A DNA stretch of 45,988 nt from Candidatus Abzuiibacterium crystallinum (GTDB lineage Bacteria; Omnitrophota; Omnitrophia; Omnitrophales; Abzuiibacteriaceae). Both the position numbers and the translations under genes were made by a program. This document shows positions 1 to 45,988 of this stretch, piece by piece (position 1 is the stretch's first letter; each line of letters begins with the position of its first letter). The notes beneath the pieces are model-generated. The model did no database searches, had not been told where the DNA came from, and was given only the letters and a program-made list of their open reading frames with translations. The stretch spans positions 1 through 45,988 of the forward strand of contig PCVY01000044.1 in assembly GCA_002787155.1 (NCBI GenBank), in the 5' to 3' direction.

Positions 1-88
1 TAGTGCTGGGGATTTCGAGTGTCGAGCGAACCGGACTGGATTGCCCAAAATAACCATCTGAAGTGGGATAGACCCACTGGGACAGCTT

Positions 89-910
89 TTACCTATGGTA
101 AAACATAGTCTGCCAGATCGACAAAAGAACCAACACCCCGCCAAAAACACACACGATAGTCGCACCGGTCGGCAAATCCAGCCTATAGGAAAGCATGAGA
201 CCAAACATACTGGTGAAAGTGCCCATGGCCCACCCAAAGATAAGCCGGTTTTTAATGGTACGCACGAACGTCATAGCCGCCACCGCCGGAATGATCAAGA
301 AAGAAAATACAAGCAGAACACCCGCGATTTGAACAGAACTGGTGACAACTACCCCGAATATAACGTAAAAAAGTAAATCCCATTTCCGAACGGAAAGTCC
401 TTTTTGAAACGCCGTTTCCGGCTCCGTAGAAATTCGAAAAAACTGATCCCGAAACTTCCAATGAGCCATTCCAAGCAAACTGTAAAGCACGGCCATGTGA
501 ATGATTTCGTGAGGTGTAACGAGCAGAATATTACCAATCAGCATCTGCCGGATGTGTTCGTCGCCTTCGGCCGTGCGGCTCAAAAGTAAAATGGCCAGCG
601 CGGCGGAGACAGCGTACACAATGCCGATCACGGCTTCCTGCGGAATTCTTTCGCGGCGGGTTCTGGTGAGTGAAAAAATTACCGCCCCGAAAAAAGTGGC
701 TGTGAGTGAAAACATATAACCGTAAGGCCCACGCAGATCATGATGAAACAAAACGGCGACCACGGCGCCGAGTGCTGCAATCTGCGCAAGCGCCAGATCA
801 ACAAAAATAACCTTGCGTTCCACAACATGCAGGCCCAAATAGACGTGCATGCCGGTCAAGATCAGGCAAGCCAGAAAAGGTTTCCACATTAACATTAAAA
901 AATCGGTCAT
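89..910 (-). CDS. znuB: Zinc/manganese-type ABC transporter permease (ZnuB-like)
   Basis: Inner-membrane permease of the ABC-3 metal-importer family, which moves Zn2+ or Mn2+ handed over by a periplasmic binding protein. The 273 residues form about eight hydrophobic segments and match the usual family length. The ATG lies one base after the stop of the binding-protein gene at 912-1859, so the two are co-transcribed. The partner ATPase is not in the window and may lie left of position 1. The metal cannot be read from the sequence. Zinc is inferred from the ZnuA-like neighbour, and manganese is the main alternative. Confidence 0.85.
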   Translation of the reverse strand: MTDFLMLMWKPFLACLILTGMHVYLGLHVVERKVIFVDLALAQIAALGAVVAVLFHHDLRGPYGYMFSLTATFFGAVIFSLTRTRRERIPQEAVIGIVYAVSAALAILLLSRTAEGDEHIRQMLIGNILLVTPHEIIHMAVLYSLLGMAHWKFRDQFFRISTEPETAFQKGLSVRKWDLLFYVIFGVVVTSSVQIAGVLLVFSFLIIPAVAAMTFVRTIKNRLIFGWAMGTFTSMFGLMLSYRLDLPTGATIVCVFGGVLVLLSIWQTMFYHR

Positions 911-911
911 T

Positions 912-1859
912 TTATTTCATCCTTTTATTGTTTTGCTGCCCAAGTGTTTCAAACGCCTTCGCAAGCATTTCCACATTATGATCCATCATACCGATATAAT
1001 CTGCCGCCTCTGAAACAGCGCCGGGAAATTGACCAAGCGTGAGAACTTCTCCGCCTGTTTCTTGAGCAATCCGTGATGGCGCCGAGCGGTCTTGAAATGG
1101 CTCGCGAATGATCACGCGCACATTATTTTCTTTTATTTGTTTCATAAGCTCTCCCAAATATTTAGAACCCGGCGGAATGCCCGGCTTGGGTTCTATCTCA
1201 GCAATGACATTGAACCCAAACCATTCGGCAAAATAGGACCAGCTCTTGTGATAAGTCACAATGCCGGCTCCACGCCAGGGCATAAGCCTCTTTTCCCATA
1301 ATTTCATCTTCTCATCCAGACGCGTTTTTAATTTTCCGGCATTTTGCCGGAACATCTGCGCATGCTCCGGATACAATTCGCCAAACTGCTCGGCCATATT
1401 ATCGATCATGATCCTGACGTTCCTCGGGTCTGTCCAGTAGTGTGGATTGCCAAACGCGTGAATGTCGCCTTCTGCCCGGGTCAACACAGTGGGAATCTCA
1501 AGAAATTCGATGCCACGGGAAACATCAAACACACGTTTTTTGTTTTCCTTTAATGCCAGGTTCCCTGCCGCATCCAGAAGCGGCCCCGCCCATATTTCAA
1601 GCTCGCCGCCGGTCATGATGAAGACATCCGCTTTTTTTGTCATCAAAACATCTTTCGGTGTCGGCTGCACAAAGTGAACGTCCCGCTTGGGCGGGGCGAT
1701 GGTATAAATGTCTATCAAATCGCCCGCGATATCCGATATCAAACTTGATAGCACACGCGTGGTCGCAACAACGCGGATCTGAGATCCTGTTTTTCCAAAA
1801 GCAACCGGCACCGCCAAAAATAAAACAGTAAACATCATTGAAAATAATATGCGTTTCAT
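912..1859 (-). CDS. znuA: Periplasmic metal-binding protein of ABC importer (ZnuA-like)
   Basis: Substrate-binding lipocalin-unrelated cluster 9 protein (ZnuA/TroA family) that captures Zn2+ or Mn2+ in the periplasm for the permease encoded directly downstream. The 315 residues start with a Sec signal peptide (about residues 1-22). Metal ligands typical of the family are visible: a His in the RDVHFVQPTP segment, a His in GNPHYW, a His near YHKSWSYF and an acidic residue late in the protein. There is no long His-rich loop as seen in classical ZnuA, so manganese binding remains possible. It forms an operon with the permease (one-base gap) and follows the porin gene at 1935-3260. Confidence 0.85.
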   Translation of the reverse strand: MKRILFSMMFTVLFLAVPVAFGKTGSQIRVVATTRVLSSLISDIAGDLIDIYTIAPPKRDVHFVQPTPKDVLMTKKADVFIMTGGELEIWAGPLLDAAGNLALKENKKRVFDVSRGIEFLEIPTVLTRAEGDIHAFGNPHYWTDPRNVRIMIDNMAEQFGELYPEHAQMFRQNAGKLKTRLDEKMKLWEKRLMPWRGAGIVTYHKSWSYFAEWFGFNVIAEIEPKPGIPPGSKYLGELMKQIKENNVRVIIREPFQDRSAPSRIAQETGGEVLTLGQFPGAVSEAADYIGMMDHNVEMLAKAFETLGQQNNKRMK

Positions 1860-1875
1860 GAGCTTAGCCCCTTTC

Positions 1876-1903
1876 GCAGGGAACAGGCGCGCCTGTTCCC
1901 TGC
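1876..1903. repeat. Perfect 28-bp palindrome between metal-transport genes
   Basis: Two 14-bp arms meet with no loop (core CAGGCGCGCCTG). It lies in the 75-bp gap between the porin and the ZnuA-like gene. There is no T-run on either side, so it is not a standard intrinsic terminator. It could set relative expression of the two genes or be a dispersed palindromic repeat. Confidence 0.7.
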
Positions 1904-1934
1904 TATTTCTGTAATGTCTCGTAGGACATCAATA

Positions 1935-3260
1935 TCATTGCACCGGATGCTTGTGAGCCCCGATCAAAACGTTGGCTTTCAAGAAAACTTCATGATTGGG
2001 TTCCGTGCCGTCATCAGCTGGCTTGGTGTATGAATATTGAAGCCGGAAATCGGCAAATTCACTTTGCCAAAAAGTGAGATAAGGCGAAACGCCTTCCGTG
2101 CTGCCGCCGACAATGCTTAAAGGCTGCAGATGGTCATAGCGTAAACCGACGCTCCACCGTTTGGAAAACCGAAAATCTAAGAGAGCGTAAAGCCCCCAGG
2201 GATTTTGGTTGTCAAAACGGGTATGAGTCGCGCGGTTTTGAAAATAAATTTCATTTTGGAGCTTCAACACTTTGCTCTCCGGCAAAAACCAATAAAAAGT
2301 AGCATCCGCGCCAAAAACTTTAATGCCGTATTTGTTCTGACCTGCTTCCGGAATTTCGGTTCCCAAAGCATCGTCTTCAAACGTGACAACGGCCGGATTT
2401 TCATCGCCAAAAAGCACCGTCCCGCCCAGCTCAAGCTGACTATTCTCTGAAATATTGATAAACGTCTTCAGATGTGTGTCAAAAATGGGGCGTCTTGAGA
2501 TTCCTGAAAAACTGGCCCCGTTGTTTCCGCGTAAGACCTCTGCGGAAACTTCAAAAGGCACATCCCAAGGATTGGGAATAATGGTTTGAAGACGGGCGCC
2601 GGAAGAAGCCAAGCCTTCCTCGCCAAAGAAGTCGCGGATAACAAGCGGATAGCCAGCCGTATCTAACTGATGCGAGTGCAGCAAATTGGCTTTCCCGATT
2701 TTGGGCCTGAATTTTCCGATTTGTGCTGTGACGCCAAGCGGTAATCCCCAGCGCGTATAATAAAGTTCTTCGATGTCCACATTTTGTTCTTCCAAATTAT
2801 CATTGAAAGCGATCACGCTGTCCAAACGGGAAAATGGATCCACATACTGCGAAATGGAAAGTTCCGCTTCCTTGAGCGCGATGGTGTCATTGCCTTCTCC
2901 GTCTTCCGGGCTTTGCGTGGATTTAGCTTCTATGGAGGCAACAAGCCCGATGTCGGGATTAAACCCCTGGCTGATACCCGCCAGTTTGGGCGCACCGGCC
3001 GGTGCGGACATCGAGCCCGCGGGGAAAGACTTGTCTCCTTCCAACGCGTTGATTCGCACGCTTTGCCTGTGGATAATTTCGTTTTGGCCTTCCACAGTCT
3101 TTGTCAGGTCTTTTAACGTTGACTGAAGCGATACAACCAGATTTTGGAGTCTTGACATTTCTTGTTGAAACGATTCAAGTGTCATCTCATTGGCGAAGCC
3201 GGATGAGCTGAGTGCCAACGCAGAAAATAACGACAGAAAAATAATAAATAAAATACGCAT
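1935..3260 (-). CDS. Outer-membrane porin (OprO/OprP-like) with N-terminal coiled coil
   Basis: Likely trimeric beta-barrel channel of the outer membrane. The 441 residues begin with a signal peptide (about 1-23), followed by a short coiled coil (about 25-75) with heptad-like Leu/Ile/Val spacing, as in anchored porins. The rest is a barrel with alternating polar/apolar strands rich in Gly and Tyr, with segments such as QIGKFRPKIGK and WSVGLRYDHLQP that are typical of phosphate-selective-type porins. Its position just upstream of the ZnuA/ZnuB-like genes and on the same strand suggests it lets the same metal, or a chelate of it, across the outer membrane. That role is inference; the substrate is unknown. 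Confidence 0.75.
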   Translation of the reverse strand: MRILFIIFLSLFSALALSSSGFANEMTLESFQQEMSRLQNLVVSLQSTLKDLTKTVEGQNEIIHRQSVRINALEGDKSFPAGSMSAPAGAPKLAGISQGFNPDIGLVASIEAKSTQSPEDGEGNDTIALKEAELSISQYVDPFSRLDSVIAFNDNLEEQNVDIEELYYTRWGLPLGVTAQIGKFRPKIGKANLLHSHQLDTAGYPLVIRDFFGEEGLASSGARLQTIIPNPWDVPFEVSAEVLRGNNGASFSGISRRPIFDTHLKTFINISENSQLELGGTVLFGDENPAVVTFEDDALGTEIPEAGQNKYGIKVFGADATFYWFLPESKVLKLQNEIYFQNRATHTRFDNQNPWGLYALLDFRFSKRWSVGLRYDHLQPLSIVGGSTEGVSPYLTFWQSEFADFRLQYSYTKPADDGTEPNHEVFLKANVLIGAHKHPVQ

Positions 3261-3302
3261 AGAAATAGTCCTTTCCTTGATAAAAATGGTGACGATTAGA
3301 AA

Positions 3303-3596
3303 TTAGGAAAGGACGGGCGGGGCGCGGTTTTGAAGAGACGAAAGATAAAAAGTGCAGCGGTAAAAAGAACGAAACAGAGAAGCAAAACGTGTTTTTTGCT
3401 TCTGAGAAAAAAGTGCGGCGGCTAAAACCAAAACAAATAAGAAGCTGGCCGCCAATCGGCACACCGCACATTCGTGTTGAGCGATGTCGTCATGATGAAT
3501 GATGTGGGTTAATAAATGGAAAGCAGCTGCGGAAAAACAAACGCACAAAATCAGCGCGGTGAACGCCAGTAGTTTCTTCCGCCTTAGCCGGCTCAT
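3303..3596 (-). CDS. Small His/Cys-containing membrane protein
   Basis: Protein of 97 residues with two hydrophobic stretches (about 9-28 and 46-63). Between them is a motif HIIHHDDIAQHECAVC, four His and two Cys within a short loop, which could bind a metal. It resembles small DUF2946-type proteins found beside metal transporters and porins, but I do not recognise it firmly. It is the first gene of the apparent metal-uptake set (this gene, porin, ZnuA-like, ZnuB-like), all on the minus strand. No convincing ribosome-binding site is visible before the ATG. Confidence 0.5.
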   Translation of the reverse strand: MSRLRRKKLLAFTALILCVCFSAAAFHLLTHIIHHDDIAQHECAVCRLAASFLFVLVLAAALFSQKQKTRFASLFRSFYRCTFYLSSLQNRAPPVLS

Positions 3597-3631
3597 AGCG
3601 TTAGCATAGCAAACCTGTCAAGACATGGCCT

Positions 3632-4078
3632 TCAAAAATCGTCCGGGATAGACGGTGATTGAATCCCCTGCTCGGCGGCATGTTTGAATTTTTCGTGGAT
3701 GAGGTCTCTCGTGCGGCGGAATTCGTTTAAAACTGCTTCCGTTCCCGCCTGACCATGGGGAGGATCGGGGAAATACCAATGCAGCCTCACGCTGTTTCCC
3801 GGAAAAATGGGGCAGGATTCTTTGGCTTGGTCACAGACGGTGATAATGTAATTGAAATGGCGGCCCAGGAATTCGCTCACATGTTTGGAGCGATGTTTTG
3901 AGATATCGATGCCGATTTCTTGCATCACTTTGATCGCATTTTCATTGACGACGGATGGTTTCGTGCCGGCGCTCACCACTTCAAACCGCTCGCTCCCATA
4001 ATGTCTTAAAACACCCTCCGCCATTTGAGAACGGCACGAATTCCCCGTGCATAAAATCAAAACGCTTTCTTTCTTCAT
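3632..4078 (-). CDS. arsC: Arsenate reductase, thioredoxin-coupled type
   Basis: Low-molecular-weight phosphatase-fold arsenate reductase that reduces As(V) to As(III), using thioredoxin to recycle its disulfide. The 148 residues contain the P-loop C10-T-G-N-S-C15-R and the redox pair C82/C89, the same positions as in the Staphylococcus aureus pI258 enzyme. The first ATG overlaps the stop of acr3 (ATGA, 4 nt), so translation is probably coupled. It is the third gene of arsR-acr3-arsC. Its product, arsenite, is the substrate of the Acr3 pump encoded upstream. Confidence 0.93.
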
Positions 4079-5124
4079 CGGTATCCCCCTGCCGTCGAAG
4101 CAAAATATTTTTCTCTAATCCAAAACGCTGCATTCACCAAGCCAATGAGAACCGGCACTTCCACGAGCGGCCCGATGACTGCCGCAAAAGCCTCTCCTGA
4201 GTTAATGCCAAAAACAGCGACGGCGACGGCGATTGCAAGCTCAAAGTTGTTGCTGGCTGCCGTAAAAGAAAGTGTGGCGGATTCCGGATAACTAGCGCCC
4301 ACTTTTTTGCTGAGGAAAAAAGAAATAAAAAACATGACGACAAAATAAATCAATAAGGGAATGGCAATGCGGATCACATCAAATGGAATTCGGACAATAT
4401 AATCGCCTTTGAGCGAGAACATGACAAAAATGGTAAACAAAAGCGCTATTAAAGTTATGGGGCTGATGGTTGGAATAAACTTGGTTTCGTACCAATTTTT
4501 GTCTTTGATTTTAATCAACGTGAAGCGTGTGATCATGCCCGCTAAAAATGGAATACCCAGATAAATGAAAACACTTTCTGCAATTTGCCCAATTGTGACA
4601 TCAACCACCGCTCCTTCCAAACCAAACCACTTTGGCAAGACAGTGACAAACACCCAGGCATACACCGAAAAAAATAAAACTTGGAAAATGGAATTAAAAG
4701 CCACGAGTCCCGCACAATATTCACTGTCGCCCTCAGCCAGTTCATTCCAAACGATCACCATCGCAATACAACGTGCCAGTCCAATGATAATCAAACCCAC
4801 CATGTATTCGGGGTAATCTCGTAAAAAAGCAACGGCGAGTAAAAACATGAGGACGGGCCCGATCAGCCAGTTTTGAATCAATGACAACACTAAAACTTTT
4901 GTGTTTTTAAAAACATCTCCCAGTTCCTCATACTTCACTTTTGCAAGCGGCGGGTACATCATCAAAATTAAGCCAACGGCAATGGGCATATTGGTTGTGC
5001 CTACCTGAAACCGGCCCCAAAAATCAACGATGCCCGGCATGCTGTAACCGGCTATGACCCCGAGAAACATTCCCAGAAATATCCAGAACGTTAGGTATTG
5101 ATCTAAAAATGATAGTTTTTTCAT
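4075..5124 (-). CDS. acr3: Arsenite efflux permease Acr3
   Basis: Inner-membrane arsenite exporter of the ACR3/BASS family. The 349 residues carry about ten membrane segments. The conserved Cys lies in [19 protein letters not shown], the signature region of Acr3 proteins, where the thiolate is needed for As(III) transport. It lies 8 bp downstream of arsR and overlaps arsC by 4 nt, so all three form one operon under the ArsR-controlled promoter at 5490-5518. Length and motif are intact and no ArsA ATPase is nearby, so transport would be driven by the proton gradient. Confidence 0.93.
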
Positions 5125-5132
5125 GTTCTCTT

Positions 5133-5483
5133 TCAGGTACAGCAGGAAATCAAGCGTTTCTTGTTCTGACGAAAAACCTTAAGGTCTTGTTTCAATTCTT
5201 TAAATTCGGACCGGCAACAGCCGCAGGCCTTCAAAATAGATCGGAACCCCTTGTTGCCCGGCTTGGCCAATCGGTAGTACATCCACAGACCTTCTTTCCT
5301 GGTTTGGACCAGCCCCGAACGGCGCAAATACGCTAAGTGTCTTGAAACTTTAGATTGTGGTTCTTTGAGAACACGCGTCAGGTCGCAAACACAGAGCTCG
5401 CCTTCGCCCAGTAAGTTTAAAATGCGAAACCGCGTGGCATCCGCTAACGCTTGAAAAATGATTTGTGAATCTTTTAATTTCAT
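5133..5483 (-). CDS. arsR: Arsenic-responsive repressor ArsR
   Basis: Winged-helix repressor of the ArsR/SmtB family, 116 residues. The As(III)-binding motif ELCVCDL is present with C31 and C33, close to E. coli C32/C34. The DNA-recognition helix covers about residues 35-60. Extra cysteine clusters occur late in the protein (KACGCC and the C-terminal SCC) and may add thiol ligands. The operator/promoter at 5490-5518 lies immediately upstream. The distance from the -10 hexamer to the ATG is only 7 nt, so the mRNA is probably leaderless, and no Shine-Dalgarno sequence is visible. Confidence 0.92.
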
Positions 5484-5489
5484 GCGGAA

Positions 5490-5518
5490 AGTATATCTGC
5501 TTAGGCAGATATAGTCAA
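5490..5518 (-). promoter_or_regulatory. ars operon promoter with ArsR operator in the spacer
   Basis: On the minus strand: -35 TTGACT (5513-5518), a 17-bp spacer, then -10 TATACT (5490-5495). A perfect inverted repeat with 9-bp arms TATATCTGC and a 4-nt loop (5492-5513) fills the spacer, so bound ArsR would exclude RNA polymerase. Transcription should begin at or next to the arsR ATG. Confidence 0.85.
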
Positions 5519-5553
5519 TGAAAAAGATCTTGGGTCAAACCGTTTTTATCAAA

Positions 5554-6033
5554 TCAGCCGGTTTGGCAGCAAGCTTCTATCCGGCTTTCCGGTATTTCTT
5601 CCATTTGAAGAAAGAGCTGCGCAGCCTGCTCTGGTGATATGCATTGGTCAATGGCTGGGTAAAGAATATTCTCTTCCTTTTCATTATGCGGTTTTAAAAC
5701 AGCCAGCAACTCTTCTTCCTCGCCCTCAGTGCCGGCATTCGATATTTTAACTTTCTTATGCATTCTGTCTAAAATGTTTGCAATCATTTGATGTTCCCGG
5801 CGCATCACTTCTGTCGGCCCTATCGCTGTGCCGGTCATTTTTTCAAAGCACGGAAACAAAACGTTTTCTTCCCAAATAATATGCCTTAAAAGCCCTCTTA
5901 AAAATTCCCGGAAAAAAGGTTTCGCGGCAGGCATGTCTTTTTTCTTTTTTTCCCTATACTGATCCAACAGAAGATCCAACCGGTCATGATCGGCTTGAAA
6001 ATAATTTGTAATGACTGTTTTATTTGCTTTCAT
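5554..6033 (-). CDS. Hemerythrin-like di-iron protein
   Basis: Four-helix hemerythrin HHE protein of 159 residues. The diiron ligands are all visible: His in ADHDRL, the HxxxE pair in RHIIWEE, His in RREHQM, and the second HxxxE pair in KPHNEKEE. Members of this family bind O2 or NO or take part in repair of nitrosative damage. It lies 33 bp downstream of the NO reductase gene on the same strand, so a role in NO sensing, scavenging or iron-centre protection is likely (inference from context). It ends in CCQTG. A 7-bp inverted repeat overlaps its stop (5536-5565) but lacks a T-run. Confidence 0.85.
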   Translation of the reverse strand: MKANKTVITNYFQADHDRLDLLLDQYREKKKKDMPAAKPFFREFLRGLLRHIIWEENVLFPCFEKMTGTAIGPTEVMRREHQMIANILDRMHKKVKISNAGTEGEEEELLAVLKPHNEKEENILYPAIDQCISPEQAAQLFLQMEEIPESRIEACCQTG

Positions 6034-6066
6034 TGATTGAATTCCTTTTAACCAAGCGTTGAGCCA

Positions 6067-8337
6067 TTATTTCTTTTTGAGTTCATTCGGTGTCTTGCTA
6101 ACAAAAGACCAGCCTGTTTTAAGCCCGACGACGAACCATGCCAAGTTCGCTACGCCAAAAGCAAAAATGGTGTCTCCGATTATCCGCATCCAACGAAACG
6201 TTTCTAAGATTTCATTTTGCATAAATTCCATTGAACGTGCATACCACAAACCTGTCTTAACGCTTACCCAAGTTTGGGCCAATCCCACCGGCAAAACACT
6301 CAATAAAACCATCAGCATCAAGCCGCCGTTAATTGCCCAAAAAGCGATTTTGATCGGTTTGCTTTTCCACACTTTCCCGGCAGTTAAGCCGCGAAGCACA
6401 AACAGCATTAGCCCAATCCCCAGCATACCGTAAACACCGAAGAGAGCCGTATGCCCATGCACGGGCGTGGTGTTGAGCCCTTGCATGTAATAAAGCGCGA
6501 TCGGCGGATTAATTAAGAAGCCAAAAATGCCCGCTCCTACCAGATTCCAAAATGCCACGGCAACAAAACACCAAATCGGCCATTTATAAGATTGAATCCA
6601 GTCCGCCGCATAACTTAATCGAAAATTATGGTACCCTTCAAACCCAATAAGCACCAAAGGCACCACTTCAAGCGCGCTAAATGTGGCGCCTAACGCTAAA
6701 ATAACCGTCGGCGTTCCCGTAAAGTAAAGATGGTGAAAAGTACCGATAATCCCGCCGAACAAGAAAATATTGGTTGAGAACAGCACAGCAGCCGTCGCCG
6801 CCGGAGCCCTTAGGAGTTTAAGTCTCACAAATAAGAAGGCAATGGCAACGGTAGCAAAAACCTCAAAAAATCCCTCCACCCACAAATGCACTACCCACCA
6901 CCGCCAATATTCCGCCAAACTTAAATGTGTCTGGCGGCCCCACATGAGTCCTGCTGCATAAAACAAAGCAATGGCAGCTGAGGCGATCAAGAAAAGGATG
7001 AGCAGCTGATTGCCCTCTTCTTTTCGTTTTAAGGCAGGAAAGATTGCACGAAAAACCAATAGGAACCATAAAATTAACCCTACCAATAAGAAAATCTGCC
7101 AAAACCGCCCTAAATCAACATATTCGTAGCCTTGATGCCCGAACCAAAAATTAACCGGAAGATCTAATTTCTGTGCAATGGCAAGTGCTTGTCCGGTAAG
7201 AGACCCGATGACAATTATTAATAAGGCACCAAATAAAAAATTAACCCCAAATTTTTGAAACTTTGGTTCATGCCCTGACACAGCTGGTGCGATAAACAAA
7301 CCTGTTGCAAGCCAGGAGGTGGCAATCCAAAAAATTCCCAATTGGATATGCCATGTCCTGGTGAGTGAATAAGGCAGCCATTCGGCTAAAGGAACACCGT
7401 AAAAACCGCTGCCCTCCACGCCATAATGAGCCGTGACAACACCCATGAGCACTTGAACAACCATCAAACCTATAACGACCCAAAAGTATTTAACGGTCGC
7501 CTGCATCGAAGGCGTAGGCGATAATTGAAGCAGCGGGTCTTGTTTCGGAAGCGTGGTTTCATCCACATCCTCCTCCCGGTGCGTAGCGTGATAAAAAGAC
7601 AATAAACCAATCCCCAGCAATAAGAGGATTACGCTGAACCCCGTCCACAAGATCAAGGAACTGGTCGGCCGATTATCGATCAGGTCTTCAGACGGCCAGT
7701 TATTGGTGTAGGTGATGTTTCTCTCGAAACGTTCCGTTGAACACACCCACGATGCCCAAAAAAAGAACGCATTTAATTTATCCATTCTCCCGGAGTCTTT
7801 GATGGTCATCTCTTTCATGGCGTAGGCTTCGCGTTCTTTTGTTAAACGCGGGTTTCCCATAAATAAATCCGAATAATATTGGCTATTGGCACGGAAAGCC
7901 TGCACTTGTGCCGGGGACAGAGTGAGCGTGTCTTCGGCCGGATTATAAGTGTTGCGGCGAATTTCTTTTTTCAAGCGGGCTTTTAAAACCGCTTGTTTTT
8001 CCTCATCGAGCAATTCGTATGATTTGCCGTACAAGCTCTCTGCCCATGTATTTAAAATAAAAGTAAGTTCCCGGTGCAGCCAATCGGCTGTCCAATCAGG
8101 CGCCACATAAGACCCGTGGCCCCAAACCGTTCCTAATTCCTGTCCGCCCGTTGACTGCCACACATTTTGTCCGTCTTTAATGTCTTGCCCCGTAAATAAA
8201 AGGTTGCCTTGGATATCAATCACTTGGTTTGGGATAGGGGGTGCTTGACGATAAATTTCACGCCCGTAAAACCCCAAAACCGAAAAAGAGACAATCATAA
8301 CAGCCAAAAATGTCCCCCAAAGTTTCTTATTTTTCAT
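6067..8337 (-). CDS. norZ: Quinol-dependent nitric oxide reductase (qNOR)
   Basis: Single-subunit NO reductase of the haem-copper oxidase superfamily. It converts 2 NO to N2O in the inner membrane with electrons from quinol. The 756 residues match qNOR length: an N-terminal membrane helix (about 7-25), a periplasmic cytochrome-c-like domain without haem, then twelve or more membrane helices. The non-haem iron ligands are canonical: His and Glu in VHLWVEG, and HH in TFHHLYFTG. Haem ligands lie in VHGHTALFG. These residues argue for NO reduction rather than NO dismutation. A Shine-Dalgarno-like AGGAG precedes the ATG. A truncated copy of its first 30 codons exists at 10911-11003. Confidence 0.93.
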   Translation of the reverse strand: MKNKKLWGTFLAVMIVSFSVLGFYGREIYRQAPPIPNQVIDIQGNLLFTGQDIKDGQNVWQSTGGQELGTVWGHGSYVAPDWTADWLHRELTFILNTWAESLYGKSYELLDEEKQAVLKARLKKEIRRNTYNPAEDTLTLSPAQVQAFRANSQYYSDLFMGNPRLTKEREAYAMKEMTIKDSGRMDKLNAFFFWASWVCSTERFERNITYTNNWPSEDLIDNRPTSSLILWTGFSVILLLLGIGLLSFYHATHREEDVDETTLPKQDPLLQLSPTPSMQATVKYFWVVIGLMVVQVLMGVVTAHYGVEGSGFYGVPLAEWLPYSLTRTWHIQLGIFWIATSWLATGLFIAPAVSGHEPKFQKFGVNFLFGALLIIVIGSLTGQALAIAQKLDLPVNFWFGHQGYEYVDLGRFWQIFLLVGLILWFLLVFRAIFPALKRKEEGNQLLILFLIASAAIALFYAAGLMWGRQTHLSLAEYWRWWVVHLWVEGFFEVFATVAIAFLFVRLKLLRAPAATAAVLFSTNIFLFGGIIGTFHHLYFTGTPTVILALGATFSALEVVPLVLIGFEGYHNFRLSYAADWIQSYKWPIWCFVAVAFWNLVGAGIFGFLINPPIALYYMQGLNTTPVHGHTALFGVYGMLGIGLMLFVLRGLTAGKVWKSKPIKIAFWAINGGLMLMVLLSVLPVGLAQTWVSVKTGLWYARSMEFMQNEILETFRWMRIIGDTIFAFGVANLAWFVVGLKTGWSFVSKTPNELKKK

Positions 8338-8361
8338 TCCTGTTCTCCTGTGTATAAATCC

Positions 8362-8430
8362 TTAAGATTTTTCTAATGTGATACTGACAGATATTTCTCT
8401 ATCAGTGACAGTAACCGGTTCGCGGTAAGC
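8362..8430 (-). pseudogene. C-terminal remnant of a cupredoxin-like gene
   Basis: Read on the minus strand this stretch ends in the codons for VSITLEKS followed by TAA. The last 23 codons align with the last residues of the intact gene at 11027-11719 (which ends VNITLKKS). The first visible residues AYREPV correspond to VHRESI. Nothing upstream (8431-8457) continues the frame. It is therefore the tail of a second copy of that gene, directly ahead of norZ, just as the intact copy lies directly ahead of the norZ fragment at 10911-11003. Confidence 0.8.
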
Positions 8431-8457
8431 TAGTTTGGGAATTCTTTGAAAGTTGCC

Positions 8458-8871
8458 TCAGTTTTCTTCACTTACCTTCTTACAAGTAGAACTTGCTTTT
8501 GCGATAAGCTTCCCCCGAGCATTAGATAGTTCACATTCTAAATAAAACAATGATTTCCCCAAGAAAAGTGTTTTTGCCGAAGCGCGAATAAGATCGCCTG
8601 GGAATACAGGCTTTAAAAAGTTGATTTTAAATTCGATGGTAACGCCTGTCTGATGTGACGGTAACAATGAAAGAAAAGCAAACCCCATTGCGGCATCCGC
8701 CAAATCACAAAGAATACCGCCATGAATTGTTCCGATGGTATTGAGGTGCTTTTTCCCTGTTCGCATTCTGCAAACTGCCTTTCCCTTTCCCGCTTGCACA
8801 AGATGAAAACCGATTAATTTTGCTACCGGCGGAGTTGAGAAATTGCGTTGCGAAAGAATTTTACGGGGCAT
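8458..8871 (-). CDS. PaaI-type hotdog-fold thioesterase
   Basis: Acyl-CoA thioesterase-like protein of the PaaI/YbgC hotdog superfamily, 137 residues. The segment TIHGGILCDLADAAMG has the HGG motif and downstream acidic residue that shape the active site in this family. The natural acyl substrate cannot be told from sequence. It is 3 bp downstream of the radical SAM gene, so the two form an operon. Both lie between the two decayed copies of the cupredoxin/norZ junction and look like an inserted unit. Confidence 0.85.
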   Translation of the reverse strand: MPRKILSQRNFSTPPVAKLIGFHLVQAGKGKAVCRMRTGKKHLNTIGTIHGGILCDLADAAMGFAFLSLLPSHQTGVTIEFKINFLKPVFPGDLIRASAKTLFLGKSLFYLECELSNARGKLIAKASSTCKKVSEEN

Positions 8872-8874
8872 AGA

Positions 8875-10866
8875 TCACCAGGAAGAAAAAATGGGTTTGA
8901 TAAGTGAGAAAAGAAAACGAAGAAACAAAACGCATTCGCGATACGCTGTAAAAACAACTTGGCCGAAATGAATTTGATGAATTCTACCCTTGCGCACGCA
9001 AGTTCGTACTTCAGACCAAAAACGTTTCGTTGGAAGGCGCGTAAAAGTCAGGGAATCTGAAAAAACATCCCACTTCTTAAACCACAACTGAAGACGTGAC
9101 GGAATTCGAATGTTTGAACCGGCTTTCAGCGATTGCGATTTAGCGAGGTTAAGAGCGGCGCGCCGATACAAGTCCTGAAGTTCCGAAACGCGCAAACTTC
9201 TCCATTCCGTTACTTTTTTTTGAATCCTTTCAAGTTCACAAAGCACCTTCTCCTCGAGCAGACTGCGGTGACGCGTCGCTAGCCAAACTTCTTCCATTTC
9301 AAGTGCCAAATTTCTCCATCCGATCAATGTTTGCCATAAATTCCCTACCCTTTGTTTAAAATATTGCCACGGCCTAACCGCCGGATAAAAAAGGCGCCGC
9401 TCGCGCCGTGTCTTTAATCGAATGAAGCCGTGCAACATCGGATGCCCGTCTTCAACTTGTATGGCATTTTTGTACCAAATGAATTTTAAAAAAACACCCC
9501 AATAATTCTTTGCAGGGGTATTTTTTAAAATTCGCTTCATATTTTCAACGCCATAAAAATTTGACCAAGCCTCATTGTAAACGTGAGTCCATTCATTGGG
9601 ATTCATCCGAGAATGACGAAATGTTTCATGAAAGGTGTCAAAATTATTAAGATCCGCATCGATTGCCTTGCCGCGTGAAACAAAAGTTTGATAATCCATC
9701 GACCCGGGCAGCGGCGTCAACATAAAAAAAGACGCTTGTTCTGCGCCCAATTCAACTTGGAGATACGCAAGGTTATTTCTAACCGACGCAGAATCATCAA
9801 ACGGGAACCCAATGATATAAGCTAAGTGAGTAATAATGTTTTGGTTGTGATAAGTTTGAACCAAGTTTTTGAAATCTGAAACTTTATTCTGTCTTTTCCC
9901 GGCAGCTTTCAAATTTTCCTCATTAATGCTTTCCATTCCAATGAAAACTTGGGTGCAGCCTGCGCGGCTCGCTTTGTTCACAAAATTGGGAATTCGGTGC
10001 GATAAAGTATCAACCTGAATCATAAAAGACACGGGAATATTTTCTTCCTCCCGCAAACGAATCAAGCCGTCAAAAATGGCTTCCCAATTTTTATTCCGTG
10101 AGAAATTGTCATCCGTAAAAAAATAACCGGCTATTTTATGTCGGGAGAAATTTTCGCGGATCAAATTTAATATGGAATCCACCAAACGGTACCGCATGAG
10201 ACGGCCTTGAACATTAATCACCGTGCAAAAACTGCATTGGAACGGGCAGCCGCGCCCGCAATCCAAAGTGGCAAAACGGCCGACTGCATATCGATTCATC
10301 AAATTTTCCGGAATCTTCGGCAGGGGCGCATTTGTCAAATCAGGAGGCGAGCTTAAAAAATTGTAGACTGGTTTTGATGTTCCATTTAAAATGTCTTTTA
10401 AGATCATGCCCCACCTATCTTCCACTTCTCCTGCCACAACGATAACGCCCATTTTGATTAACTCTGAAATTTCCTGTGGAAGTGTGTTAAAAGCCAAGAC
10501 GCCGCTGACATGAAACCCGCCGATGAGGACATCAACATTTGCTTCTCGAAACATCAAAGCCAAATCTTTTGCTCGCGGGAACTGATTGGATTGAACGCCA
10601 ACCAGGCAAACAATCGTTCTTGAATCATTTCTTCTGCTGGAGGTGATAATCCCGGCGATTGGAACTTTTTGCACTGTTTCATCAATTGCTTCGATGCGCC
10701 ATTTCAATTGACTGCCCAAGATTTTTCGCTTTCTGACATCCTCGCTTAGACCGTAAAGACAGGCGAGCGTGTTGCTTGGGAGCACCCCTTTCCAATACCG
10801 AATGACGTAGCCATCATCATCATATTTAGATGGCTTAATGAGAAAAAGATTAAGTTTTTTAATCAT
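8875..10866 (-). CDS. B12-binding-domain radical SAM enzyme
   Basis: Radical S-adenosylmethionine enzyme of 663 residues. The first 170 residues look like a cobalamin-binding Rossmann domain (VDVLIGGFHVSG region). The [4Fe-4S] motif CPFQCSFC (Cx3Cx2C) lies near residue 210 and is followed by a TIM-barrel core with GFPFDD and FFMLTPLPGS segments. The last 180 residues are helical, basic and not recognised. The family includes methylases and ring-forming enzymes, and the substrate is unknown. It is followed after 3 bp by a thioesterase. The pair sits within the denitrification cluster but splits it rather than obviously serving it. Confidence 0.8.
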   Translation of the reverse strand: MIKKLNLFLIKPSKYDDDGYVIRYWKGVLPSNTLACLYGLSEDVRKRKILGSQLKWRIEAIDETVQKVPIAGIITSSRRNDSRTIVCLVGVQSNQFPRAKDLALMFREANVDVLIGGFHVSGVLAFNTLPQEISELIKMGVIVVAGEVEDRWGMILKDILNGTSKPVYNFLSSPPDLTNAPLPKIPENLMNRYAVGRFATLDCGRGCPFQCSFCTVINVQGRLMRYRLVDSILNLIRENFSRHKIAGYFFTDDNFSRNKNWEAIFDGLIRLREEENIPVSFMIQVDTLSHRIPNFVNKASRAGCTQVFIGMESINEENLKAAGKRQNKVSDFKNLVQTYHNQNIITHLAYIIGFPFDDSASVRNNLAYLQVELGAEQASFFMLTPLPGSMDYQTFVSRGKAIDADLNNFDTFHETFRHSRMNPNEWTHVYNEAWSNFYGVENMKRILKNTPAKNYWGVFLKFIWYKNAIQVEDGHPMLHGFIRLKTRRERRLFYPAVRPWQYFKQRVGNLWQTLIGWRNLALEMEEVWLATRHRSLLEEKVLCELERIQKKVTEWRSLRVSELQDLYRRAALNLAKSQSLKAGSNIRIPSRLQLWFKKWDVFSDSLTFTRLPTKRFWSEVRTCVRKGRIHQIHFGQVVFTAYRECVLFLRFLFSLIKPIFSSW

Positions 10867-10910
10867 GGTCTGATCTAGAACCTAACAGTTTGCGATAGGT
10901 GAAAGGAAAC

Positions 10911-11003
10911 TTAACGATAAATTTCATGCCCATAAAACCCCAAAACCGAAAAAGAGACAGCCAAAACGGCTAAGAATGCCCCCCAAAGTTTCTTATTTTT
11001 CAT
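10911..11003 (-). pseudogene. Truncated copy of the norZ 5' end (30 codons)
   Basis: The minus strand reads 30 codons from ATG (11003) to TAA (10911). The peptide begins MKNKKLWGAFLAV and ends GFYGHEIYR, nearly identical to residues 1-30 of the intact NO reductase, then hits a stop where the intact gene continues QAPPIP. A GAGGGG ribosome-binding site remains, so a 30-residue single-helix peptide might still be made. It lies just downstream of the intact cupredoxin-like gene, in the position norZ would occupy in an undisturbed operon. Confidence 0.85.
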
Positions 11004-11026
11004 TTCTTGCCCCTCTGATTCAATCT

Positions 11027-11719
11027 TTATGATTTCTTTAATGTGATGTTAACGGTTGTTCCTTCGCCGTCTACGTGAATTGATTCGCGGTGTACGCCCA
11101 GCCACTCCTGCCAAATTTCGATTTCGTAATCCCCCGGCGGCACGCCTTCGATTTTAAAATATCCATCTTGATCTGTCAGGGCAAAATAAGGTGTTTCACT
11201 GGTAACGAGGTAAGCGCTCATCCACGTGTGACCGGCATCGCACCTGAGCTTGATCACGCCTGGTTTGTTTAATTTGGCAGGAACTTTCATCCCGACAATA
11301 GGCACTGCCAAATTAAAAGCGGTGGAGCCGTCTTCGTAAAAACCGTGCGAATTATGAAGAACGGGGTCACTGCTTGTGATTTCGACCGTAGACCCAAGCG
11401 GATGAACCTGAACATGCGGAACAAACTGACAATCTTTTTGATCAAGTTTCCCGGTACGCGGAAGAAGTTCTCCTGTGGCACCGACAATTTTAACCACGGC
11501 ATCTTGAATGCCGTGGTCTTTGCCGAGCACAAGCGTTTGCACTTGCTGCACACTTCCGCAAGTAGCGCTGTCGCTTTTGACTTCCACTTTTTCAACCGGA
11601 GGGGCGGTGCCATCAAATTGAATCTGGCCTTGAACAACTGTTTGCGCTAACAAAGTGCCCGGTTGAAAAACCATAACTCCAAATATAAATACTTTGACGA
11701 AACACAAATAAAATTTCAT
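11027..11719 (-). CDS. Exported cupredoxin-like protein with carboxypeptidase-regulatory-like domain
   Basis: Exported protein of 230 residues with a signal peptide (about 1-25). The middle region resembles a type 1 copper protein: candidate ligands are His in LHNSHGF and the Cys, His and Met of RCDAGHTWM. A C-terminal beta-sandwich (about 180-225, GYFKIEGVPPGDYEIEIWQ) is typical of carboxypeptidase-regulatory-like domains. Such proteins are often annotated as methylamine-utilisation-like. It lies 15 bp after nirK on the same strand, so electron transfer to, or maturation of, nitrite reductase is plausible (inference). A decayed paralogous tail exists at 8362-8430. Confidence 0.7.
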   Translation of the reverse strand: MKFYLCFVKVFIFGVMVFQPGTLLAQTVVQGQIQFDGTAPPVEKVEVKSDSATCGSVQQVQTLVLGKDHGIQDAVVKIVGATGELLPRTGKLDQKDCQFVPHVQVHPLGSTVEITSSDPVLHNSHGFYEDGSTAFNLAVPIVGMKVPAKLNKPGVIKLRCDAGHTWMSAYLVTSETPYFALTDQDGYFKIEGVPPGDYEIEIWQEWLGVHRESIHVDGEGTTVNITLKKS

Positions 11720-11734
11720 GGCGATTCTCCTTTT

Positions 11735-12748
11735 CTACTGCATTTTGTGCAACAAATCGGGCCTGTCTTCACCTTCCACATGCAGGGTGCCGGCAGCGCC
11801 TTTGTTAATTCGGAAAATCGAATGATCGACCAGCGTAAAATCGCCGGGCACATCTACCCTAAATTCGACCATAGAAGCAGCGCCGGCCGGAATCAGCGTG
11901 GTTTGAACATTGTGAACGGCATCCTGAACGGTGCCTTCACGGTAAACGCGGTCAAAAATTTCACCGATCACATGAAAAGATGAAACCAAGTTCGGCCCGA
12001 TATTTCCCACATAAAGCCGAACGGTTTCACCGGTTTTCGCCTGGAGCGCATTCTTTTCCGTCAACGCTCCGACTTTACCGTTAAAAACCACAAAAGTCGG
12101 GTCTTCATTCATCCCTCTCTGAGAAGAAAAGGGAGCGAACCCGTCCACCGGTGTTTCGGTATAAAACTCGCTTTGCATGACATAATATTCCCTATCAACT
12201 TTTGGCATACCGCCAGCAGGTTCAACCAAAATTAAACCGTAAAGGCCGTTGGCAATGTGAACCGGAATCGGCGGGGCGGCACAATGATAAACAAAGATAC
12301 CTGCTCCGATCACTTTTGCTTCAACCACGGATTCATCACCCGGTTCTGTCATCAGGACACAGGCGGCGCCGCAGGGTCCTGTGATGGAATGAAAATCGAC
12401 TGTATGGGTATTCTTTGAATCTTTATGATTTTTTAAATGAAATTGAACCACATCCCCTTCGCGGACACGGATAAAAGGCCCCGGCACCTGTCCGTTGTAT
12501 CCCCAAAAGTCATACTGAATCCCGCTGGTCAGTTCATCCCTGTATTCAACGGAATCCAAACGGATAATGACGCGCGCAGGATAATTGCGTTCGATAGGAG
12601 GCGGCACATGGGGCGCGAATGTCATATTAGCTTCGATCACCGGCAACTCCCGTGACACCGGTTCACTGGCCGCAAATGCTGTCGAACCAAAGCCAAGAAA
12701 AAATGTAACGATACCAATTAGAATTTGCTGTTGTTGTTTCATAATCAA
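11735..12748 (-). CDS. nirK: Copper-containing nitrite reductase (NO-forming)
   Basis: Periplasmic trimeric enzyme reducing nitrite to NO. The 337 residues have a signal peptide (about 1-27) and two cupredoxin domains. Type 1 copper ligands are His115, Cys156 and His164. Type 2 copper ligands are His120, His155 and a late His in VDHSIFR. The catalytic Asp118 and the His in SSFHVIG are present. The axial type 1 ligand, Met in well-studied enzymes, is Leu169 here (HIANGLYG). The sequence is closest to the AniA-like class. Its ATG overlaps the stop of the Rrf2-like regulator gene by 4 nt, so both are read from the promoter at 13195-13223. Confidence 0.92.
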   Translation of the reverse strand: MIMKQQQQILIGIVTFFLGFGSTAFAASEPVSRELPVIEANMTFAPHVPPPIERNYPARVIIRLDSVEYRDELTSGIQYDFWGYNGQVPGPFIRVREGDVVQFHLKNHKDSKNTHTVDFHSITGPCGAACVLMTEPGDESVVEAKVIGAGIFVYHCAAPPIPVHIANGLYGLILVEPAGGMPKVDREYYVMQSEFYTETPVDGFAPFSSQRGMNEDPTFVVFNGKVGALTEKNALQAKTGETVRLYVGNIGPNLVSSFHVIGEIFDRVYREGTVQDAVHNVQTTLIPAGAASMVEFRVDVPGDFTLVDHSIFRINKGAAGTLHVEGEDRPDLLHKMQ

Positions 12749-13173
12749 TTCTCCTTTCGTCGTCTCTTTTGATTAATCAAATCATACAAAGTCACAGTCT
12801 CTAACTGCTGAAGCAACGGTTTTTTTGTGGCCATCCACACTTGATGCAGCGGGCAAGGCGAGTTGTCACGGCATGCCGGCAATCCCATAACACACTGATC
12901 GAAAGCATCTTCTCCGTCAATGACGTTGATAATTTTCAAAACAGAAATTTTTTGAGGCTGGTGGGCCAAATGGTATCCGCCGCCTGGCCCCGTAGCTGCT
13001 TTTAAGACCCCTGAGCGCGCAAGCGCCTGAAGGTTTTTTCGCGTAAATGATTCGGGAATGCCCGCGCGTTTACAGATTTCTTTTGCCGTGAACCTTTGGT
13101 CAAGTTTCTTGCGGTCCACCGAAGAGAGTGCGCTTAAAATGTGTTCGCAGCCGCGCGAGTATAGTTGAAACAT
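12745..13173 (-). CDS. Rrf2-family regulator, NsrR/IscR-like
   Basis: Winged-helix Rrf2 regulator of 142 residues. The start at 13173 (MFQLYSRG) is chosen because it matches the normal N-terminus of the family and has AGGAG nine bases upstream. A longer reading from 13242 would run through the promoter. Three cysteines in CVMGLPACRDNSPC have the spacing class that holds an iron-sulfur cluster in NsrR and IscR. It is co-transcribed with nirK (4-nt overlap). A perfect dyad overlaps its own promoter. I infer an NO-sensing repressor of the nitrite/NO module. Confidence 0.85.
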   Translation of the reverse strand: MFQLYSRGCEHILSALSSVDRKKLDQRFTAKEICKRAGIPESFTRKNLQALARSGVLKAATGPGGGYHLAHQPQKISVLKIINVIDGEDAFDQCVMGLPACRDNSPCPLHQVWMATKKPLLQQLETVTLYDLINQKRRRKEN

Positions 13174-13185
13174 GCGTTGACTCCT

Positions 13186-13223
13186 ATTATGGATAATATA
13201 GTCCATAATTAAGGCTGTGTCAA
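13186..13223 (-). promoter_or_regulatory. Promoter and dyad operator of the rrf2-nirK operon
   Basis: Minus strand: -35 TTGACA (13218-13223), 17-bp spacer, -10 TATATT (13195-13200). A perfect inverted repeat with 8-bp arms ATTATGGA and an 8-bp centre (13186-13209) covers the -10 region. It fits autoregulation by the Rrf2-like protein. AGGAG and the ATG at 13173 follow. Confidence 0.8.
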
Positions 13224-13380
13224 TACGTAGTTTGTTATTCATTTAACAAACAAAGTATTGTCTGACATTTTTAAACGATATTTTGCCCCATCGTTTTCTC
13301 TGAAAACTCTGAAGAATTGCGGAATAATGTCCTTCCGTTATGATACGCCTTAAAATTTAAGACGCTGGTGAATGTCTCTT

Positions 13381-13410
13381 TTGACTCCTAATATGAGAAA
13401 CAGGCATAAT
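13381..13410 (+). promoter_or_regulatory. Probable carD promoter
   Basis: TTGACT (13381-13386), an 18-bp spacer and CATAAT (13405-13410) lie about 70 bp before the CarD start codon. This also argues that the longer reading frame beginning at 13372 is not the translated form. Confidence 0.55.
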
Positions 13411-13479
13411 AAACTCCTGCGGGATGAGAAAGGGTATATACTATATGTGCGGCAGCGCGTTAATAAGAAAGGAAAATTC

Positions 13480-14010
13480 ATGTCCACAGAAAAATTTGTT
13501 CGAGATGATCTGCTCTACCATTCAGCGCACGGTTTATGCCGGATAGACGGGCTGACAAAAGAAACACAAGCCGGAAAAGAGATCTTTCGTTATTCGCTGG
13601 TGCCGAAGAAAATCAATAAGTCAAAAATGCGTTTTGTAATTGCCGATGCCGATCTGGCAGCGTCGGGATTTCATCGCCTTATTTCGGTGAAAGAAGCCAA
13701 TGCGATCATGGCTTATTTAAAAAACGGCGATCATGCTCAAATCCCGTCCGAAAGCGAATTTGGCCGGGAAAATCATCCTTGGAAGCTTGCGGAAAGTCTT
13801 TTGTCTTCTTCTGCGGCCGGCGTTCAAGTCAAAGATCAAAAAAAGCGCCAGACATTGGAACGTTCGGTCAGAGGATTGGTGGAAGAGTTGGCGCTTGTTT
13901 TTAAAATTAATTTAAAAGAAATGGTTGATAGAATTCTTAAGAGTTTGGGCAGTGTGTCAAAAATTAATCCGTTGGTTCTGGCTGCTTTTAAACATGCCTC
14001 CGGTGAATAA
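13480..14010 (+). CDS. carD: CarD-like transcription regulator
   Basis: RNA-polymerase-binding regulator of 176 residues. The N-terminal domain (VRDDLLYHSAHGLCRIDGL onward) is the CarD/TRCF RNA-polymerase-interacting domain, followed by a helical domain (about 70-170) that in the family contacts promoter DNA. The start at 13480 is chosen because AAGGAAAA lies just upstream and the protein then begins right before the domain. An in-frame upstream ATG at 13372 would add 36 unrelated residues and lies ahead of a good promoter. In other bacteria CarD stabilises open complexes at rRNA and other promoters. Confidence 0.85.
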   Translation: MSTEKFVRDDLLYHSAHGLCRIDGLTKETQAGKEIFRYSLVPKKINKSKMRFVIADADLAASGFHRLISVKEANAIMAYLKNGDHAQIPSESEFGRENHPWKLAESLLSSSAAGVQVKDQKKRQTLERSVRGLVEELALVFKINLKEMVDRILKSLGSVSKINPLVLAAFKHASGE

Positions 14011-14060
14011 ACCGGAATCTCCAAGACCCTGTTAATCAAATGAGAGGATGAAAAAATAAA

Positions 14061-14474
14061 ATGGACGATATATTCAAATCAAATGAAATGGCCTCAGCAT
14101 CGCCGCAAAATGACTCTGAGGACACCACAAACTCCCGTCTGAAGAAGATTCAAGAGCGGTTGACGGCTTTGGAACAAAAAATCGATACCCTGCTCAAGCA
14201 GTCTTCGCAAAAACCGGCTTTTCAAAGAGACCGTTTTTCAAAACCTGAAAGGCGTTTTGGCCGTTTTGATAAGCACCGCAAAAGGTCCGGCCATTTTCAC
14301 TCAAGAGACGACGGTCCATCCTCTTCACGCCCTTTTGATAAGCCTCGTCACTTTGACAAATCTCGGCAGTTTGATAAGCCTGCCGGAGACGACCGTAGAA
14401 GAGATGACCGTTCAGGACCTGACTTTGGCGGAAAAAAGAAACCTTTTTTCCACCGTGGTAAGCGCCCGCGTTAA
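14061..14474 (+). CDS. Basic low-complexity protein, unknown function
   Basis: Protein of 137 residues that I do not recognise. Residues 20-50 form a short coiled coil (RLKKIQERLTALEQKID). The rest is disordered and strongly charged, with repeated FDK-P/S-R-x-F units (PFDKPRHF, KSRQF) and an Arg/Lys-rich end. Such tails are common in RNA-binding or ribosome-associated proteins of uncultivated lineages, so nucleic-acid binding is a reasonable guess only. It lies 50 bp after carD on the same strand with GAGAGG upstream and ends at a bidirectional terminator. Confidence 0.6.
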   Translation: MDDIFKSNEMASASPQNDSEDTTNSRLKKIQERLTALEQKIDTLLKQSSQKPAFQRDRFSKPERRFGRFDKHRKRSGHFHSRDDGPSSSRPFDKPRHFDKSRQFDKPAGDDRRRDDRSGPDFGGKKKPFFHRGKRPR

Positions 14475-14479
14475 TCTAA

Positions 14480-14514
14480 ATAAAAAGGGGCCATCGATAG
14501 ACAGCCCTTTTTAT
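14480..14514. terminator. Bidirectional terminator between convergent genes
   Basis: Perfect 10-bp arms ATAAAAAGGG and CCCTTTTTAT with a 15-nt loop, giving a T-run on both strands. It separates the gene ending at 14474 (+) from ahpC ending at 14525 (-). Confidence 0.8.
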
Positions 14515-14524
14515 CACCGCATGG

Positions 14525-15091
14525 TTAGATTTTCCCGACAAGTTCCAAGCTGGGTTTTAATGTTTTACTGCCCGGCTTCCATTTGGCAGGACATACTTCA
14601 CCTGGATTGGCTGCAATGAACTGCGCGGCTTGGACTTTCCGTAAAAGCTCATCGGCGTTTCGGCCGATGCCGTTGTCATGCATCTCGATAATTTTGATTT
14701 TACCTTCCGGATCAACCACAAACGTCCCGCGGTAAGCGAGCCCCGCTTCTTCGATGTAGACACCCAATGCTCTTGAGAGAGCGCCTGTGGGATCGGCCAG
14801 CATGGGGAATTTAATTTTCTTAATCGTCTCAGACGCATCATGCCACGCTTTGTGCGTGAAATGCGTATCGGTGCTGACCGCATAGACTTCGGCGCCTATT
14901 TTCTGAAAATCGGCATACTTATCTGCCATATCGCCAAGTTCGGTAGGACAAACAAAAGTGAAATCCGCCGGATAAAAGAAAAGGATGCTCCATTTTCCTT
15001 TGAGGTCCGCGCTTGAGACTTCTTTAAACTGATTCTGGTGGTAAGCTTGTGCTTTAAAATCCGGTAATTTAGAATTGATCAACGTGCTCAT
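14525..15091 (-). CDS. ahpC: 2-Cys peroxiredoxin AhpC
   Basis: Cytoplasmic peroxide-reducing enzyme of 188 residues, the normal AhpC length. The peroxidatic Cys48 lies in DFTFVCPTE and the resolving Cys167 in GEVCPAKW. No AhpF reductase gene is nearby, so another thioredoxin-type donor must recycle it. It is divergent from oxyR with 120 bp between the start codons. The shared region carries an OxyR-type site next to the oxyR promoter, so peroxide-dependent control is expected. Confidence 0.93.
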   Translation of the reverse strand: MSTLINSKLPDFKAQAYHQNQFKEVSSADLKGKWSILFFYPADFTFVCPTELGDMADKYADFQKIGAEVYAVSTDTHFTHKAWHDASETIKKIKFPMLADPTGALSRALGVYIEEAGLAYRGTFVVDPEGKIKIIEMHDNGIGRNADELLRKVQAAQFIAANPGEVCPAKWKPGSKTLKPSLELVGKI

Positions 15092-15165
15092 TTTCTCCTC
15101 CGTCTCATCATCTTAGTCGTTTTAGTCATGCCTTGATTGTCTCTATCATCGCACCATCACTATTA

Positions 15166-15210
15166 TTGATCCAATCGATTTTATACATTATACTTATAGA
15201 CGAGGTCTAT
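15166..15210 (+). promoter_or_regulatory. oxyR promoter with OxyR-type half-operator
   Basis: TTGATC (15166-15171), 17-bp spacer, TATACT (15189-15194). Immediately downstream is ATAG-N7-CTAT (15196-15210), the half-motif of the E. coli OxyR consensus, overlapping the expected transcription start and ending one base before the ATG. The second ATAG-N7-CTAT half is not evident. The arrangement suits autorepression. Confidence 0.75.
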
Positions 15211-15211
15211 T

Positions 15212-16108
15212 ATGGAATTACAGCAGTTAAGATATGTGATTGCTCTTTCGCAGGAGCGAAACTTCCTGCGGGCAGCCAGGCGCGCCAACATCACGCAGCC
15301 GACGCTTAGTCATCAGGTTAAGAAGCTGGAAGAAGAAATTGGCTCGCCTCTGTTTGAAAGGTCTTCCCGCGGCGTTCGTTTGACTGCGGCCGGTGAAAGA
15401 TTTGTCCCTTACGCCAGGGCAACGATTGACCATCTTGAAAAAGGGTTGGCGGAGGTCCGGGAAGAAGCCAAGCATATTTCCGGGAAAATTAAAATCGCCG
15501 CTATCCCCACTGTCGGCCCTTATCTGATCCCGGACATTTTAATCCGCACCAAGAAAAATGCCCCGCGTCTTTCCATTGAGCTTTACGAAGAGACCACTTC
15601 ATCGCTTTTAACATCGCTCAAGGCAGGCAAAATTGATCTGGGCATTTTGGCGCTTCCCATTACTGAGGCCGGCATTGTCAGCCGAAGTATCGGGCGGGAG
15701 GATTTTTTCCTTGCGGTTTCTAAGCAGCACCCTTTCTCGAAGAAAAAATTCGTAACGGCAAAAATGATGAAAGATGAAAAACTTTTAATGCTCCAGGAAG
15801 GACATTGTTTTGGCGATCAAGCGCTTGATTATTGCAGGCGGACCCGCGAAGATCCTCAAGTCATTTTTCAGGGAAGCAGCTTAACCTCTGTCATGAAACT
15901 CGCCTCAGCAGGAGAGGGTCTTACATTGGTACCCAAGATGGCTGTGAACGATAGGGAAAACCCGAACCTTGTGTTTATTCCTTTCTGTTCGCCAAAACCG
16001 GCTCGTGAAGTTGGCGTGATTTGGCGAATCACTGCCCCGCTCACGCCCGCTCATCATTTGTTTATTGATCTGAGCGCCCGTGTTTTCGAACGTTACCGCT
16101 CCAAATGA
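15212..16108 (+). CDS. oxyR: Peroxide sensor OxyR (LysR family)
   Basis: LysR-type regulator of 298 residues: N-terminal winged helix (about 1-60, QPTLSHQVKKLEEEIG) and a two-lobed effector domain. The redox cysteines fall exactly at C199 and C208, as in E. coli OxyR, within QEGHCFGDQALDYC. This makes the assignment stronger than a generic LysR call. It is divergent from ahpC, its usual target, and has an OxyR-like half-site at its own promoter. Confidence 0.92.
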   Translation: MELQQLRYVIALSQERNFLRAARRANITQPTLSHQVKKLEEEIGSPLFERSSRGVRLTAAGERFVPYARATIDHLEKGLAEVREEAKHISGKIKIAAIPTVGPYLIPDILIRTKKNAPRLSIELYEETTSSLLTSLKAGKIDLGILALPITEAGIVSRSIGREDFFLAVSKQHPFSKKKFVTAKMMKDEKLLMLQEGHCFGDQALDYCRRTREDPQVIFQGSSLTSVMKLASAGEGLTLVPKMAVNDRENPNLVFIPFCSPKPAREVGVIWRITAPLTPAHHLFIDLSARVFERYRSK

Positions 16109-16230
16109 AGCCCCGCGGGTTAACACCCATAGCGCCTGATGAATACCCGTATATTTTTATTCGTCAAAGTATGCTATAAAGTGACGATATTCTTTTATAC
16201 AATCAATAGCTTCCTTTCAATAGAGCGGGA

Positions 16231-16761
16231 ATGATGAAAACTTTGACTCCGGCCCAGCAAGCCATGCTGGATCTTTTTCAAAAACACGTGAACGCGGAAC
16301 TGGCAGGCGATCTTGAAACCACGATGGCTACCATGACGGACAACCCGCACCTCACAAACGCACCTCTTGTGACAGGAGGTGTCGGCCGAAAAGGGGTGAG
16401 GGATTTTTACGCGAATCATCTGGTGGGTAAGTTTTTCCCGCCCGATGTTGAAATGATTCCTGTATCGCAGACCATTGGAAGCGATCAAATTGTCGACGAA
16501 TTGGTCATCCGATTTACGCACACCCAAGTCATCGACTGGATGCTGCCCGATGTCCCCCCAACCGGGAAAAAAGTCGAAATGGCCGTCGCTGTCATTGTGA
16601 AAGTTGAAAATGGAAAGATCGCGCATGAACACATCTATTGGGACCAAGCCAGCGTGCTGGTCCAGATTGGTTTAATGAATCCAAAGGGGCTGCCCGTGAG
16701 CGGGGCGGAAGGGGCCCGTAAAATGCTTGATCCGACTTTGCCCTGTCGTGTTATTAAATGA
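16231..16761 (+). CDS. SnoaL/NTF2-like protein
   Basis: Cytoplasmic protein of 176 residues with a cone-shaped NTF2-like fold: helix at 10-35, then GVRDFYANHLVGKFFPPD and a closing beta-sheet with KIAHEHIYWDQAS. Relatives include SnoaL-type cyclases and many uncharacterised polyketide- or carbonyl-related enzymes. No catalytic role can be assigned. A second ATG three bases downstream is an equally good start. It lies about 120 bp after oxyR and 65 bp before a second NTF2-like gene. Confidence 0.7.
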   Translation: MMKTLTPAQQAMLDLFQKHVNAELAGDLETTMATMTDNPHLTNAPLVTGGVGRKGVRDFYANHLVGKFFPPDVEMIPVSQTIGSDQIVDELVIRFTHTQVIDWMLPDVPPTGKKVEMAVAVIVKVENGKIAHEHIYWDQASVLVQIGLMNPKGLPVSGAEGARKMLDPTLPCRVIK

Positions 16762-16825
16762 ATCATAGGCCGCAAATCGGTAAATCTGGACGCCCGGTAA
16801 CGGCGTATTAACGAAGGAGTGTATC

Positions 16826-17326
16826 ATGAAAAAACGGATTGTTTGGTTGTTGGTATTGATGTTATTAGGAGCCGGTATTTGTTTCACAAATGCCGCCTTC
16901 GCCGCAAATGAGAGTAACGATGCTGTCCGGGCAGCTGCAGACCAGTTTTATATTGCCCTCAATGCCATGTTTGTTGGAAACATCGCACCGATGGAAGCTT
17001 TGTGGGCGCACACCGATGATGTGGTTTATATGGGTCCGGATGGTGCCTTTGTGGTGGGGTGGGATAACATCCGGGGAGTTTGGGAAAAACAAGCTGCCAA
17101 GAAAATGGGCGGTAAAGTAACGCCTGATCACATGCAGATCGCCTCGGGGCATCACATGGGCATTACCTATAATTACGAAAACGGAGAAAATTACGACGCG
17201 GACGGCAATCTGGTCAAAGTTTCCATTCGCGCAGTTAACGTGTTCCACAAAAATGACGACGGTGAGTGGAAAATGACCGGGCACCACACAGATTTACTGC
17301 CCTTTTTGGCGGAAGATACCAAATAA
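16826..17326 (+). CDS. Exported SnoaL/NTF2-like protein
   Basis: Protein of 166 residues with a Sec signal peptide (about 1-27, ending near AAFAANE) and one NTF2-like domain (about 30-160). The ending VFHKNDDGEWKMTGHHTDLLPF is typical of the YybH/SnoaL-like group. AAGGAG lies 8 bases before the ATG. It follows a cytoplasmic NTF2-like gene but shares only fold-level similarity with it. Its function is unknown. It is periplasmic or secreted by inference. Confidence 0.75.
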   Translation: MKKRIVWLLVLMLLGAGICFTNAAFAANESNDAVRAAADQFYIALNAMFVGNIAPMEALWAHTDDVVYMGPDGAFVVGWDNIRGVWEKQAAKKMGGKVTPDHMQIASGHHMGITYNYENGENYDADGNLVKVSIRAVNVFHKNDDGEWKMTGHHTDLLPFLAEDTK

Positions 17327-17359
17327 AAATGCTGTGCCCTAGTGTAAGGGCATTTGGCC

Positions 17360-19081
17360 CTACACCGAATTCAGCGGCCTGATGCCTTTAGGATCCGTTA
17401 AAAGGCGGTAAATTTTATTTTTGATGTTTGGAATTAAAGCCGGCTGTACGCTGAAATTCCTTAGTCCAAGACGCAGTAAATCGTCAGTAAATTTCAAGTT
17501 TGCGCCCAATTCCCCACAGATATTGCACTCTTTACCCTGCTCTCCGGCTTTGTCGATAACTGGTTTCAGAACATTTAGAATCAGGCGGTTGCCGGCCTCA
17601 TAATAGTCTGCCACATCCGGTTTTTCTCTTCCTGCCGCCATGACATACTGAACCAGATCATTGGTTCCCAAGCTGAGAAAATCGGAAGATTTGAGGATTT
17701 CATCAATAGCAAAAAGGGCTGCAGGTGTCTCGATCATGGCTCCGACAGGCAGCGACTCATTAAAGGGTATTTTTTCTTTCCTTAATCTTTTCTTTTCTTC
17801 AAAAAGGTAGCGGTTGACCTCCATCATATCCTTAGGCAGAGAAACCATGGGAACCAGAATTCTCACATTGTGTTTTGCACTCAGCTTTAGAAAAACCCGC
17901 AGCTGCATTTTCAGTAACGAAGGATACTTAAGCAGGAGCCTGATACCGTTCAAACCCAGTGCCGCGTCTTTAATTTCAGCAATATCAATAAAAGGGAGTG
18001 TCTTATCGCCGCCGATATCCAAAAGGCGGAGCGTGATTTCCTGGCCGGGCGCTTGTTCAAGGATTCTATTCAATTGTTCATAAAGATCATCTTCGGAAGG
18101 CAGGTTTGGTTTCTCCATATAAAGCGGTTCTGTCCGGAAAAGCCCAATGCCGTCAGCGCCGAATAGCTTTGCCATTTTGACTTCGTTCAAGGAAGATACG
18201 TTGGCGCTGATACGGATGCGTTTACCCGCAGATTCCAGAGTTTTATTTTGAAGCCGCTGAACCACGGCAAGTTTTTTCAGTGCCCGTTTTTGTATCCGCC
18301 CCGGGTAGACCGCCAATGCTTTTGGGCCCGGATTGGCGATAATTTGCCCAACTTCGCCGTCGACAATCACTTGCATTTTCGAGCGGATGGTTGAGAGAGG
18401 AACATTGATTTTGGAAACAAAGGGAATATCCAAAGCCCGGGCCAGAATGGCCGAATGGGAGTTTTGCGAGCCTTCGACCGTCACAATCGCTTTCACGTGT
18501 TCTGTATTTAATGATGCCGTATCCGAAGGCAGAAGCCTGTGTGCAAAGATGACCGAATCCGGCGGCAGATCCGAGAGATTACTTTCCTTGACACCGATAA
18601 GCACCTTCAAGAGGCGGCGGCCGACATCGGCAACGTCCGCGGACTTTTCCGAAAGCGTATCGTTTTTTACTTTTTTCAACCGTTTTTCCCGGCGTTGGAA
18701 TACATTCTGGACAATCTGCTCAGCATTGAGCAAACGGTTTCTTAACTCTTCTTCGATTTCTTTAAAGAGGTCCACGTCCTGCAAAATAAGCTGGTGAACA
18801 CCGAAAATTTCCGCATGTTGCGCGTCGATTTGCGAGGTGACTTTGGATTTCAGCCGGGAAAGATCTGCTTGCGTTTTCCGCATGGCTTTCCGCAGCCGCT
18901 TGAGTTCTCCTTCCGCCTGATGTTCGCCCAGTTTCCATAGCGCGAGTTCGCGCGTCAATACATCCTCATAATAGACGGCATACCCGACAGCGAATCCTCC
19001 CACAATTGCTTCGCCTTTAATAACAAACTGTTTGGATAACAGTTTTCCTTTGCTCAATGGCAATCTCTCCTCTTTCCTCAC
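17360..19081 (-). CDS. ptsI: PEP-protein phosphotransferase (PTS enzyme I)
   Basis: Cytoplasmic enzyme I that takes phosphate from phosphoenolpyruvate and passes it to HPr. The 573 residues match the family. The phospho-accepting His209 lies in EGSQNSHSAI (the usual motif has GG where GS is seen). The C-terminal barrel has GIGLFRTE, the LGTNDL segment and the active-site Cys in NICGELG. No HPr, HPr kinase or EII genes are adjacent, so it may serve a regulatory or partial PTS encoded elsewhere. The first residues are poorly conserved, so the true start could be slightly downstream. Confidence 0.88.
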   Translation of the reverse strand: MRKEERLPLSKGKLLSKQFVIKGEAIVGGFAVGYAVYYEDVLTRELALWKLGEHQAEGELKRLRKAMRKTQADLSRLKSKVTSQIDAQHAEIFGVHQLILQDVDLFKEIEEELRNRLLNAEQIVQNVFQRREKRLKKVKNDTLSEKSADVADVGRRLLKVLIGVKESNLSDLPPDSVIFAHRLLPSDTASLNTEHVKAIVTVEGSQNSHSAILARALDIPFVSKINVPLSTIRSKMQVIVDGEVGQIIANPGPKALAVYPGRIQKRALKKLAVVQRLQNKTLESAGKRIRISANVSSLNEVKMAKLFGADGIGLFRTEPLYMEKPNLPSEDDLYEQLNRILEQAPGQEITLRLLDIGGDKTLPFIDIAEIKDAALGLNGIRLLLKYPSLLKMQLRVFLKLSAKHNVRILVPMVSLPKDMMEVNRYLFEEKKRLRKEKIPFNESLPVGAMIETPAALFAIDEILKSSDFLSLGTNDLVQYVMAAGREKPDVADYYEAGNRLILNVLKPVIDKAGEQGKECNICGELGANLKFTDDLLRLGLRNFSVQPALIPNIKNKIYRLLTDPKGIRPLNSV

Positions 19082-19174
19082 CCAATGGCAGTCTATTGAA
19101 TAGTGACGATGCTACGCCTCTGTTAAACTCAAGTCAAACAAAACAGGAAAGGTATTCGGCGAGCGGGGGGCTGG

Positions 19175-21139
19175 CTACTGATTTTTAAACTTTTTGTCTT
19201 TTTCGGCGTACTTGAGAACCGTCCAGACAAAGGCGGAATGACTCCAGGTAAGAGGCGACACGCTAAGAGGCGAACCATTCAGCGGATGGACCTGTTCCGC
19301 CAGGACGCCGGAGGGAAGTGCGTTTTTTCCGCACCATTTAAGATAGGGCAAAGCCGTTTGAAGTTCAATTTGATTCTCAGATAAATCGATAAAATATTCC
19401 GCAAGCCAAAGCGTCGCAATAAACCAGGGGTTTCCGGGAATGTCTTTTGGGCTGTCTTCCGCACGCTGATACCTATCGCCTTCGTACCTGGCACAGCCTT
19501 CGACAGCCGTTTTAATCCACAGTTGCTCACGCACGGTTTTTGCTGTCGCCATCATGCGCGGATCTTTGGCGTCCAGAACTCCAAGTGTTACCAAACTTAA
19601 CAAGCTGATATCAATGACTTCATCCAGTTTGTACCCGCCTTGAGTTTGAGTGCCGGAACGGGCAAAACGCCCGAGGCCTTCATGGTAAAGGTGCCGATGA
19701 ATTCCCTCCGTCATCTCATTAGCCACTGCTGTATATTGATCAGCCAGCGTCATATCTTCAAAAAGTTTTGCGAAATTCGAAGCAGCCCGGAGCCCTGCTA
19801 TGACGGATGCGGCCGTATAAGCATGCAGCGCGTAACGCTCTTCCCAAAGATCATAGGAAGGCAACGGTAACGACGTTTGGGGATCCCGGTAACGAACCAA
19901 GAAATCAGCTGCTTTTTTAATGAGGCTGCCGTAAAGAGACCTGATATATTCCAGGTCTTTTAAGGTTTCATAATGTATCCAAAGTGCCCAGAGCGTTAAA
20001 GCGGTTGAGTCTTCCTGAATGGGAAGAACCTCTTTGCCGTTCACTAACCAAGAATGCCAATTGCTGGCAAGCGATCCGTCCGGATTATAATGTTGAAATA
20101 AATAGCCTTCATCAGACAGAATGCGGGCACAGAAATCAAAATATTTCATACAAACATGCGAGTACCCGGCTTTCGCCAAAGCCGCAGCAACAAAAGCGCC
20201 GTCCCGTCCCCACATATACGAGTAAGTATCTTTCCCAAACCGGATAATGTCAGAATCGTTGGCCGCAATAATGGCGCCCCGGTTATCGATTTGCGTTCTT
20301 AATATCAGAAGGCTCCGGTTAAAAACATCGTGCAAGGATTGAGGGAGGTCTTGCGGCGCTAACGGGCCGGTGTGCACCCATGTTTTCCAATATTTTGATG
20401 AGCGTTGAATAAGCGCTTCCGGTGTTTGATGATGGACTTCTAAATTCAGCTTGGCCACCTCAGGATAAGTGGTGCCTGCTGCCATCCAATAGTAAGCGTT
20501 TGATTTCCCTTTAGCGGGCAAATCAAGCCAAATGCCAATGGTCGAATGTGGCGTTCCCCAGGCCGAGGCCTCTCCGCTTAGTTCGCCGCGTTCTATTTGT
20601 TTAACGATTGCCAAACTCCCCGAAGCATCTCGCCTTCCGCAAGAAAAATGTTTCACGCCCCACGCCTCATGCGCCCAACAACTCATCAAAAAATAACGAT
20701 GCATTTTGTAATGAATAATGGAGCAGCTTCGCGGATCAAAATAGGCGGTACCTCCAATGTCATTCCCATACAAATTAAAATCGTGGCTGAAAAAAAGCCG
20801 CACTTGACGGACTTTGTCTTCAAGGTTGGTTACCTCAATTTTTTTGACGTAAACGTTTAAATCTAAATCCACCACATCCGAGCAGCGAAGCTCTAATTTT
20901 AAAGCCTGATGTTTTAGGAGTACATTCGTCACAAGGCTATCGTCTTGATACCTTAAATCTTTTTCCCACTCCGCCCCCATCCATGAATGTTGGCCATCCA
21001 CCCACACCCCAAAGCTGAAAGGGTGTCCGCTCGAATGGTTTTCCTGGCCAATAAACGGGAAATAAATATCCCGAATCTGATAATCTGAATCAAAATTCAA
21101 AAGAAAAGACCCGTTACTTACCGGGATGTCTTTAGGCAT
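19175..21139 (-). CDS. Glycoside hydrolase family 15 (glucoamylase-like)
   Basis: Protein of 654 residues with the two-part architecture of prokaryotic GH15: an N-terminal beta-sandwich (about 1-260, starting NGSFLLNFDSDYQIRDIYFP) and a C-terminal (alpha/alpha)6 barrel. In the barrel, YSYMWGRDGAFVAAAL is characteristic. No signal peptide is visible, so it is probably cytoplasmic, acting on alpha-glucans or trehalose-type substrates. Its start overlaps the end of the glycosyltransferase gene by 22 nt. Such GH15/GT4 pairs are usually linked to storage-glucan or trehalose metabolism (inference). Confidence 0.85.
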   Translation of the reverse strand: MPKDIPVSNGSFLLNFDSDYQIRDIYFPFIGQENHSSGHPFSFGVWVDGQHSWMGAEWEKDLRYQDDSLVTNVLLKHQALKLELRCSDVVDLDLNVYVKKIEVTNLEDKVRQVRLFFSHDFNLYGNDIGGTAYFDPRSCSIIHYKMHRYFLMSCWAHEAWGVKHFSCGRRDASGSLAIVKQIERGELSGEASAWGTPHSTIGIWLDLPAKGKSNAYYWMAAGTTYPEVAKLNLEVHHQTPEALIQRSSKYWKTWVHTGPLAPQDLPQSLHDVFNRSLLILRTQIDNRGAIIAANDSDIIRFGKDTYSYMWGRDGAFVAAALAKAGYSHVCMKYFDFCARILSDEGYLFQHYNPDGSLASNWHSWLVNGKEVLPIQEDSTALTLWALWIHYETLKDLEYIRSLYGSLIKKAADFLVRYRDPQTSLPLPSYDLWEERYALHAYTAASVIAGLRAASNFAKLFEDMTLADQYTAVANEMTEGIHRHLYHEGLGRFARSGTQTQGGYKLDEVIDISLLSLVTLGVLDAKDPRMMATAKTVREQLWIKTAVEGCARYEGDRYQRAEDSPKDIPGNPWFIATLWLAEYFIDLSENQIELQTALPYLKWCGKNALPSGVLAEQVHPLNGSPLSVSPLTWSHSAFVWTVLKYAEKDKKFKNQ

Positions 21140-22314
21140 AAATTCCTTCTATTCAGTATAGACTCGTACAGTGCCGCGTATTTTCCGGCCATACTAGCAA
21201 TGGAAAAATTCTCACTCACGTGCTTGCGGCAATCGCTGGGATCAATGCAACCGATGGATTTCACAGCTTGAACCATGGCATTCATCGACCTCAGCACAAA
21301 TCCCGTTTTCTTGTGAATGACAATTTCCGGAACCGAACCTTTATGGAAAGCCAGTACCGGTGTGCCGCAGGCCATGGATTCTATCAACACCAACCCGAAC
21401 GGCTCGCCCCATTGGATCGGAAAAAGCGTTGCCCGCGCGTGCCGATACCACAGCTTTTTCTCGTGGTTGTCGACTTCACCGATATAAATGATTTGTTTCT
21501 TTGAATCCAAAATGGGCTTCATGACTTCTTTGTAATAATCACCGCCACTGTAAGGCGGTCGTTTGTCAACGATCAGGTCGATTGATTTTCTCAATTTATC
21601 AAAAAAAGCCCGGTCCCCCGCTTTGTTCTGAACATTGCCGGCCAAGATCAGCCGCGAGCCTGTTTTTTTCGTAACCTGAATCGCTTTGTGTTGCCCTTTG
21701 TCCGGCGTGATCCTGCTGATTGAAAAGAGATAGCCGGCTTTCACAGGTCTCTTTTTAAACGGATAGTCCGCCACATCAATCCCGTGATGAATCACCTGCT
21801 GTGCATTCACCAAACCCCGATGCTGTTTCTTCTGGTATTCACTGATTGGAATAAAATAAGCGGCCGAAGAAGAGAGGAGCGATTCGTGCCATTCTTTAAA
21901 GGACCCTTTATCCTCAGCCGGTACATGCAGGGTCATCACAACCGGAACGGGGCTTTTAAAGACTCCCTTATAAATATATTCCATCATAGTGGCGTCATGC
22001 ATGTGGATAATATCAATGTCTCCCGCCTTTGCCCGCTGAAGCGAGAGGGCAAGATGCCGTTTCATGTCTTTTCGCTGCGCGGGAGTATTCTCACTCCAGT
22101 ACTCGCTCGCACTTTTTTTAATGGTTGTGTAGTGTTCTCCAGCAACATGGGAGTCGGCCGCACAGGCAACAATCGAGCGGTGGCCTAGTTTGTGCAATCC
22201 TTTATCAATGTTATAAATCACCGTTTCGATCGGTCCGTAGCCCAAATCCCGGCGGATCGGCCTGTTCAGGGTCGCAATATGAAGCACGCTTATTTTTCTT
22301 TTTGCGTTGATCAT
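21118..22314 (-). CDS. GT4-family glycosyltransferase
   Basis: GT-B-fold retaining glycosyltransferase, 398 residues. The N-terminal half begins SVLHIATLNRP with a Gly-rich acceptor loop (GYGPIETVIYNIDKGL). The C-terminal half carries the nucleotide-sugar motif EPFGLVLIESMACGTPV. The protein is cytoplasmic or peripheral on the membrane. Donor and acceptor are unknown. Pairing with a GH15 enzyme (22-nt overlap) suggests glucan or glucoside metabolism. About 275 bp upstream to 22589 hold no gene I can support, only a short hairpin near 22390. Confidence 0.85.
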   Translation of the reverse strand: MINAKRKISVLHIATLNRPIRRDLGYGPIETVIYNIDKGLHKLGHRSIVACAADSHVAGEHYTTIKKSASEYWSENTPAQRKDMKRHLALSLQRAKAGDIDIIHMHDATMMEYIYKGVFKSPVPVVMTLHVPAEDKGSFKEWHESLLSSSAAYFIPISEYQKKQHRGLVNAQQVIHHGIDVADYPFKKRPVKAGYLFSISRITPDKGQHKAIQVTKKTGSRLILAGNVQNKAGDRAFFDKLRKSIDLIVDKRPPYSGGDYYKEVMKPILDSKKQIIYIGEVDNHEKKLWYRHARATLFPIQWGEPFGLVLIESMACGTPVLAFHKGSVPEIVIHKKTGFVLRSMNAMVQAVKSIGCIDPSDCRKHVSENFSIASMAGKYAALYESILNRRNLCLKTSR

Positions 22315-22590
22315 AGAAATCTTTCCTTGAAAATTCAGCCCGTCAGCCAGAGTGAAGGGAAATAAAACAGCCTGATTGGGCGGAAGACAGGTGCTCTCAT
22401 TTGCACCGAGATGCGCGAAGAAGCTTCAGGGAGTGTTAAATACAAACCGTCTGGGCTTAGAAGTAAATGAAGCCATCTCAATCTAGTTTAACAGAACGCG
22501 CATCGGATTGATACAAGTATAAAGCCGCTGTTTTTGTTCTATAAGATCTGCTGCCGCACAGGACAAGGCTTGGCAGGTGTAGGGGATGCC

Positions 22591-22633
22591 AAAAAAACCA
22601 GCACGAACCCTCTTTAAAAGTTCGCGCCGGTTT
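22591..22633 (-). terminator. Terminator behind a tRNA-like 3' end
   Basis: On the minus strand a 14-bp stem (two G-U pairs) with an 11-nt loop is followed by a T-run (plus-strand A-run 22591-22597). It sits eight bases after the tRNA 3'-end copy at 22642-22657, the spacing expected behind a tRNA gene. Confidence 0.7.
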
Positions 22634-22641
22634 GTAAATGA

Positions 22642-22657
22642 CTCCCGGGGTAGGGCT
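22642..22657 (-). repeat. Second copy of the tRNA-Asn 3' end (att-like scar)
   Basis: Sixteen bases identical to the tRNA-Asn 3' end at 38466-38481 (T-arm strand plus acceptor), followed on the minus strand by T and then CATTT, almost as behind the intact gene. No tRNA body accompanies it. The 22658-22751 stretch beside it is GC-rich and unexplained. It looks like a scar of an older integration at the same target. Confidence 0.65.
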
Positions 22658-22751
22658 TCCCGCGTCGCTACGCTCCTGGGACGGCTACGGCTTCGCCTCC
22701 GCGCGCGAACATAGCCCCGCTTCGCGTGGCGTTCTCGCCCATGACCGAAGT

Positions 22752-22805
22752 ATTTAAAAGAAAAAGCCACAACGCAATCTAGCGAAGTGGCTTTTTCTTT
22801 TAAAT
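22752..22805 (-). terminator. 19-bp perfect hairpin, the original tRNA-Asn terminator
   Basis: Perfect 19-bp arms (core AAAAAGCCAC) with a 16-nt loop and T-rich 3' arm on the minus strand. In the un-integrated chromosome it would lie directly behind tRNA-Asn. Integration has moved it 15.7 kb away. Its right arm overlaps the att core. Confidence 0.8.
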
Positions 22806-22812
22806 GCTCCCG
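22802..22812. other. attL core
   Basis: AAATGCTCCCG, identical to the right-end copy. With one mismatch the match extends to 15 bp. It contains the ATG of the left-end HTH frame in the same phase as the ATG in the integrase gene at the right end. Confidence 0.75.
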
Positions 22813-23301
22813 TGGGCGGACGAGTGGGATAATGAATCTTCCGAAGTCGTTCAGCTAATAATTCCGTTCTTCCGGCGTAAATCCAACAAGCTTGTGCTTT
22901 CGATAGGAGAACCATTTCCCGAAAAACCGCCCAAAGCGCCCGTAATTCCAAAGAACATTGTAGCCGAAGCTCTCAAATTTCAAAGCTTTTTGAATGAGGA
23001 ACCTTTCCGCCAAAATGAAGGCGGATCCGTCCTTCGGCGGACGCGCACCTACGAGGAAGTTGCCCGCCATTTCGACGTTTCCTGTGCCCGGGTTTCGCAG
23101 TTGATGAGCATTTTGAGAAACCTTCCGGAAAGTTTTCTTGACTCAATGAAAGACAGTTCGGATCCGAATGTACTTACAATTTTCTCCGGTAGGCAATTGA
23201 TCCGCATTTCACGATTGGCCACTCTCGAAAGGCGCGAAAAAGCAATCTCACGACTTAAAGATAGGAAAGCATTCATTTCTCGTCTCGAAACAAATTGTTA
23301 A
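22804..23301 (+). CDS. Severed C-terminal part of the integrase (HTH domain)
   Basis: Open frame of 165 codons. Residues 40-165 resemble the C-terminal part of recombinases from related elements, including a ParB/KorB-like helix-turn-helix (TYEEVARHFDVSCARVSQLMSIL). The first codons ATG CTC CCG are part of the att core and are in the same frame as in the integrase at 36834-38477. There is no ribosome-binding site, and a strong hairpin ends within the start codon. I therefore read it as the displaced 3' part of the integrase gene. In the excised circle it would be joined as residues 544-708. In the integrated state it is probably silent. Confidence 0.75.
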   Translation: MLPWADEWDNESSEVVQLIIPFFRRKSNKLVLSIGEPFPEKPPKAPVIPKNIVAEALKFQSFLNEEPFRQNEGGSVLRRTRTYEEVARHFDVSCARVSQLMSILRNLPESFLDSMKDSSDPNVLTIFSGRQLIRISRLATLERREKAISRLKDRKAFISRLETNC

Positions 23302-23333
23302 AATTCAGTAATTTGCCTTTTATAATGGGGTCG

Positions 23334-23843
23334 CTATTCGGATAGTAATTGCCAATTATCGCGGAATTCTTCCATCCAATTTTCTGGAATTGAGGGTGAA
23401 TCTGGATATTTGGGGCGTATTCGACGCATTTTTGTATTGTTCCGTTGCTGCCCTTTTGCTCCGGGCGTTGTGTGCCAATCACCATGACTTTGTTTTAAAA
23501 TCTGAGCAACCTTATTGGATGGAATCACAAAAGTTTCCGGCTGGTTATCATCAGCCCATTTTTCTGGCAAAGATACGAAAACATAATAAAGATTTGGCTG
23601 GAGGATTTGTTCATGTTTTTCCCACATAGGCCAATCCTTTGATCTTCCTTCTGTTCGTGTTTTTACTTGGATTTGAACACTCTTCTTTCCATCCTGTGAA
23701 ACAGCTATGAAATCAACAATTTTTGTATTTGTAGGCGGAATCCCCACAAGAAACTCATTGGCAAGTAAGCGTGCCATAACATAATGCTCTCCAATAGCAC
23801 ATACGTGAGCGGAACCAAATGAATTTACTTTTTTATTTTTCAC
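23334..23843 (-). CDS. PD-(D/E)XK-like nuclease-fold protein
   Basis: Protein of 169 residues starting at GTG. The pattern E19, D44 and Q59-x-K61 (KIVDFIAV ... VQIQVKTR) is the arrangement of small PD-(D/E)XK proteins of the DUF4365/restriction-like type, which cut or bind DNA. A short domain of about 120 residues is followed by a basic tail. It is the last gene of the six-gene minus-strand operon, 7 bp after the HEPN-like gene. Its nuclease activity and role in defence are inferred from motif and context. Gln in place of the second acidic residue is tolerated in some members. Confidence 0.6.
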   Translation of the reverse strand: MKNKKVNSFGSAHVCAIGEHYVMARLLANEFLVGIPPTNTKIVDFIAVSQDGKKSVQIQVKTRTEGRSKDWPMWEKHEQILQPNLYYVFVSLPEKWADDNQPETFVIPSNKVAQILKQSHGDWHTTPGAKGQQRNNTKMRRIRPKYPDSPSIPENWMEEFRDNWQLLSE

Positions 23844-23850
23844 ATTTGAC

Positions 23851-24399
23851 CTAATTTATTGGGCTATAGGTGCATTGAGCGCGCGGATTAATTTTACTGA
23901 CTTTTATAAGTTGTTCAATGACCGCTAAAATATCCGCGTAGAACTGTCTGGCGAATTTTTCATTTACTTCATATTCATAAGATTTTCTTGAGGAAAGCTT
24001 ACCCACTTCTTCCATCGAACGTATTTCTGTTTCTTCAACGAAATTCGGCTTTGAATGAACCAATCTATTGCGCCAACTCATTGCCAACCCGATCGTTTGC
24101 AAAGGTCTTTTTCCCTTATCGATCTCCAATGAATATTTTCTGTAAAGCTGCTCAAGCTTGTTTTCAACACTTTGTTCTTGAAAATTGTCCCAGTCGAACC
24201 CCTCATCCACAATCAAGGAAGCAAGGGAATTGAAAAAACTTTCTAATGCCGCTACCGCAAGAACCATCGAACCTGTGAAAGACGAAAATGACAAACGGGC
24301 ATCATTCTTTGCGTTCACTCCTGTTTGAAGTAACGTAACAGATGCGTTTAAGGTAAGATCCCAATTATGATTTTCGCTTGAATATTTATATTTGCTCAT
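23851..24399 (-). CDS. HEPN-like protein with Rx4H motif
   Basis: All-helical protein of 182 residues. R110-N-R-L-V-H115 is a perfect Rx4H motif placed at the start of a late helix, as in HEPN ribonucleases that cut RNA in abortive-infection, toxin-antitoxin and CRISPR systems. Residues 40-65 form a hydrophobic helix (AVAALESFFNSL) typical of HEPN-like DUFs of the ApeA/RiboL-PSP group. It lies 7 bp before the PD-(D/E)XK gene and 41 bp after the 274-residue nuclease-like gene. RNase activity is inference; a structural HEPN role is the alternative. Confidence 0.6.
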   Translation of the reverse strand: MSKYKYSSENHNWDLTLNASVTLLQTGVNAKNDARLSFSSFTGSMVLAVAALESFFNSLASLIVDEGFDWDNFQEQSVENKLEQLYRKYSLEIDKGKRPLQTIGLAMSWRNRLVHSKPNFVEETEIRSMEEVGKLSSRKSYEYEVNEKFARQFYADILAVIEQLIKVSKINPRAQCTYSPIN

Positions 24400-24440
24400 T
24401 TTATTTCTTAGTCCGAAAGCAATTGTTCTAAAAACCCTGA

Positions 24441-25265
24441 TTAAACAAGCGAACCACTTGAAAAGTAAGGGCCCGGCTGGTTAACTTCAGGAAAAATCAC
24501 GTTACCATCTTTCAAGATCCAAACAATTCCATTTTCGACCAAATAAACTTCATCTGGCTTGTCATTTCTTTGGTGTATCATTGCGCTGGCAAAAGCATTC
24601 CCAATCGCCGGATAATTTGATATGGCAATATCATTTGATTCAAATACCAGAATTGAACGCGTTGCCTTGCTGTCACTCTTTGCAAACTGAAGTTTTGGGC
24701 ACTTTTGTTTAAGAGCTTGTTCAATCCGTTCCATCCGCTTCTTTTCTAAATCTTTTGGCTCGAACCTTCCGATAAAAAATCCTCCTTCAGATGTTGGCCA
24801 CCGGTACAAAGAAACCCTAAATGGAGCTCCGGCCGGAATGTCAGAAATAAAATGGCGCGGAGCTGTTTGTGGCGAACTAACTTCAAGCGTTGAAGCCTTC
24901 GCGCGAATCCAAGATTCGATTGCCTCCCGGATTGCTTTTTCTTTTTTTGCTCCCTCCACCGCACCAAATTCAACATACAGGTGATAACTTCCGGGCAGTG
25001 GCAGTGCATTTTCTAAACTTTTTTCAAGAGGTTGCAACAACCTGACAAACAATGCATCGTCCTGCATTCGGCCAGGATGACTTTCGATCAATGTATGTTC
25101 CGTAACATAATCACCGGATGCGCCGCGAATCAAGAAATCAACGGCCTTCTGATTTCGTTCAACCGCATCAGGTTTACTAGCGATGGTCAATTTTTCCTGT
25201 TTTCGTCTTTCTAAAACAGGAATCAACAGGCTGCAAATCGTTAATTCACGCTCTGTTTGATTCAT
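24441..25265 (-). CDS. Possible nuclease of unknown family
   Basis: Protein of 274 residues. The ATG at 25265 overlaps the end of the cyclase-like gene by 20 nt. A longer frame from 25343 would add 26 unlikely residues. Around residues 40-60 it reads AVDFLI...YVTEHTLIESHPG. Asp43 and E56-x-T58 could be a divergent PD-(D/E)XK active site with Thr in place of Lys. I do not recognise the rest. Its place in the defence operon is the main clue to its role. Confidence 0.5.
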   Translation of the reverse strand: MNQTERELTICSLLIPVLERRKQEKLTIASKPDAVERNQKAVDFLIRGASGDYVTEHTLIESHPGRMQDDALFVRLLQPLEKSLENALPLPGSYHLYVEFGAVEGAKKEKAIREAIESWIRAKASTLEVSSPQTAPRHFISDIPAGAPFRVSLYRWPTSEGGFFIGRFEPKDLEKKRMERIEQALKQKCPKLQFAKSDSKATRSILVFESNDIAISNYPAIGNAFASAMIHQRNDKPDEVYLVENGIVWILKDGNVIFPEVNQPGPYFSSGSLV

Positions 25266-26169
25266 CTCGATCCATAAAAGAAGACGCTCGGGCTTTGAAG
25301 TAATTCGAGAGGAGGTAATACCGAAGCGCCAACTTTTTATCACCTTCCTGTTTCCTTTTCATATATTCTGACTCAACAAATTGAAACGCTCGGTTGAATA
25401 TTTCCTTCCACTCTTTCATATCTGTTGGGCTTGGGTGTTCTTTTATGCTTTGCAGAAAATCGTTGCCTAAATAATCCAAAATAGGGACACCATCCACGTC
25501 TCGCACAATCATTTTCAAGCATCGCTTTGCTAAGCTCTTGCATATTTCAGTATCTTCTTTTGACTGTCCGCCTTGTTGTTGTTCGTGACCGTTTACGACA
25601 GACATTAGGTAATTTGTCAGCTGTTGGCCGATTACTATGCGAGGATATTGAGCAACCTTGCTTTCTAATTCATACGCTTTATACAAAGCGGGTCCGTAAA
25701 TTTCGCCATTGCTCAACTCTGTTCCAAGACCGACTTCAATGCCTCCGCGAAACGCCTTTTTCATGGACAATGACAAAAGCAGTAAGCTGCCACATGACGT
25801 CAGTACACCGGACACCCCATTAATGGCATTTGAGTGATACTTTTCTGTATGTAGCGATACATAAGCCTGAATGCAATCCGAAAAGCGCTGGTGTTTTAAG
25901 TTGCTTTTCATCATTTCTTCAAATTGCGCTTGTTTTGATGGGTGCACTTGTACAGAAGATTCCCCTTCTTTCGTATATGCATCAAAAAAATTCTGGAATC
26001 CTTCGCGTAAACTTTCGACAAACATTGCAGTTTGCTTATGAACCTCAATCAATTTGTGATCATTGTCTTGGAGGGGTAAGCCCTCGAGATTTTGAAAGGC
26101 TTCCTTTTGCCCCAAAATATCAATGAAAGCCACTAAGTAATAGTAATAATTGATATCGTTATTCGGCAT
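25246..26169 (-). CDS. Class III nucleotide-cyclase-like protein
   Basis: Protein of 307 residues (start ATG 26169; TTG at 26187 is an alternative). Residues 12-20 read LVAFIDILG, 95-99 RFSDC, 141-147 RGGIEVG and 155-170 GEIYGPALYKAYELES. This is the beta-alpha-beta layout of class III adenylate/guanylate cyclases, including Asp17 and Asp98 at the two metal-binding positions. Substrate-specifying residues are not recognisable, so the nucleotide made, if any, is unknown. In Pycsar systems such cyclases produce cCMP or cUMP to trigger an effector. Here the nearest candidate effectors are the two HEPN-like proteins and the nuclease-like proteins of the same operon. Confidence 0.6.
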   Translation of the reverse strand: MPNNDINYYYYLVAFIDILGQKEAFQNLEGLPLQDNDHKLIEVHKQTAMFVESLREGFQNFFDAYTKEGESSVQVHPSKQAQFEEMMKSNLKHQRFSDCIQAYVSLHTEKYHSNAINGVSGVLTSCGSLLLLSLSMKKAFRGGIEVGLGTELSNGEIYGPALYKAYELESKVAQYPRIVIGQQLTNYLMSVVNGHEQQQGGQSKEDTEICKSLAKRCLKMIVRDVDGVPILDYLGNDFLQSIKEHPSPTDMKEWKEIFNRAFQFVESEYMKRKQEGDKKLALRYYLLSNYFKARASSFMDRDESNRA

Positions 26170-26198
26170 GGATATGCTGCTCGGCAATCTATTTATCT

Positions 26199-26921
26199 TT
26201 ATTCAACAAAACGTTTTAACACATACTCAGAAAATTTTCCCATAACTTCATCGGACTGACTGTCATCAGTCAATCGACTACAGAATTTTTCGATTTCAAG
26301 TAAACAAGAATCAATAAAGTGTGGAACGTTTAGGTACATCATATCGTCGCCAATCCATTTTGGAGACCCATATTTTTCTTCAGTGTTCAAATCGTAGGTC
26401 CAAAACCCATCAGGTCGCAATTCATGGGAAAGAGCGTGACGATGCCAATCTACTAACTTTTCGGCGCAATCCTTATAACCCTTTCCCATTTGCGTAAGCA
26501 TTTCTTTGAGTACTTTGCTTGTGTTTTGTTTTTTGGAGCTCTCATATAGGTGTGGGAAATTTAATCTGCCAATAAATTCAAGATTTGGAAAGCAAATCAA
26601 AATAGGTTCAAAAAAAGCGTAATTTAAATCATCCCCATTTAGTCTTTTCTCTTTCTCATTAAAAATACGATCGAGGTAAAGATAGCGCGTTCTTAAAAGT
26701 GTTTTTTTATAATCGTATCGCAGAAAAGCTAGAAGCCCCGTTTTTGATTGCTGTTTGTTTATATCTGGAAGTTTGCAATAATTTTTGCTTCCGGCCATGT
26801 AAAGTTCGTGCGCTTCTTTGTCTTTTGTTGTATCAGACACATCACTCCAATCGACCATTAACTTAAAGTGCGATATTTCTGGCCTCTTTCTTAGATAAAC
26901 TGCCATATCTATAATTTTCAT
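26199..26921 (-). CDS. Helical protein with HEPN-like Rx4H motif
   Basis: Protein of 240 residues, mostly helical. R161-H-A-L-S-H166 (DWHRHALSHELRPDG) is an Rx4H motif followed by a turn, as in HEPN domains. Its ATG overlaps the stop of the 824-residue gene upstream (ATGA), so translation is coupled and a complex is likely. It has no detectable similarity to the other Rx4H protein at 23851-24399 beyond the motif. Function unknown; RNase toxin or structural partner of the large nuclease are the options. Confidence 0.5.
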   Translation of the reverse strand: MKIIDMAVYLRKRPEISHFKLMVDWSDVSDTTKDKEAHELYMAGSKNYCKLPDINKQQSKTGLLAFLRYDYKKTLLRTRYLYLDRIFNEKEKRLNGDDLNYAFFEPILICFPNLEFIGRLNFPHLYESSKKQNTSKVLKEMLTQMGKGYKDCAEKLVDWHRHALSHELRPDGFWTYDLNTEEKYGSPKWIGDDMMYLNVPHFIDSCLLEIEKFCSRLTDDSQSDEVMGKFSEYVLKRFVE

Positions 26922-29392
26922 TGTTCCTGCTGGGCTTGGCTTTTCTGAAGCTGATTTTTCTTTCTAGACAACCGCTTGTTCCGCTCCTGCTCGTACCACT
27001 GCCAATAAGATTCCATCCCCAAATGCATTTGTTGTGTAACATTACAAAGCTCTTGAATACCATTATATCCCCGGTAGCTTTTGGCAAATTTGCTATATGG
27101 TTCGCCTTTATCTTTCCAACATTCCGGAGCGCCAAAATCGCCAAACATTTCTATGCCTGTTAGAATCAAGACGGGATTTATCCATTCTTCTGCTTTTAAA
27201 AACTTCCGCCCTTTTTTCGCTAGATGGGAAATTATTTTTTTCTCGTGGGAATTCAATTTCGATCGCAACGTACAGAACACAATTACAGAACCGGGAAATG
27301 CGTTTGCAATTTGTTGCATCCGATCAACATCCCTTTTAGTGAATTCGTTGTACGTTTTGCTCTCTCCAAAGATGAGATTTGGAACTCCCGTACCAATCCT
27401 TCCTTGAGACAAAAACATCCCAAAATCTGCCTCCAATTCACCAATTTGATGATTCCGAATTTTAAATGAAGGCACCCAAGTAACTTTTGCTGAAAGAGGG
27501 TCTGCTAAAAATCGTATCGCTAATGCCGCGCAGTAACCACCATAAGCATAGTTTTCAACTGAGAAAGGTCCAATTGTTCTGTAGTGCCAATCGCCTTCAG
27601 GCACTGGCTTGTTGGTGGGGAAATCAAATTCTTCAAGACACCTTTCACAAATTAATTTTTCGGATAGATCGCCTAAGGCATACCAAGTGCGCTGTGTACA
27701 TTCTGGGCATTGAATAGTAAGACCACATTTCAAAACTTTATGACCAATTAAATTCTGCAAATTCCGTTCTGCAATCTCGTCAGACCAATTAACCTTTTTT
27801 AAAAGATCCTTCCATTGTTTAATTGATACCGTCTTTGCGCGAACTTTTGATTTAGACAAGCCTTCGGTTTGCCCATCGATTTCTACTTCTGCCATACTGT
27901 GCGACATTTGATTCAGCAAATTTATGATATTTTCATCTTGAAATGAACGTGTCGCAGAAATACCACCAACTGATTGGATCATCTTCAATAAAATTCTACC
28001 TGCGCTGGAAAGACTCATTTGAAAACCGCGCTCTTTAAACCATGTCTCAAAGATTTTAAAACTCGTTGGAATGTTCCAAAAGTGACTCCAATCAGAGTGC
28101 TCACAAGGAACAACAACGCCTTCCCGAGAAGACCAGAGTTTGTTGAGCCCGTGCGCTCCTAAAACGCGGTGAATATCCTTCAAATGCGGCAAAACTGAGG
28201 GGAAGTCAACTGATCGATAATCATTTCCAAAACTAATGACGTTCACCCACCTGGGTTTACCGTTTCCACTATATTTCTCAACAAATCTTGGATACAAATC
28301 TTTAAAACGAATATATCCTTCGCGCTTTGCAGTTTCCTCTGTTTCTTCGACGCTTTCAATTAAACAATGCTCAACAGCGTCTTTTCCGCGAGCCCATTCG
28401 TCCCAGATGCGCGGATACCAATGTTGCAAGCTTAGAGCACCATTCCCCGGTGATGACAGTTTTTTTGTAAACGATTCCAATTCTGTCACTTCGGATGCCC
28501 GAGAACAAATGAAGTTTGTGCAATGCATCATTTCTCTATTGTGACGGTAAGGCACGTAGTTTCTTTTAATAATTATGTTGCACTGCTCAATCGAATCTTC
28601 AGCAAATTGTTTAGGTAAGGGCAAAACATTTCTTCCAACAGCTCTTAAGTTCCAGTAATCCACTAGATCGAGCCATGAATTTGCATCCATGAAAAATATT
28701 GCCGGGTCATCCCGCCCACCATTGGGAATATTTCGCAGATCTACTTTGGTAAGACGTAACGGAGAAGCTCCCTTTTCAACAAAACATTTAAGAACTTTCT
28801 TCTCGGTAATTTGCACTTCCTGAGGATTAAAACAGTGCTTGTAATTTTTCTTTATATATTCCAGTCTTTTTTCCAGTGGGAATTCACCAAAGCAGCATGC
28901 AGAAAATAATGCCATTTCCTTTTTTGGATCGGAAAGAAATACTTTGATTGGGTGACGGCGTTCAAACTTGAATTCCTTTTCGTATAAATCCCAATACACT
29001 TCCGTAATATCAACACCAAATGAAAATGGTTCATCTTTGTTGGGATCAAGAACGTCCTTAAAATCCAGTATTCTTTCTTGATCAAACAAAAGATTTGGCA
29101 ATGAGGTTTTGTCCTTAACAACCAAAAAATCGGGCTCGAAAGCATCTAAATAACCATTCACAATCGAAAGTGCGGTTGGTAATTTAAAACGATTTTTTTC
29201 CCAAATTTTTGGTGTTCTTTTAAAAAATGGCACGATTGGATTAAAAATCCCACCCCATAAACATGTATTGAGACGAAAAACCTCTCGCAAAGTTCTTTTG
29301 TCATCCTTTTCTACAAGGAACGCTAACCTAATAGGACGGAGACGTTTATTAATAGTAATAATTCTTTCTCTTGTGACCTTGTCATTTCTCAT
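26918..29392 (-). CDS. Large PD-(D/E)XK nuclease with zinc ribbon
   Basis: First gene of the six-gene operon, 824 residues from the ATG at 29392 (GAGGGG upstream; an in-frame TTG lies at 29413). The N-terminus carries a striking CLWGGIFNPIVP motif in a domain I cannot name. Residues 562-585 form a Cys4 zinc ribbon (CPEC ... CERC). The C-terminal part has a PD-(D/E)XK site with D656 (LEADFGMF) and E677-S-K679 (FGESKTYNEF). The tail is basic and Gln-rich. The architecture suggests a sensor/recognition N-terminus and a DNA-cutting C-terminus. No known defence system matches it to my knowledge. Confidence 0.6.
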   Translation of the reverse strand: MRNDKVTRERIITINKRLRPIRLAFLVEKDDKRTLREVFRLNTCLWGGIFNPIVPFFKRTPKIWEKNRFKLPTALSIVNGYLDAFEPDFLVVKDKTSLPNLLFDQERILDFKDVLDPNKDEPFSFGVDITEVYWDLYEKEFKFERRHPIKVFLSDPKKEMALFSACCFGEFPLEKRLEYIKKNYKHCFNPQEVQITEKKVLKCFVEKGASPLRLTKVDLRNIPNGGRDDPAIFFMDANSWLDLVDYWNLRAVGRNVLPLPKQFAEDSIEQCNIIIKRNYVPYRHNREMMHCTNFICSRASEVTELESFTKKLSSPGNGALSLQHWYPRIWDEWARGKDAVEHCLIESVEETEETAKREGYIRFKDLYPRFVEKYSGNGKPRWVNVISFGNDYRSVDFPSVLPHLKDIHRVLGAHGLNKLWSSREGVVVPCEHSDWSHFWNIPTSFKIFETWFKERGFQMSLSSAGRILLKMIQSVGGISATRSFQDENIINLLNQMSHSMAEVEIDGQTEGLSKSKVRAKTVSIKQWKDLLKKVNWSDEIAERNLQNLIGHKVLKCGLTIQCPECTQRTWYALGDLSEKLICERCLEEFDFPTNKPVPEGDWHYRTIGPFSVENYAYGGYCAALAIRFLADPLSAKVTWVPSFKIRNHQIGELEADFGMFLSQGRIGTGVPNLIFGESKTYNEFTKRDVDRMQQIANAFPGSVIVFCTLRSKLNSHEKKIISHLAKKGRKFLKAEEWINPVLILTGIEMFGDFGAPECWKDKGEPYSKFAKSYRGYNGIQELCNVTQQMHLGMESYWQWYEQERNKRLSRKKNQLQKSQAQQEQ

Positions 29393-29432
29393 TGCTCGCC
29401 CCTCACCCCACAAATAAATCTTTACTTTCGGT

Positions 29433-29471
29433 TTATTTTCGGTATCATAGTGCCGATAATAATTTTGTCAA
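29433..29471. promoter_or_regulatory. Face-to-face promoters under one 30-bp dyad (LexA-type operator)
   Basis: The dyad TTATTTTCGG / CCGATAATAA (29433-29442 and 29453-29462, one mismatch) has a 10-bp centre. The minus promoter is TTGACA (29466-29471), 16-bp spacer, TATGAT (29444-29449). The plus promoter is TTTACT (29421-29426), 16-bp spacer, TATCAT (29443-29448). Both -10 hexamers lie in the dyad centre, so one bound repressor would shut both the LexA-methyltransferase gene and the six-gene operon. Confidence 0.65.
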
Positions 29472-29479
29472 TCAAATTT

Positions 29480-31354
29480 ATGCTTACGCCGATCACAAAA
29501 AGACAAAAACAAATTCTGGATTTCGTTCACTCCTACACCAAAAAGCGCGAATACGCGCCTTCTCTCGAAGACATTAAAAAGCATTTTGATTTGTCCTCGG
29601 TTGCCACGGTTCATCAACATGTCGATGCGCTGAAACGAAAAGGGTATCTCAAAAAGACTGCGAATCAACCGCGAGCAATTGAAGCATACAAAAAAAAGCC
29701 GCGAGAAAATGTTGTGCAAATCCCACTTCTTGGAACGATTGCTGCTGGGGCCCCTATCGAGGCAATTGAGGATCCGGAAACAATAACGGTCGCAAAAGAA
29801 ATGCTTACAAATCCCGGCAGGCATTTCGCGCTGCGCGTTAAGGGAAATAGCATGATTGATGAAGGGATTTTTGACGGCGATACCGTAATTATCCGTGAGC
29901 AACCCACGGCAGAAAATGGCGAGACTGTTGTTGCCATCGTTAATGAAAATGAAGCGACATTAAAAAGACTTTTCCGAGAAAAAAATAAAATCCGCCTCCA
30001 ACCTGCCAATCAAACACTATTACCGCTTTATTTTGATGAAGTTGAAATTCGCGGCAAGGTCATCAGCGTCATTCGCAATTACTCTCGTGGTAAAGAAGAA
30101 CCGTTATCGTTGCTTCCAAGAAAACTCGAGAGGCGGATTGATTACTCATGGGATTTTAACGGAGCGCATACAAAAACTTTCACACACGGCTTGCATCCTT
30201 ACCCGGCGATGTTTATTCCCCAAGTTGCCAACCGTTTACTTAAAAGTTACAGCAATGAAGGAGACACGATCTGCGACATCTTTTGTGGAAGCGGCACTGC
30301 TTTGGTCGAAAGTCGACTTCTCAATCGAAATGCTTATGGCATCGATTTAAATCCATTTGCCGTGCTTCTCGCAAAAGCAAAGACAACAGAAATTGACCCG
30401 AAGCTTCTTCAAAAAGAATACATTAAATTGCTTGATACATTTGGTTCGTTAAACACAAAAACCATCCCGCAACCAAAATTTTTTAATATTGAGTTTTGGT
30501 TTAAATCGGAGGTGATCAAAAAATTAGCAAGACTAAAATATGCGATTTTTGAGACCAAGAACACAGCCATAAGAAATTTTTTCTTAACTTCTTTTTCAGA
30601 AGTCGTGCGTTTAAGTTCAAATACAAAAAATAATGAATTCAAGCTTGTTCGCATGCCTACGGATGAACTTTCCAAGCACAACCCGGATGTTTTTGGAATG
30701 TTCAAACAAAAAACGGAAAAAAACATCGCTCGTATGAGTGAATTCTCCCAAGTTGTAAACAAAAAGACATGGGCAAAAGTTGTCCACGGCAACTCGGCTG
30801 ATCGAAACGTGATCGAAAACGAATCGATCGACTGCATTATTACATCGCCACCATACGGCGACAGCCGGACGACGGTTGCTTATGGTCAATTCTCAAGATT
30901 GGCTTCCCAATGGCTAGGTATCGTTGACGATAACCAACAAGTTGATAATCTTCTTCTCGGTGGGAAAAGAACAAATGGACTTACCCATCATTTAAATTCT
31001 GAACATTTAGATGAGGCAATCGAAAAAGTTGCCAAGCAAGATGAGCAGAGAGCAAGAGACGTTTTGAGTTTCTATATTGATCTTGAAAAATGCCTCAAAA
31101 ACGCCTACAGGATTTTAAAGAAGGGGAAATATTTTTGTTTGGTGGTCGGTAATCGAACCGTCAAACAAATTCAGCTGCCTACGGATTTTATTATCGCGGA
31201 ATTGGGCGACACAATCGGGTTTGACTTGATTGATCTATTTGTTCGGAATATACCAAACAAACGCATGCCTCTCAAAAACTCCCCAACAAACGTCGTTGGG
31301 AAACTTGAGTCAACGATGTGCAAAGAAAGCATCGTGATTCTGAAGAAAGTCTAG
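29480..31354 (+). CDS. LexA repressor fused to SPPY-type DNA methyltransferase
   Basis: Protein of 624 residues. The start at 29480 gives the normal LexA N-terminus (LTPITKRQKQILDF). Residues 1-70 are the winged-helix DNA-binding domain. A89-G90 is the self-cleavage site. Ser124 (GNSM) and Lys162 are the catalytic dyad at LexA spacing. From about residue 215 a DNA methyltransferase follows: FTHGLHPYPAMF, motif I DIFCGSGT (266-273) and motif IV SPPY (456-459), which points to N4-cytosine methylation. The reading frame is continuous. It would tie methylation and repression to the SOS response. Two restriction-endonuclease genes lie convergent to it. Confidence 0.85.
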   Translation: MLTPITKRQKQILDFVHSYTKKREYAPSLEDIKKHFDLSSVATVHQHVDALKRKGYLKKTANQPRAIEAYKKKPRENVVQIPLLGTIAAGAPIEAIEDPETITVAKEMLTNPGRHFALRVKGNSMIDEGIFDGDTVIIREQPTAENGETVVAIVNENEATLKRLFREKNKIRLQPANQTLLPLYFDEVEIRGKVISVIRNYSRGKEEPLSLLPRKLERRIDYSWDFNGAHTKTFTHGLHPYPAMFIPQVANRLLKSYSNEGDTICDIFCGSGTALVESRLLNRNAYGIDLNPFAVLLAKAKTTEIDPKLLQKEYIKLLDTFGSLNTKTIPQPKFFNIEFWFKSEVIKKLARLKYAIFETKNTAIRNFFLTSFSEVVRLSSNTKNNEFKLVRMPTDELSKHNPDVFGMFKQKTEKNIARMSEFSQVVNKKTWAKVVHGNSADRNVIENESIDCIITSPPYGDSRTTVAYGQFSRLASQWLGIVDDNQQVDNLLLGGKRTNGLTHHLNSEHLDEAIEKVAKQDEQRARDVLSFYIDLEKCLKNAYRILKKGKYFCLVVGNRTVKQIQLPTDFIIAELGDTIGFDLIDLFVRNIPNKRMPLKNSPTNVVGKLESTMCKESIVILKKV

Positions 31355-32130
31355 TGGCAAAGTCGCTTTAACTCCTGACCAATTTTTGAAAAACGTTTGA
31401 TCTTTCCATATTCGTTAACTTCTTTGTTGCACACATAAACACCGTCCAGCTCTTGCGCCCGTTCTTTGTTGGCACCATCTTCAAAAACATCCCATGCTAT
31501 AACCAAATATATTTTGAGTTTTTTCATCGGAGAGGACTTTAAAAATCGGGACCAACTTATCGTCTGTGTCATTCTTTCCCGCGAGGTTGTTTTCGTTGAA
31601 ATAATGGCAACTGGTTTGTCATTCAAATCGCTCCGCACCAGAATAATATCGATGTCCGGCTTATAATCACGAGCTTGTTTTTGTCCTCGGATCTTGACGA
31701 GAAAACTTTTGTTTAAAACGGTTTTGATCTTTCCCTTTGTGATAGCTTTCAACGGCAGTCTTGCGTCTTCCAAGTAAGTATTCAAAATTTTTGCTATCCA
31801 TAGTGTAAATTTGTTTCCTGCGAGAGGCCGCATGGTGTTGGCGATGCTTTTTCCAATCAGACGTAGCTCCATTAACATTCTTGGATCGGCAAGAATTTTC
31901 TGCCACTTCGCGCGCGTTTCCAAACTCGCCCATTTCCTAACAGCTCTCGGCGCAACAATTTTTACAACTTCTTTATCTGATTTTTTCAGGATCATCGCGA
32001 TATTATTCCCAACTTCCAATGGGTTATTTGGCTTCTTTAAAGCAGACTTGAGTTTGTTATCAAAAAACTTATTGATAACATCTTTAAACTCGTTTTCTTG
32101 ACTTCTATTCAAGACTGCAGACCGCACCAT
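31351..32130 (-). CDS. BsaWI-like type II restriction endonuclease
   Basis: Protein of 259 residues. The ATG at 32130 overlaps the upstream stop by one base (TAATG) and is preferred over an in-frame start at 32160. The catalytic segment KPDIDIILV ... AIISTKTTSRERM resembles the BsaWI family (D ... S-x-K, then the conserved RER), which cuts CCGG-type sites. A helical N-terminal half (about 1-130) is usual for this group. Its stop codon shares the palindrome CTAG with the stop of the convergent methyltransferase gene. The recognition sequence is unproven. Confidence 0.7.
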   Translation of the reverse strand: MVRSAVLNRSQENEFKDVINKFFDNKLKSALKKPNNPLEVGNNIAMILKKSDKEVVKIVAPRAVRKWASLETRAKWQKILADPRMLMELRLIGKSIANTMRPLAGNKFTLWIAKILNTYLEDARLPLKAITKGKIKTVLNKSFLVKIRGQKQARDYKPDIDIILVRSDLNDKPVAIISTKTTSRERMTQTISWSRFLKSSPMKKLKIYLVIAWDVFEDGANKERAQELDGVYVCNKEVNEYGKIKRFSKIGQELKRLCH

Positions 32131-32840
32131 TAAAACAGTTTCTCCCGCGTTTGATAACATTCCATTAGGCGTCGTTTGTGAACCCGAAATGCCGTTCCGT
32201 GATTTCGCACCGTTCCTTTGCTTCGCAAATGCATCCGGAAATCAACCGTGACGGCATCGCTTTCAACAAGCTTACAAAACGATTTGAAATTGAATCCTTC
32301 GAGCAAATAAGCGTCCGAGAAATGGAAGCGTTCTTGATCGTCTTCAAGCATGGTTGCCGCTTCAACGACGATCAATTTTTGAATTTTCTTATCAAATCGA
32401 TCGCTTAGCGCTTCAAAGTCCCAGTAAATATCGATATCTTTTTTCGATGAAATAACGCGAATGGCGTTTTGTTCTACACACAATTTCAAAGACTGGTTAT
32501 TAAACCGGCTCGCATTAATCGTGCAATAAAGTTCACACTTGCGGCCATCCTTTTCGCGACAATACCCAAATTCCTTTAAAAGCATCTTGTCTCGTTCGCC
32601 TCCGGCCGGTTTGGGTTCGCAGGTAAATAGCGTTAGCATAGAGCACGAATCTTTACGATATGCTTTTAATTCGATATCTCCAAGATCAGCGAGAGGCACG
32701 TTGTTTTCTTTGATATCAAGCAAGCATTCCAAGGTATAACCGATTCCTGTGTCGCCCTTCCTCATGCTTTGAACAAACTCTTTTGCCGCGATTTTTTTGA
32801 GCTTATCCTTGAATTCATCCAGCGATTTAAAAACGTGCAT
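32130..32840 (-). CDS. MvaI/BcnI-family restriction endonuclease
   Basis: Protein of 236 residues from ATG 32840 (AAGGGATG upstream; TTG at 32846 is a weaker start). GIGYTLECLLDI ... DLGDIELKAYRKDS is the MvaI/BcnI signature, with the metal-binding E-x-K in IELKA. Family members are monomeric enzymes that nick each strand of CCWGG or CCSGG in turn. It is translationally coupled to the BsaWI-like gene. Only one methyltransferase accompanies the two nucleases, so either both recognise overlapping sites or one is not a classical restriction enzyme. Confidence 0.75.
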   Translation of the reverse strand: MHVFKSLDEFKDKLKKIAAKEFVQSMRKGDTGIGYTLECLLDIKENNVPLADLGDIELKAYRKDSCSMLTLFTCEPKPAGGERDKMLLKEFGYCREKDGRKCELYCTINASRFNNQSLKLCVEQNAIRVISSKKDIDIYWDFEALSDRFDKKIQKLIVVEAATMLEDDQERFHFSDAYLLEGFNFKSFCKLVESDAVTVDFRMHLRSKGTVRNHGTAFRVHKRRLMECYQTREKLF

Positions 32841-32893
32841 GATCAACCATCCCTTCGATTGTCTTAATATCGTCTTGCAAGGGATGTCGATTG

Positions 32894-32935
32894 AACCATT
32901 TCGCTAAATTGGAAACACAGTTTAGCTAATTGGTT
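32894..32935. other. Imperfect 17-bp hairpin upstream of the restriction genes
   Basis: Arms with 14 of 17 bases paired and an 8-nt loop, located 55 bp before the MvaI/BcnI-like start. The surrounding 204-bp gap (32841-33044) also holds a 10-bp palindrome AACGATCGTT near 33035. No clear promoter is visible. A regulatory or terminator role is possible. Confidence 0.4.
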
Positions 32936-33044
32936 TTCAGGAAAAGGAGTGTGATTCGACGGGAATGGCAACCATCCCCAAACTTTGAATAATTAAACGA
33001 AAAGGCAGATTTGTTTAATAAAAAACGACTTATTTAACGATCGT

Positions 33045-33557
33045 TTAAGATGGGGCAGTGATCAATTCGGGCAGATGAAAATTGATTATTTTTTGCAGTA
33101 ATTCCTGAGTGCGTTCACGTAAGATTGACTCAATTTCTGAAGCTTGAAGAGTTGCAAGTTCGACCGAAATTCGACGGGGGAACGACTCAAAGAGTCTTTT
33201 GATGAAAACATTCCTTTCGCGCTCAAATTTCTCCACGGCTGAAAGCCGGACAAGCTGCCCATCGAGTTTCAGAAACTTCAGCTCCATGTGAAGGGCTTTG
33301 TATTTCATGCGCTCGTTACGCCAAAAGAGGGTGGTACCCTTCAAATCCTTCGCGCGTCGCAATTTCCGCTCGGATTTCCACCGTTGGATTTCAATGAGGT
33401 CATAAAGCCCATCTGATCTGCGCGGTACGCCGTCTACGACCCAATAACGAACTGCGCGATCGCTGATATCGTAAGCTTGGGCAATTTGCTTTTGAGTACG
33501 CAAAAGACCGGGGCGTAAAATGAATTGCTCGCCGTTTCGCACAACGCTTGATTTCAT
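33045..33557 (-). CDS. Nu1-like terminase small subunit
   Basis: Protein of 170 residues. Start 33557 is chosen for its AGGAAGGAA ribosome-binding site; a longer frame to 33641 is unlikely. Residues 20-60 form a winged helix (TQKQIAQAYDISDRAVRYWVVDGVP) like the DNA-binding domain of lambda Nu1/gpNu1-type small terminases, followed by a long basic coiled coil and a C-terminal helix (FPRRISVELATL) typical of the group. No large terminase gene is present. In phage satellites such a subunit redirects packaging to the satellite genome; that role is inferred here. Confidence 0.6.
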   Translation of the reverse strand: MKSSVVRNGEQFILRPGLLRTQKQIAQAYDISDRAVRYWVVDGVPRRSDGLYDLIEIQRWKSERKLRRAKDLKGTTLFWRNERMKYKALHMELKFLKLDGQLVRLSAVEKFERERNVFIKRLFESFPRRISVELATLQASEIESILRERTQELLQKIINFHLPELITAPS

Positions 33558-33781
33558 GTTCCTTCCTATTCTTGGAGCGACGACACGAAGAGAATATTTT
33601 GACTTCGTGCGCAGAAGCAGTGATTTCCGAACCGTTTGCAAAAAATCCCGCCCAGAAAAATTTTCTTACACGTGAAAAACCCATAGGAACACGACACGCC
33701 AAAAAATCACTTTATCATCAGAGAGAGCCCGCGCCGCCACCGACCCGCGACGGCCACCCCCTCTGGAAGGACCCGTGAATT

Positions 33782-34609
33782 CTAAACACTTTTTGCCCTT
33801 GCCAAATCACTTACCAAATTTTTGAACCCCTTATCCGGCAAAGAAGCGAAAGGTTTTTGAGTGGTTCGATCCGGCGTTTCTATAACGCTCTTGTTTTCCG
33901 GTGTCCTCTCAGGCGTTAGCCATTCGCGCCAGAAGTTGTCCTTAAAGAACCGTGGCGGATCCTTCGGGAATCGATCCGTTTTGGAATAGTTGTGAACGGC
34001 GGTCATAAGATCGGGGATTTCCTCTTCTTTTAATCTTTTAAAGAGGAGAAACGTTTGCTTTTTGAGAATCTTCTTACCGTTCCTTGAAGGATATGCTTCC
34101 CAAAAGTCCTCAAACGCTTTAAGGAAAAACGCTTCTTTTTTATTATTTGAAGTTGAAGAAGAAGATGAAACTGAAGATGAAGGGGTTGGACTTTGCTTAA
34201 CCCGCATGGTTGGGTTTTGGTTAAGCTGGGTGGTTCGGTTTTGGTTAACCAAATTCGGGTTACCACCAAGAAACCCACAAGCTTTTCTTATCTGACGCAG
34301 TTTTTCATCCCGCACCATTCTCCGGGAGTAAAGCGCGCCCGTCTCTGGATCCACACTGGCGATATCATAATCGATCAGTTTCTTTAAAATTTCCTTTGCC
34401 CTTTGCCCTTTGAGCCCGACCATTCTCGAAAGTTCTTCATCCGGAATCTTCCGCCCGTTCACGAGCAGATAGCCCCGCTTTTCCGATTCAAACATCAACA
34501 GCAAAAGTTCAAACCAAAAGCCGCGCTCTTCAAGAGTAAGAAGCTGAATGCCCGGGTCTTTCTTCCAGTCGCCGGGATAAAATTGAAAACTTGGAAGTTT
34601 ATTTTTCAT
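33782..34609 (-). CDS. Phage replication protein (DUF1376/DnaD-like)
   Basis: Protein of 275 residues. The first 110 (FQFYPGDWKKDPGIQLLTLEERG) match the N-terminal winged-helix domain of phage replication-initiation proteins of the DUF1376 type. A Ser/Thr/Asn-rich linker (about 120-155) leads to a C-terminal helicase-loader-like segment with WEAYP and DPPRFFKDNFW. Its ATG overlaps the stop of the gene upstream (ATGA). It probably starts replication of the excised element. A 224-bp gap (33558-33781) to the terminase-like gene has no frame I can support and a GC-rich part that could hold an origin. Confidence 0.7.
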   Translation of the reverse strand: MKNKLPSFQFYPGDWKKDPGIQLLTLEERGFWFELLLLMFESEKRGYLLVNGRKIPDEELSRMVGLKGQRAKEILKKLIDYDIASVDPETGALYSRRMVRDEKLRQIRKACGFLGGNPNLVNQNRTTQLNQNPTMRVKQSPTPSSSVSSSSSTSNNKKEAFFLKAFEDFWEAYPSRNGKKILKKQTFLLFKRLKEEEIPDLMTAVHNYSKTDRFPKDPPRFFKDNFWREWLTPERTPENKSVIETPDRTTQKPFASLPDKGFKNLVSDLARAKSV

Positions 34610-35007
34610 TGATGGACAAATTTTTCTGCTTCCGGAATTAAGGCGTTACCGTAACGTTCATTTTCGGTGAGCGGACGTTTCAAGATTGAACCAGCGAGAT
34701 CCGAGAAAACGTCAGCAACTGATTGGTCATGCTCACGCGCTTCATACGGATTTAACTTCACGCGTCGTATTTCAATTCTTGGCGGTGACCCGAATCGTGC
34801 GGCAAATCGCGCGTCTCTGCTTGTTTTAGTCGAGTCTCTTTGTCGGGTACGAATGAGAGCGCATAACTGCATCATGGAACGACCCATCGCAATCATCTGA
34901 TCGTTATATTCTCTGGAAAGACGATTGATGAGATCAAAATCCAATTGCCGGACTTGATTTAACCAGCGCTGGTATCGCTCTTCAGAATAATCTTGAATCT
35001 TATTCAC
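34606..35007 (-). CDS. Hypothetical protein in the replication operon
   Basis: Protein of 133 residues, not recognised. It is helical and charged, with an Arg-rich centre (RTRQRDSTKTSRDARFAAR). It overlaps the XRE gene by 8 nt and the replication gene by 4 nt, so it is translated as part of one early operon (XRE, this gene, replication protein). In satellites and phages such a position is often taken by replication or excision accessory proteins. No specific function can be claimed. Confidence 0.6.
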   Translation of the reverse strand: MNKIQDYSEERYQRWLNQVRQLDFDLINRLSREYNDQMIAMGRSMMQLCALIRTRQRDSTKTSRDARFAARFGSPPRIEIRRVKLNPYEAREHDQSVADVFSDLAGSILKRPLTENERYGNALIPEAEKFVHQ

Positions 35008-35230
35008 GCGGACTGTGTTCCTTGGTGAGAAATTTTTCGAGTTTCATTTTGAAAAGTTTTGCGAGTGCGTGGACATCAGAAATCTTGGGTTCCGTCCGAC
35101 CCAACTCCCAATTAATCAGTGTGGATCTGCTGACACGAAGCCCGTGTTTGGCAAGTTCAAACATAAGCTCCGTGTGGGTGAATTTGTTTTCTTCGCGCGA
35201 TTCTTTAAGAAGTTGATGATTGAACGCCAT
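35000..35230 (-). CDS. Small XRE-type regulator (Cro-like position)
   Basis: Helix-turn-helix protein of 76 residues. The fold covers almost the whole chain (LMFELAKHGLRVSRSTLINWELGRTEPKISDVHALAKLFK). GGAGG lies eight bases before the ATG. It is divergent from the CI-like repressor across a 190-bp region with repeated AGTGTA half-sites, the place of Cro in lambda or Str in staphylococcal islands. It leads the replication operon. Confidence 0.75.
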   Translation of the reverse strand: MAFNHQLLKESREENKFTHTELMFELAKHGLRVSRSTLINWELGRTEPKISDVHALAKLFKMKLEKFLTKEHSPRE

Positions 35231-35265
35231 AGAGTTTTCCTCCGCCTTAATTTATACATTAAATC

Positions 35266-35396
35266 AGTGTAACTACACTAACACGATGTACACTAAACCA
35301 CCTAATAATGTCAAGAAATTAATTTAGTTTCTGCCTAATTTTGTACTCAAATTCTTAATAAAAAAGATTGACTATCCTTCACCAGTGTAGTGTAAT
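35266..35396. promoter_or_regulatory. Divergent regulatory switch with AGTGTA operators
   Basis: Rightward promoter: TTGACT (35368-35373), 17-bp spacer, TGTAAT (35391-35396), with two tandem AGTGTA half-sites at 35384-35394. Leftward: TTGACA (35309-35314) with a weak -10 near 35286. A perfect dyad AGTGTA-AC-TACACT lies at 35266-35279 and a further TACACT half-site at 35289-35294. The arrangement resembles the CI/Cro region of temperate phages. Confidence 0.7.
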
Positions 35397-35420
35397 GTCT
35401 TTCAATTCAAGGAGTTATGA

Positions 35421-36119
35421 ATGGGGAAATTCGCTAAATACCTCGAGAAGCGGCTTGAAGAAAAAAATGTCACCAAGGCCGAACTCGCCAGAAAAATTGG
35501 CCTCAAGCGGCAAAATTACATCAACAACATCGTTGCCGGGCTTCACACTCCCACCATCAAACGTGTTGAGCAAATAGCTAAGGCGCTCGATTGCAATCAC
35601 CTTGAAAGATTGGAATTAATACGTCTGGCGGCGGAAGAAAGAACGCCCGACGAATTGAAAAAACACTCTTCGGTGCAAAGACTTCGGTTTTGTTATCAGG
35701 TTTCTGATGTCGATCAACTAAGCAATTTAAGCGCACTGCGCGAATCGAAATTTCTTAATGAATATTTGCTCGATTCCTATGTTTTTAAAATCGATACAGA
35801 TTTTTTTGCGCCTTTGATCAAAAAAGGTCAGCGGGCAATTATGTCTTTGCAAGCTCCCGTTGAAATCGGAGACGCTGGGTTTTTTCAAATTCTGGGTGAA
35901 ACCGAAGAAGACCGCAAAAAGCTCAGGGCATTTAAAGATCCATTTCCTGTTTCTGAAAAAGGTTACACGGGCGTCGTCGGTATATTGGTTGGTGGAAATG
36001 TGCGGAGTCCATACGAATCAGAAATTGAAATCCGACATCTGCAACATCCCGGGCGCGTTCTTAAAGTTTCCAGTGCGCGTTTCGGATCCATTGTGAAAAT
36101 TATGGGGATCTTGTTCTGA
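35421..36119 (+). CDS. CI-like repressor with apparently inactive S24-type domain
   Basis: Protein of 232 residues. AAGGAG lies six bases before this ATG. An XRE helix-turn-helix (about 14-60, TKAELARKIGLKRQNYINNI) is followed by a C-terminal domain whose shape (KIDTDFFAPLIKKGQRAIMS) resembles LexA/CI S24 domains. The nucleophilic Ser seems replaced and no matching Lys is evident. If so it would not self-cleave in the SOS response, and induction would need another trigger such as a helper-phage protein, as for Stl of SaPIs (inference). It starts an operon with the next two genes (1-nt and 11-nt overlaps). Confidence 0.7.
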   Translation: MGKFAKYLEKRLEEKNVTKAELARKIGLKRQNYINNIVAGLHTPTIKRVEQIAKALDCNHLERLELIRLAAEERTPDELKKHSSVQRLRFCYQVSDVDQLSNLSALRESKFLNEYLLDSYVFKIDTDFFAPLIKKGQRAIMSLQAPVEIGDAGFFQILGETEEDRKKLRAFKDPFPVSEKGYTGVVGILVGGNVRSPYESEIEIRHLQHPGRVLKVSSARFGSIVKIMGILF

Positions 36120-36844
36120 TGCGTTTCTGGATTGGCTTGATTAATTTCTTCTTTTTGATTGGACTAGTTGCCCTTGCAAATCTAACCGGTTTGTCTTGGA
36201 AAGAATATTTGTTAGTTGGAATTGGTTTGCTGCCGATGTTCTTTGGCGATGTCGGCAAATCCAGAAAATTCTTGTTAACTCTCATCGTGCTACTCATAAT
36301 TGCCTCATGTCTTATCCCATTTAAAAACATAATAGCAAATCACAGTTTTGAGAACAGGTCGCTAACGCCTTGGATATGGAAGCCTCAAATTTATCAGCTC
36401 ACCCAAAACAGTTATGCTTTATCAAACGTCCAATGCTCAATTGATCCTGAAAAAGGCCCACACGGTAGAAATGCTCTGCTTATTGAAAATAATCAAGAGC
36501 CAGGTGACCAACGGTACGGTTATTTATTTCAACAAATAGATGTCTGGCCGAATGCGGTATACACGGCTAGTTTTTACGTCAAAGGGAAAATTGGAAATAA
36601 GAGCTTATGGTTTGGGCTTAGTGATGATTGGGCAGAATACAAATCCACTCACCATGTTCAGCCGGGGGATTACAAGAAGTGGAAAAAAGAGCAAGTAGCA
36701 ACTTTGGTTACTGACGATAGCCGTTATGCTTTCGCAAAGTTCGTTTCAGAAGCGCCGGGACACTTTTGGATAGATGACGTTAATCTAAAACTCAATATTC
36801 TTGAAACAGTCAAGAGATGGTTGGGATTTAAAAATGAAGCCTAA
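36119..36844 (+). CDS. Membrane protein with exported beta-rich domain
   Basis: Protein of 241 residues. Two to three hydrophobic helices (about 3-25, 30-45 and 55-72) precede a beta-rich domain beginning NHSFENRSLTPWIW. This resembles carbohydrate-binding-module-like jelly-rolls (pattern N-x-S-F-E ... W). Its start codon overlaps the repressor stop by one base and its end overlaps the integrase start, so it is expressed with the lysogeny genes. An envelope role such as exclusion of other phages is possible but unproven. Confidence 0.6.
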   Translation: MRFWIGLINFFFLIGLVALANLTGLSWKEYLLVGIGLLPMFFGDVGKSRKFLLTLIVLLIIASCLIPFKNIIANHSFENRSLTPWIWKPQIYQLTQNSYALSNVQCSIDPEKGPHGRNALLIENNQEPGDQRYGYLFQQIDVWPNAVYTASFYVKGKIGNKSLWFGLSDDWAEYKSTHHVQPGDYKKWKKEQVATLVTDDSRYAFAKFVSEAPGHFWIDDVNLKLNILETVKRWLGFKNEA

Positions 36845-38477
36845 CAACGCAAGCCCGAAACGTTTCGTCATTTACGCCCGGTGCAGTACGGATGATCAAT
36901 CCAAGGGCGAATACACAACGCTTGACGCGCAAGTCCACCACTGCCAATGTTTCCTCGAGGCCAAAGGTTATGAGCTCGCTCGAGTTGTGAGGGACGATGG
37001 CTACAGCGGAAAAGATTTAAACCGCCCGGGGATTCAATCCATTCTCCATGAAGTCGGCAAGAAAAATGAGAAAACATTTGATGGAATCGTGTTTCTCCGG
37101 CTTGACCGATTGTCCCGGAACATGCGTGACCTTTGGGCGATTGTGGATTTATTTCAACAACACAACGTCGAATTCCAATGTGTTCAAGAATCCATCGAGA
37201 GCGTAACTCCACAAGGCCGGTTTTTCATGAACATGCTCGGCTCGCTGGCTTCTTACGAGCGCGAACAAATCGGGCAGAGAGTGAAAGCTTCTGCGCTTGC
37301 ACGGATCCGACAAGGGAGAAGAGTTGGAGGCATTCTCCCGTACGGTTACAAGTTCGTGCCCGATGGCGCTCCGCTTCCGGATGGAACGCAACCTCGAAAA
37401 GCCATCATTGATGAAGCAGTGGCGCCGAAGATTATTCTGGTTTGGCGGCTTGCTACACAAAACAAATCGATCAGAACGATTGCCCGCGAACTTGATCGGA
37501 TCGGGCTTAAAACGCCCAAAGGAAAGCCGTGGCGCGTTCAAAGTGTTTTGGGTATTTTGCGAAATCGTTTCTATTGCGGCGACGTGAAATGGAATGACGA
37601 AATTCACCCGGGCAAGCATGAAGCGCTGGTTGACCGGAAACTTTGGGAGAAAGCAAACCGGATGATCAGCGCAAATATTCCCGGACACCGTTTCTCACCA
37701 AAGCCAAAGACTTACATTTATCTCCTCGAAGGTCTTCTCAAATGTTCAGAATGCGGAAGTTATTTCATCACGAAACATTGTCACGGTCACACGAGCAATC
37801 CATTTTATTATTACGTCTGCGGCCGAAAGAATCAGGGGCTTGGATGTGAAGCCGATGCAATTTCAGCCACGTCTTTTGACAAGGCAATGATTGAATTTTT
37901 CAGAAACTCATCCAAAGATCAGCGAATGATTATTGATGCGATCGGAACAGCAATTGAGGAGGCGCGAGCGAAACTTGGTGAAGCCGATAAAAACGTGCGC
38001 GAAGTTGAAGCAAAAATTGAATCGCTCCGCGCGCAGGCAAATCAGCTTCTTGACTCGATTTTGAAAGGAGACGTTCCCAAAGGACCGACTTCTAAAGAGC
38101 GTTTGCAGAAACTCGAGGATAAAATTACAGAGCTTGAACTCCGGCGCGACAAACTCGAAGCACAAAGAAAAGCCGCTCAAATTTCATCCGAATCCGCTGA
38201 TTTTATTCACTCAAATATCGTCTACATCATGTCGCGCTTCGATGAAGCCGAACCCGCCATTCAAAAGCGATTTTTCAGAACGCTGATTAAAGAGATTATT
38301 GTCCAGAAAGACCGACTTGAAATCTCGATGTTCCTCGGTAAATCCTTCGAGCAAAACCTTCCGCACACCACCGAAGAACCCAAAGAAAAACGCCCCGCCA
38401 CTGATCACAATGGCGAGGCGTTGTTAACCACTCAAGCTTTGGGTTTGCCTAAGTGTCAAGAAATGCTCCCGGGGTAG
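36834..38477 (+). CDS. Large serine integrase, N-terminal 547 residues (split at att)
   Basis: Site-specific serine recombinase. Start ATG 36834, 11 nt inside the previous gene. The catalytic domain has YARCST with nucleophile Ser18 and the Arg-rich FLRLDRLSRN. A recombinase domain follows (about 165-260), then a zinc ribbon (CSECGSYF ... CGRKNQGLGC) and a coiled coil (about 380-450). The frame ends with codons MLPG and stop that lie in the att core and the tRNA. The stop is contributed by host DNA. Joined across the core to 22804-23301 the gene would encode 708 residues. As integrated, the protein lacks the HTH-bearing C-terminus. Confidence 0.9.
   Translation: MKPNNASPKRFVIYARCSTDDQSKGEYTTLDAQVHHCQCFLEAKGYELARVVRDDGYSGKDLNRPGIQSILHEVGKKNEKTFDGIVFLRLDRLSRNMRDLWAIVDLFQQHNVEFQCVQESIESVTPQGRFFMNMLGSLASYEREQIGQRVKASALARIRQGRRVGGILPYGYKFVPDGAPLPDGTQPRKAIIDEAVAPKIILVWRLATQNKSIRTIARELDRIGLKTPKGKPWRVQSVLGILRNRFYCGDVKWNDEIHPGKHEALVDRKLWEKANRMISANIPGHRFSPKPKTYIYLLEGLLKCSECGSYFITKHCHGHTSNPFYYYVCGRKNQGLGCEADAISATSFDKAMIEFFRNSSKDQRMIIDAIGTAIEEARAKLGEADKNVREVEAKIESLRAQANQLLDSILKGDVPKGPTSKERLQKLEDKITELELRRDKLEAQRKAAQISSESADFIHSNIVYIMSRFDEAEPAIQKRFFRTLIKEIIVQKDRLEISMFLGKSFEQNLPHTTEEPKEKRPATDHNGEALLTTQALGLPKCQEMLPG
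38461..38471. other. attR core
   Basis: AAATGCTCCCG, the right-hand copy of the direct repeat. It covers the last six bases of the tRNA-Asn gene (38466-38471) and five bases of its 3' flank, so integration leaves the tRNA sequence whole. Confidence 0.75.
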
Positions 38478-38809
38478 GGCTCGAACCTACGACCCAGCGG
38501 TTACGAACTGACTCCAATTGCTTGGAGAGTCGGACTTTCTCTTTGCCCTTTCTGCTTCGCTATGTCCTTAATGGCATAGCTTCGCAGAAATTAGGGCAGT
38601 GGGTGTAAAGTCTCTGCACTCGTGCGCAATTATTTTTTTAACGCACTAGCTCAGGATAGCCCTGCAACTTACGCAGGATTCCCCTGATTTAGCCCACTTG
38701 TCACTCCATCGTTTCCAATGGAGGCTGCTAACTTGGCTGACGATCAGGGACAGTTCCTAACCGTAACCTTCGGCACAGCCGCTTGCTCTACCAGCTGAGC
38801 TACCCGGGA
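38466..38809 (-). tRNA. tRNA-Asn(GUU) interrupted by a group I intron
   Basis: The 5' exon is 38775-38809 (35 nt: acceptor TCCCGGG, D-arm, anticodon-stem strand AGCGG, then CTGT). The 3' exon is 38466-38503 (38 nt: TAA, CCGCT, variable loop GGGTC, T-arm, acceptor CCCGGGA, discriminator G). Joined they form a perfect 73-nt tRNA with anticodon loop CTGTTAA, hence Asn. CCA is not encoded. The intron splits the anticodon between its second and third bases. The promoter is at 38962-38990. The element has replaced its original terminator. Confidence 0.9.
38504..38774 (-). other. 271-nt group I intron in the tRNA-Asn anticodon
   Basis: The 5' exon ends in U and the intron ends in G, as group I introns require. 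Read on the minus strand: P5 hairpin CCTGC/GCAGG (38661-38678), P3 AGTGGG/CCCACT, the conserved R segment GTGCAGAGACTTTACACCC (38601-38619), the S segment GAAAGTCC (38532-38539), P7 GACTTT/AAAGTC, a long P8 hairpin (38550-38591) and a P9 hairpin near the 3' end. The guide region GGUUA-CGGUU can pair with both exons. There is no homing endonuclease frame. Its size and core resemble the IC3-type introns of cyanobacterial tRNA-Leu. Confidence 0.85.
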
Positions 38810-38825
38810 ATGTAAAAGAACGGTT

Positions 38826-38889
38826 GTCAGTGGCCGGTCCCTCGACTATGCTCGGGATGGTGAGCGAAAGTCGAACCATGACCAGTGAC
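38826..38889. repeat. Imperfect inverted repeat (MITE-like)
   Basis: A 64-bp unit with outer arms GTCAGTGGCC / GACCAGTGAC and an inner CTCGACTATG ... GTCGAACCAT segment. It lies in the leader between the tRNA-Asn promoter and the mature 5' end. Sequences of this kind are common dispersed repeats in bacteria. Confidence 0.5.
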
Positions 38890-38961
38890 TTGAAAACAAA
38901 TCTGCTCATGTTTATAGCAATAGAGCTTTAAATCAGATAAAAAAGAACGAACAGGGCTAAG

Positions 38962-38990
38962 ATTATACGGGGGAAGGCTGTGAGCGTCAA
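38962..38990 (-). promoter_or_regulatory. tRNA-Asn promoter
   Basis: Minus strand TTGACG (38985-38990), 17-bp spacer, TATAAT (38962-38967). This near-consensus promoter starts about 150 nt before the mature tRNA and just after the stop of the gene at 38997-40511. Confidence 0.8.
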
Positions 38991-38996
38991 TTTTAA

Positions 38997-40511
38997 TCAG
39001 GCTTCATTTTGTGACAAATATTCTTCTGGCAGGTCGCTTTCTTTATCATACACCAGAAAAATCCAGTCGCCCGTGTCCCGGTCTTTGATGTGTAAAGCGC
39101 GCGTGCCCCTGCTTTCTTCAGATTTAATTTGAGCTTTCATTAAATCCAGCACGGTTTCGGAGAAGTGCTCCGACAGGTGAATCACTTTCACATACGGCAT
39201 CGCGGGCATCGGCGAATGGAAAGACGGCTGGTGAATAACAAACCGCTCGTTTTGCCTGTCTGTGAAAAAAATGGCTTCGGCTTTTGGTTCAAAAGCGGCG
39301 TGCGCCGGCGCTTTTCGGTTCGCCAGGGATTCCAGCGTCATGCTCACTTCGCGCACAATGGCTTCATTAATGTAAGCATTTTTATTGCCTTTTTCGATGC
39401 TCATTTGATTCCAAGTCATTTGTGAGGTGTCATAAATGGGATAACCCACATAGCCTAATCGGTCATTAAATAAATACAGAAAGAAAACAAAAATGACGGC
39501 AAAAACAGCTTTTAGAAGCCGCGACTCTACTTTGAGCGTATCTTCCAAAACAAGCTTGGCGCAATGCAGCACCGCCATGCTTGCAAGCAGGCACCCCAGT
39601 GCAAAATAAAATGCGTAAAACATTTTAGGCTGCCCCACGGCGTGTGCCGCAAAAGCCGCCACCGCCAATAAAATAAGGGGAATGCCTTTGTAATCGTAGC
39701 GGATGCAGAGCAAAAAGCAAAACAAGAGTTCCACGTAAAAGACAAGTTTGTTGCTGGTGAACAAATTAGCAACGATTCCCTCCCCCGATTCTTTGCTAAA
39801 AAGTTCCGTAATCCCCCGCATTAAACTCTGCCAGTGGTTTGAAATGTAAAAAAGAACGACCACCCAGACAGCCACCGCCAGCGCAAAAAACAAAACGTCT
39901 GAAAGTTCAAGCGCAGGTTTCTTCTCGGCTAGCCACCAATGGAAAATAAAAATAAGAACCGCCGCGATCAAAAAATAAATGCCGCTGGGTTGAATCAGCG
40001 GCGCAACCAAAAGCACGGCAATGGCTTTAAGCGGATGTGCGTGCGTTAGGTAAAGCGCAATGGCTACCAAGGCAAAAATAAGTGTTTCGGGCGAAACCAC
40101 ATTAGCGCCCACGACAAAATACTTATTGAGTAAAAAAAGCCCCGCCAAAAACAGGGTAGTCAAAGGATAACTAAAAGCAGAAGTTGCTACGGCAAGAAAG
40201 AGAAACCCGATGATCGTAACAATAAAGGAAACATCGCGTGCCAACGTCAATGAAAAACCAAAGGTTTTGAAAATGGTGCCCAAAAAAACCATGTAGCCGG
40301 GCACTTTCCAGGTGAGGTCGCTATCGGCGTGATAAAGGGGGGCCAGCAATTCTCCGCTTTCTTGAAATCCGATGGCACGCCAAAGATACTGCGTTTCTTC
40401 ATGAGAGGGCAAAGGAAAATGAATGCTTGCTTTCTGATGCAGTATAAACGCAGCGCTCAGAAAATAAACAAGAAGGCCAAAGAAAAGAAGCTGAACCGGT
40501 TTAGAGGACAT
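38997..40511 (-). CDS. Polytopic membrane protein, GT-C-like
   Basis: Protein of 504 residues from the ATG at 40511 (GGGGAG seven bases upstream; a GTG/ATG-type extension to 40526 is less likely). About eleven membrane helices fill residues 5-370. After the first helix a loop carries SHEETQYLW, placed like the acidic metal-binding loop of GT-C glycosyltransferases (PMT/ArnT type). A soluble C-terminal domain of about 130 residues follows. Sugar transfer from a polyprenyl donor is a plausible function. It is not operonic with recR beyond being 19 bp away. Confidence 0.6.
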   Translation of the reverse strand: MSSKPVQLLFFGLLVYFLSAAFILHQKASIHFPLPSHEETQYLWRAIGFQESGELLAPLYHADSDLTWKVPGYMVFLGTIFKTFGFSLTLARDVSFIVTIIGFLFLAVATSAFSYPLTTLFLAGLFLLNKYFVVGANVVSPETLIFALVAIALYLTHAHPLKAIAVLLVAPLIQPSGIYFLIAAVLIFIFHWWLAEKKPALELSDVLFFALAVAVWVVVLFYISNHWQSLMRGITELFSKESGEGIVANLFTSNKLVFYVELLFCFLLCIRYDYKGIPLILLAVAAFAAHAVGQPKMFYAFYFALGCLLASMAVLHCAKLVLEDTLKVESRLLKAVFAVIFVFFLYLFNDRLGYVGYPIYDTSQMTWNQMSIEKGNKNAYINEAIVREVSMTLESLANRKAPAHAAFEPKAEAIFFTDRQNERFVIHQPSFHSPMPAMPYVKVIHLSEHFSETVLDLMKAQIKSEESRGTRALHIKDRDTGDWIFLVYDKESDLPEEYLSQNEA

Positions 40512-40529
40512 CGGCACTCTCCCCATTGC

Positions 40530-41135
40530 CTAAACTAAGACGCGTCTGCCTTCCAAAGCCCGCTGCAACGTTGCTTGGTCAACGTATTCCAAATGACTGC
40601 CTACCGGAACACCGCTTGCAATGCGCGTGACTTTGATATTTTTATTTGTTTTTAAACACTCCGCCAAATAAAGCGCGGTGGTATCGCCTTCTGTGTTGGG
40701 ATTCGTTGCAATAATGAGTTCTGCGACTTGTTCCTGGTGAATCCGCTTTAACAATTGGTCCAGCCTAAGTTCTTGAGGCCCAATGCCTTCAATCGGCGAA
40801 AGCGTCCCAAACAGCACGTGGTACAACCCTTTAAAAATACCCGTTTTTTCAATGGAAGCCACATCTTTTGGATCGCTCACGACGCAAAGTGTTTTTCGGT
40901 CCCGGGAGGCGTCAGAACAAATGTGACACAATTTGTTGGAGGATAAATTGCGGCATTTTTCACAAAAATAAGTCTTCTCTTTTGCCTCAACAATCAAGCG
41001 TGCGAGTTCCAGCGTTTCGGCCTGGCTTGATTTAAGCAAATGAATGGCAATCCGCTCGGCTGATTTGGGGCCAATGCCCGGCAGTGACGCGAGTGAGCGC
41101 ATAAGTTTATTCAAAATGTCTGAGTAGGCGTTCAT
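40530..41135 (-). CDS. recR: Recombination protein RecR
   Basis: RecFOR-pathway protein that loads RecA at gapped DNA, 201 residues. A helix-hairpin-helix (LPGIGPKSAERIAIHLL), a zinc finger (CEKCRNLSSNKLCHIC) and a Toprim domain (LCVVSDPKDVASIE ... ATNPNTEGD) occur in the usual order. It follows dnaX, the typical partner, but the YbaB gene usually found between them is missing. Instead 100 bp with a 28-bp palindromic repeat separates the two. Confidence 0.93.
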   Translation of the reverse strand: MNAYSDILNKLMRSLASLPGIGPKSAERIAIHLLKSSQAETLELARLIVEAKEKTYFCEKCRNLSSNKLCHICSDASRDRKTLCVVSDPKDVASIEKTGIFKGLYHVLFGTLSPIEGIGPQELRLDQLLKRIHQEQVAELIIATNPNTEGDTTALYLAECLKTNKNIKVTRIASGVPVGSHLEYVDQATLQRALEGRRVLV

Positions 41136-41178
41136 GGGACTAGGCTACATGGTACAAGCACATCAGACATCATTTCGT

Positions 41179-41206
41179 GGGGTCAGACCCAGGAGGGTCT
41201 GAGCCC
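41179..41206. repeat. 28-bp palindromic repeat, copy 1
   Basis: Arms GGGGTCAGACCC / GGGTCTGAGCCC around AGGA. It lies between dnaX and recR. The same unit occurs at 41642-41669 and 43993-44020. Confidence 0.75.
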
Positions 41207-41235
41207 GGAATTTTGTCTTTGTAACGTTGTACCTT

Positions 41236-42933
41236 TTACGTTTTACGAATCACTTTGCTGCCTTCAAAAATTTCCATGGCAGACATGACAATATCGACAT
41301 TAGGGTCCTTCACAGGCTGCCCTGCAGCCGGTTTTTCGACTTGCTCGGCTTCCGTTAACACAAACACAACTTCGGCCTGACAGCCGAGTAATTCGCTTAA
41401 AATATCTCTGACAAACAGTTTGTTATTTTGCTGTTCGATGGTTTCTTTGTGAAATTTAAACTCAGCCGGAAAACCAAAAACTACTCTCGTCCCGCCGGCT
41501 TCAATCGGGGCTGATTCGGAAAGAAACATCCCGATCGACATGCGTTTTTCCTTCACCCGCGCCAAAAGCTCCGGCCAGACCGTTTCAATATCGCTTAAGC
41601 TCAGGTTACTATTTTGTGAATGGGCGGGCCGAGTGAGACGTGGGCTCAGACCCACCTGGGTCTGAGCCCTAGTGGCTGCGTCAGAATAACCGGCAGATTT
41701 ACTAACCGTTAAATTAATTTGGTCTTTTTTTTTCTGTTCAGGAACGCTTGTTTGCCCCGCGCCGATCGATTGACGCGTACTTGAAACAACGGGTGAAGCG
41801 GCCGGGTTTTTGAGTTCCGTTAAGAGATCGTTAATGGATTTTAGATCGGCTCGGTTGGCTATCTTGAGCAGACAAATTTCCGCCAAAAACCGCGGTGTGC
41901 GGCTCCAGCGGATTTCACGAATGGTTTGCTGCAATAAACTGACGATTAAGAAAAGTTCGTCCCGCCCAAATTGCTTTGCCCACTTTCCGAGTGTTTTGAT
42001 GGTATCTTCATCTTGTTCTATCCAGCCTTCTTTTGGCTCGCCTAAGGACAAAACCAAAAGATCGCGGAAACCTTCCAGCAGTCCCTTTAGAAATTGTTCG
42101 ATATCCTTGCCTTCTCCCACCAATTCATGAATCAGTTTTAAAACCTGGGCAGAATTCCGGCCTTTGAGTGCTTCAAAAAATTTAAAATAAACCTCCGTGC
42201 TTGTCAGGCCGAGAGAGAAAATGACATCCTCTTCCTTAATTTCCCCCTCACTGAAACTGGTCAATTGATCCAAAAGACTTTCTGCGTCGCGCAAGCTGCC
42301 TTCCGCTGATTTGGCGATCAGGTATAAAACGTTGTCTTTGGCTTTTATTTTTTCCTGTTTGGCAATTGCCTTCAATTTGGCGTGGATATCTGCGGATGAG
42401 ACCCGCTTAAAATGAAACCGCTGGCAGCGCGAAAGAATGGTAAGCGGTACTTTATGCGGTTCTGTTGTTGCAAAAATAAACTTTACATGAGACGGCGGCT
42501 CTTCCAGGGTTTTGAGAAGCGCATTAAAAGCTTCTCCTGTAAGCATGTGGACTTCGTCGATGATGTAAACTTTATACTGCCCGCGCGCCGGTTTAAATTT
42601 GACGTTTTCACGCAAGGTTCTGATTTCATCAATCCCGCGGTTTGAAGCGCCGTCAATTTCAAGCACATCCAAGCTGGTGCCGTTGGAAATTTCTAAACAG
42701 GTGTCACAGCGGTTACAAGGATCCGCTTGCGTTGGTTTTTCGCAGTTGAGCGCTTTGGCTAAAATCCGGGCGGTTGATGTTTTGCCGATGCCGCGGGACC
42801 CTGAGAAAAGAAAGCTTTGGGCGATGCGTTTTTTTTGAATCGCATTTTTGAGGGTAGTGGTCACGTGCTCTTGGCCCACCACATCATCAAAGGTTTGGGG
42901 CCTAAACTTGCGTGCAAAAACCAAATATGACAT
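41236..42933 (-). CDS. dnaX: DNA polymerase III subunits tau/gamma
   Basis: Clamp-loader ATPase of 565 residues. Walker A GSRGIGKTST, zinc module CNRCDTC, Walker B IIDEVHML and sensor 1 (FATTEPHK) are intact in residues 1-240, with the oligomerisation domain to about 370. The tau-specific region follows. At codons 401-403 lies a run of nine A (41725-41733). Slipping one base either way reaches a stop within four to five codons, which would give a gamma-like product of about 406 residues. A 28-bp palindromic repeat is inserted in frame at 41642-41669. Confidence 0.93.
   Translation of the reverse strand: MSYLVFARKFRPQTFDDVVGQEHVTTTLKNAIQKKRIAQSFLFSGSRGIGKTSTARILAKALNCEKPTQADPCNRCDTCLEISNGTSLDVLEIDGASNRGIDEIRTLRENVKFKPARGQYKVYIIDEVHMLTGEAFNALLKTLEEPPSHVKFIFATTEPHKVPLTILSRCQRFHFKRVSSADIHAKLKAIAKQEKIKAKDNVLYLIAKSAEGSLRDAESLLDQLTSFSEGEIKEEDVIFSLGLTSTEVYFKFFEALKGRNSAQVLKLIHELVGEGKDIEQFLKGLLEGFRDLLVLSLGEPKEGWIEQDEDTIKTLGKWAKQFGRDELFLIVSLLQQTIREIRWSRTPRFLAEICLLKIANRADLKSINDLLTELKNPAASPVVSSTRQSIGAGQTSVPEQKKKDQINLTVSKSAGYSDAATRAQTQVGLSPRLTRPAHSQNSNLSLSDIETVWPELLARVKEKRMSIGMFLSESAPIEAGGTRVVFGFPAEFKFHKETIEQQNNKLFVRDILSELLGCQAEVVFVLTEAEQVEKPAAGQPVKDPNVDIVMSAMEIFEGSKVIRKT
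41642..41669. repeat. 28-bp palindromic repeat, copy 2, inside dnaX
   Basis: Perfect 13-bp arms GGGCTCAGACCCA / TGGGTCTGAGCCC around CC. It is read in frame as RAQTQVGLSP in the tau linker. Confidence 0.8.
41725..41733 (-). other. A9 slippage tract in dnaX
   Basis: Nine A residues on the coding strand (AAA AAA AAA after CAG). The frame with one extra A reads RPN then TAA, and the frame with one A fewer reads TKLI then TAA. Thermus thermophilus dnaX makes gamma by slippage on an A9 run, so the same mechanism is likely. Confidence 0.65.
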
Positions 42934-43028
42934 AGCGAGGATTTTACCTTATACCAAGCCGGAAGTAAACCATTGCTGATTTGACTGAAATGTCTGTTTA
43001 ATCTTTGTAAAAAACAAGACCCGTACCT

Positions 43029-43148
43029 TCACGAAATCCTATTTGCCGCCAAAACGGGATAAGGCCTGCGCGAAGCTTTCCATTGCATCAGAAAGCCCGC
43101 GGCAACAGAATAAATAATGAATGCTAAGACGATGAGAAGGTCGATCAT
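43029..43148 (-). pseudogene. N-terminal remnant of a sodium:solute symporter
   Basis: A 39-codon frame starting MIDLLIVLAFIIYSVAAGF, which matches the first membrane helix of SSS-family symporters, then losing similarity and ending in TGA. No further symporter sequence is found in the 280-bp dnaX-xth gap. It is most likely a decayed 5' end, though a short membrane peptide cannot be excluded. Confidence 0.5.
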
Positions 43149-43155
43149 AACCAAT

Positions 43156-43216
43156 AAGAGTGAAGAGTTATCTGTTTTCCCAGGCAAGCAATTCTTCTTC
43201 ATCACTCTTAACTCTT
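43156..43216. terminator. Long imperfect hairpin at the end of xth
   Basis: 15-bp arms with two wobble-type mismatches (AAGAGTGAAGAGTTA and TCACTCTTAACTCTT) and a 31-nt loop. It overlaps the xth stop codon. It could act as terminator or 3' stabiliser of the exonuclease mRNA. Confidence 0.4.
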
Positions 43217-43979
43217 AATTCTTTAATAATATGCCAACCGGACAATGGTCTGAGCCCATGACTTCGGGCAAGATAAAGGCGTCTTCTAACTTTGATCTAA
43301 GTGATTTTGAGATCAGAAAGTAATCGATCCGCCACCCCACGTTGCGCTTGCGGCAATTGCCAAACTGCCGCCACCAGGTGTAATGGCCTTTGCCATCATG
43401 AAATTCGCGGAAAGTATCAATGAAACCGTTTTGGATAAAACGGTCAAACCCCGCGCGTTCCTGATCGGTAAAACCATGATTGTGGTGGTTGGTTTCGGGG
43501 TGAGCGAGATCAAGTTCTTTGTGCGCCACGTTAAAATCACCTGAAACAATGACAGGTTTTTTCTTCTCAAGCGACTTCAAATATTTCAGAAGATCAACAT
43601 CCCATTCTTTCTCCCGATATGGGAGCCGAGAGAGATCTCTTTTACTATTAGGGACATAAACACTGACGGCAAAAAAATCCTTAAATTCAACGGTCACCAA
43701 CCGCCCTTCCCCGTCATGCTTTGGAATGCCCATTCCGTTTTTCACGCTGACCGGTTTCAATTTGGTAAAAATGGCGGTGCCTGAATATCCCAGATTATCC
43801 GGACACCAGTTCCAAAATTTTTCATAGGCAGGAAGTTCGATCGGCACATCCTTAGGATGTGCGCGGGTTTCCTGAAGACAAAGAATGTCCGGGGAAGCTT
43901 TGGTGAGCCAATTTGAGAAATCTTTTTTGAGTGCCGAACGAACGCCGTTGACGTTCCAAGATAAAAGCGTAAGTGACAT
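43215..43979 (-). CDS. xth: Exodeoxyribonuclease III
   Basis: AP endonuclease/3' exonuclease of base-excision repair, 254 residues. Start 43979 (MSLTLLSWNVNGVRSA) is the normal family N-terminus. An in-frame start at 44030 would add 17 residues encoded by the palindromic repeat 43993-44020 and is rejected. Family motifs present: WNVNG, LQETRAH (metal-binding Glu), SGDFNVAH, the NVGWRIDYFL segment and the catalytic SDHCPVGI. Confidence 0.92.
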   Translation of the reverse strand: MSLTLLSWNVNGVRSALKKDFSNWLTKASPDILCLQETRAHPKDVPIELPAYEKFWNWCPDNLGYSGTAIFTKLKPVSVKNGMGIPKHDGEGRLVTVEFKDFFAVSVYVPNSKRDLSRLPYREKEWDVDLLKYLKSLEKKKPVIVSGDFNVAHKELDLAHPETNHHNHGFTDQERAGFDRFIQNGFIDTFREFHDGKGHYTWWRQFGNCRKRNVGWRIDYFLISKSLRSKLEDAFILPEVMGSDHCPVGILLKN

Positions 43980-43992
43980 AGTTTCTATTCTA

Positions 43993-44020
43993 GGGGTCAG
44001 ACCCAGGAGGGTCTGACCCC
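43993..44020. repeat. 28-bp palindromic repeat, copy 3
   Basis: Arms GGGGTCAGACCC / GGGTCTGACCCC around AGGA, 13 bp upstream of the xth start codon and 10 bp after the thrH stop. It probably affects read-through from thrH into xth. Confidence 0.75.
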
Positions 44021-44029
44021 ACGCAATCA

Positions 44030-44626
44030 CTATTTTATTAATAGTTTCTTTAAAAGCTGATTGTAATTTGAAACAACCGAAAAATGCTTCCGATATTTTT
44101 TGGCAATACCGGCTGGTGGTTTAAATAAAATGCCTTTGTGGGCAGTTTTAAGCATGGTCAAATCATTAAAGGAATCCCCTGCCGCATGAACACGGAAACC
44201 GATTTGCCTAAGTGCTTTAACGGCTTTTCGTTTGCCGTCTTTTTGGCGCAAATGGTATTGCTTGATGAACCCCTTTGAATCAACCGATAACCAGTTGCAA
44301 AAAAGAGTTGGGCGTCCCAACTGTTTCATCAATGGTCCTGCAAATTCGTAAAAGGTGTCGGAAAGAATAATGACTTGCGCTTTCCCGCTTAGTTTGCGCA
44401 GAAACGTTTTGGCCCCCGGGAGCGGTTTGAGTGCGGCAATCACACGCTGAATATCTTTGAGTTTGATGCCGCGTTCCTTTAAAATGGCGAGACGCCTTTT
44501 CATGAGAACATCATAATCGGGAATGTCGCGCGTGGTGAGAGATAACTCTTTCACCTTTGTTTTTTTGGCGACATTAATCCAAATCTCCGGTACTAAAACA
44601 CCTTCCAAATCGAGACAACAGATCAT
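44030..44626 (-). CDS. thrH: ThrH-type phosphoserine phosphatase / homoserine phosphotransferase
   Basis: HAD-superfamily enzyme of 198 residues. DLEGVLVPEIW (nucleophile Asp), TTRDIPDYDVLMKRRL, IILSDTFYEF and AAGDSFNDLTML follow the Pseudomonas ThrH protein closely, including the unusual Asp-x-Glu nucleophile pair. ThrH dephosphorylates phosphoserine and can pass the phosphate to homoserine, linking serine and threonine synthesis. It lies upstream of xth on the same strand, separated by a palindromic repeat. Confidence 0.88.
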   Translation of the reverse strand: MICCLDLEGVLVPEIWINVAKKTKVKELSLTTRDIPDYDVLMKRRLAILKERGIKLKDIQRVIAALKPLPGAKTFLRKLSGKAQVIILSDTFYEFAGPLMKQLGRPTLFCNWLSVDSKGFIKQYHLRQKDGKRKAVKALRQIGFRVHAAGDSFNDLTMLKTAHKGILFKPPAGIAKKYRKHFSVVSNYNQLLKKLLIK

Positions 44627-44690
44627 AATTCTCCTTTATCTAATTGTGCGGATGCTATGATACCAAAAATGGGAGATCTCGAAAACGTTT

Positions 44691-45638
44691 TTACGCGGTT
44701 TGCGGAAGGGGCGGCGTTTCAATGGCTGGATGAGCCGCAATAGATTTGTTGGGTGGCGCCGAAATGGAATCCATGTACATGGTCATCATGCGAATAGACA
44801 TGTAACGATCTTCATAAACATTCATGCTGCGTTTTTCAAAATTAATGTCTGCTAAAAGTTCGTGTAACTGATTTCGCCGCTCTTCGTAAGGCGGGTGTGA
44901 ATTAAGAAAATAAATATATTTCGTAATATTTTGGACATCGATCTGAGAAAGTTTTTCGACAAATTTGAGAAGCTCTCTGGGGTCGTAATTGGTTTTCGCC
45001 AAATAAAAAACTGCGTTGCGGTCAGCGGTTAACTCATCGTTAACTTGAAAATGCTTCCGAATGCCGGGAAGCGATCCTTCGATGCCTGACACGGCGTTCT
45101 CCGCAACGGTGCCCGCAGGCCCCCCGACCATGCCGCCGGCTGCGGCTGCGGCTGCACCGGCTCCGATTTTCATTGCCTGAAAGAACATTCTCTTTTTGGT
45201 CATTTTGTGTTCAACCTTGGGCGTATGCACGCCAGCCGCAACATGCGCAATCTCGTGAGCGAGTACCGCCGCCAGTTCCGCCTCGGAATCAACAAATTCC
45301 AGCATTCCTTTTGTGACGTAAATGTAGCCGCCCCCTGCGCTAAAAGCGTCTACACGGCTGTCATCAACGATGAAAAACTTGTAAGGCAGATGGGGGCGTT
45401 CCGAGACGGCGGCAAGCCTGTACCCAATGCTCATGAGATATTGCTGCATTTCGGGCTGGCGGTAAAACTTGTTGTTTTTAACAATCTCTTCGTGTTGTTC
45501 TGAACCTTCACGGATTTCTGCGAGATCAGCGTAGGAAAGCGGGAGCTCATCACTCATGGGGCGATAATAGTCAACTTGCTTGGATGAACACCCAACCAAA
45601 ATGAGCAAGCTGAATATAAGGGGAATGTGTTTCCCCAT
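44691..45638 (-). CDS. M48-family metallopeptidase lipoprotein
   Basis: Periplasmic zinc peptidase of 315 residues, probably outer-membrane-anchored. Start 45638 gives a lipoprotein signal peptide with lipobox LVGC; the longer frame to 45722 would bury it. The zinc site is HEIAH in VLAHEIAHVAAG, with a later Glu in NDELTADRNAVFYL. A Gly/Ala-rich segment (GAGAAAAAAGG) lies between. It resembles BepA/LoiP-like quality-control proteases that act on misassembled envelope proteins. No TPR domain is present. Confidence 0.85.
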   Translation of the reverse strand: MGKHIPLIFSLLILVGCSSKQVDYYRPMSDELPLSYADLAEIREGSEQHEEIVKNNKFYRQPEMQQYLMSIGYRLAAVSERPHLPYKFFIVDDSRVDAFSAGGGYIYVTKGMLEFVDSEAELAAVLAHEIAHVAAGVHTPKVEHKMTKKRMFFQAMKIGAGAAAAAAGGMVGGPAGTVAENAVSGIEGSLPGIRKHFQVNDELTADRNAVFYLAKTNYDPRELLKFVEKLSQIDVQNITKYIYFLNSHPPYEERRNQLHELLADINFEKRSMNVYEDRYMSIRMMTMYMDSISAPPNKSIAAHPAIETPPLPQTA

Positions 45639-45736
45639 GGCTTTCGCGCCCCCTCTTAAAAATGACTTTTCTCGATAGAGACTCCCAATGTAAATTGTAG
45701 TTCGTGTTTGGATTAAATGCAAATTTAGGATCTGCT

Positions 45737-45787
45737 AATTATAAGGTGTAAAGGTGTTGGAGGTACTTAATAAATCACCTTATAATT
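45737..45787. repeat. 12-bp inverted repeat upstream of the M48 gene
   Basis: Perfect arms AATTATAAGGTG / CACCTTATAATT with a 27-nt loop in the gap between tRNA-Ser and the peptidase gene. It could be a leader structure, operator or small mobile repeat. Confidence 0.55.
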
Positions 45788-45870
45788 TGGCTTCGGTGCT
45801 TGCCGGTGGAAGACAATCTTTTCATCGGAAAACAACCCCTGCACAAGATCCTCGATATCTTGGCGGGCCG

Positions 45871-45892
45871 TGCTTTTTCATCAGAAAAAGTA
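45871..45892 (-). terminator. Hairpin behind tRNA-Ser
   Basis: Stem CTTTTTC / GAAAAAG with a 4-nt loop directly after the tRNA discriminator base, extended by outer pairs. Likely tRNA-Ser terminator. Confidence 0.55.
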
Positions 45893-45979
45893 CGGAGAGG
45901 CAGGGATTCGAACCCTGGAGACCCTTACGGGCCCAACGGTTTTCGAGACCGCCGCATTCGACCGCTCTGCCACCTCTCC
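45893..45979 (-). tRNA. tRNA-Ser(CGA)
   Basis: An 87-nt class II tRNA: acceptor GGAGAGG / CCTCTCC, D-arm, anticodon loop CTCGAAA (anticodon CGA, reads UCG), long variable arm, T-arm with GGTTCGAATCCC, discriminator G. CCA is not encoded. Confidence 0.92.
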
Positions 45980-45988
45980 TAGATAATG

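Follow-up and report, generated by a model that had tools for sequence, protein, structure and literature searches.

Methyltransferases fused to a repressor that controls their own promoter are known, in the form of M.Ecl18kI, M.SsoII and M.EcoRII (PMC12707154), and in the literature that we searched these methylase-HTH fusions are the closest known kind to the protein described here. A LexA-methylase fusion was not found in that literature, the scope of which did not extend to the study of the Patescibacterial SOS network published in 2017 (Environ Microbiol).

The present locus lies in a 45,988-nucleotide stretch of DNA from Candidatus Abzuiibacterium crystallinum (contig PCVY01000044.1), referred to below as the window. 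Like Ecl18kI, SsoII and EcoRII it combines an N-terminal DNA-binding regulator on a type II methyltransferase with a (predicted) operator at the methyltransferase promoter, but where those proteins carry a simple HTH, the window fusion carries a whole LexA with its autoprotease, joined to a methyltransferase of the N4/N6 type. The Ecl18kI, SsoII and EcoRII methylases are m5C enzymes; m5C partners of the LexA module occur only in other loci, not at the window locus, and, unlike the HTH of those three fusions, the LexA module is found on many kinds of methyltransferase. The layout differs as well, in that Ecl18kI and SsoII act on overlapping M and R promoters, whereas here the R and M genes are convergent and have separate promoters. 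The features of the locus are:

26918..29413, minus strand: gene for an 831-aa protein, family not recognised, divergent from the fusion gene and sharing an intergenic region with it
29421..29448, plus strand: promoter, read from the sequence, with TTTACT at 29421-29426, a 16-bp spacer and TATCAT at 29443-29448
29426..29442, plus strand: predicted direct-repeat operator, two TTTCGG units separated by TTTAT, 11-bp period
29480..31354, plus strand: LexA-methyltransferase fusion gene, 624 aa, with LexA DNA-binding domain (1-66), S24 autoprotease (82-200), linker (about 201-220) and methyltransferase (221-624; motif I FCGSGT, motif IV SPPY)
29744..29749, plus strand: codons for Ala89-Gly90, the predicted self-cleavage pair, placed by the translation and by alignment to E. 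coli LexA A84-G85
31351..32160, minus strand: BsaWI-type restriction endonuclease-like gene, convergent to the fusion gene
32130..32846, minus strand: restriction endonuclease of the MvaI/BcnI family (PF15515, E=5e-52; REase_II)

A reading made earlier from the DNA letters (the sequence-only reading) had described a complete LexA running unbroken into an SPPY-type methyltransferase, and both the open frame and the Pfam, NCBIfam and MTase_II profiles uphold this. The frame at 29480-31354 is open throughout and encodes a single uninterrupted protein, in which Pfam recognizes LexA_DNA_bind (3-66), Peptidase_S24 (82-195) and N6_N4_Mtase, all in one frame. The match to the lexA equivalog TIGR00498 (NCBIfam) reaches 196.6 bits, where the cut-off is 110.95, with positions 2-202 of the 203 in the model covered, and the type II methyltransferase profile MTase_II scores 443.6 bits over residues 221-623 (model 22-442 of 446). 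These results confirm that the fusion protein is a full LexA joined to a complete type II methyltransferase. FCGSG and SPPY are unchanged in eight fusion orthologues, and the AlphaFold2 model (eight orthologues; mean pLDDT 70) has a winged-helix part, a beta-rich S24 part and a Rossmann-type methylase, with low confidence for the linker around 201-245; Foldseek matched it to structures of LexA and of SAM methylases. The C-terminal 400 aa and the neighboring endonuclease match the type II methyltransferases that are paired with MvaI/BcnI endonucleases, although ordinary enzymes of that kind are without the LexA part and its operator.

Compared with LexA itself, the fusion shares the DNA-binding domain, the S24 domain, the A-G pair, the Ser-Lys dyad and a direct-repeat box of 11-bp period in its own promoter; it differs in the 400-aa methylase attached, and its branch is separate from that of the sampled housekeeping LexAs. 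Direct-repeat LexA boxes of the same period are known, as in the GTTC-N7-GTTC of Alphaproteobacteria (PMC8565304). In the window, TTTCGGTTTATTTTCGG at 29426-29442 presents two TTTCGG units 11 bp apart and occupies the spacer between the -35 and -10 elements, and relatives have TTTACT/TATGAT or TTGACT/TATACT at the same promoter position. The identical 17-mer is placed in the same way in G024, G097, G011 and G139 (five loci with the window), a second set of fusion loci has TTTCGATTYATTTTCGA in the opposite orientation just past the -10 element, and the identical 17-mer or a close form lies upstream of most fusion genes.

A first matrix, trained on only two sequence variants from five loci (three of them close relatives), was applied to 20 fusion promoters kept out of the training, and 14 of these contained a match at p<=0.05 relative to dinucleotide shuffles (Fisher 3e-16). 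With a fuller matrix, which is circular for the fusion promoters because it was built partly from those same sites, 21/24 fusion promoters exceeded the 99% level of random windows, versus 1/24 endonuclease operons, and LexA control of the endonuclease promoter was rejected on the latter count. Two controls are free of this circularity. Methylase homologues that lack the fusion, including one with 54% identity to the methylase of the window, gave no operator match above the null 95% level. The looser pattern TTCK-N7-TTCK, expected by chance at 0.93 of 26 fusions and 0.9 of 29 unfused LexAs, stands upstream of 23 and 16 of them, respectively, the unfused LexAs being mostly Patescibacterial. An operator had been placed earlier at 29433-29462; that region does overlap the better supported direct repeat at 29426-29442, but the inverted form (TCGG..CCGA at 29439-29456) is common only to the two nearest relatives, and an inverted-repeat operator was rejected. 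The proposal that the methylase would be its own repressor gains support from the LexA-type operator predicted in its own promoter and conserved in relatives. From the position of this operator and its co-occurrence with fusion genes, autorepression of the methylase by the fused LexA is a well supported prediction.

The reading that we favor, with a probability of about 0.6, is that the protein is an autorepressing, damage-inducible methylase, and that damage would raise modification over restriction. The LexA part would bind the direct repeat between the -35 and -10 elements and block RNA polymerase, and since it would do so at its own promoter, the methylase would set its own level. The trigger would be DNA damage, for example by the cognate endonuclease cutting an under-methylated chromosome, and imbalance of type II systems is known to induce SOS (PMC3874152). 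Activated RecA would prompt cleavage at A89-G90, splitting residues 1-89 from the S24 domain and methylase (90-624), and the methylase should survive because only the DNA-binding domain would be separated off; with that domain lost, repression would lift and more methylase would be made. The idea that cleavage frees the methylase part thus holds to the extent that the fragment would keep the methylase whole, but S24 would stay attached and only the DNA-binding domain would be lost.

Given that the box is on the methylase promoter and not on the endonuclease promoter, damage should raise modification rather than restriction, which corrects the sequence-only reading, where modification level and restriction were both linked to damage. 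Antisense effects on the endonuclease might come in addition from the convergent, overlapping gene ends. It is in this form that we infer binding, cleavage and a protective outcome for the fusion. In type I systems, restriction alleviation by ClpXP protects the host from its own restriction at unmodified sites (PMC11109961, PMC4231737). ClpXP alleviation destroys the restriction subunit; the fusion would instead raise methylase synthesis.

The self-cleavage apparatus proposed from the sequence, an Ala89-Gly90 site and a Ser124/Lys162 dyad, proved to be invariant. A89-G90, S124 and K162 align with A84-G85, S119 and K156 of E. coli LexA and are kept in 44/44 fused modules, in an alignment that has just 20 invariant columns out of 196 and a median identity of 0.62 per column; conservation of the A-G pair or the serine is partly selected in the loci from the genome-contig collection, because these were chosen by patterns spanning IAAG or G-x-SM, while conservation of the lysine is free of this selection, as are the loci that came from the genome search. 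We infer from these residues that the fusion protein would undergo SOS cleavage.

It is nonetheless conceivable, if rather unlikely, that the LexA part is only a dimeric DNA-binding regulator of methylase level, with self-cleavage vestigial or irrelevant in vivo. S24 domains can also serve for dimerization alone, and an operator at the fusion's own promoter is what such a regulator would have. MTase-HTH autorepressors are already known (PMC12707154; compare the HTH of Ecl18kI and SsoII), and RecA was not found in the host assembly (G000, 95% complete) with PF00154 and TIGR02012, a result that also counts against the damage-inducible reading. What argues against a pure autorepressor is that the cleavage pair and the dyad are invariant across the fused modules when most other columns are variable. 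A RecA gene was found in 23 of 30 relatives, and of 15 genomes checked, the majority of which carry a fusion, 12 had RecA above cut-off; it was not found in the family relative G076 (72% complete), and none was above cut-off in G079, a fusion genome in two contigs. Both G000 and G079 keep an intact self-cleavage module though RecA was, respectively, not found and not above cut-off. The host also has a second, divergent LexA (L003/L249; G000 C48 1266-1910), which adjoins a Y-family polymerase gene.

That the LexA part serves to anchor the methylase at LexA boxes, targeting modification or modulating the host SOS regulon instead of its own gene, we consider improbable. The Patescibacterial fusion box does resemble the box upstream of unfused lexA genes, so cross-binding would be possible, but in the host genome the exact 17-mer is present once, at the fusion gene, and the four other, loose matches all lie inside genes. 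Those matches were rejected as an SOS regulon, and since the 17-mer is single and the rest intragenic, no wider regulon of the fusion protein was seen in the host.

A slightly poorer prospect still is a processing module, in which cleavage would mature the enzyme and a free methylase would be the goal, with no role in transcription. The cleavage site is indeed upstream of a complete methylase, but this scheme leaves the conserved DNA-binding domain and its accompanying operator unexplained, and the S24 domain would stay attached to the methylase.

The host assembly being a draft of 76 contigs, an assembly error or frameshift could in principle have joined a lexA and a methylase gene, an explanation that is scarcely credible and was rejected because the same junction is conserved in seven other contigs and analogous junctions occur in dozens of genomes. 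The seven contigs (58-76% identity across the junction) are G024, G011 and G139 from the phylum of the window and L053-L056 from the genome-contig collection, three of the latter labelled Patescibacteria, Levybacteria or Berkelbacteria. The two observations that the sequence-only reading had named as fatal to it, a frameshift or join near codon 205 and absence of the fusion from relatives, are both contradicted by these contigs.

At least five kinds of methylase carry a related LexA module as a fusion (several PF01555 types, D12-like, type III-like and m5C). In G097 a LexA 78% identical to that of the window sits on a quite different methylase, and G079, G258, G118, G037, G239, G205 and others provide further kinds; the m5C partners come from three loci of the genome-contig collection (L057, PF00145 E=2e-97; L072 and L087 by similarity), and the fused enzymes of L217 and L220 (Patescibacteria) resemble D12 on inspection of the sequence. 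As judged by open-frame length, fusions are present in 11 of 384 genomes of the window's phylum (about 3%) and in 20 of 380 Patescibacteria genomes (about 5%), and several of the Patescibacteria fusion genomes also have an ordinary unfused LexA. No fusion covering 80% of the query was found in named phage or plasmid records, and nothing was found when viral contigs were scanned with the full fusion protein; a scan of viral contigs with the LexA modules gave one fusion, L133. One contig (L034, G011 C93) has two LexA-methylase fusions with different upstream repeats, the TTTCGG direct repeat at one and the palindrome GGTGTCATTGACACC at the other.

A tree of 106 LexA domains places the fused modules and six unfused LexAs in one group, with weak support (SH-aLRT 82), and the fused/unfused state changes 3 times versus 23 in shuffles. 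Among the six, L044 runs to the edge of its contig and may be a truncated fusion, and others lie beside methylases: in L046 lexA is followed by a D12-like gene, L045 has a divergent m5C gene, and L058 has a D12-like gene nearby.

Returning to the damage-inducible methylase, we see an even chance that repressor, autoprotease and box together constitute a mobile LexA cassette, placed before at least five unrelated kinds of methylase, that would make modification SOS-inducible and protect cells from their own restriction. The cassette reading covers Patescibacteria and another phylum, lineages where regulation has hardly been studied and where a few per cent of the genomes carry the fusion. If it is true, the level of modification would be tied directly to DNA damage through one polypeptide, and type II restriction systems would gain a built-in safety valve. 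One LexA module on many methylases is also a natural series, which makes testable the idea that self-restriction triggers methylase synthesis by way of LexA cleavage.

An exact 16-nt direct repeat, CTCCCGGGGTAGGGCT, is found at 22642-22657 and 38466-38481, the right one overlapping a serine recombinase gene (36801-38477) at its end, and the two copies probably mark the boundaries of a 15.8-kb integrative element in which the restriction-modification system resides. Within it, the C-terminal half of an HTH_3 regulator (35421-36119) is S24-like by eye, without an evident Ser-Lys dyad, and this regulator is likely the element's own CI-like switch. A second copy of the operator was not found elsewhere in the element or the window; on this ground, and with a separate CI-like regulator present, the LexA part was rejected as master repressor of the element, and the earlier suggestion that the fusion links induction of the element (there called a satellite) to damage is not supported.

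The assignment of the methylase to a restriction system is borne out by the adjoining endonuclease-like genes at 31351-32846. The stop codons of the fusion and the BsaWI-like gene overlap by 4 nt (CTAG, 31351-31354), and in the window a single methylase has two endonuclease-like genes of different families, BsaWI-like and MvaI/BcnI, beside it. The 831-aa protein on the other side (26918-29413) has no Pfam match but contains a Cys4 zinc ribbon along with a nuclease-like D...ExK stretch.

A search for other LexA-methylase fusions and their flanking nucleases had been proposed, and such fusions occur in dozens of genomes. The next gene after the fusion is convergent in 24 of 26 loci, with the 4-nt stop overlap in 13, and it is a recognized endonuclease in 15 of the 24 (MvaI/BcnI, TaqI, Tsp45I, NgoFVII, BsaWI-like or generic type II, assigned by direct match or through a shared similarity cluster). 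For the nine other convergent genes, the one member tested of each family or singleton has no Pfam or PADLOC match. C (controller) proteins have a different fold, are separate polypeptides and act on the C/R promoter. The fusion is like them in controlling levels in a restriction-modification system, and ten loci also have an Xre-type protein of 72-78 aa just before the endonuclease (94 aa in one locus, where an earlier start was taken), and these proteins match R-M control proteins weakly. In four loci (L040 6946-7914, L060, L066 and L105) the endonuclease slot is held by one family with SPDxDG and VGHHM-like motifs, the tested member of which has no Pfam or PADLOC match, and this family is a candidate for a new type of endonuclease.
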